Origin: Pirellulales bacterium
Lineage (GTDB): Bacteria > Planctomycetota > Planctomycetia > Pirellulales > JADZDJ01
Direction: 5' to 3'
Length of the DNA: 35,917 nucleotides
Assembly: GCA_020851115.1 (NCBI GenBank)
Contig: JADZDJ010000053.1
Coordinates: 1 to 35,917, forward strand
The translations under genes were made by a program, and so were the position numbers. The notes under the pieces were generated by a model. It saw only the letters and a list, made by a program, of their open reading frames with translations. It did no database searches and was not told the origin of the DNA. How positions within the stretch are numbered: position 1 is the stretch's first letter; every line of letters starts with the position of its first letter. Positions 1 to 35,917 of the stretch are shown one piece after another.

Positions 1-1
1 C

Positions 2-100
2 GTGGCCGTCTGCCCAAAAGCGATTCCGTTGACGCGGTCAATCGCCAAGGCCGGTCGAGCGGCGACCGTTTACGCCATTAAGAAGCTATTCGACTTCTGA
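2..100 (+). CDS. C-terminal end of an unidentified protein (partial)
   Basis: An open frame runs from the window edge to a TGA at 98-100 and encodes about 32 residues ending in AIKKLFDF. It is rich in Ala, Lys and Arg, and I do not recognise the family. It is most simply the tail of a gene that begins before the window. The stop lies 36 bases before the GTG that opens the DUF3634 gene, in the same reading frame, so the two could be co-transcribed. The fragment is too short to assign a function, and it could also be a chance open stretch. Confidence 0.35.
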   Translation: MAVCPKAIPLTRSIAKAGRAATVYAIKKLFDF

Positions 101-136
101 GCGAACGAATTCCCTCATCGCAGCTTAGGCCTATCC

Positions 137-487
137 GTGCAATCGGAGTTCCTCGTTAACCTGACAGCGGCTGCCGTGGGTGGCTTCGTCCTGTGGAGCC
201 TGTGGTAAGCCGCCAAGCCTCGCCCAGTATTTCGGATCGAACTACTCGACGGCACGTTACAGGTGAAGATCGGCACGGTGACGCCGGCGTTTTTGCAGGT
301 GATCGACGAAATCGCCGCCGCAAATCACATCGTCGAAGCAACCATCAGCGGCGATGCAAGAGGCGCGCGCGTCCGGCTCACATTTTCTTCACACGTTCCG
401 GTCCATTGTCAGCAACAATTGCGGAACTGGTGGGCCGATCATGGGAGGGTGGCAGCGCAAGATCGTCTCACAAATCGGTGTGATTGA
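137..487 (+). pseudogene. DUF3634-family small membrane-anchored protein, split by an in-frame TAA
   Basis: From GTG 137 the frame encodes a hydrophobic helix (LTAAAVGGFVLWSLW), meets TAA at 206-208, and continues in the same frame with KPRPVFRIELLDG, KIGTVTPAFLQVIDEIAAAN and QQLRNWWADHG, stopping at 485-487. An N-terminal membrane anchor followed by a basic-Pro-Arg-Pro stretch, a VTPAFL segment and a QQRLRNWW-like end is what I know of DUF3634 proteins, whose function is unknown. The TAA falls where the helix joins the soluble domain and differs by one base from a Tyr codon. Either the gene is inactivated, the base is an error, or a shorter soluble protein of 74 residues starts at GTG 263. 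Its end overlaps the end of the convergent gene on the minus strand by 20 bases. The family call is from memory of the motif, so it is moderate. Confidence 0.55.
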
Positions 488-860
488 ATGGCTCGAATCG
501 CTTTGGCAAACTCACCGCAACGGGTTGATCCATTTCTGTTGGTTCCTGGTCGGGCAACTTTAAAGTTGTCGGCGGTAACGCTCCCTTGGCCCAAAGCAGC
601 AAGAAGATCGGCAGTTGAATCAACATCGCGCAGCCGAGAATGACGGCCGCAATCATCAATGGTCCGAGTATCAGTTGGGCGAGTATGCTGTCGATCCAAT
701 ACCATTGACTGCCTGGCCCCAGAAAAATTGCGACAGCCGTCACCGCGCCGAATAGAAATCGCAGCGAGAACTGCCAATGGTTGAGTGGCGATGCCTTTGG
801 TTTACCGGCTGGCTCGGCAGTTCCAATTGCGTCAATGGGTTTGCAAAGTGGCGAATCCAT
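468..860 (-). CDS. Small hypothetical membrane protein (130 aa)
   Basis: The ATG at 858-860 opens a 130-residue protein. Residues about 29-50 (WQFSLRFLFGAVTAVAIFLG) form a first membrane helix with the WQFSLR opening common in planctomycete membrane proteins of unknown role. Residues about 56-93 hold a second, longer hydrophobic region (LAQLILGPLMIAAVILGCAM and onward) that could be two closely spaced helices. The C-terminal third is polar and proline-rich and probably cytoplasmic. No catalytic motif is visible. It converges on the DUF3634 gene with a 20-base overlap of the 3' ends and lies just downstream of rhamnulokinase on the same strand with a 42-base gap, so it could be the last gene of that transcript. 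Function unknown. Confidence 0.55.
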   Translation of the reverse strand: MDSPLCKPIDAIGTAEPAGKPKASPLNHWQFSLRFLFGAVTAVAIFLGPGSQWYWIDSILAQLILGPLMIAAVILGCAMLIQLPIFLLLWAKGALPPTTLKLPDQEPTEMDQPVAVSLPKRFEPFNHTDL

Positions 861-902
861 TGCAGTCTCGTTCGAAATAGCGAGTTCATTCGTCCTCGTC
901 CA

Positions 903-2402
903 TTATACCGATGCAAGCTGCAGATAGCATGAAAAGTGTTCGTCCCAAATCGCCGCATTTACCGGTTGGTATTCGACTACTGAAAAGCTGCGCCGAATGA
1001 CCTCGCGTGCTGCTTCGATGCTTTCAACTTCGCCAGCCGCGACAGCTTGCATCATCAGATTGCCAATGGCCGTCGCCTCGGTCGGCCCAGCTAATACACG
1101 GCGATTGCAGGCGTCGGAAGCCATTTGGCAAAGTTGGCGGTTGTTGGCTCCGCCGCCGACAATGTGGATAGTTTCAATTCTGCCGCCGATCAGCTCTTCG
1201 AGCCAGCCTAGGACGCGGCGATATTGCATGGCGATGCTTTCCAAAACGCAGCGAACCACCGCTCCGTCGTCGGCCGGAATTGCTTGCTTGGTGCGGCGGC
1301 AGAATTCTCGAATGGCGGCGGGCATGTCCGTAGGGCCTAGAAAACCAGCATCGTCGGGATCGATTAGCGAGACCAGCGGCTTCGACGCCGCGGCCGCGGC
1401 AGCAAGGTGGTCCCACGTATATGACTTCCCTGCTTCGTTCCAAACGCGACGGCACTCTTGCACCAGCCAAAGACCGCAAATATTTTTCAAGAGCCGCGTC
1501 GTCCCGCCGATTCCTCCTTCGTTCGTAAAATTCAAGGCCAGGCATTTGTCGTTGATCACCGGCTTTTGCACTTCGACTCCCATCAGCGACCAGGTTCCAG
1601 AACTGATGTAACACCAATTGGGGCGAATCCCTAGTTGGTTCTTTGTCGGAACGGCCATTACTGCGCTAGCAGTATCGTGAGTTCCTGGCGCAACGACCGC
1701 CACGCGATTCATGCCGATTGCGCTGGCAACGCTTTCGGTCAACACCCCCAGCTTTGTTCCTGGTGGTACAATGTCGCCGAGAATTCGCACCGGCAGACTG
1801 AATCGATCCAAGAGTTCGGAGGCCCAGCGGCCTTCGACGGGATTGAAAAACTGGGTAGTGGTCGCGTTGGTCATCTCGACCGACTTGGCGCCACTCAGCA
1901 GCCAGTGAAAAGCATCGGGCATCAATAGCATCGTTTCGGCACAGTCGAGCAACGACGAGTCGTGTGCCTGCATTGCCAGCAATTGATAAAGAGTGTTGAT
2001 CTGCAAAAACTGCAACCCGGTTTGCGCAAATATCTGATCGCGCGGGACGATCGAAAAAGCTCGGTTCATCATGCCATCCGTGCGAGCGTCACGGTAGCAA
2101 ACGGGATTGCTGAGTAGTTCGTCGAGGCGATCTAGCAGTACAAAATCGACTCCCCAGGAATCAACACCGATACTGGCTATTCGGTCGCCATACCGACTTT
2201 GGGCAGCCTTCAGCCCTGCCAAAACTTGCTGCCACTGGCCTAGCAGATTCCAATACAAGCGGCCGGCAGCGGCGATGGGGCTATTGTCAAAACGGTGCAA
2301 CTCTTCGAGTTCAAGGCGGTTGCCATCAAATTGTCCGACGACATGGCGTCCGCTCGACGCCCCTAGATCAATCGCGACATAGCAGGTTTTCGATGCACAC
2401 AT
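903..2402 (-). CDS. rhaB: Rhamnulokinase (FGGY carbohydrate kinase)
   Basis: RhaB phosphorylates L-rhamnulose at O1 using ATP, the second step of rhamnose breakdown in the cytoplasm. The protein opens with the phosphate-1 loop DLGASSGR (about residues 12-19) and the LEELHRFDN segment characteristic of RhaB rather than xylulokinase. In the second half come PGTHDTASAV, SGTWSLMG, NEGGIGGTTRLLKNICGLW and the adenosine motif HIVGGGANN. Length (499 aa) is close to the 489 aa of the E. coli enzyme. I chose ATG 2402; a TTG five codons upstream is possible but would add only MSSTG. Other rhamnose genes (isomerase, aldolase) are not in the window, so the substrate rests on sequence resemblance; a fuculokinase-like role is the main alternative. 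Confidence 0.88.
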   Translation of the reverse strand: MCASKTCYVAIDLGASSGRHVVGQFDGNRLELEELHRFDNSPIAAAGRLYWNLLGQWQQVLAGLKAAQSRYGDRIASIGVDSWGVDFVLLDRLDELLSNPVCYRDARTDGMMNRAFSIVPRDQIFAQTGLQFLQINTLYQLLAMQAHDSSLLDCAETMLLMPDAFHWLLSGAKSVEMTNATTTQFFNPVEGRWASELLDRFSLPVRILGDIVPPGTKLGVLTESVASAIGMNRVAVVAPGTHDTASAVMAVPTKNQLGIRPNWCYISSGTWSLMGVEVQKPVINDKCLALNFTNEGGIGGTTRLLKNICGLWLVQECRRVWNEAGKSYTWDHLAAAAAASKPLVSLIDPDDAGFLGPTDMPAAIREFCRRTKQAIPADDGAVVRCVLESIAMQYRRVLGWLEELIGGRIETIHIVGGGANNRQLCQMASDACNRRVLAGPTEATAIGNLMMQAVAAGEVESIEAAREVIRRSFSVVEYQPVNAAIWDEHFSCYLQLASV

Positions 2403-2593
2403 ACCGGTACTCGACAAGCTTGTTCAAAGCCCGTTTCCAAAAGGACTTGCGGCTTTCTGGAGGTCGTAATTACCACGGGGGTAATTGTAACAGTCGGGCG
2501 ACCGTTTTCGCTTCTGCTATCACACCTTACAACCGTCACAAATTGAAGTGCCCGACCAAAATTTGCCGATACCGATTCATAGCTGTCATATAG

Positions 2594-2622
2594 TTGACTT
2601 AGGTAAGCAACATTATTATGAT
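2594..2622 (+). promoter_or_regulatory. Sigma70-type promoter upstream of cysH
   Basis: TTGACT (2594-2599) and TATGAT (2617-2622) are separated by exactly 17 bases. Each hexamer matches the consensus at five of six positions. Transcription would start near 2629-2630, giving a leader of about 40-55 bases before cysH. The spacer between the divergent rhaB and cysH genes is otherwise AT-rich and non-coding, which fits a promoter region. A regulator such as the neighbouring Rrf2 protein could bind here, but I see no clear operator. Confidence 0.6.
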
Positions 2623-2667
2623 TTGGCTGTTCGGCACTAAGCGACCCGACGGCCTTCAATTGGTCTT

Positions 2668-3519
2668 ATGGGAAATCCAGCCATGACGAGTGCCGCTGTC
2701 CAGACAATGCCTGAAACAGCTTCCTATCAAATTCCGACGTTGCCGAAGCTTCGCGTTTACACGCCGCCAGAGCAAATTGCCAGCGAAGCACAGGCAATTA
2801 CGGATAAGCCAGCGCCTGTTCCAACCCCAGAATTCCTCGAATTCCTGGCGTCCCAGAGCGCTCAGCTTGAATCGGCCACGCCTTGGGAAATCATCCAGTG
2901 GGGCGTCGACCACTACTTTCCGAAGCTCACGATGGCCACCGCTTTTGGCCCGGAGGGCTGCGTGATCATTCACATGCTAGCAACTGTCGAGCCGCGAGTA
3001 CATGTGTTTAATCTCGATACGGGCTATCAATTTAAAGAGACGCTGGAACTACGCGATCGGATTGTTCAGCGCTACGGCATTGCCGTTGAGTTTAGACGGC
3101 CAGAAACAACCGTCGAGCAGTACGAGGCGCAGCATGGTGGGCCAATTTATCAGACCAATCCCGACCAATGCTGCGCCGACCGTAAGGTGAGCGTTTTGAA
3201 GGCGGCCGCCGTCGGCTGGCATGCGTGGATGAGTGGCATCCGACGCGACCAAAGCCCGGATCGGGCAAAAACCCCGATCATTGGCTGGGACAAAAAATTC
3301 AGCCTAGTGAAAATCAGCCCATTGGCCAATTGGACGAAAAAAGACGTTTGGAAGCTTATCACCGACGAAAACGTCCCTTACAACCCGCTGCACGATCAAG
3401 GCTATCCCAGCATCGGCTGCTGGCCCTGCACGCGGGCAGTCTTGTTTGGCGAGGATGAACGTGCTGGGCGCTGGAGCGGGTTTAAAAAAACCGAGTGCGG
3501 ATTACACACCTCGGAGTGA
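2668..3519 (+). CDS. cysH: Assimilatory phosphoadenylyl/adenylyl-sulfate reductase
   Basis: The enzyme reduces activated sulfate (APS or PAPS) to sulfite using thioredoxin, feeding cysteine synthesis. The nucleotide-binding core begins at about residue 88 (TMATAFGPEGCVI). Two cysteine pairs, CC at 168-169 and CWPC at 251-254, form the 4Fe-4S site of APS-type reductases. The catalytic cysteine is C277 in KTECGLH near the C terminus. With both pairs present, APS is the likelier substrate; the E. coli PAPS enzyme lacks them. The first 50 residues are a proline-rich extension of low conservation. ATG 2668 gives 283 aa; ATG 2683 is an equally possible start, preceded by GGGAA. A strong promoter lies just upstream, and an Rrf2 regulator gene follows on the same strand. 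Confidence 0.93.
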   Translation: MGNPAMTSAAVQTMPETASYQIPTLPKLRVYTPPEQIASEAQAITDKPAPVPTPEFLEFLASQSAQLESATPWEIIQWGVDHYFPKLTMATAFGPEGCVIIHMLATVEPRVHVFNLDTGYQFKETLELRDRIVQRYGIAVEFRRPETTVEQYEAQHGGPIYQTNPDQCCADRKVSVLKAAAVGWHAWMSGIRRDQSPDRAKTPIIGWDKKFSLVKISPLANWTKKDVWKLITDENVPYNPLHDQGYPSIGCWPCTRAVLFGEDERAGRWSGFKKTECGLHTSE

Positions 3520-3523
3520 GAAT

Positions 3524-3610
3524 GATGCATGAGGAACGATGAATGGTGAATAGGCACATGCTTGCAATTTTGGTATGATGATAGCCATCGTTCAGTATTC
3601 ATTGTGCATC
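3524..3610. repeat. Gapped inverted repeat in the cysH-rrf2 spacer
   Basis: The spacer holds GATGCA (3524-3529) and GAACGATG (3534-3541) on one side, and their reverse complements CATCGTTC (3586-3593) and TGCATC (3605-3610) on the other. The right arm has seven more bases between its two blocks. The tract is made of short ATGA/CATC words, a low-complexity style also seen in other spacers here. It could fold in RNA or serve as an operator for the Rrf2 gene that begins at 3618, but neither is shown. Confidence 0.45.
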
Positions 3611-3617
3611 GATTCTC

Positions 3618-4043
3618 ATGAAGCTTTCCGCCAAAACCGAGTACGCTTGCCTTGCTGTGCTTGAGTTGGCAAGCGCGTACGATTCGTCGGAACCGGTGCG
3701 CATCCGCAATATCGCCGCCGAACACGGCATTCCTTCGCGATTCCTCGTGCAGATTCTGCTGCAACTCAAAGGGGCAGGTTTGGTGCAAAGCACGCGAGGC
3801 GCGGCCGGCGGGTACCAACTCATCAAAGCGCCGGAAGAAATCACGCTCGGCGAAGTGATGGCGGTGATCGATGGTCAACAAGAATTGCCGAACCCTAATT
3901 CGTCACGGTCAACGTCGCGGCGTGCGTTGTTGCGCGCATGGCGCGACGTGGTATTGGCCGAGCAGCACATGCTCAACGAGTTGACCTTTGCCGACTTGGT
4001 GCGTCGTGCCACCGGCGAAGTCGAATCGATGTATCATATCTGA
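3618..4043 (+). CDS. Rrf2-family transcriptional regulator lacking the Fe-S cysteines
   Basis: The 141-residue protein has the winged-helix of Rrf2/BadM regulators: MKLSAKTEYACLAVLELA at the N terminus, IAAEHGIPSRFLVQILLQLK as the recognition region (about 34-53), and the wing STRGAAGGYQLIKAPEEIT (about 58-77). IscR, NsrR and RsrR carry three cysteines around residues 90-105. Here that region (LPNPNSSRSTSRRALLRAW) has none, and the only Cys is at 11 in the first helix. It therefore probably senses something other than an Fe-S cluster, perhaps through a protein partner as CymR does with CysK in Firmicutes. Its position 98 bases after cysH on the same strand suggests control of sulfur assimilation. 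The target is inferred from location only. Confidence 0.88.
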   Translation: MKLSAKTEYACLAVLELASAYDSSEPVRIRNIAAEHGIPSRFLVQILLQLKGAGLVQSTRGAAGGYQLIKAPEEITLGEVMAVIDGQQELPNPNSSRSTSRRALLRAWRDVVLAEQHMLNELTFADLVRRATGEVESMYHI

Positions 4044-4054
4044 TACACGGCCTG

Positions 4055-4969
4055 TTATCGGTTGGCGAATCGCCGCGCTTGCTCGGCGATATCCAGTCCG
4101 ACTAGTTCGTTCCATGCCGAGATCAACGATTGAAAGACGTCGCCGCGACGGCCATGGCCGACGGCTTCCCCATTGAACCTGGTCACTGGTAGCAAACAAT
4201 TCGGCGTGCTAGTGATGAACGCTTCGTGGCAATGGGCGAAATCTGGGGGGTGGATGGGCCGCTCCACCGACGGTATCTGCAATCGACCGGCCAGTTCATG
4301 GACAACTTGTAAACTGATGCCAGGCAATACTTGCGACTTGGGTGGCGATACGAGACCTTCATCCTCGAAGTACAATATGATGTTTGCTGTCGAAGTTTCG
4401 GTGAGATGCCCACCCTCGTCGTGGAGCACCGCACGAGCGCCGGGATGAGCGATCGCGGCTTGCCGATCAGCGAGAAAGTAGTGTATGCGGCTCCGACATT
4501 TCAGTTCAGCCGGCCAGCACCGAGTCGGAACTTGCTCGACGGACGTGGTCGCCAACGAAACACCTTCGTCGTACATCTTCGCCCACAAAAAAAACGGCAG
4601 GCGGTAGGTATGGAGTCCAACCGTGGGGCCTGCGCGATGTCCTTCCGCCATGGCGGCATATGGGCCAGGAGTGACGAAGATACACAGCCCCAAGTCGTCG
4701 GCCCGGTCAATGAGCGGAATGTTATGCCGCACCAGCCTTTGAGAGATGTCGGCAAGGTCAGCAATCGATTCGCGCGGCTGAACACCCATAATTGCGAGCG
4801 ATCTGTGCAGCCGCTGCAAATGCTCTGGCAAGCGAAAAAGCTCGCCGCGAAATGTTCGCAGTTGCTCGGTTGCGGTTGCCCCCAACACAAAGCCGGAGTC
4901 GAATACCGGAATTGCCGCCGCGGAAACGGGGAGCAATTGGCCATTGAGATATGCAATCGGTTCGGGCAT
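4055..4969 (-). CDS. Aminotransferase class IV (branched-chain / D-amino-acid / ADC-lyase-like fold)
   Basis: A PLP-dependent enzyme of the BCAT/DAAT/aminodeoxychorismate lyase fold, 304 aa. It opens with AYLNGQLLPVSAAAIPVFDSG, typical of class IV. The Schiff-base lysine is likely the K in ELKCRSRIHYFLADRQA (about residue 157). The phosphate-binding turn is ETSTANI, followed by PGISLQVVHELA and the late ITSTPNCLLPV segment. The usual KTxNY around the lysine is replaced by KCRSRIHY, so the exact substrate cannot be assigned as IlvE, Dat or PabC. It converges on the Rrf2 gene with an 11-base gap and lies 96 bases downstream of the DUF1207 gene on the same strand. Confidence 0.82.
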   Translation of the reverse strand: MPEPIAYLNGQLLPVSAAAIPVFDSGFVLGATATEQLRTFRGELFRLPEHLQRLHRSLAIMGVQPRESIADLADISQRLVRHNIPLIDRADDLGLCIFVTPGPYAAMAEGHRAGPTVGLHTYRLPFFLWAKMYDEGVSLATTSVEQVPTRCWPAELKCRSRIHYFLADRQAAIAHPGARAVLHDEGGHLTETSTANIILYFEDEGLVSPPKSQVLPGISLQVVHELAGRLQIPSVERPIHPPDFAHCHEAFITSTPNCLLPVTRFNGEAVGHGRRGDVFQSLISAWNELVGLDIAEQARRFANR

Positions 4970-5065
4970 CGCCTTAGTATACCAGGGTGCAAAGTGAGAG
5001 CGGGAGTTGCAACACCACGATCTACTTTAAAAAGTTTATTGCCGGAACGTCGGATTGGCGTCGAA

Positions 5066-6217
5066 TCAGAAGTCGTACCAAATTCCACCGCCGACTTGCT
5101 GTTCGCTGTCGAGGTAAAATTCGTTGAGTATGCTGGGGCCGGTCTGGTAGTGGAAGCCGACCCTCAACAATTGACCGCCGCGGAGCGGACGCCATTGCCA
5201 GCCTGTTTCCAAGGTGAATGGTCCTCCGAAGTCGTTTTCCTGTCGCAACAGCCCGTTGACCGCCAAGAAGGGTGCGCCGCGTGCGCCGCGTACCAGCGGG
5301 CTATATTCAAACCCAAATTGGAATGCCCAAGGTTCATTGCCCCCATCGGTCCAATAGCCGTAATCGATTTCCCCATAAAGCCGCAGTTCGTCGAGGAGAT
5401 AGTACGAATGGCCCCAAACAATGGCGTTGCGGCTGTAATTGATCCGCACGAATTCGGGATGTTTGAGTGCAAATTCATCGCCCAAATGCGAGCTTGTATG
5501 ATACCAGGCGACCTTCATTTGGTAGCGTCCCCAACCAGAGGTTAGCGGCACCCCAACGCGGAAATCGTAGCCGTCCACGTCGCTGTTTTCTTCAGGATCT
5601 TGACGAATAAAAGCAGCGCCTTCGACATCGATCTGCCAGCCGTTGGGCCGAAAATCGGCGCCAGTTCCATACCGCAACAGGCCGATGCGGGCACCGAGCT
5701 GTCCGTCGAATTTTGTGCCGAGGTTCGGGTCATTAAATAGGATCGCTGCCATTCGCGGCTCTTCCGGACCAGCCAAATACGAGTGCCAGATCAGCCCATA
5801 CGGTAGCAATTGCCAGTGCCACGGTTCGCAGGAGTAATCGGTGGCATCGGGCACGACCATGCCCCCCGGCAGTGCAGGAGGGCCGATCGTCGAGTAAGAG
5901 TTGAGCGGAACGGTTGGAGAAAGATTGGGCGGCTGTGCGATCGTTGGCAATCCAGGGGCAACGTTTTCTACGCCAATCGGCCCATCGAGAATGAGGACCG
6001 AATGGTTTTGGTCGTCGTAGGCGGTTTGAATTGGGTCGCCGGCAAGACGTGCGTAATTCGAAGGCGACGCATAAATCGATGTTGGTGTTGCGAACGTTAT
6101 CGGCGGCAGATTTGTGACTTCGCCTAACCCTTGCGCATGGGCCGACGGCTGGGCAACGACAATATAAAGTGCCATTGCAAGCGTGGCGGTTCCAATTTGG
6201 CGGACGGCGATGTCCAT
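5066..6217 (-). CDS. DUF1207-family envelope protein with signal peptide
   Basis: From ATG 6217 the protein begins MDIAVRQIGTATLAMALYIV, a signal peptide that likely ends after AHA (AQPSAHAQ), giving 383 aa in total. An upstream ATG at 6286 is possible but would bury the signal. After a low-complexity Pro/Ser stretch, the DUF1207 domain starts near residue 130 (EPWHWQLLPYGLIWHSYLAG) and runs to the end, with alternating aromatic strands such as YQMKVAWYHTSSHLGDEF, RLYGEIDYGYW and a C-terminal YDF. A final aromatic and repeated amphipathic strands suggest an outer-membrane beta-barrel, which is inference. Function is unknown. Family members are frequent in planctomycetes. Confidence 0.75.
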   Translation of the reverse strand: MDIAVRQIGTATLAMALYIVVAQPSAHAQGLGEVTNLPPITFATPTSIYASPSNYARLAGDPIQTAYDDQNHSVLILDGPIGVENVAPGLPTIAQPPNLSPTVPLNSYSTIGPPALPGGMVVPDATDYSCEPWHWQLLPYGLIWHSYLAGPEEPRMAAILFNDPNLGTKFDGQLGARIGLLRYGTGADFRPNGWQIDVEGAAFIRQDPEENSDVDGYDFRVGVPLTSGWGRYQMKVAWYHTSSHLGDEFALKHPEFVRINYSRNAIVWGHSYYLLDELRLYGEIDYGYWTDGGNEPWAFQFGFEYSPLVRGARGAPFLAVNGLLRQENDFGGPFTLETGWQWRPLRGGQLLRVGFHYQTGPSILNEFYLDSEQQVGGGIWYDF

Positions 6218-6307
6218 CGAGAAAAATGAAATTGGAATTTGGCAGAGCAACCAAATGCCGATTTGGCCAGTCGAAAAGGTCGTCAAGTGTACCGCGCGAG
6301 GAGATTA

Positions 6308-6370
6308 TTCAATATAGCGGTTTACATCGGCCTAAGTCGTGAAGTATCTTGAACTTGCGGCTATATTCAA
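6308..6370. repeat. Inverted repeat in a divergent promoter region
   Basis: TTCAATATAGC (6308-6318) is mirrored by GCTATATTCAA (6360-6370), with ten of eleven positions pairing and a 41-base gap. It lies between the divergent DUF1207 gene and the thiamine-binding protein gene, in a spacer of about 270 bases with no coding signal. It could be a pair of operator half-sites or a chance AT-rich repeat. Confidence 0.4.
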
Positions 6371-6487
6371 CAAGGCTGGCATCGATCCGCGAGACGGCTG
6401 CTTTCGACGAGAGCGATCGAACTTTACAATCCAACCGACGAAAAATGTCGAATTGGCCAAGATCATTGTACTTTTTTTCGTGCATCC

Positions 6488-6814
6488 ATGGTATTGCTCG
6501 AATTTAGCGTAACGCCGCTTGGCTCTGGTGAAAGCGTGAGTGCCGAAGTTGCGCGATGCTTGGAGATCGTCGAGCAATCGGGGCTTGATTATCAACTTCA
6601 TGCGATGGGGACACTCATTGAAGGCGAACTCCACGAAGTGTTGCGTGTGTTACAACAATGTGTAGAAGCAGTTGCGAGCGATCATTCGCGCGTGACTTGC
6701 AGCGCAAAGCTCGATTTACGCCGCGGCCACCGAGGGCGATTGCAATCGAAAGTTGCCAGCGTTGAACAGCAACTGGGGAGGCGGCTAAAGAAAACTCCTG
6801 GGAGTGACAGATGA
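6488..6814 (+). CDS. MTH1187/YkoF-type thiamine-binding protein
   Basis: A 108-residue protein of the MTH1187 family (formerly DUF77), small ferredoxin-like-fold proteins that bind thiamine or related pyrimidines. Visible signatures are the opening LLEFSVTPLGSGESVSAEVA, the central GLDYQLHAMGTLIEGE (about residues 38-53), and the helix EVLRVLQQCVEAV, where the tyrosine and the TxIEGE stretch match the family. The C-terminal part (RGHRGRLQSKVASVEQQLGR) is basic and matches the usual final helix. Its stop overlaps the start of the flavin reductase gene in an ATGA, so the two are translationally coupled. The ligand is known for the family, not shown here. Confidence 0.85.
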   Translation: MVLLEFSVTPLGSGESVSAEVARCLEIVEQSGLDYQLHAMGTLIEGELHEVLRVLQQCVEAVASDHSRVTCSAKLDLRRGHRGRLQSKVASVEQQLGRRLKKTPGSDR

Positions 6815-7293
6815 TTCATAGCGCTACGGCCGCCGTTGGTGCAATTCTAGGACAAGTTCCCAGCGGCTTGTTCGTGGTGACATCGCAACACGGACGCGAA
6901 AAAACCGGCATGTTGGCAAGCTGGGTGATGCAAGCTGGTTTCGATCCGCCGATGGTAAGCGTGGCCGTCAACAGTGGTCGGCCACTGGCCAAGTGGCTAT
7001 TGGCAGGCGAATCGTTTGTTTTGAATGTGCTGAGTGAAAATGATAAATTGCTGATCGGCCATTTCGGTCGCGGCATTGAACCAGGTGAACCAGCATTTGA
7101 TGGCTTAAACGTCACATCAACCGACGAAGGATTGCCAATTCTTGCTGACGCACTGGGCTTTCTCGTCTGTAAACCGAAAGGCAACGTCGATTCTGGAGAT
7201 CATCGTATTTTCATCGCGGAAGTATCTGACGGGCGAATACTCAACGACGCACGCCCCTACGTCCACATCCGCAAGAATGGGCTGAGATATTGA
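6811..7293 (+). CDS. Flavin reductase family protein (FMN-binding)
   Basis: A 160-residue split-barrel flavin-binding protein. It opens AILGQVPSGLFVVTSQHGRE, the VPSG-V-T-S core of flavin reductases, followed by GMLASWVMQAGFDPPMVSVA (about residues 33-52), where FMN is usually held. KGNVDSGDHRIFIAEV carries the GDH motif that completes the flavin pocket. Proteins of this family reduce FMN or FAD with NAD(P)H or serve as flavin-bound oxidoreductases. It starts in a four-base ATGA overlap with the upstream thiamine-binding protein gene, implying joint expression. No rubredoxin or partner domain is fused. The redox partner is unknown. Confidence 0.85.
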   Translation: MIHSATAAVGAILGQVPSGLFVVTSQHGREKTGMLASWVMQAGFDPPMVSVAVNSGRPLAKWLLAGESFVLNVLSENDKLLIGHFGRGIEPGEPAFDGLNVTSTDEGLPILADALGFLVCKPKGNVDSGDHRIFIAEVSDGRILNDARPYVHIRKNGLRY

Positions 7294-7509
7294 GGTAACA
7301 CATCCCAGACGTTCCATCGTAAAAGGATGCTGAACTGGCTACCACATTTCGTCCACTCCGGCCGAGTGTTTACCGAACGGTATTGTTTTTCCACCTTATC
7401 ATCACGGCAAAGCGTAGAGAGAAAGCCAGCTCCACCTGCCGCCGCTGGTCGGTTGCCGGTATAATTGGGGTTTTGCTCCCGTACTCGTTCCCTGTCGCCG
7501 TCGACCCGC

Positions 7510-8982
7510 ATGAGTGCCGCCACGTTGCCGAATTTGGTTGATGAGCTGCGCGGGGTGGTGGGCTTCGACGGCGTATTGGCCGCGCATGCCGATTTGGTGG
7601 TTTATGAGTGCGACGGCTTTGTGATCGAGAAAAACTGTCCCGACGTGGTTGTTTTTCCCCGCACTTCGCAGCAAGTGGCGGACATCGTGCGACTGGCGAA
7701 TAAGCACGGCGTGCCGTTTGTGCCGAGGGGCGCTGGAACGAGCTTGGCAGGCGGGTGCCTTCCCGTAGGCGGCGGCGTGATGATTGTGCTGACGCGGATG
7801 AAGGCGATTGAGGAGATCAACCTGCGCGATCGCTATGCCATCGTACAGCCCGGCGTTGTGAATGCGTGGCTCAATCAAGCGCTCAAGGGAACCGGTTATC
7901 ACTATGCCCCTGATCCATCGAGCCAAGGTGCATGCACCATCGGCGGCAATGTGGCCACCAACAGCGGCGGCCCACACACGCTGAAATATGGCGTCACCGT
8001 CAACCACGTTCTGGGCGTCGAAGCCGTATTGCCCGACGGGCGGATCGTTCAAGTCGGTGGACCAACGGAAGATTCGGCTGGGTTGGATCTCGTTGGCGCA
8101 ATCGTCGGCAGCGAAGGAACTCTGGCGATTGTCACCAAGGCGTGGGTGAGGCTCACCCGCGATCCTGAAGGATGCCGCACGATGCTCGGTGTGTATGATT
8201 CTGTCGATGATGCTTCGAACACAATCAGCGAAATAATCGGTGCTGGAATCATTCCGGCCGCGCTCGAAATGATGGATCAAGGCATTTTGGTCGCCGTCGA
8301 GCAGGCGTTTAATTTCGGATTTCCGCTGGATGCCCAAGCAATATTGCTGATCGAAGTCGATGGCGTGGAAGCAGGATTGGATGCACAGCGCGACCGTATT
8401 ATCGAACTTTGCAAGAAATGTGGCGCGCGAGAGGTGCGTCAAGCCAAGGACGCTGCCGAGCGGTTGTTGCTCTGGAAATGCCGCAAACAAGCCTTCGGTG
8501 CTGTGGGGCGGCTCAGCCCGAGCTATTGCACGCAAGATGGCGTAGTGCCGCGGACAAAACTGCCGCATATTTCACGACGGATCCGCGAGATCGGCGAGAA
8601 ATACAGTGTTCGGATCGTCAATGTGTTTCACGCCGGCGATGGGAACATTCATCCGATCTTGCTATTCGATGAACGCGATCCCGAACAAATCATGCGTGTA
8701 CTCGCCGCCAGCACTGAAATTCTTGACGAATGCATCAACTGCGGCGGTAGTGTGACGGGAGAACACGGGATTGGCGTCGAAAAGATCGGCTTTATGCACA
8801 AGATGTTTACCATCGAAGACATTGATGCGATGGAGCGCTTACGGATGGCGTTCAACCCTGACGGTCGGCTCAGCCCCTGTAAGATGCTGCCAACGGCAGG
8901 AGCGTGCGGGATGGAGCAGAATGGGAAGCCGCATGAGAAAGCGATCGTACAGATTCGACCGGGACGACGGGCGGCACTGTAG
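7510..8982 (+). CDS. glcD: Glycolate oxidase FAD-binding subunit GlcD
   Basis: GlcD is the main flavoprotein subunit of the membrane-associated glycolate oxidase, which converts glycolate to glyoxylate. The PCMH-type FAD domain covers about residues 40-220, with VVFPRTSQQVADIVRLA, PRGAGTSLAGG and NVATNSGGPHTLKYG, then the FAD-oxidase C domain with VFHAGDGNIHP and the terminal GGSVTGEHGIG (about residues 417-427). Length of 490 aa is normal. I start at ATG 7510 because the upstream in-frame extension is arginine-rich and unlike the family; a TATAAT at 7460-7465 could be its -10 box. It is the first gene of a glcD-glcE-glcF run, with 157 bases before glcE. A D-lactate dehydrogenase role is possible but less likely with the E and F subunits alongside. 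Confidence 0.93.
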   Translation: MSAATLPNLVDELRGVVGFDGVLAAHADLVVYECDGFVIEKNCPDVVVFPRTSQQVADIVRLANKHGVPFVPRGAGTSLAGGCLPVGGGVMIVLTRMKAIEEINLRDRYAIVQPGVVNAWLNQALKGTGYHYAPDPSSQGACTIGGNVATNSGGPHTLKYGVTVNHVLGVEAVLPDGRIVQVGGPTEDSAGLDLVGAIVGSEGTLAIVTKAWVRLTRDPEGCRTMLGVYDSVDDASNTISEIIGAGIIPAALEMMDQGILVAVEQAFNFGFPLDAQAILLIEVDGVEAGLDAQRDRIIELCKKCGAREVRQAKDAAERLLLWKCRKQAFGAVGRLSPSYCTQDGVVPRTKLPHISRRIREIGEKYSVRIVNVFHAGDGNIHPILLFDERDPEQIMRVLAASTEILDECINCGGSVTGEHGIGVEKIGFMHKMFTIEDIDAMERLRMAFNPDGRLSPCKMLPTAGACGMEQNGKPHEKAIVQIRPGRRAAL

Positions 8983-9139
8983 GCCGAAGAAAATAGATCG
9001 AGACTGGGCACGAATGACGCGGATTTTAGTGGATAAGAGAGCATACTTAAGCGGTCCTACCCTGGGCTCTCCCATCCGCGAAATTCCTCGTAATCTGCGG
9101 TGGACTGACTGATTTCAGAATGGATTTGCAACTGCGAAC

Positions 9140-10399
9140 TTGGATTTCGTTGTGATTGCCCTTACTGAACTACTGCCGTTGAGCGACACGCTGACACCCG
9201 CCGATCAAGCGGAACTGACGCAGATCGTGCGGGAGGCATATGTCGACGCCACGCCAATCTATCCGATCGGTGGCGGCACGAGCCTGGATTTTGGTTTAGC
9301 GCCACGCGATGCTGGCTTGGGATTGGCAATGCGCGGATTGAAACGGGTAATCGACTATCCAGCTCGAGACATGACGATTACCGTCGAGGCGGGCATTACG
9401 ATCGATGCGTTGGCCGCGTCTTTGGCTAAAGAACGGCAATGGTTGCCAATCGACCTACCCAACGCGCATCAGGCGACTTTGGGCGGAGTCATTGCGACCA
9501 ATACGTACGGCGCTCGACGGTACGGCAACGGAACGATGCGCGACTACGTCATTGGCATCGCTGCCGTCGATGGTCGCGGCAGTATGTTTCACGGCGGCGG
9601 CCGAGTGGTCAAGAATGTCGCTGGATACGATTTTTGTAAGCTGCTGACGGGGTCGTTGGGTACGCTCGGTGTCATTACGCAGGTGACGCTGAAAGTGAAG
9701 CCGCGGCCGGAGTGCAGCCGGTTTGTGGCGTGTCGGGTTCGCAATTTGCAAGCGGCCGACAGGCTGCTGGAAAGTATGGTCACAACGCGCACCATGCCCG
9801 CTGCCGTCGAATTGCTGATCGGTCCGGCCTGGCAGAACGACGCGGCTCTCGGTCAACTGCCTGCCGGTGAAATCGGCGTAGTCGTGGTCGGATTCGAAGG
9901 AACCGAACCGGAAGTCGCTTGGATGGTATCCACACTGTTTAACCAGTGGCACCGGCTGGGAGGAAATCCCGTCGCCGTCCCTGACGACCAAACCGAGGGG
10001 CTGTGGACTCGGCTCGCTCAATTTCCCGTCGAGGGCAGTGCTGCACTGGTGATTAAAGCATCGCTGCGGCCGAGTCGAACACAGAATTTCATTGCAGGCA
10101 TTTTGCAAATCGATCCTTCGTGCGATATTCAATCTCACGCCGGCAATGGAAATGTGATCGCTCGTTTGTCGCAGTTCGGCTCCGGTGGCATTTCCAACCT
10201 GCTGGTCGGCGCATTGCAACCGGCGGCCGTCGAACACGATGGAAAGGTAATTGTGCTATCGTACAATCAGCCGTCCGAACTGACGCGACAAGCCGTCTGG
10301 GGCAGCACGGGCGATGCAGGTTCGATTATGGAAGAAATCAAGCGGCGGTTCGATCCGAAAAACTTGTTGAACCGCGGTCGGTTTGCCTATGCGGGCTAA
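9140..10399 (+). CDS. glcE: Glycolate oxidase FAD-binding subunit GlcE
   Basis: The second FAD-binding subunit of glycolate oxidase. A compact PCMH FAD domain spans about residues 30-200, with YPIGGGTSLDFG, ITVEAGITIDALAASL, IDLPNAHQATLGGVIATN and the strong GGRVVKNVAGYDFCKLLTGS (about residues 153-172), a hallmark of GlcE. The C-terminal half is less conserved and ends DPKNLLNRGRFAYAG. At 419 aa it is somewhat longer than the E. coli protein. No ATG opens the frame: TTG 9140 is the first start, and GTG 9152 fits equally well. It overlaps the start of glcF by 11 bases, indicating translational coupling in one operon. Confidence 0.92.
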   Translation: MDFVVIALTELLPLSDTLTPADQAELTQIVREAYVDATPIYPIGGGTSLDFGLAPRDAGLGLAMRGLKRVIDYPARDMTITVEAGITIDALAASLAKERQWLPIDLPNAHQATLGGVIATNTYGARRYGNGTMRDYVIGIAAVDGRGSMFHGGGRVVKNVAGYDFCKLLTGSLGTLGVITQVTLKVKPRPECSRFVACRVRNLQAADRLLESMVTTRTMPAAVELLIGPAWQNDAALGQLPAGEIGVVVVGFEGTEPEVAWMVSTLFNQWHRLGGNPVAVPDDQTEGLWTRLAQFPVEGSAALVIKASLRPSRTQNFIAGILQIDPSCDIQSHAGNGNVIARLSQFGSGGISNLLVGALQPAAVEHDGKVIVLSYNQPSELTRQAVWGSTGDAGSIMEEIKRRFDPKNLLNRGRFAYAG

Positions 10400-11750
10400 T
10401 CCTATGCAGATGACGGAAGACAGGCGTCAGATTGAACAAGCTGCGCAAGATTCACCGGTGGTACGCGCGAATCCAGGCGCGGGGATCGATTACGGGCTGT
10501 TTCTCGATTGCGTTCACTGCGGCTTATGTACGGCTGCGTGCCCAACCTATGTAGAGCTAGGGGACGAGAACGACAGCCCGCGAGGACGAATATATTTGAT
10601 GCGGGCGGTGACGGACGAGCGAATCGAACTTTCGCAGGAAGTGCGCCGGCATTTGGAACTTTGCCTCGATTGCCGCGCGTGCGAGACGGCCTGTCCATCG
10701 GGCGTTCAGTATGGCAAATTGATCGAGCCGTTTCGCATCGCGATGGAACAGGTTGGCGATGGGCCTAAGAAAAGCGTCGATTGGTTTCACCGCTGGATTC
10801 TATTTGGCCTGTTCCCACACCCGCGGCGAATGGCGGCGGCGCTTGTGCCGGCGCGTATGGCTCAGCGACTAGGCTTGATGTGGCTTGCCGAAAAGACCGG
10901 TTTATTAAAAATTCTGCCGCCGCGATTGCGGCAACTGACGCGGATGCTTCCGCCACCGTCGCGGCGCGGCCGGCAACTGCCAGAAGTTTTACCGGCCGTC
11001 GGCAAGCGACGAGCAAGGGTTGCGCTGTTCACCGGTTGCGTCAGCGACGCGATGTTTCGCCCAACCAATTGGGCGACCGCCCGAGTCCTTCAGCAAAATG
11101 GCTGCGATGTACTGGTGCCACGGACTCAAGGTTGCTGCGGAGCGATTCATTTTCACGCCGGCTCCAGTGGTCCGGCGCGAGATTTTGCCGACACAAATTT
11201 GGCGGCGTTCGATCTGGGAGAAATTGACGCGCTGATTGTCAATGTGGCCGGCTGCGGTGCGATGCTGAAAGACTACGGCCATCATTGGACCGATGAGCGC
11301 CAGCAGCAACGTGCAGCGTTTGCGGAAAAAGTGCGAGACGTTCACGAATTTCTGGACGATCTTGGCCTGGTCGCACCACAGGGCGAGATCCGACTGAAGG
11401 CAACGTATCACGACGCCTGCCACTTGTTGCACGCGCAAAAGATTCGGCTCGCTCCCCGCAAACTGCTGGCGATGATTCCTGGGCTTGATCTGCGAGAGCT
11501 CGTTGAAACCGAGTTGTGCTGCGGCGCCGCCGGCACCTACAACCTGACGCAGCCGGAAATGTCGCGGCGGCTGAGTGAGCGAAAAATGCGGAACATTATC
11601 GACACCGGTGCAGACGCAGTGATTACCGCGAACGCCGGCTGCCTATTGCAGATTGCGCGCGAGGCGCGACAACAGGGCCACAAACTTTCGATCTACCATC
11701 CGATGGATTTACTCGACTTAAGCTACCGTGGGAGGCAACCCCGACGATAA
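10389..11750 (+). CDS. glcF: Glycolate oxidase iron-sulfur subunit GlcF
   Basis: GlcF passes electrons from the GlcD/GlcE flavins towards the quinone pool. Two 4Fe-4S ferredoxin motifs are visible, CVHCGLCTAACP and CLDCRACETACP, in the first 110 residues. Two cysteine-rich CCG domains follow: TQGCCGAIHFHAG, with VNVAGCGAMLKDY, and later TYHDACHLLHAQ with ELCCGAAGTYN. This is the full GlcF architecture; length is about 453 aa. ATG 10389 lies inside the end of glcE, and ATG 10404 or 10410 are also possible. It is the last gene of the glc operon; the next gene is on the other strand and converges with a four-base gap. Confidence 0.93.
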   Translation: MRANPMQMTEDRRQIEQAAQDSPVVRANPGAGIDYGLFLDCVHCGLCTAACPTYVELGDENDSPRGRIYLMRAVTDERIELSQEVRRHLELCLDCRACETACPSGVQYGKLIEPFRIAMEQVGDGPKKSVDWFHRWILFGLFPHPRRMAAALVPARMAQRLGLMWLAEKTGLLKILPPRLRQLTRMLPPPSRRGRQLPEVLPAVGKRRARVALFTGCVSDAMFRPTNWATARVLQQNGCDVLVPRTQGCCGAIHFHAGSSGPARDFADTNLAAFDLGEIDALIVNVAGCGAMLKDYGHHWTDERQQQRAAFAEKVRDVHEFLDDLGLVAPQGEIRLKATYHDACHLLHAQKIRLAPRKLLAMIPGLDLRELVETELCCGAAGTYNLTQPEMSRRLSERKMRNIIDTGADAVITANAGCLLQIAREARQQGHKLSIYHPMDLLDLSYRGRQPRR

Positions 11751-11754
11751 ACAG

Positions 11755-12486
11755 CTATCTGCGGCGCAACTCCATGCAGATTCCGCCGGCGCGCAGGGCC
11801 TTATGGGCACGGGAAAACCACAGCTCTTTCACGGGTTCCAAGCCCGTGTCCCGGCAGGTTTGCAGTAATTCTTGCCGATTGTAAGTGCGACAGAGAAACA
11901 ACCGGCTCGTCCAAGCACCGCCAAAGCTATCTTCGCTGGTAAGCAGAAACATGCGGCCGCCCGGTTGCAGCACACGGGCAAGCTCCATGAGGCCGGGCCT
12001 GGCCTCCGGCAAATGTTCGAGCACGTAACCACAAGTGATACAATCGAACGTGCGGTCGGCAAATGGCAGTCTCGTCAGATCGGCCGAGAGGAACCGCGGG
12101 CGATCGGAATTCAGTCTGCCTCGGGCGCGTCGCAACATTTCCGGCGATAGATCGAAACCAGTGATCGTGGCATCGTCGTCGGCGTATTTCAGTAGATGCC
12201 GCACGATTTGCCCCGCGCCGCTGCCAACATCGAGCAACCGCTTTGCGCCGCGCAATTCAAAGCGCCGCTTGCGAAACAGCCGGTCGCCCAGCGGCGCATG
12301 TAATGAAACAAGGCTGCACATCCACAACAGTGCGCCTTTAGGCCCGTCGTAGACTCGGCGAACCTTATCGCGATACTCGGTGTAACCGACCTTTTGCCAG
12401 AGGGTATTTTCAACCAGCCGATGGACGATATTACGACCGGGTTTGGGCTTTCGCCGCGTGCGATGCGGAGAAGGTTCGACCAACAT
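11755..12486 (-). CDS. Class I SAM-dependent methyltransferase
   Basis: A methyltransferase of the UbiE/Methyltransf_11 type. Motif I is LLDVGSGAGQIVRHLLKY, followed by the acidic-loop region TGFDLSPEMLRRARGRL, ADLTRLPFADRTFDCITCGY and ARVLQPGGRMFLLTSEDSFG, together a complete Rossmann-like SAM site. ATG 12486 (MLVEPSPHRT) gives 243 aa and avoids overlap with the upstream BatA-like gene; an open extension to 12645 exists but reads as non-conserved. The first 60 residues are basic. The substrate is unknown: small molecules, quinones or lipids are all possible. Its neighbour on the same strand is the VWA membrane protein gene, but a shared role is not evident. Confidence 0.82.
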   Translation of the reverse strand: MLVEPSPHRTRRKPKPGRNIVHRLVENTLWQKVGYTEYRDKVRRVYDGPKGALLWMCSLVSLHAPLGDRLFRKRRFELRGAKRLLDVGSGAGQIVRHLLKYADDDATITGFDLSPEMLRRARGRLNSDRPRFLSADLTRLPFADRTFDCITCGYVLEHLPEARPGLMELARVLQPGGRMFLLTSEDSFGGAWTSRLFLCRTYNRQELLQTCRDTGLEPVKELWFSRAHKALRAGGICMELRRR

Positions 12487-12572
12487 AAAATGGTCATCCA
12501 GGGCCGGAGTTTTCCAGGGGAAAGCGGTGTAAGACCGGGTCAATTCAGCGTGCGGCCTGCAATCCGCGCCAG

Positions 12573-14660
12573 TCAGACGTAAACCCGACGATGATAGATA
12601 TACCACTCCAGCAGCAAAACGACTAGCCCAGCCAACAACAGCCACTTCCAGGTTTCGCGCCGCACCGGCTCGTACCCAACCGTTCCTTGGACGGTTTCAA
12701 TGCCAATTTGAATCGAACCATCCTTGGCCGGACGGATGCTGCTTTCCAATGGATCGAAAAGGTTGACCGTAAACCGTTCTATGACTTTGCTCCCTTCGTA
12801 AATCTCATATGGCCCAAGGGCTTCGGTACTGCTGAATTGAAAGGATCCGGCTTTTCCGCGATGCGCCGTCAGCCGGGCGCCCTGAGGAGTATGCACTTCG
12901 AGTTGATCGACAGGCAATTCGCTCTTCAGCATCAACGGTTGGCCAGGTTTCACGCTTGCTCCAGCGGCAGCGCCGTTGTTGCCACCCAGATAGCTGAGTG
13001 CCGCAAAGATAAACGATGGAAAGCTGCTTCGAATCGGCCAGTTTGTGTTGACCGAACGATTGCCGTCTTGATTCACACCGTTGATTTCAAAACCCATCAC
13101 GACATCTTCAAATCCAGCGCGCGGTGCAATTGCGAGGATGGGGCCTTGGGTCGATTCGAGCAAAGTCGTCCCGCCTGGAGGAACCAACACGAGTCGCCCC
13201 TCGATCAGCTCGACGTCACCCATGTCCAGCCATTGCATGAGTGGATGCGAGCGATTGAGATCGATCACCTGTGGATTTTCCAGCCGCGGACCAAAGGACC
13301 ACCATCGCTCAGGTATAGGAGTATCGGCCCCCCTCGCCGATTTCTCGGAGTCGTTGAGAGATTTGGCGTTGGCGGTAATTTCCGTTGCCTCGTCCAGCGG
13401 CGATGGTGGAAGCGCGCCGATGTAGACTGTATTTGCGCGCGGAGATCGTATCGGTCGGCAGCGGTCGAAAATGATCAGGTCGTAACTGCCGCTGCTGGCG
13501 GCTTGTTGATGCTCTTTGGTGTTGAGCACTTCCGGTTTGGCAGTCGTTGTTTCGGCCAATTCTCTGGCGCGGGAAGTAGCGAGAGCCATTTCGAGCGCTT
13601 CATTGCCGTCAGTCACAAGAAGTACTTTCGGCTTGCGGGACGAATTCACCGCGACCCAGGCGCGATTGTCTTCGTGTAACACATCGTCATGCGTAATCTG
13701 CATTTCCAAAATGCCCGACTCGCCTTCGGTTAGATCAAAAGCTACCCCGGCGGTGTCGCCAGGTTGAACGGTTACTTGCGAAGCGTCGATCTTGTTGCCA
13801 TTGTGTGAAAGTTCAACGTGCGTCGTAACGGCTTCTTCACCGAAGTTTTGGACGCTGCCGAACGCTTGCCATCTGCCTTCATGCTGTTCGTTGCGCCGCA
13901 CGCCGAAGGCGACGATGCTGAGATTGATTGCGTTGGAATGGCCGATGGGGATAAATTTTGGTTCTAATGTTCTGAGCGATAAACCTTGGACCGGCGGAAA
14001 TTTTCCATCGCTGAGGATATAAAGGGTGGTAGGCGGGGCTTCGGGCTTCTGGTCCTCGTCTGCACTGCTGCCTACTCTCCCCGCGAGGTTCCCTGGCTCA
14101 CGGCCAGATTTTGACATTCCCACGACGGTGCGGAGCGCTTCGTCGAGCGCCGTCGGCCTGTTGCTGGCTTTGATATTGGCAACGGCGCGGTGCAAATCGC
14201 GCTTATTCTCCGTAAATCCTTGCTCTACGCGAGCAATATCGGAAAAGCTGACGACCATTCCACTATCGCCGCTTCCCATCGCATCGATCATCGCGAGCGC
14301 TTGCCGCTTGGCCTCCAGAAGCCGCGATGGGGCGACGTCGCTGGCGTTCATGCTGGCGGAATGGTCGAGTAGAAAAATGTGTCGCTTGTTTTTGAGGTTC
14401 TGGCTGCGCCAACCTGGGCGGAACAATGCGAGAATGATGAGTCCGAGGACCAAGAGTTGCAAATACAGCAGTAGATTCTGCCGAATGCGTTGCCACAGGC
14501 TGTTGACGTGTAGATCTTCGATCGATTTTTTCCACAGGTATGTACTCGGCACTTCTAGCGGCTGCCGACGGAGCTTGAGGAAATAGAGCGCGACAACCGC
14601 CGGCGGAACGGCGAGGACGATCAACCATTGCCAGATCGCTAGCGAGGAGATGAAGTCCAT
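12573..14660 (-). CDS. BatA-like membrane protein with von Willebrand factor A domain
   Basis: A 695-residue membrane protein. It starts at ATG 14660 with a BatA-type N terminus: a helix at about 10-28 (LIVLAVPPAVVALYFLKLRR), the cytoplasmic RRQPLEVPSTYLWKKSIEDL, and a second helix at about 63-80. A VWA domain follows with a metal-site motif DHSAS (99-103) and SGMVVSFSD. A long beta-rich, CARDB-like region covers the middle, and a C-terminal helix (WLLLAGLVVLLLEWYIYHRR) re-anchors the protein. It lies 82 bases downstream of the DUF58 gene on the same strand, the usual pairing in Bat/MoxR-type clusters, though no MoxR ATPase gene is within the window. The role is probably envelope or stress related; the exact function is unknown. 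Confidence 0.83.
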   Translation of the reverse strand: MDFISSLAIWQWLIVLAVPPAVVALYFLKLRRQPLEVPSTYLWKKSIEDLHVNSLWQRIRQNLLLYLQLLVLGLIILALFRPGWRSQNLKNKRHIFLLDHSASMNASDVAPSRLLEAKRQALAMIDAMGSGDSGMVVSFSDIARVEQGFTENKRDLHRAVANIKASNRPTALDEALRTVVGMSKSGREPGNLAGRVGSSADEDQKPEAPPTTLYILSDGKFPPVQGLSLRTLEPKFIPIGHSNAINLSIVAFGVRRNEQHEGRWQAFGSVQNFGEEAVTTHVELSHNGNKIDASQVTVQPGDTAGVAFDLTEGESGILEMQITHDDVLHEDNRAWVAVNSSRKPKVLLVTDGNEALEMALATSRARELAETTTAKPEVLNTKEHQQAASSGSYDLIIFDRCRPIRSPRANTVYIGALPPSPLDEATEITANAKSLNDSEKSARGADTPIPERWWSFGPRLENPQVIDLNRSHPLMQWLDMGDVELIEGRLVLVPPGGTTLLESTQGPILAIAPRAGFEDVVMGFEINGVNQDGNRSVNTNWPIRSSFPSFIFAALSYLGGNNGAAAGASVKPGQPLMLKSELPVDQLEVHTPQGARLTAHRGKAGSFQFSSTEALGPYEIYEGSKVIERFTVNLFDPLESSIRPAKDGSIQIGIETVQGTVGYEPVRRETWKWLLLAGLVVLLLEWYIYHRRVYV

Positions 14661-14742
14661 TGTTTCGTAGTTCGTCGTCCGCAGTAGTCGCAAATGATTC
14701 CAATGCTCAATCCCAACAACGGGCGACTGACGATGGACAACG

Positions 14743-15633
14743 TCACTTCACCATGCCGCGTTGTCGCAAATATCCGCTCACCAACTGCTCTACCGGCACA
14801 TCATTTCGCGCCAATAAATAATTCATGCCGCGGCGGGTGCAGAAAATCCTGGCGTCATCGATAAAAGCGTTCAGCGTGCGCTTGTATCGTGCGATCAGCG
14901 GCGCGCTGGCAGTAATCTCGGCGATGTCCGCATCTTCGCAATCAATCAGCTTCAAGTCTCCTTGGATGTCGGGGTCGATTTCCTCCGTGCTCAACACTTG
15001 CACGATATAGACATCCATCTGCTGAGAAACCAAGTACCGCAATGCCGTCTCGTATCCGGTTTTGTCCATCAAGTCGCTGATGAGAAGCAGAATTCCTTTG
15101 CCGCTGTTTCGAGCGAAGAAATTCTTCGCGCCTTGGGCCAACGAAATCGATTCGCCGGGTTGAAGGCCGGAAAGGTACTCCATCATCCGCCACATGCTGC
15201 GACGGCCGCGCAGCACCGGCCCCGGCGTTCGAGGCGATTGGCCCAGGGTTTCGATTCGTACCCGATCGCCGCGAATCAGACCTATAAAGCTCAGCGCCCC
15301 TGCCAATTGCCTGGCATATTCCAATTTGGTCGGCGTTCCAAAACCCATGGATGAACTGGCGTCGATGAGCGCGTAAAAATGTAGGTCTTCCTCTTCGAGA
15401 AACAACTTGAGAAACAGGCGGTCGAGCCGAGCATAAGTGTTCCAATCGATGAATCGCAAATCATCTCCCGGCACGTAGCTACGGAAGTCGGCAAATTCGA
15501 CGCTTTGGCCTTTCCGTTTGCTGCGCCGTTCCCCTTTCATCCGACCGCGGAAGATTTTGCGAGAAACGAGTTCGAGCTTTTCAAGCTGCGCCAGCAATTT
15601 TGGCGAAAGCAACGAGGTTTCAGCGGTGGCCAT
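14743..15633 (-). CDS. DUF58 domain-containing protein
   Basis: A soluble DUF58 protein of 296 aa starting at ATG 15633 (MATAETSLLSPKLLAQLEKL). The family signature is clear: RMKGERRSKRKGQSVEFADF, RSYVPGDDLRFIDWNTYARL (about residues 50-69), LFLKLFLEEED and a VWA-like DASSSMGFG with the metal-site DxSxS pattern. DUF58 proteins are normally coded next to MoxR AAA+ ATPases and BatA/BatB membrane proteins and are thought to act with them in metal-centre assembly or envelope integrity. Here the BatA-like gene follows directly, but the upstream neighbours are a possible tiny peptide and a secreted protein, not a MoxR gene. Confidence 0.88.
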   Translation of the reverse strand: MATAETSLLSPKLLAQLEKLELVSRKIFRGRMKGERRSKRKGQSVEFADFRSYVPGDDLRFIDWNTYARLDRLFLKLFLEEEDLHFYALIDASSSMGFGTPTKLEYARQLAGALSFIGLIRGDRVRIETLGQSPRTPGPVLRGRRSMWRMMEYLSGLQPGESISLAQGAKNFFARNSGKGILLLISDLMDKTGYETALRYLVSQQMDVYIVQVLSTEEIDPDIQGDLKLIDCEDADIAEITASAPLIARYKRTLNAFIDDARIFCTRRGMNYLLARNDVPVEQLVSGYLRQRGMVK

Positions 15634-15689
15634 ACAGACGGGATCGAAAAACTGAGATCGCAAGCGACGCAATCGATGGTGACACAATC

Positions 15690-15794
15690 TCAGTTTACTC
15701 GGAGATCGAAGTCGCGACTATCAGGTAGCGGATCGTTTGGATGCAGCCGCGCGTCAATGGGTTCCCGCCGCCAGACTTCCTCTTCCTCGCGCAC
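15690..15794 (-). CDS. Possible 34-residue acidic/basic peptide
   Basis: Between the DUF58 gene and the secreted-protein gene, a frame from GTG 15794 to TGA 15690-15692 encodes VREEEEVWRREPIDARLH followed by PNDPLPDSRDFDLRVN. The composition is strikingly non-random (Glu run, alternating charges, DPLPDSRDFD), and the frame stays open for 13 codons upstream without a better start. Codon use resembles the neighbours. I do not recognise the family. It could be a real conserved micro-protein coupled to DUF58, the remnant of a larger gene, or chance. No good ribosome-binding site is seen before the GTG. Confidence 0.35.
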   Translation of the reverse strand: MREEEEVWRREPIDARLHPNDPLPDSRDFDLRVN

Positions 15795-15829
15795 GCGACT
15801 CGTAATGAGGTCAACGCAAGATGGGCGAG

Positions 15830-16606
15830 TTATCGTTTGGCTTGCAGCGACGGGTGGAGATACTGATCCAATGGCGTCATTTCAAAGTCTTTGGCGAACT
15901 TGTCGGCTTCTTCGATCCTTTTCAAATCGGCCGGGTAAAGCTGCGCCTCAAACTTGTGCTCGCTGTGGAGAACCACAGGGAGCGCCTTGGGACGGTTGGA
16001 GTCGCTCGTCGAACGCTCAACTTCTTCAGGCAATAGGCCGCGGCGTTCGAGTGCGGCATTCACGGCGAGGCGTGGAAATGGGGGCTGGGCACCCTGTAGA
16101 ACCCGCGCCGAAAGGCGTGCCGACCAGTCCGCGAATTCGCGATAGGCCTGTGCAACGACCGGACTCGTTGCGCGCGTCCCTCGAATGCGATACGACAGAT
16201 TGTGGCTGACAAAACTTAGCCGTCCATCGTCATCGACGGTTTCGGCGAATTTCGGTTCGGCAGCGAACTTGAGCAGGGGGTCGACTTGGCGCGACGCCCG
16301 TATTCGTAATTGCTCCACAAATGTAATGAGTTCGCCGGTTTCCATCTCGGTGCGAATTTGTCGCGCTGAGTCGATCATCACAATACGACTGTTTGCCACG
16401 TCGAAAATCGTTATCTCAGGGGGCAGCGACAACAAATCGTAGACGCGGCCGGCCCGAAACAGCGTCAGGCTCTGGCTGATCGGGCGAGTCTTTTCGCTGC
16501 TGTAGACCTTCGACTCGACGCGGAATTCGTCTGATCTGGCCGGCGTCGAAACCAAAGCCGATAGCACTAGAAGTACAAATGTAGTCTTGCCCATGTTGCT
16601 GATCAT
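15830..16606 (-). CDS. Secreted hypothetical protein (258 aa)
   Basis: The protein begins MISNMGKTTFVLLVLSALVS followed by TPARSDEF, a Sec signal peptide that would be cleaved near residue 25. A start at Met5 is equally possible. The mature part contains SQSLTLFRAGRVYDLL, PPEITIFDVANSRIVMIDSA and a helical, charged C-terminal half ending in PLDQYLHPSLQAKR. No cysteine or catalytic motif is apparent. The repeated short beta-like segments in the first 90 residues and the helical tail do not match a family I can name. It is coded upstream of the DUF58/BatA pair and after a PQQ-propeller gene on the same strand, so a shared periplasmic process is possible but unproven. Confidence 0.65.
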   Translation of the reverse strand: MISNMGKTTFVLLVLSALVSTPARSDEFRVESKVYSSEKTRPISQSLTLFRAGRVYDLLSLPPEITIFDVANSRIVMIDSARQIRTEMETGELITFVEQLRIRASRQVDPLLKFAAEPKFAETVDDDGRLSFVSHNLSYRIRGTRATSPVVAQAYREFADWSARLSARVLQGAQPPFPRLAVNAALERRGLLPEEVERSTSDSNRPKALPVVLHSEHKFEAQLYPADLKRIEEADKFAKDFEMTPLDQYLHPSLQAKR

Positions 16607-16662
16607 CTATTCCTCCTCGCCTTCTCCCGCGCACTTTTCAGGAATATACATGTCGATCCGAG

Positions 16663-17499
16663 TTAGCGACGCGCAGGGTATCGATTTGACGGCCTTCTGC
16701 TGACTTCCGCGGAAGGCCCGACAGGGAGGTAGACTTCGCCGACGATTGGTTGCCGCCAGATCGGCTTCCCAGTTTTCTGATCGCGGGCCTCTAACATGCG
16801 ATGCACGAGTTGTACGCCGCCTTCAATCTTCTCGTTCCGCTGAGTCACATTTAGCCGTTTGTCGCCCACATCGTAGAACGCCAGTTTGCGATTCAGGGTC
16901 ACCTTGCGTGGCGCTGGATCGACGGTGACTTTGTTTTCGCCAGTTTCCAGATCGACGTGGACCGTACCGGTCGTGGTTTTCTTTGCAGAGGCAATCATTT
17001 CTGGCGTTGCCTTGCCTTGAGCGACGGCTAGCTCGCGAGCCGCGTGCCAACGGAGCGTCAAGATGTTGTCTTCGGTCGATGCGACCGCTTCGAACGACAA
17101 TCCCAGTCCGCCACCAACGGCGACCCATTCGGGAAAGACAATTTGCTGACAGTGCATCAGCACCTTACTCGTCGCTGCATCGAGGAAGACGAGTTGCATC
17201 GCATTGGGTGGCAATTTATTTTGCGCGGTTCGCGCAATCACTCGGTCGCCAGCGACCGCCAGCGGCAATTGGGCTTCTTTCGATTCCCACCGCTGCTCGC
17301 CCGTTGCCAGATCCAGTGCCAGCAGCGATTCACTCGGCCCTGTGACATAGACGCTTTGGCTGTCAGGGTCGGCAACGCCCGATGGAATAACAATCCACGA
17401 CATGGCCGGCAATTTTGCAGGCGGTTCGCCTGACGTGGCGACCGTCGAAATAAGCATACACAGGGCAGCCGCAGCCGCCGCGGAATTGAGTCGAAACAT
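16663..17499 (-). CDS. Secreted PQQ-like beta-propeller repeat protein
   Basis: A 278-residue protein with an Ala-rich signal peptide (LNSAAAAAALCMLISTVATS, cleavage near residue 23). Two blade-like repeats stand out, LLALDLATGEQRWESKEAQL (about residues 59-78) and HRMLEARDQKTGKPIWRQP near the C terminus, both with the xDxxTGxxxW pattern of PQQ-like propellers. Between them are strands such as MQLVFLDAATSKVLMH and VHVDLETGENKVTV. At this length the propeller has few blades, so it may be incomplete or dimeric. It probably acts in the periplasm as a binding scaffold. PQQ binding is not implied by the repeat alone. Confidence 0.68.
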   Translation of the reverse strand: MFRLNSAAAAAALCMLISTVATSGEPPAKLPAMSWIVIPSGVADPDSQSVYVTGPSESLLALDLATGEQRWESKEAQLPLAVAGDRVIARTAQNKLPPNAMQLVFLDAATSKVLMHCQQIVFPEWVAVGGGLGLSFEAVASTEDNILTLRWHAARELAVAQGKATPEMIASAKKTTTGTVHVDLETGENKVTVDPAPRKVTLNRKLAFYDVGDKRLNVTQRNEKIEGGVQLVHRMLEARDQKTGKPIWRQPIVGEVYLPVGPSAEVSRRPSNRYPARR

Positions 17500-17804
17500 G
17501 GCACAACCCTCCGTGGTTTGCAGGCATTTAATCGAATCGAACCGCGACTGGCATCGATGAACTTTGGACGGCTCTCTGAAGATGGCCTCTTATCTTTTCA
17601 GGCGTTAGCCTTGGATAACCTTGCCGACGCGGGGTCGCATCTTACCGTTTTATGCGAATTTGCCAAAGAGCAGCTTCCACGGTACTATCCTTGCACGCCT
17701 CGGGCGTAACAATGCTTTCACGGGCATTCGTGGCGAATTTTGCAAGACTGCGGCTAACGCCTCGGCAGCCCTGAATTCTCGCGGATTCCGCGACGGACCA
17801 TCAA
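17500..17804. other. Non-coding divergent spacer with a 10-base inverted repeat
   Basis: This stretch separates the divergent PQQ-propeller and rhomboid genes and should hold both promoters. A 63-codon open frame at 17518-17709 has no family resemblance and is probably chance. The clearest structure is GGCGTTAGCC (17601-17610) and its exact reverse complement GGCTAACGCC (17752-17761), 141 bases apart. I found no RNA gene. Confidence 0.4.
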
Positions 17805-18656
17805 ATGTTCCCCTTTGCCGATACAATTCCGACGAAGCGCTGGGAGGTCGTCACGTTCATTCTCGTGGCGATCAATGCGTTAATGTTTCTATGGTGGAAT
17901 TCGCTGCCCCCGCGCGAGCAGCAAATTGCGGTGTATAAATATGGCTTCATTCCGGCTCGGGTGTCGCAGTTGATCAATCCGGCCAAGGTGCTGCCCTTGA
18001 CGCTGGAATATCCAAGGCGAATGGGAAATGGGCAACCGGTGACCGTTCGCGAACCGTTGAATTTGCCCGGCGACCGCAAACAAATTCTCGCCTCCGCGGT
18101 CACATGCATGTTCATGCATGGGGGCTGGATGCACTTGATCGGCAACATGTGGTTTCTGCTGCTGTTTGGCAACAATGTGGAAGATCGCCTAGGTCATGGA
18201 GTGTATGCGGGGTTCTATTTTCTCGGCGGCTTTTCCGCGACGATTGCCCATTGGGCGTTTGACCCGACCAGCCCGACGCCAATCGTCGGTGCCAGCGGAG
18301 CGATAGCGGCGGTATTGGGCGGCTATGCCGTTGCCTTTCCACATGCGCGGATCAAAACTCTCGTCTTTCTAATTATGTTCGTCACCATCGTAGAGCTTCC
18401 GGCCTATGTGTTCCTGGTGTTTTGGTTTGGAATCCAGTTGTTTCAAGGTTTGGGGATACTTCCTCAGTTTCTCGGCGGCGGTGGCGGGAGCGCTGCGGGT
18501 GTCGCCTGGTGGGCGCATGTCGGCGGATTTTTGGCTGGAGCGGCAATGATGTACTACCTCCGGAGACTTGTGCCGCCAGATCCACCCGATGAGGCCAAGG
18601 AAGATGGAGCGGGTTTTGGTGATTTTCAGCGGCGGCGTGATAACGCTTGGATTTAG
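17805..18656 (+). CDS. Rhomboid-family intramembrane serine protease
   Basis: A polytopic membrane protease, 283 aa. The catalytic serine is S164 in the GASGA motif, and the partner histidine is H238 in the later helix WWAHVGGFLAGA. The HGGWMHLIGNMWFL helix (about 105-118) supplies the conserved His and Asn that line the active site. A loop of about 60 residues between the first helix (about 16-31) and the HGGWMH helix is long, as often in bacterial rhomboids. The C-terminal tail (about 255-283) is charged and cytoplasmic. Rhomboids cut transmembrane helices of substrate proteins; the substrate here is unknown. The gene is divergent from the PQQ gene and precedes trmB on the same strand by 32 bases. 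Confidence 0.92.
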   Translation: MFPFADTIPTKRWEVVTFILVAINALMFLWWNSLPPREQQIAVYKYGFIPARVSQLINPAKVLPLTLEYPRRMGNGQPVTVREPLNLPGDRKQILASAVTCMFMHGGWMHLIGNMWFLLLFGNNVEDRLGHGVYAGFYFLGGFSATIAHWAFDPTSPTPIVGASGAIAAVLGGYAVAFPHARIKTLVFLIMFVTIVELPAYVFLVFWFGIQLFQGLGILPQFLGGGGGSAAGVAWWAHVGGFLAGAAMMYYLRRLVPPDPPDEAKEDGAGFGDFQRRRDNAWI

Positions 18657-18688
18657 GGGTTGAGTTGTATTATTAAGGTTGTTCGGTG

Positions 18689-19354
18689 ATGGGGCGACGT
18701 GCGTTGCGTAAGATTGATCCGTCACTCGATTTGTCGAGGCATTTGCTGGCCATCAACCAGTTGCCAAAACCGTGGAATCAGGCTGTGCTGTTTGGCCGCG
18801 AGGCGCCATTGGAAATGGAAGTCGGCAGCGGCAAAGGCCTATTCCTCGCGGAAGCCGCGACATTGCGGCCTGAGTGTAACTTCTTGGGGATTGAGATTTC
18901 GCAAAGGTACGCCCGCTACTGTGCCGCGCGGCTCGTCAAGGCCAATTTGCAAAACGCTCGCATGCTCGAGGCCGACGGCCAGCGTGTGCTGGCGGAATTT
19001 TTGCCGTCTGAATCCGCCGCTGCAGTGCACGTGTATTTTCCTGACCCGTGGTGGAAAGAACGGCACAAAAAGCGACGCGTCATGAATACGCGATCGGTGC
19101 AAGAAATCGAGCGAGTTCTAGTCCCTGGCGGCACGCTGCATTTTTGGACCGACGTCGAGGAATATTTTGAGACCACGATCGCACTAATCAGGGAAAACAC
19201 CCGTCTTGAAGGCCCGCTGCAAGTCGCCGAGCGCCCTGCAAGTCACGATCTCGACTTTCGCACACATTTCGAACGCCGCACGAGAATGCACGGCGAAACC
19301 GTACATCGCGCGGAGTTTCGAAAACCTTGGATTATGGCGAACTCAATTTGCTGA
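18689..19354 (+). CDS. trmB: tRNA (guanine-N7-)-methyltransferase
   Basis: TrmB adds a methyl group to G46 of tRNA using SAM. The 221-residue protein has the family motifs: EVGSGKGLFLAEAA (SAM site, about 44-57), FLGIEISQRYARY, and the TrmB hallmark VHVYFPDPWWKERHKKRR (about 113-130), followed by LVPGGTLHFWTDVEEYFE. The C terminus has the FERR and HRAEFRKPW segments that contact tRNA. Start is ATG 18689; the GTG directly before it is in frame and less likely. It sits 32 bases after the rhomboid gene, so the two may share a transcript. Nothing unusual in the sequence. Confidence 0.93.
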   Translation: MGRRALRKIDPSLDLSRHLLAINQLPKPWNQAVLFGREAPLEMEVGSGKGLFLAEAATLRPECNFLGIEISQRYARYCAARLVKANLQNARMLEADGQRVLAEFLPSESAAAVHVYFPDPWWKERHKKRRVMNTRSVQEIERVLVPGGTLHFWTDVEEYFETTIALIRENTRLEGPLQVAERPASHDLDFRTHFERRTRMHGETVHRAEFRKPWIMANSIC

Positions 19355-19772
19355 GATCGTAAAGTTAGGGCGTACGTTTGCGCGAATAGCGCCGCCGAGG
19401 TTCTGGTATTGTCGGGTTCGATTCTCGTTCGGTCCCAGTCGTGGTTTAAAGTTGGCCCGGCGTAGTCGAATCGGGGCAGAATCCGAGCGACGTTTCCTGT
19501 CATACTGGCAGTTGATCGCCCTTCGCCATTGGGTTCAACAGTTCGTAGAAATATTGCTCGATATTCATAAATTCCTACATTGAAACAGGTTACAGTTGAT
19601 CGGCTAGACCTTGGCACGGCCCTTGCTTACCTAACTGCCACTTGGCCTTCGCCTGCCAGTCGGGGTCGCAGTCTAGGCCGAATTTCCGCAACGCAAATCA
19701 TTACCTTCCGCCGGCTCTTTCCGGCGAATGTTGAAACAGACACATTCTATTTAACGCAGGAGGAATTTCGCT
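19355..19772. other. Non-coding leader region upstream of groEL1
   Basis: About 420 bases without a convincing gene; open frames here on both strands are short and unlike any family. No CIRCE element (TTAGCACTC and its complement) is visible, so HrcA control of the usual type is not supported. A small hairpin, CGCCGG (19709-19714) and CCGGCG (19721-19726), lies 46 bases before the groEL1 start. An excellent ribosome-binding site AGGAGG is at 19758-19763. The promoter could not be placed with confidence. Confidence 0.4.
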
Positions 19773-21485
19773 GTGAGCAAGCAAATGGTGTTCGACGACG
19801 AAGCACGTTCGCCGCTGGCCGCAGGCGTCGCCAAATTGGCCAAAGCGGTGCGAAGCACGTTGGGGCCGCGAGGGCGAAACGCCGTGCTCGACAAGGGCTG
19901 GGGTTCGCCAAAGATTACCAAAGACGGCGTGACGGTGGCCGAAGATATCGACCTGGACGATCCCTATGAAAATCTCGGCGCGAAGCTCGTCAAGGAAGCC
20001 GCTAGCAAGACGAACGATGTCGCAGGGGACGGCACGACGACTGCGACCGTCTTGGCCGAAGCAATCTATAAAGAAGGTCTCCGGATGATTGCCGCCGGGG
20101 CCGACCCCATGGCCCTGTCGCGCGGTATCAATAAGGCGACCGAACTGGTGATCGAAGCCATCAAGAAAATGGCCACGCCGATCGACGAAAAGAACCGGAA
20201 GGAGATTCAGCAAATCGCCACCATCGCAGGCAACAACGATCCTTCGATTGGCAGCGTGCTTTCCGACGCGTTTATGAAAGTCGGCAAAGACGGCGTGATC
20301 ACGGTCGAAGAAGGCAAACAAAGCGAAACAACGGTAGAAGTGGTCGAAGGCATGCAATTCGACCGTGGATTTCTTTCGCCACACTTTGTCACCAACGTAG
20401 ACGAGCAAACCGTCGAACTCGAAAATTGCCAGATATTGGTTTACGAGGAAAAGATCACCAATGCCAAGAACTTGGTTCCGCTGCTGGAAGCGGTGAGCAA
20501 GTCCGGCAAGCCACTGCTCATTATCGCTGAAGATGTTGAAGGGGAGGCGCTAGCAACCCTGGTTGTCAATAAGCTCCGCGGCATTCTCAGCGCGTGTGCC
20601 GTGAAAGCGCCAGGCTATGGTGATCGTCGCAAGGCGATGCTCGGTGATATTGCGGTGCTCACCGGCGGCACGGCGATTTTCAAAGACCTTGGAATTCAGC
20701 TCGATTCAGTCAAGCTCACGGACCTGGGCCGCGCGAAAAAGGTGATTATCGATAGCGAGAACACGACAATCGTCAGCGGAGCCGGCAAGAAGGACGCAAT
20801 CGACGGCCGCGTCGATCAGACCCGTCGCGAGATTGAAAACACCGATAGCGACTACGATCGCGAGAAGCTGCAAGAGCGACTGGCGAAACTGGCAGGCGGC
20901 GTCGCTCAAATCAATTGCGGAGCCGCGACCGAAACTGAAATGAAAGAGCGGAAATTCCTGCTTGAAGACGCCCGTTCGGCAACCAAGGCTGCACTCGAAG
21001 AGGGCATCGTCCCTGGCGGCGGTGTCGCTCTCTTGCGCTGCGAAAAGGCGCTCGACAAGCACGGTTTGGAAGGAGATGAAGCGCTGGGCGCCCGCATCGT
21101 CAAGAATGTGCTCGATTGGCCGCTGCGGTGCATTGCCGACAACGCCGGTGTCGATGGCGCAGTGGTCGTCAACCGCGTCCGCCAGATGAAGGGCAAGAGT
21201 GATGGGTACGATGCCGACAGAGATGAATATACCGATCTTTCGGCTCGCGGCATCATCGATCCCGCGAAGGTTGTTCGTACCGCGCTACAAAACGCCGCGA
21301 GTGTGGCAGGGTTGTTACTAACTACTTCCGCACTGATCACCGATGTTCCCAAACAAGAGGAGGAAGGCGGTCATGATCACCATCACCACGATCATGGCGG
21401 CATGGGCGGAGGCATGGGCGGCATGGACGCAATGGGTGGCATGGGAGGTATGGGTGGCATGGGAGGTATGGGTGGCATGATGTAG
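19773..21485 (+). CDS. groEL: Chaperonin GroEL, first copy (GGM tail preceded by a His-rich segment)
   Basis: Chaperonin subunit of 570 aa that would form the two-ring folding chamber and hydrolyse ATP. ATP-site motifs are intact: [35 protein letters not shown], and the catalytic Asp in [16 protein letters not shown]. Apical residues include FLSPHF (200-205), where the Tyr equivalent to E. coli Y203 is His204. The C terminus carries HDHHHHDH (534-541) and then repeated GGM to the end, coded by an 18-base DNA repeat (21434-21469 and part of a third copy). GTG 19773 is the start, behind AGGAGG at 19758-19763. GroES and a second GroEL follow. The sequence is more divergent from E. coli GroEL than the second copy is. 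Confidence 0.95.
21434..21480 (+). repeat. 18-base tandem repeat coding the GGM tail of GroEL1
   Basis: The unit GGGTGGCATGGGAGGTAT occurs twice exactly (21434-21451 and 21452-21469), with a partial third copy to 21480. Each unit codes for a stretch of Gly-Gly-Met. Tandem repeats of this kind can change in number by slippage, altering tail length. Confidence 0.75.
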
Positions 21486-21488
21486 TGA

Positions 21489-21512
21489 TCAACAGGGATC
21501 GACAACTGTTGA
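21489..21512 (+). terminator. Stem-loop after groEL1
   Basis: TCAACAG (21489-21495) pairs with CTGTTGA (21506-21512) around a ten-base loop, starting four bases after the groEL1 stop. No T run follows, so it is more likely a processing or attenuation hairpin than an intrinsic terminator. Downstream of it the groES leader repeats AAATTTCAA at 21530-21538 and 21551-21559. Confidence 0.35.
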
Positions 21513-21583
21513 CCGACGATCGTTTAAGCAAATTTCAACTTTTAAACTTCAAATTTCAATTCAGATTACAAGGAATTTCGAAC

Positions 21584-21886
21584 ATGGCAAAAGCTCCGAA
21601 AATTCGTCCTCTCGATGACCGCGTTGTTGTGAAGCCAGTGGAAGCTGAAGAACGAACCGCCGGCGGCATCGTGCTGCCAGATACGGCGAAGGAAAAGCCG
21701 CAACGCGGCAAGGTGGTGTCCGTCGGTCCCGGCAAGATGTTGGAGAACGGCAGTCGTGGAACGCTATCCGTCGCAATCGGCGACGAAGTGATTTACGGAA
21801 AATATTCAGGCACCGATGTGGAACTCGAGGGAGACGAAGTGAAAATCCTTCGCGAAACCGATATTCTGGCCAAGGTTTTGGCTTAA
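21584..21886 (+). CDS. groES: Co-chaperonin GroES
   Basis: A 100-residue co-chaperonin that caps GroEL rings. It starts at ATG 21584 ([20 protein letters not shown]) behind AAGGAA. The mobile loop is intact with the hydrophobic GGIVLPD tripeptide that docks on GroEL (about residues 26-32), followed by [34 protein letters not shown] and the closing ILAKVLA. The gene sits between two groEL genes, 98 bases from each, an arrangement in which either GroEL could be the main partner. Length and residues are typical. Confidence 0.96.
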
Positions 21887-21984
21887 TCTGCAATTCGGGA
21901 TTTCGAGTTCCAGCTTTGGATTTCAATTTTTGGATATAACAAATCATCACTCAAATCAATTCTCAGTAACTAGGAAACAAAACC

Positions 21985-23601
21985 GTGGCAGCTAAACAAT
22001 TGCTCTTCGAAAACCAAGCCCGAGCGAAAATGCTTAAGGGCGTGGATAAACTGGCCGACGCCGTGGCCGTGACGATGGGGCCGACCGGTCGCAACGTCAT
22101 CATCTCCAAGTCGTTCGGCGGCCCGACCGTGACCAAGGATGGCGTGACGGTCAGCAAAGAAGTCGAGCTTGAAGACCGCTTCGAGAACATGGGCGCCAAG
22201 CTGGTCAACGAAGTCGCTAGCAAGACCTCCGACACCGCAGGCGATGGGACGACGACGGCAACCGTGCTTGCCCGCGCCATTTTCAAAGAAGGCTGTAAAG
22301 TCATTGCCGCCGGTAGCAATCCGATGGCGGTTCGTCGCGGCATTGAAAAGGCGACCGACGCCGCAGTCGAAAAGCTAAAGTCGATGTCGAAGCCGGTTTC
22401 CGGCAAAGCTGAAGTCGCTCAGGTCGGCGCGATCAGCGCCAATAGCGACAAGGCGATCGGCGAATTGCTTGCCGATGCTCTGGAGAAAGTCGGCAAAGAC
22501 GGCGTCATGACCGTCGAAGAAGGAAAATCGATGGATACGACGGTGAAATTTGTCGATGGCATGCAATTCGACAAAGGCTTCATTTCTCCGTATTTTATCA
22601 ACCGTCCGGCCGAAATGAATTGCCTTCTCGAAGATGCGCTGATTCTGATTCACGAAAAGAAGATCAGCAATCTCCGCGAATTGGTGCCGATCCTCGAAAA
22701 AGTCGCGCAGTCGGGAAAGCCGCTGCTCATTATTGCAGAGGACATCGAAGGCGAAGCGCTGGCGGCGCTGGTCGTAAACAAGCTCCGCGGAGTGCTCAAC
22801 ATTTGCGCTGTGAAGGCGCCCGGTTTTGGCGATCGCCGTAAAGCGATGCTCGGCGATATCGCCGTGCTGACCGGCGGCACGCTAATCAGCGAAGATTTGG
22901 GCATCAAGCTCGAAAATCTCGAAATGAGCCACTTGGGCAAGGCCAAGAAAATTACTGTCGATAAAAATGACACCGTGATCGTGCAAGGTGCCGGCAAGCA
23001 GAACGACGTACAGGCTCGCATCCAGCAACTCCGCAATCAAATGGAGGCGACCGAGAGTGAATACGACCGTGAGAAGTTGCAAGAACGCTTGGCGAAGCTG
23101 ACTGGTGGCGTGGCGATTATTTCCGTCGGCGCCGGCACCGAGGCTGAAATGAAGCAGAAGAAGGCTCGCGTAGAAGATGCATTACATGCGACGCGCGCAG
23201 CCGTCGAGGAAGGTATTCTGCCCGGTGGAGGGGTCGCCTTGGTCCGCTGCACTGATGCAGTTGAAGCGGTGAAAGCCAAAGGAGACGAGCAAATCGGCAT
23301 AGACATTGTGCTCCACGCGCTCGAAGCGCCGATGCGCCAAATTGCCGATAATTGCGGCATCGACGGCTCAGTAGTAGCCGACGAAGTGCGGCAGAAGGCC
23401 ACCAATGTGGGCTTTGATGCCAATAGCGGCGAGTACGTAGACATGTACAAAGCCGGAATTATCGATCCAGTGAAAGTGGTGCGATCGGCCCTGGCGAACG
23501 CGGCCAGCATTGCTGGATTGATGCTCACCACCGAAGCGCTCGTGACGAACCTCGAAGACGAGGACAAAAAGCGACGTAGCCCGGAAGGTGTCATTCGGTA
23601 G
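21985..23601 (+). CDS. groEL: Chaperonin GroEL, second copy (without GGM tail)
   Basis: A second full-length chaperonin of 538 aa, started by GTG 21985 behind AGGAAA. Its core is close to the E. coli protein: [45 protein letters not shown] (apical substrate/GroES site with Tyr203 and Phe204 kept), and [15 protein letters not shown] with the catalytic Asp. The C terminus is different: [18 protein letters not shown] replaces the GGM repeats, giving a short charged tail. This suggests the two copies differ in chamber properties or clients. It follows groES by 98 bases and precedes dnaJ by 220 bases. Copy number and tail difference are seen directly; division of labour is inference. Confidence 0.95.
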
Positions 23602-23677
23602 TGGAGTAGAATCAGGCCGCAAGGTGAGTCGGCTGCAAATAATACCCGGCAGTCATTGAAGGGCTGCCCTCCATGCG

Positions 23678-23706
23678 GGCCGTCTTGCAATTGCTGTAAG
23701 ACGGCC
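23678..23706 (+). terminator. Strong stem-loop between groEL2 and dnaJ
   Basis: GGCCGTCTT (23678-23686) pairs perfectly with AAGACGGCC (23698-23706) over an 11-base loop. It lies 77 bases after the groEL2 stop in the 220-base spacer before dnaJ. The bases after it (TGTTTGCGG) hold only a weak T run. It may be a terminator or an mRNA-stabilising hairpin. Confidence 0.5.
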
Positions 23707-23821
23707 TGTTTGCGGCGCGGGCCAATCGCCGAGCGGCATGCTTGGGGGCGTCATGTTGGGCACTCGACCTTTGGAATCGTGCCGAATCAGAAGCAATATT
23801 CCTTCAACCGCCATGCCATTG

Positions 23822-24970
23822 ATGGCCAGTCAGCGCGATTATTACGAAGTCCTCGGCGTTGGCAAGAATGCAACGCAGAAGGAGATCTCTGACGCTTATC
23901 GGAAGCTCGCGCTCAAGCATCATCCCGACCGCAATCCAAATAATCCTGATGCGGCCAAACACTTCAAGGAGGCGGCACAGGCGTTTGAAGTGCTTGGGGA
24001 CGATGACAAGCGGTCGCGATACGATCGCTTCGGCCATGCTGGTGTGGAAGGAGGCGTGCATCAGTTCGGCGACGTGAACGACATCTTCGAAGCTTTCGGC
24101 GATATCTTCGGCGGCGGGCTATTTGGCGACTTGTTCGGCAATCGTAGCGGCCGCGGCGGGCGGCGCCCGCGAAAAGGTGGCGACGTATCATGCGAAATCA
24201 CGCTCGACTTGTTCGAGGCGGCGCGCGGCGTTTCCAAAACAATTCAGATTGAACGCCACGAAACGTGCAATGACTGCCTGGGCAGCGGCGCGAAGGTAGG
24301 AACCAAACCCGAAACCTGCAAGTACTGCGGCGGTCGCGGGCAAGTGGTGCAATCGAGCGGCATCTTTCGCGTACAAACGACTTGTCCGGCGTGCCAAGGA
24401 GTTGGCGCTTTGGTCAAAGACCCATGCGCACCTTGTCACGGCACCGGATTCACGCTTAAGCGAGTCAAACGCGAAGTGGTTATTCCGGCGGGTGTCGATC
24501 ATCACATGCGCGTTCGCCTGGCCGGCGAAGGCGAGCCAAGCCCCAATGGTGGGCCGCCCGGAGACTGTTACTGTATCATTCATCTGAAAGATCATCCGCT
24601 GTTCGAGCGCGATGGGCATGACCTGATTTGCCGAGTGCCGATTAACTTCGCCCAAGCAGCCCTGGGGGCTACAATTGAAGTACCAACGCTTGAAGGGCCG
24701 GAAGAAATCGAAATTATCGCCGGCACCCAACCGGGCGAAGTAATCAAGCTCAGGCGTCGAGGCATGCCCGACCCGCGCGGCCGAGGGCGCGGAGACTTGC
24801 TGGTAGTCGTGCAACTTGAAGTGCCCAAGTCGCTCAACGCAAAGCAGGAAAAATTGCTCAGAGAACTGGCCGCCGAAGAAAAGACCAATGTTTCGCCGCA
24901 CCGCAAGACGTTTCTAGAAAAACTGAAAGAATACTTCGTTCCGGCCGAAGCGGAACAGAAGGAGGCATAA
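23822..24970 (+). CDS. dnaJ: Chaperone protein DnaJ (Hsp40, type I)
   Basis: DnaJ delivers clients to DnaK and stimulates its ATPase. The J domain spans residues 1-70, with the HPD motif at 34-36 (KHHPDRNP). A Gly/Phe-rich linker follows ([14 protein letters not shown], about 93-106). The four zinc-finger repeats are all present: [24 protein letters not shown] and CAPCHGTG (C149 to C205). The C-terminal substrate domains follow to residue 382. I start at ATG 23822 ([12 protein letters not shown]); ATG 23813 is possible, while the longer upstream extension is not family-like. grpE begins one base after the stop, so the two are coupled. dnaK is not in the window. Confidence 0.95.
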
Positions 24971-24971
24971 G

Positions 24972-25520
24972 ATGGCAAACGAAGAAGCTCAACAACCACG
25001 GTCGGACGAAGTTCGATTTGAGGGCGCTCTCGCCGCGGGGACGGATACAGCCGAGTTGACGGCCGATCAAGAAATGGACATGGTCCGCAATGAGTTGGCC
25101 GAGGCGAGAGACAAAATGTTGCGCGCCCAGGCTGAGCTGGACAATTACCGCAAACGGGCGCGGCGAGAATTGGAGGACGAACGACGTTATGCCGAAATCG
25201 ATTTGATGAGGGATTTGCTGCCAGTGCTCGATAACATCGCGCGAGCCATCGATGCAGCCGAAAAGAAAGCCGATGCGGCCAGTTTGCTCGAAGGATTCAA
25301 AATGGTCCGCCAGCAGCTTACTTCGATGTTAGACAAACACCATTGCAAAGTGATCGAAGCCGAAGGAAAGCCGTTTGATCCGGCACATCATGAGGCTGTC
25401 ATGCAACAACCTGCCGCCGATAAACCTGACAACACGGTGATGAATGTAGTGCAGACTGGCTACCAGTTGCACGACCGTGTCGTGCGGGCGGCGCAAGTGA
25501 TTGTGTCGAAAATGCCGTGA
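24972..25520 (+). CDS. grpE: Nucleotide exchange factor GrpE
   Basis: GrpE releases ADP from DnaK. The 182-residue protein has an acidic, disordered N terminus (about 1-35), a long dimerising coiled coil (MVRNELAEARDKMLRAQAEL, then DNYRKRARRELEDERRYAEI, about 37-76), DLLPVLDNIARAI, and the beta-sheet head with KPFDPAHHEAVM and the closing GYQLHDRVVRAAQVIVSK. ATG 24972 follows the dnaJ stop by one base, with GGAGG inside the dnaJ end as its ribosome-binding site. The order dnaJ then grpE is the reverse of the common grpE-dnaK-dnaJ arrangement. Confidence 0.95.
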   Translation: MANEEAQQPRSDEVRFEGALAAGTDTAELTADQEMDMVRNELAEARDKMLRAQAELDNYRKRARRELEDERRYAEIDLMRDLLPVLDNIARAIDAAEKKADAASLLEGFKMVRQQLTSMLDKHHCKVIEAEGKPFDPAHHEAVMQQPAADKPDNTVMNVVQTGYQLHDRVVRAAQVIVSKMP

Positions 25521-25535
25521 CACCCGACAGCTTTA

Positions 25536-25609
25536 GCAGCGGCGGCTTTCAGCCGCCGTTGAGCCGATAGAACTCTTGAATCATTTTGGCGGCTGAAAAC
25601 CGCCGCTGC
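25536..25609. repeat. REP-like pair of palindromes between grpE and the FmdB gene
   Basis: Two 22-base arms (25536-25557 and 25588-25609) are inverted copies of each other with a single mismatch. Each arm is itself a hairpin, GGCGGCT-TTC-AGCCGCC in the first and a near copy in the second. The element can form one long hairpin or two smaller ones. Such nested palindromes are typical of REP/BIME-type dispersed elements. The second arm ends four bases before the start codon of the zinc ribbon gene, so it may affect its translation or end grpE transcripts. Confidence 0.72.
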
Positions 25610-25612
25610 AAT

Positions 25613-25951
25613 ATGCCAACTTACGATTACCACTGCGATGCCTGCGATCACGAATTCGAGCTATATCAATCGATCACGGCTGATCCCGAGCGCAAGTGCC
25701 CCAAATGCGGTAAGAAAAAACTCCGGCGGTTGATCGGCACCGGCGCGGCAATTATGTTCAAAGGCTCGGGTTTCTATACGACCGACTACCGTAGCGAGTC
25801 GTACAAGAAGCGGGCCGAAGCCGACAAACCGGCGAGTGAATCGAAATCGGAGTCAAAATCCGAATCAAAGAGCAATAGCGCGAAAACCGAGACGGCAAAA
25901 AGCAGCAAGCAGGAAACGAAGAAATCGGTCGCGAAAGATAATAAGTCGTAA
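25613..25951 (+). CDS. FmdB-family zinc ribbon protein
   Basis: A 112-residue protein starting at ATG 25613 with MPTYDYHCDACDHEFELYQS, then CPKCGKKKLRRLIGTGAAIM: two CxxC knuckles forming the zinc ribbon of FmdB regulators. KGSGFYTTDYRSESYKK matches the family end. From about residue 72 the sequence is a low-complexity Ser/Lys/Glu tail (SESKSESKSESKSNSAK), likely disordered. FmdB-like proteins were first proposed as regulators of the formamidase operon, but most are uncharacterised. The start codon is only four bases from the REP-like palindrome, and no separate ribosome-binding site is visible, so translation could depend on RNA structure. Confidence 0.83.
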   Translation: MPTYDYHCDACDHEFELYQSITADPERKCPKCGKKKLRRLIGTGAAIMFKGSGFYTTDYRSESYKKRAEADKPASESKSESKSESKSNSAKTETAKSSKQETKKSVAKDNKS

Positions 25952-26065
25952 GCCCGTTCTGAATTTGCGATTGGTAGGGGACGCAATTCGAAGCAGGCAA
26001 TCGCTAAATTGCAGAGCGCGATTCTGCACGCGGCGACGGACGCTTTCGAACTCATCACCACTCTC

Positions 26066-26251
26066 ATGTCCCTAAGCAAGTGCCCCGTCTGCGAAATCAC
26101 TTTCGATTCTGAATCGTCCGAAGCGATGCCGTTCTGCTGCCCAAGGTGCAAGCAAATCGACCTTTCTCGCTGGCTAGATGAGCGATACTCATTGCCGATC
26201 GAGCGACCGGACGATGCCGAAAAAAACTCAGCGGACGCAGGCGACGATTAA
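26066..26251 (+). CDS. yacG: DNA gyrase inhibitor / zinc-binding protein YacG
   Basis: A 61-residue zinc protein starting at ATG 26066 (MSLSKCPVCEITFD). The four zinc cysteines are in CPVC and CCPRC, followed by the family signature KQIDLSRWLDERYSLPI, and the acidic C-terminal tail is usual. In E. coli YacG binds GyrB and blocks DNA gyrase from binding DNA. PFC-C-RC is slightly unusual in that Ser of the PFCS motif is replaced by Cys. It follows the FmdB gene on the same strand. Confidence 0.86.
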   Translation: MSLSKCPVCEITFDSESSEAMPFCCPRCKQIDLSRWLDERYSLPIERPDDAEKNSADAGDD

Positions 26252-26347
26252 ACCGATTGCAACGCCGTGCAAAGAGTGTGCTAGGTTTTTCAAGTAAGGT
26301 TTCCATGTCGGCCGCTTCCTCTGATGCCGTCCGACGCTACTTTGTTA

Positions 26348-26375
26348 TTGCACAGCCTACGGCTAGCCGTATAAT
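26348..26375 (+). promoter_or_regulatory. Sigma70-type promoter upstream of the split membrane-protein gene
   Basis: A perfect -10 box TATAAT (26370-26375) stands 16 bases after TTGCAC (26348-26353), which matches the -35 consensus at four of six positions. Transcription would start near 26382, giving a leader of about 38 bases before ATG 26420. It lies in the non-coding gap after yacG. Confidence 0.55.
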
Positions 26376-26419
26376 GCTCGCTACCCAGTTTATCCATTCT
26401 CCCAAATCGGAGTCTGCTG

Positions 26420-27682
26420 ATGGCCGACGACCAGTGCCGCATCCGTGAAATTGCCTGGATGGAACTGTTTCCGTGGTTGGGTTTGGTGCGCGCCGTTCGG
26501 CTAGCGTTTGCGCCGCGAATGCTGATTTTGGCGGCGGTGGGGCTGGCCGCAATGATGGCTGGATGGAAGCTGATTGGTTTGCCTTTTTCAGACAACATCC
26601 AACTGCACAAAGTCATCGAGGCCCACAAGAATTGGATAGACAAGGCGCTGCCCAAAGAGCCTCCGGAAGTTAGTATCGGCGTACTCGATCCGGCACGTAG
26701 CGCCGCCAGCCTTCCCTGGAACCTCTTAAGCGCCCCATTCCGCTTCCTATTTGACGAGGAAGTCGATGTTACCTCCTTTCTTTACTTTTTCGGCTGCGGC
26801 GTTTGGGCGGTGCTAGTGTGGGCAGTTTTGGGCGGAGCGATCACCCGCAGCGCAGCGCTTTGGTTTGCGCGCGAAGATCGACTTGGCCTGAAGCGGTCGT
26901 TAGGGTGGGGTGTCGTCAAATGGCCGGCCTACTGCGGCGCGGCGATTTTTCCGCTGGTGGGGGTTGCTGCTGCAACGGTCCTACCATTTTTGGTGTCGTG
27001 GATGCTGCGTTTTGATTTTGGATTGCTGCTACTGGCCATCATTTGGCCCGTCATGCTCCTGTGTGGATTTGTCTTGGCAATCTTGTTGGTTGGATTCTTA
27101 TTTGGTTGGCCGCTGATGTGGCCAACGATTAGCGCAGAAGGCACAGATAGCTTCGATGCCTTGAGTCGTAGCTATTCATATACTTACCAGCGTCCGGTCC
27201 ACTAGTTGTTTTACGCAGCGGTGGCGGGTGTGTTGGGCATGCTGGCTTGGGTCGTGGTAATTATTTTTGCCAACGGCGTGATTACATTTAGCTACTGGGC
27301 GGCGAGTTGGAGCGGCGGGGTTGGTCGAATTAGTAATATTCAAAAGGCCGTGCAAGCCGTCTCGGAAGAGATCGCACTTCCCGACAAGACTGCGGTGTTT
27401 GTCGCCGGGATCAACGTAATCTATTTCTGGGTCACGGTCGTAAAATATCTTGCGGTCGGTTTCCTATTTAGTTACTTCTGGTGCGCGACGACCTATATCT
27501 ACTTCATGTTGCGGCAAGCTGTTGACGCCACGGAGATGGATGAAGTGGCCGTTGAGGAAGAACCGGACGCGTACGGGCTTCCGCCGCTTCAGGGCGAGCC
27601 GGGGAGTGTGCCGCAGGTGAACGATTCGCTAGCGGATAACGCCGCTCCTTCGACGACGGCTGTCGAGCCGAACAACGGCTGA
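26420..27682 (+). pseudogene. Multi-helix membrane protein gene interrupted by an in-frame TAG
   Basis: From ATG 26420 the frame encodes a membrane protein of unknown family with helices at about residues 35-55, 120-145, 170-195 and 205-235, up to a TAG at 27203-27205. It then continues in the same frame for 158 codons with two further hydrophobic segments (LFYAAVAGVLGMLAWVVVII and a later YFWVTVVKYLAVGFLFSYFW) and an acidic, disordered tail ending VEPNNG. Either side of the stop reads SYSYTYQRPVH-stop-LFYAAVAG, a smooth continuation in which a Tyr codon would differ by one base. The first part alone ends without a tail, and the second part has no start of its own or ribosome-binding site. 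This is best read as one gene of about 420 codons with a nonsense change, a base-calling error or readthrough. A promoter with TATAAT precedes it, and function is unknown. Confidence 0.7.
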
Positions 27683-27760
27683 GGACTTGACCCAAGAGAT
27701 CTTCACGATTTGGAGTGTGTGCAGGGTTGGCAATGACTCGGTTTCCAAACCAGCACCAAT

Positions 27761-27937
27761 TTGCAGCTTTCCGAATTTTTCGACTGGTTGGTAGCGCTCC
27801 GAACAATGATTGAAAAGCAGATTGGCCAGTCCGATTTCGACGAATACACCAACAACTCGTTTGTCTTTCTTGTGAACCAATTGGGCAAAATGACTGAAGA
27901 GAGTCGCTCTAGGCAGCAAAGGACCGTTCGTTCAATT
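27761..27937 (+). pseudogene. Possible gene fragment cut off by the insertion sequence
   Basis: A frame from TTG 27761 encodes LSEFFDWLVALRTMIEKQIG and then FDEYTNNSFVFLVNQLGKMT up to the left end of the IS remnant at 27938, where it runs into IS sequence. Composition and codon use look like a real gene, but no ribosome-binding site is seen, and I do not recognise the family. No matching continuation was found on the far side of the insertion. It may be a truncated gene or chance. Confidence 0.35.
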
Positions 27938-28564
27938 AGTGTCCGATGTGGGGTTGAATCGTGTAGTTCTACTTTGGCAAGATTTCGTGGAAACTGATCG
28001 TGGAGCGGATCGCATCCTTGATGGCTTCGGTTACATTGCGACCCGTCGCGTAGATGCTTCGAATGACATTCACGGTGGTTTGGAGTCCCGTCGAGGTGGA
28101 GGCTTTTCGCGTGAGTTCAACGCATCGTTCCAACGTATCAAACAGCATGCCATTACACGCGCGGCTTACGTGGGGAAAGAATCGCCGTTCGACCTCCGAG
28201 CCAGGGGCGATGTTTTTTTCGACTCGCTCCACTCGCGCCGCACACGGCCTGCGGCCGGATCATCAACCACGGAATTAAGTTCTTGGATTCCTCGGCTGAT
28301 GATTTCGTCGCGCAGTCTAGGAAATTGGCAACGTACTCGATGCCGCCGCGCCCCAATCGCTTGGCTTCCACCGCCTCGTAATGCCTTTGGTCTTTTTCCG
28401 AGAGCGTTAGGTAAGAGTTCCGCATGTGTATCTTGGATGCTTCGTCAAACCACTCGAAAGTTGAGCTAGCCATCCTTAACCTCCCCATGAAAACACGCGA
28501 TGCCCAGGCCCGGATCATCACTCATGGCGGCTTTTCATCAAACACCAAATCCAAATCCGACACT
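27938..28564 (-). mobile_element. Internally deleted ISAzo13-family insertion sequence
   Basis: Imperfect terminal inverted repeats frame the element: AGTGTCCGATGTGGGGTT at 27938-27955, and at 28547-28564 the complement of AGTGTCGGATTTGGATTT. Between them lie the two ends of an ISAzo13-type transposase on the minus strand, with the catalytic middle missing. The element is about 630 bases, under half of what I expect for an intact member, so it cannot move by itself but might be mobilised in trans. No clear target-site duplication was found. Confidence 0.68.
27969..28473 (-). pseudogene. Decayed ISAzo13 (Rhodopirellula-type) transposase
   Basis: Starting at ATG 28473 behind GGAGG, the frame reads MASSTFEWFDEAS and LSEKDQRHYEAVEAKRLGRG, then GGIEYVANFLDCA, the helix-turn-helix start of ISAzo13 transposases. 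After DCA a frameshift is needed to continue with SRGIQELNSVVDDPAAGRVR (near 28240-28300), which matches the family. A second frame change and a deletion then join directly to EVERRFFPHVSRACNGMLFD and TSTGLQTTVNVIRSIYATGR, the C-terminal end. The whole DDE catalytic core between is absent. The last recognisable piece is HEILPK, then TAG at 27969-27971 and NYTIQPH in frame, where intact relatives have LPKWNY, so Trp has become a stop. The gene is clearly non-functional. Confidence 0.75.
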
Positions 28565-28870
28565 GATTGATCGAACGGTTCTAAGCCAGTTGGTGCTCAA
28601 CAAGATTCGGAAAGTTGTTTCGGGCAAACATCTTTAGCAAGAGGAGGAAATGACTTCGCATCACTGATCGCAGAGTTGCCGAAGTTGTTTTTTCGTCGTT
28701 CCTAACGAAAATATTTTTGTGGCATCCTAACTGCGGTATCCTCACGGCGGAGCATGAGAAGCACACTTGCAGCAAATAGCTTCTCAAGGGAATATAGAAA
28801 TGCGAATGACGAATTGATAAGAGAGGTAAAGTTCGCTGACTAAGTAGCGCCCGCTAAACCGGATTTTTAC
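28565..28870. other. Non-coding region between IS remnant and the DUF6798-like gene
   Basis: About 300 bases, AT-richer than the genes around it. A ribosome-binding-like AGGAGGA at about 28641 is followed by ATG, but its frame stops after five codons (MTSHH), so it is not a gene. Open frames on both strands are short and unlike proteins. The promoter of the following membrane protein gene is expected here; TTGATA near 28815 is a possible -35 without a good -10. Nothing else is supported. Confidence 0.35.
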
Positions 28871-30478
28871 ATGACAGACCCGCGAAAAATTACGACACAG
28901 GCAGGCTGCCCGCTAGGCCGCGCTATTGTTGAAGTCGCGCTGGTCTTCGTTGTATTCCTGATGCACGGCGCTTGGCCAACACCCGATGTGAACGAAACAA
29001 ACTACGTGATTAAGGCTCTTCACTTCTGGAATGCCGACACTTATCCGGGCGATTTTTTCCTGAATACGGCCGATGCCCACGCGGGATTTTACTGGGTCTT
29101 TGGCTGGTTGACGCAGTGGATGTCGCTGGATGCGGCGACCTGGGTCGGCCGCGTGGCGATGTGGCTGCTGTTGGCAATTGCCTGGCGTGGGTTGAGCTTC
29201 GCCGTAGTGCCAAAGGCCTGGGTTGCGGTGCTGTCGGCCGAGCTATTTGTGCTGCTCAACGAGCAAGCCCAAATGGCAGGTGAATGGGTGATTGGCGGCG
29301 TCGAAGGAAAGGGATTTGCCTATGCGTTTGTCTTTTGGGCACTACATGCGATGGTGCGCGGTCGATGGAACTTGGCTTGGATCCTGCTTGGCCCTGCAGT
29401 CTTGCTTCATGCCGTCGTGGGTGTTTGGGCAGCGGTGTGTGGAGGAATCGCCTGGCTGGCCACGCCACGCGAGCGACCAAGGCTGAAGTCGATCGTGCCT
29501 GGGATTGCAATCGGCCTGTTGCTTGCCGCGCCAGGTCTGTGGCTTGGCATTCAGATGAATCGAGGAGACGACTTAGCCACATCGATAGAAGCCGCTCAGA
29601 TCCAAGTCTTCGAGCGATTGCCGCACCATTTGCAACCCTATCAATTCCGTGATGGCTATGTGCAGCGACACGCCTTGCTTATCGCGTTGTTTCTGCTGTT
29701 TTGCACAGTGACAGTGGCAACCGAACGAGACCGACGCTTTCGTTGGTTCATCGGCGGAGGGATGCTGCTAGCACTGGTTGGATTCGGATTGGCATGCTGG
29801 TCGCAATACTCGCGCGAAATTCCAGCCTTGTTGCTGCGACTGTATTGGTTCCGGCTTGCCGACTGCTTGGTGCCTCTGGGGGTAGCGCTCGTCGGCATTC
29901 AATACTTCATATCGCTCCAAGCGGCTCGAAGAGTGACTGCTCGCTGGTGGTTGGCCGCACTCATCGCGCTTTCGGCGTACGACTTGGCCTCACAAGCTCA
30001 CCATGTACCGGGGTTATCGCCATCGCTAGACGCGAGCATTCCGCGCTCCGCCAGCAATTTGGTTTACGCCGATTGGCGCGACGTTTGTAACTGGGCTGCC
30101 GAAAACACACCACCTGGGATGGTGTTTATCACACCTCGAATCTCTTACACATTCAAATGGTATACGCGCCGACCAGGAGTGACCGATTCTGGACGGGGTG
30201 AAGTCATCAATTGGAAAGAAATGCCTCAAGACGCGCGGCGGCTTGTCGAGTGGTGGCAGCGTCTGAACGAGATTTTTGGAACCGGAAAGGCCGACCCGAA
30301 AGAGCGATGGCTCGAGTCGCTTTCCGAAGCAGGCCTCGATCATTTGCAAAAAATGTCCGAGAAATATGGGGCGAGTTACGCCATTGTCGAGCTTCACCCC
30401 GATCTTCCTCGATTGGCGCTGCAGCCGGTTTACGAAAACGACTCGTATGCGATCTATGAACTGAAAGGCAAAAAATAG
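28871..30478 (+). CDS. Large polytopic membrane protein, DUF6798-like
   Basis: A 535-residue inner-membrane protein from ATG 28871. About nine to eleven hydrophobic helices span residues 20-375 (for example VEVALVFVVFLMHGAW, VAMWLLLAIAWRGLSFAVV, AWILLGPAVLLHAVVGVWAA, IAIGLLLAAPGLWLGIQM, ALLIALFLLFCTVTVA). A soluble C-terminal domain follows (about 390-535), with DWRDVCNWAAENTPPGMVFI, RISYTFKWYTRRPGV and EVINWKEMPQDARRLVEWWQ. A polytopic part followed by this NTPPGxxFITP-type domain is what I recall for DUF6798 proteins of planctomycetes, with unknown function and some likeness to glycosyltransferase-type membrane enzymes. It begins 22 bases before the Nudix gene on the same strand. The family name is from memory. 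Confidence 0.7.
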   Translation: MTDPRKITTQAGCPLGRAIVEVALVFVVFLMHGAWPTPDVNETNYVIKALHFWNADTYPGDFFLNTADAHAGFYWVFGWLTQWMSLDAATWVGRVAMWLLLAIAWRGLSFAVVPKAWVAVLSAELFVLLNEQAQMAGEWVIGGVEGKGFAYAFVFWALHAMVRGRWNLAWILLGPAVLLHAVVGVWAAVCGGIAWLATPRERPRLKSIVPGIAIGLLLAAPGLWLGIQMNRGDDLATSIEAAQIQVFERLPHHLQPYQFRDGYVQRHALLIALFLLFCTVTVATERDRRFRWFIGGGMLLALVGFGLACWSQYSREIPALLLRLYWFRLADCLVPLGVALVGIQYFISLQAARRVTARWWLAALIALSAYDLASQAHHVPGLSPSLDASIPRSASNLVYADWRDVCNWAAENTPPGMVFITPRISYTFKWYTRRPGVTDSGRGEVINWKEMPQDARRLVEWWQRLNEIFGTGKADPKERWLESLSEAGLDHLQKMSEKYGASYAIVELHPDLPRLALQPVYENDSYAIYELKGKK

Positions 30479-30499
30479 AGCGCAAAACCCAGAACTGCG

Positions 30500-31111
30500 A
30501 TGACCGACAATCTTCCCGAATTGCTTGCCGCGCGACTACAACCATCATTGCCCGGCCCCTTGGCGCAGCGGCAGATGGAACCTGAATTGAGTTTTGGCCG
30601 GCACTTTGGCCCTCCTCGGTACGATGCTCGTCCGGCGGCCGTCGTTGCGCTGCTCGTCCAGCGGCGCGGCGAGTGGTTTCTGCCTTTGATGGTGCGCCCC
30701 GATTCGATGGCCCATCATGCCGGTCAGATCAGTTTACCGGGGGGTGCCATCGAACCGGGCGAAAGCTGCGAAGAAGCTGCGCTGCGCGAGCTGGAGGAAG
30801 AACTTGGCGTGCCACGAATGGCCGCGCTGCTGCTTGGGCAACTTACGCCGTTGTATGTCTACGGGACGAATTTTTTAGTGACGCCGTGGGTTGCCGCGAT
30901 TCGTCGTGAGATTGTTTTTCAGCCAAATCCGGCGGAGGTCGCCGCGGTGTTGGAAGTGCCGCTTGCGCATCTGATGGACTTATCGCACCGCGGCGAACAT
31001 CTCCAGACTCGCGGCACCGTGGTCTTTCGCGCACCTCATTTCAACTGGTCGAGGCATCAAATTTGGGGCGCGACGAGTATGATCCTTGCCGAATTGATCG
31101 CCCTGATCTAG
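30500..31111 (+). CDS. Nudix hydrolase, CoA-pyrophosphatase type
   Basis: A 203-residue Nudix hydrolase. The subfamily signature LMVRPDSMAHHAGQISLPGG (about 63-82) is that of CoA-pyrophosphatases (NudL/NUDT7, UPF0035), which split CoA and its derivatives. The Nudix box begins at G82, with GAIEPGESCEE and AALRELEEELGV (about 82-104), and has all catalytic Glu and Arg positions. Near the C terminus are PAEVAAVLEVPLAHLMD and HFNWSRHQIWGATSMIL, also typical. Start ATG 30500 lies 21 bases after the stop of the membrane protein gene, so the two are probably co-transcribed. Substrate assignment follows the family. Confidence 0.88.
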   Translation: MTDNLPELLAARLQPSLPGPLAQRQMEPELSFGRHFGPPRYDARPAAVVALLVQRRGEWFLPLMVRPDSMAHHAGQISLPGGAIEPGESCEEAALRELEEELGVPRMAALLLGQLTPLYVYGTNFLVTPWVAAIRREIVFQPNPAEVAAVLEVPLAHLMDLSHRGEHLQTRGTVVFRAPHFNWSRHQIWGATSMILAELIALI

Positions 31112-31255
31112 GCGACCTGGATCGAGGCTTGTCGCCAATCGGTTCTAATCGTTTCAAGCCGCATAATCGGCCCGATTCCCGACGGATCGGCGCGCAATCT
31201 GCTTGGCGTGTGTCATGTTTAGAAGTGCCGTGCGACGTCCTTGCTGGAGCCATTC

Positions 31256-32452
31256 ATGTCTACGCTCATGCTTGTCCGATTCAAGAGCCTTGCCGAATTT
31301 ATCCCTGCCATCGAAGCTTGGAACGATCTATGGCGACGCAGTCTCAATGGCGCGGATCTCACCGCGCCATCGGCCAGCGGAGAATCCATCCAACTGTGGC
31401 TGCAACATTTTGCTTCGAGCAGCCGGTTCGTTGCGCTGGCCGTTGAGCAAGACGGCCAATTGGTCGCAGCCTTGCCGCTGGTCGAGCGGCGGGTGAAAGG
31501 GGCGTTTTCGGTCGGCTCGCTCCCGACAAACCACTGGTGCTGGGCCGGCGATCTGCTGGTCGATCCGACGGCCGATGTTGGCTGCGCATTGGAAATGTTG
31601 GCTGCTGAAGTGCGGCGATTGCCTTGGCCGCTGTTGTGGTTCGAAATGGCCCCACTGGAATCGCCTCGCTGGAAAGCGTTTCTGGCTGCATTGAAATTCG
31701 TCGGCAGTTCGTTCGTCGCCAGCGAAAAATTCCGCATCGGAACCGTCGAAATCGCATCGCAACTTGGCCGTAATTGGGAAGCGTATCAAACCGCCTGGTC
31801 GGGAAATCACCGGCGGCATATGCGAAAAGCAGTTCGCCGGTCGAATGAAGAAGGGGGAGTCGAGCTTGAAATTCGCCACCCAACATCGACCAATGATCTC
31901 GAATGGCTGTTGCGCGAAGCGTTTGAAGTCGAAAACCGCAGTTGGAAAGGCCACGCCCAAACCTCTGTTCTGAGCAACCTAATCGTCTGGAGTTTCTACA
32001 AGCAACAGGCTGCGGCCATTGCCCGACAAGGGCAGCTTGAAATCGCCTTTCTTCGTCATCGGGGAGAGGCCATTGCGTTTGAATACGGCTGGCACGCCGG
32101 TGGCGTTTATTACACGCCAAAAGTTGGCTACGACGATGCATTCAGCCGATTCAGCCCCGGCCAAGTGCTGCGAGCATTACGGTATGAGAAAGCGTTTGCT
32201 GATCACAACGTGCGGTCGATCGATTTCTACGGCCCGTTGAGCGAAGCAACCGCGAAGTGGGCCACCCGGACGTATCCCGTCAGCCGATTGGTTGTCGAAA
32301 CCGGCGGCACCGGTGGCCGTACACTATTATGGGCGTATCAAAACCTGTGGGGCGGCGTCCGCAAATGGCGACGGCGGGGCGAAGAATCGAAGCGGCTGGA
32401 CATCGTACAAGTTGACGAAGCCGAACCGGCCCCCCTGGATGCACAAGGCTAG
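31256..32452 (+). CDS. GNAT-fold acetyltransferase of the CelD/BioF2 type
   Basis: A 398-residue protein of the BioF2-like (Acetyltransf_6/CelD) group, which is a tandem GNAT fold related to FemABX. Start is ATG 31256 (MSTLMLVRFKSLAEF). The N-terminal half has FVALAVEQDGQLVAALPLVE. The family core follows in WSGNHRRHMRKAVRRSNEEG (about 182-201), then WLLREAFEVENRSWKGH, and the second acyltransferase half GEAIAFEYGWHAGGVYYTPK, VGYDDAFSRFSPGQVLRALR and DFYGPLSEATAKWA (about 262-340). Relatives take part in polysaccharide or cell-surface acylation and peptidyl transfer; the substrate cannot be told from sequence. It follows the Nudix gene by 144 bases. Confidence 0.8.
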   Translation: MSTLMLVRFKSLAEFIPAIEAWNDLWRRSLNGADLTAPSASGESIQLWLQHFASSSRFVALAVEQDGQLVAALPLVERRVKGAFSVGSLPTNHWCWAGDLLVDPTADVGCALEMLAAEVRRLPWPLLWFEMAPLESPRWKAFLAALKFVGSSFVASEKFRIGTVEIASQLGRNWEAYQTAWSGNHRRHMRKAVRRSNEEGGVELEIRHPTSTNDLEWLLREAFEVENRSWKGHAQTSVLSNLIVWSFYKQQAAAIARQGQLEIAFLRHRGEAIAFEYGWHAGGVYYTPKVGYDDAFSRFSPGQVLRALRYEKAFADHNVRSIDFYGPLSEATAKWATRTYPVSRLVVETGGTGGRTLLWAYQNLWGGVRKWRRRGEESKRLDIVQVDEAEPAPLDAQG

Positions 32453-32458
32453 ATGTTG

Positions 32459-32510
32459 GATGCTAGATGCTAGATCGAGGAACAATACGAATTATCGAGC
32501 ATCCAGCATC
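32459..32510. repeat. Inverted repeat of GATGCTAGATG words in the acetyltransferase-HAD spacer
   Basis: GATGCTAGATGCTAGA (32459-32474) pairs with TCGAGCATCCAGCATC (32495-32510), 14 of 16 positions matching, around a 20-base gap. It begins just after the acetyltransferase stop and is built of repeated ATGCTAG words. It can form a stem in RNA. A related low-complexity style appears in other co-directional gaps of this window. Confidence 0.55.
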
Positions 32511-32549
32511 AATTTTCAATATCTGCCGTCGTCGCGGCAATCGGTATTC

Positions 32550-33227
32550 ATGCCCGTAAATCCGTCTCTGCTCGCCGTCGCTTTCGACCTCGATGGTCTG
32601 ATGTTTAACACCGAGGAGCTGTACCAAGAGGTCGGCGCCGAGCTGCTTCGCCGCCGCGGCAAGGAGTTTGTGCCGGAATTGTTGCATCAAATGATGGGCC
32701 GCCCGCAGGCGATCGCCTTGCAAATGATGATCGATTGGCATTCGCTATCCGATACGGTAGAAGTTCTGAGCGCTGAAACGAAAGAAGTGTTTGTCGAACT
32801 GCTCGATCACCGGCTCGCGCTGATGCCGGGCTTGGCCGAACTGCTTGATGCGCTGGAATTCGCCGAAATTCCCAAGGCGGTCGTCACCAGCAGCGGCCCG
32901 AAGTTCACATGCGATGTACTCGGACGATTCAATCTCGAATCGCGCTTTTCGTTCATCGTCACCTGTGAAGATGTGCAGATCGGCAAGCCCGATCCGGAAA
33001 TTTATCTGCAAGCGGCTGCCCGATTCGGCGTCGCCCCGCAGCGAATGATGGCACTGGAAGATAGCGCCAACGGTTGCCGCGCAGCGGTTGCCGCTGGCTC
33101 GTTTGCGGTTGCCGTACCAGCCGAGCATAGCATCACGCACCAATTTCCCGGAGCTGCCTTGGTGGCCGAAACGCTACGCGATCCGAGAATCTATATAGCG
33201 CTGGGAATACGAACTTTCAGTAGTTGA
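32550..33227 (+). CDS. HAD-superfamily phosphatase, beta-phosphoglucomutase-like
   Basis: A 225-residue HAD hydrolase. Start ATG 32550 (MPVNPSLLAVAFDLDG); the longer open frame to 32292 overlaps the upstream gene and is not family-like. Motif I is AFDLDGLMFNTEELY (about residues 11-25), motif II is VVTSSG (about 110-115), and motifs III/IV are IGKPDPEIYLQAAARFG and MMALEDSANGCRAAVAAG. This set, with an alpha-helical cap after motif I (LLRRRGKEFVPELLHQMMGR), is that of the beta-phosphoglucomutase/phosphatase group. The substrate is probably a small sugar phosphate but is not determinable. Located 97 bases after the acetyltransferase. Confidence 0.86.
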   Translation: MPVNPSLLAVAFDLDGLMFNTEELYQEVGAELLRRRGKEFVPELLHQMMGRPQAIALQMMIDWHSLSDTVEVLSAETKEVFVELLDHRLALMPGLAELLDALEFAEIPKAVVTSSGPKFTCDVLGRFNLESRFSFIVTCEDVQIGKPDPEIYLQAAARFGVAPQRMMALEDSANGCRAAVAAGSFAVAVPAEHSITHQFPGAALVAETLRDPRIYIALGIRTFSS

Positions 33228-33618
33228 TGCCATGTTAGCGCAGCCTTTCCAATGATCGACGTAAGTCCTTTCGCTACAACGCGCTATGAGTTGATCTTCC
33301 ACTGCTAGTCGGTCGTTCGTTAGCGACTGGCAGTGGCCGGGCCGAAGTGAGGGAGAAGGATTTGTTGATGCCTGCATGGCCGCGTAATGCATCACGGCTT
33401 GTGTGGACGCGCGCCACCACTGCTCGTCGCTCTGGCTGTGGTCGTTCGTTCGCCGTGCATACCGCCTACGCTATGCGCAGGCCTCCCGACTTCGTACAAA
33501 GGCTCGACCGACGACCTCCTGCGGCCAGACTTGCGGTTTTCCGCGGCTTGTGGATTTGCCTCAAAATCCGTACTTTACAGTTTGGCATTCTGTCTCGCGG
33601 CTTCACGGATTGAGCTTC
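33228..33618. other. Long non-coding spacer before the oxidoreductase gene
   Basis: About 390 bases without a supported gene. Open frames cross it on both strands, but none resembles a protein family, and the one in frame with the oxidoreductase reads as arginine/serine-rich nonsense. A clear hairpin lies at 33300-33335. The rest has no recognisable promoter. The spacer could hold a dispersed repeat copy or a decayed gene. Confidence 0.4.
33300..33335. repeat. 12-base stem hairpin (REP-like)
   Basis: CACTGCTAGTCG (33300-33311) pairs with CGACTGGCAGTG (33324-33335): eleven perfect pairs and one G-T wobble, around a 12-base loop. No T run follows on either side, so a terminator is not obvious. 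It may be one copy of a dispersed palindromic family, but no second copy is seen in the window. Confidence 0.6.
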
Positions 33619-34740
33619 ATGCCCGTACTATCGACAAAACTGCCGGTGCGCATCGCGATTATCGGCGCTGGCAAGGTGAGCGATTACCACCATGTACCCG
33701 GAATCCGGGTCGATCCGCGCGCTAAGCTGGTGGCGGCCTGCGACGCCGACCCGAAGCTGCTCGAGGCTCGCCGCAAAGATTGGGAAATTGATAAGGTCAC
33801 GAACGATTTCGAGGCGATTTGCAGCGACCCCGAAATCGACGCGGTCATCATCGCCACGCCGAATTTCACCCACAAGCCAATCGCATTGGCCGCCGCCAAC
33901 TATGGCAAGCACATCATATGCGAAAAGCCGCTTGGTCTGAACGCCGGCGAAGTTCGCGACATCTATGTGGCCGCTCGCGAGGCGGGGGTGGTACACATGA
34001 CGGCGTTTACGTATCGTTTTGCTCCAGCGATGCGTTATTTGCGACACTTGGTCAAATCGGGCGCGCTTGGCCAGCCGCGGCATTTTCGCAGCCAGCGGTT
34101 CTTGGACTGGCCGGAAACGAGCTGGGGCTGGCGACAATATCAGGAAAAGGCTGGGGCTGGCGATTTATTCGACATGACGATTCACCGCATCGATTTTGCG
34201 ATCGACATCGTCGGACCGATCGAGCGAGTCTGCGGCGCCGTGGCGCGATTTGCCCCGCGAACAGCGACCACCGATGGAAAACAATGTCCCCCGTCGGACG
34301 TGGACGATTGGTCAAGCCTGCTGGCCCAGTTCAAGAATGGCGCTACCGGCGTGTGGGAAGGAACGACGCTGGCGAAAGGCTATGGTCGCGGAGGCTTCGG
34401 CCACGAATGGGCGGAAATCAACGGCTCGGAAGGCTCTGCCGTGTACCAATTGCACCAGCCGAATGCAATTTTGTTGGGCCGCACTGGCGACGACCTGTCG
34501 CCACAACCGGTCCCCACCGAATTCTTAAAGCCTGATGGTAGCCCGCGATCGCTCACCGACGGCGAACCGGCGACACTGTTCCGTTACGACCTCATGTGGG
34601 AGTTCGTCTCGGCAATTGCGGAAGGTCGCGAGGCAGTGCCAAGTTTTTATGATGGGCTGAACTCGCAGATCGTCGCCGACGCAGTTTTACAATCGCACGC
34701 CGAGCGCCGCTGGGTCGACATCCCGCTGGCCGAACGTTAA
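33619..34740 (+). CDS. Gfo/Idh/MocA-family NAD(P)-dependent oxidoreductase
   Basis: A 373-residue dehydrogenase. Start is ATG 33619 (MPVLSTKLPVRIAIIGAGKV). The Rossmann motif IGAGKVSDYHHVPG lies at about 15-28, followed by AVIIATPNFTHKPIALAAAN and the family signature HIICEKPLGLNAGEVRD (about 98-114, with catalytic Lys in EKP). The C-terminal alpha/beta domain contains GAGDLFDMTIHRIDFAIDIV, whose D and H are the usual substrate-site pair. Substrates of such enzymes are sugars, inositols or similar alcohols; planctomycetes have many paralogues, and this one is not assignable. No sugar operon is adjacent. Confidence 0.87.
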   Translation: MPVLSTKLPVRIAIIGAGKVSDYHHVPGIRVDPRAKLVAACDADPKLLEARRKDWEIDKVTNDFEAICSDPEIDAVIIATPNFTHKPIALAAANYGKHIICEKPLGLNAGEVRDIYVAAREAGVVHMTAFTYRFAPAMRYLRHLVKSGALGQPRHFRSQRFLDWPETSWGWRQYQEKAGAGDLFDMTIHRIDFAIDIVGPIERVCGAVARFAPRTATTDGKQCPPSDVDDWSSLLAQFKNGATGVWEGTTLAKGYGRGGFGHEWAEINGSEGSAVYQLHQPNAILLGRTGDDLSPQPVPTEFLKPDGSPRSLTDGEPATLFRYDLMWEFVSAIAEGREAVPSFYDGLNSQIVADAVLQSHAERRWVDIPLAER

Positions 34741-34750
34741 CCAATCATTC

Positions 34751-34786
34751 TCTAGCCCTGAACCTCTAGTTTCTAGCCTTCTCTAG
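34751..34786 (+). repeat. TCTAG microrepeat in the spacer before fabH
   Basis: TCTAG occurs four times at 34751, 34765, 34772 and 34782, three of them as TCTAGCC, in the 57-base gap between the oxidoreductase stop and the fabH start. The tract is pyrimidine-rich, and no ribosome-binding site is visible for fabH. It could have arisen by slippage. Confidence 0.5.
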
Positions 34787-34797
34787 CCCCTTCTCCA

Positions 34798-35817
34798 GTG
34801 TCTTTCGCTCCCGATCCAAGTTTGAAAGCTCCGCTGCGCCGGCTTCCCGGCGTGCAAATTGTTGGTGTTGGTAGTTACGTACCCGAAGTCGTGGTGCGAA
34901 ATGAAGATTTGGCCAAGTACGGTTGCGATCCGGAGTGGATCATCCAGCGAACCGGTATCCGCGAGCGACGTCACGCACCGCCGGAGATGTCCACGAGCGA
35001 TTTGGCCGTCGCCGCGGCACGCCGCGCAATCGACCGGGCGGGTGCAGCCGTGTACGACATCGACTTGATCGTGCTAGGAACCTTCACGCCAGATTTACCA
35101 ATTCCCTCGACCGCTACGCAAATTCAACACAAGCTAGGCGCTCGCTGTGCGGCGTTCGATGTTTCGGCTGCCTGTGCCGGCTTTGCTTACGCGCTCGTCA
35201 CCGGCGCGCAGTTTGTCGGCACGGGCTGCAGCAAGCTCGCCTTGATTGTTGGGGCCGATTGCAACTCGCGAATCGTCCAGCCGCACGACCATAAGACCTA
35301 CCCTTTATTCGGCGACGGCGCAGGGGCCGTGCTTGTCACCCGGGGCGCGGACGATCAAGGGCTGATCTCATTTGCCATCGGTGCAGACGGGGCCGGTGAA
35401 GAAATGCTTTGCATGAAAGCCGGCGGCTCGCGCAATCCAACCAGCGCCGAAACTGTGCAGCGCGGCGAGCACTTTATGCGGATGGATGGTCGCCCAGTCT
35501 TCAAATGGGCCGTGCGGCTGATCGCCCAGTCGATTCGCGATGTGCTCGAAAATGCCTCGCTGACCACGGCCGACGTGGATCTCGTGCTATTGCATCAGGC
35601 CAACATTCGCATTATCGACGCTGCCGCGGAAGAACTCGGCTTCGATCGGCGCAAAGTCTTCGCCAACCTCGAAAGGTATGGCAACACCTCCGCAGGGAGC
35701 ATTCCGCTGGCACTCGATGAAGCAATTCAGCAAGGCCGCGTCCAACGAGGAGACAATATTCTCATTTGCGGCTTCGGTGCTGGGTTGGCGTGGGGAACAG
35801 CGCTGTGGCGGTGGTAA
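34798..35817 (+). CDS. fabH: Beta-ketoacyl-ACP synthase III
   Basis: FabH starts fatty acid synthesis by condensing acetyl-CoA with malonyl-ACP. The 339-residue protein has the full Cys-His-Asn triad: C126 in DVSAACAGFAYAL, H266 in LLHQANIRI and N296 in ERYGNTSAGS. Further FabH features are WIIQRTGIRERR (about 47-58), FGDGAGAVLV and the C-terminal LICGFGAGLAWG. GTG 34798 is the first start, in a spacer made of TCTAG repeats without an obvious ribosome-binding site. The first 17 residues precede the conserved core (VGVGSYVPE). An archaeal-type or secondary-metabolite KAS III is less likely given the match. Confidence 0.93.
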   Translation: MSFAPDPSLKAPLRRLPGVQIVGVGSYVPEVVVRNEDLAKYGCDPEWIIQRTGIRERRHAPPEMSTSDLAVAAARRAIDRAGAAVYDIDLIVLGTFTPDLPIPSTATQIQHKLGARCAAFDVSAACAGFAYALVTGAQFVGTGCSKLALIVGADCNSRIVQPHDHKTYPLFGDGAGAVLVTRGADDQGLISFAIGADGAGEEMLCMKAGGSRNPTSAETVQRGEHFMRMDGRPVFKWAVRLIAQSIRDVLENASLTTADVDLVLLHQANIRIIDAAAEELGFDRRKVFANLERYGNTSAGSIPLALDEAIQQGRVQRGDNILICGFGAGLAWGTALWRW

Positions 35818-35917
35818 TTGCTGTAAGGCAGCCAGCAAAAAATGACCTACCCGAAGATCGCCCTTTTTGATATTAAGACGCCAAACCAGGGGGAAGGATC
35901 TCAAGTCTCAAGGACGA
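35818..35917. other. Tail after fabH with no supported gene
   Basis: The last 100 bases contain an ATG at 35845 whose frame stays open to the window end, but it has no ribosome-binding site and no recognisable protein start. A promoter or the next gene's leader may lie here. The stretch is too short to call. Confidence 0.3.

Follow-up and report, generated by a model that had tools for sequence, protein, structure and literature searches.

Introduction

The systems closest to the one described here are the in-frame stop codons catalogued across bacterial genes and the young pseudogenes, or premature-stop alleles, of bacteria. Readthrough has been proposed for numerous stops lying in frame within bacterial genes, and the large-scale study in question kept stops that are common to two or more species (Belinky et al., 2021; PMC7918605). 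Here, we analyze a stretch of 35,917 nucleotides from a member of the Pirellulales (contig JADZDJ010000053.1 of assembly GCA_020851115.1; hereafter, the window), in which a gene for a membrane protein carries a TAG codon within its reading frame. The features of the gene are as follows:

26348-26375, plus strand: probable promoter, TTGCAC and TATAAT separated by 16 bases, the TATAAT conserved in three relatives
26409-26412, plus strand: possible ribosome-binding site, GGAG, 7 bases upstream of the ATG, inferred from reading the sequence
26420-27205, plus strand: first part of the gene, from the ATG at 26420, 261 codons and then TAG; four long membrane helices predicted from hydropathy and the structure model
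27203-27205, plus strand: premature in-frame TAG, at a conserved tyrosine position and where the fifth long helix begins (helix 259-299 of the model)
27206-27682, plus strand: remainder of the gene, 158 codons followed by a TGA at 27680-27682, coding for the last two long helices and an acidic tail; a start of its own was not seen

Results

One gene interrupted by a single TAG

The reading frame that begins with the ATG at 26420 stays open past the TAG up to the TGA at 27680-27682; on the opposite strand, the longest listed open reading frames overlapping the gene code for 121 and 100 amino acids. The first-pass annotation, made from the window's sequence, had read the two sides of the TAG as a single gene, and the homologues bear this out: searched separately, the halves match two parts of one continuous gene, so that chance is excluded as the origin of the open frame beyond the TAG. 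In a set of 97 genomes, the window's own included, the first half finds matches in 93 (that is, in 92 of the 96 relatives) and none in 4, and the second half finds matches in 89 (88 of the 96 relatives) and none in 8; nearly all of the sampled relatives belong to the same order. In the three nearest relatives checked, G001, G002 and G034, the two matches lie exactly one codon apart (in G001, for example, at 18228-19016 and 17766-18224) and within one open frame, of 420-436 codons. No lesion other than the TAG is seen when the gene is aligned to its relatives. A search of the window's own genome gave one match only to the gene, and no second copy able to take over was found there at an E value of 0.001.

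A tyrosine codon at the position of the stop in relatives

From the residues surrounding the TAG it had been proposed that the stop replaces a tyrosine codon. Alignment of the homologues places a sense residue at the site. Of 52 distinct homologous frames, from related planctomycetes, 46 have Tyr there, 4 have Phe and 2 have Leu; a stop interrupts the gene at this site in none of the 52. They were drawn from 63 loci, frames nested within another frame and frames lacking a match having been set aside; two of the 52 (L024 and L052) are truncated by contig ends downstream of the site. In our 17-row alignment (A1) all 16 homologues carry Tyr here, the Tyr in the row of the window being there by construction. 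At the DNA level the codon is TAT in G001 and G002, which are of the same family, and in G034, the next nearest by identity, and the TAG is one base away from this sense codon. Besides the window's own, rows with one inner stop were flagged in the 97-genome search (10 second-half rows) and in a phylum-wide search (4 rows); all 14 were inspected, and each stop is the natural C-terminal end of the protein within a match that extends too far. One further first-half match, a secondary one with two TGA codons (G081 C338), is a stretch unlike the gene. No inspected homologous frame ends at the site of the TAG or is divided into two separate genes.

The gene in its neighbourhood

The order groEL, groES, groEL2, dnaJ, grpE, a gene for an FmdB-like zinc ribbon, yacG and the focal gene is common to G002 and G034, and G001 agrees over the extent of its stretch. 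Pfam identified YacG and the zinc ribbon; the chaperone genes (groEL, groES, groEL2, dnaJ and grpE) were named from their sequences. The focal gene of the nearest relatives is thus the orthologue at the corresponding position. YacG is present on the available piece at 44 of the 63 loci with relatives of the gene, and DnaJ, GrpE, FmdB and YacG are found together at 20; in these counts, many pieces are of too limited a length to reveal further genes, and some genomes are represented by two loci.

Other parts of the window are worth recording. At 19773-23601, a single groES stands between two different groEL genes, an arrangement also found in G002 and G034, and the first groEL codes for a His-rich and Gly-Met-rich tail. 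The stretch of about 1.2 kb downstream of the focal gene (27683-28870) has no convincing coding frame, and a 176-amino-acid open reading frame within it (27939-28469) has no Pfam match. On the minus strand, at 16663-17499, a 278-amino-acid protein gives a short match to PQQ_2 (BamB-like), over profile positions 27-95 of 233 only, and may be a short or shortened member.

The protein and its family

The read-through protein was modelled from the 17-row alignment with a mean pLDDT of 79.5 and a pTM of 0.78. In the model, residue 262, the position of the stop, lies close to the N-terminal end of the long helix spanning residues 259-299, and a product ending there would be without this helix, without helix 325-369 and without the acidic tail, which itself ends in a low-confidence stretch (392-420). 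Helix 325-369 carries the invariant residues Y361, R365 and D369, and an invariant FGWPLMWP stretch also marks the family (17-row alignment). Phylum-wide, the family has matches in 85 of 149 sampled genomes, the window's own included. Neither the read-through protein nor the four members scanned have a Pfam or NCBIfam match above cut-off; one member (L055) shows a weak likeness to Pfam DUF7847 and to EI24/CysZ, both below their cut-offs, and the second part of the window's protein, alone, gives one sub-threshold Pfam match (E 0.38). Sequence searches found no solved relative at an E value of 1, and Foldseek no match to the model at 0.001, its best match, the choline-transporter-like PNS1 (E 0.006, TM 0.31), being too weak to use. 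A plasmid search returned no match to the protein and viral contigs no relative, with three pattern stretches only. As judged from its sequences, the family appears to be a nameless planctomycete membrane protein, conserved, and single-copy in this genome.

Start signals upstream of the gene and after the stop

The gene had been credited with a good promoter. The position of this promoter is supported by relatives, since G001, G002 and G034 keep the TATAAT (26370-26375) at the corresponding position, and G001 and G002 also keep TTGC at the same spacing from it; its strength did not hold up, as a pattern scan reported no promoter upstream of the gene at its cut-off, because the -35-like TTGCAC matches at just 3 of 6 positions. 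For the second half the annotation had found neither a start nor a ribosome-binding site, and we concur: the TTG directly after the TAG is an ordinary Leu position, also TTG in G001 and G002, and no Shine-Dalgarno-like stretch is seen before it by eye. The same observations bear on a scenario in which two polypeptides are made, ribosomes restarting at this TTG and the membrane parts then assembling. Split membrane proteins can assemble, and the TTG does adjoin the TAG; however, that codon has its place in the family as a Leu codon, it lacks a visible ribosome-binding site, and no relative with split genes was seen. We consider a restart very improbable. Two genuine separate genes were also considered and rejected, the gene being continuous in relatives and its second half having no start of its own that we could see.

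Constraint on the two parts and the age of the stop

For the first part (261 codons), dN along the branch of this genome is 0.235, with a bootstrap range of 0.186-0.294; for the second (143 codons) it is 0.220, with a range of 0.151-0.290. The dS is about 1.8-1.9, near saturation, and any dating of the stop is therefore rough. Had the second part been released from selection, its dN would have risen towards dS. From the upper bound of dN in the second part, we estimate that this part may have been free of selection for at most a few per cent of the branch. The equal dN of the two parts thus suggests that the stop is young, or not real, or not effective. That decay, if decay it is, would be very recent, as first proposed, agrees with this equality and with no second lesion being seen. 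An old pseudogene was rejected on the same grounds, the second part showing no excess of dN.

UAG as a stop codon and the case for readthrough

UAG is a normal stop in this genome. TAG terminates 8 of 29 other genes of the window, both groEL genes included (9 of 30 with the focal gene), in a set hand-picked from the list of open reading frames. The gene for release factor 1 (RF1) is present (462.3 bits against a cut-off of 423.25). A CUA anticodon occurs at none of 47 tRNA loci, in a tRNA set that is incomplete (one CAT anticodon only), so that a suppressor may have been missed. In a survey of two large protein families, an internal stop was found in none of 56 ABC-transporter matches and in none of 21 MFS matches. 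Reassignment or suppression of UAG was rejected, since TAG is a common terminator, RF1 is kept and the 56 and 21 matches are free of internal stops; reassignment is excluded in practice. General decay of the genome, or an assembly that is error-rich throughout, is unlikely.

Without reassignment, the UAG could still be read through at some rate, by a near-cognate tRNA or in a regulated manner, yielding full-length protein at a lower level. The second part of the gene is as constrained as the first, in keeping with this, and in-frame stops with dN/dS below 1 have been reported in bacterial genes (Belinky et al., 2021; PMC7918605). However, the stop is seen in no relative, and hence is not conserved; no CUA tRNA was found at the 47 loci of the incomplete set, and RF1 is present. 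A stimulatory RNA structure was rejected, because the RNA 3' of the stop shows no unusual degree of structure (z -1.34, matched by 20 of 200 shuffled sequences). Moreover, such stops tend to be short-lived, on the scale of population polymorphism, according to the same study (PMC7918605). Readthrough is possible, is less supported than a base error in the assembly, and has no positive support; we hold it to be improbable. Marginally less probable still is a variant in which the UAG acts as a brake on expression: a fixed stop, decoded as Tyr or Gln by a near-cognate tRNA, would lower the dose of the protein with both parts remaining under selection.

Discussion

Our preferred reading, held with somewhat more belief than doubt, is that a single, very recent nonsense mutation has struck a conserved, single-copy membrane-protein gene; the weights given here to the competing explanations are a matter of judgement and were not computed. 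In favour of a nonsense mutation are the uninterrupted frame in relatives, Tyr at the position in 46 of 52 frames, TAT in the nearest three relatives checked, the equal dN of the two parts and the use of UAG as a normal terminator. Provided that the organism does carry this base, translation would end after residue 261, leaving a product with neither the acidic tail nor the final two long helices. Judging from the model, this truncated product would probably be non-functional or degraded, and the second part of the gene would then go untranslated save for low-level leakage. We infer both the presence of this base in the organism and the loss of function.

Several observations tell against a nonsense mutation. 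The gene is found in 92 of the 96 relatives and is near-universal among them, so that its loss should be costly, a point in favour of an assembly error or a minor variant; the draft assembly comprises 304 contigs and has 3.54% contamination; and the equal constraint on both parts would fit an error, or true readthrough, just as well. Thus, the TAG may instead be an error in the consensus base, or a rare strain variant, in a draft assembly that is probably metagenome-derived, the gene of the organism itself being intact. We regard this explanation as a substantial one, even if we would sooner doubt than accept it. A single base is concerned, in a gene with no other lesion, with no sign of relaxed selection and nearly universal among the sampled relatives, in a draft in 304 contigs of a genome that is not generally decaying (0 of 56 and 0 of 21 matches with internal stops in the two large families). 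The same clean statistics, however, also mean that the assembly is not obviously error-rich, and the frames for DnaJ, GrpE, FmdB, GroES and both GroEL proteins on the contig align as single frames to those of G002 and G034 over the matching parts.

A recent nonsense mutation of this kind is an ordinary event and not a new mechanism, in-frame stops with constrained flanks having already been described in bacteria (PMC7918605). On its own it is of little significance: automated gene calling would yield a truncated gene, or a pair of short ones, in place of the family's single gene. The family itself is the more useful by-product, as it is present in 92 of the 96 relatives and often adjoins chaperone genes.

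Compared with known systems, the interrupted gene resembles the young pseudogenes and premature-stop alleles of bacteria, with one in-frame stop, the rest intact and past selection still marked, and we found no difference from them. It also resembles the in-frame stops of Belinky et al. (2021; PMC7918605), in that an in-frame TAG has flanks under purifying selection; unlike those stops, which are common to two or more species, the TAG described here is seen in one genome only. Taken as a whole, the gene is typical of its planctomycete membrane-protein family (17-row alignment); of the frames inspected, the window's copy is alone in being interrupted by a stop.
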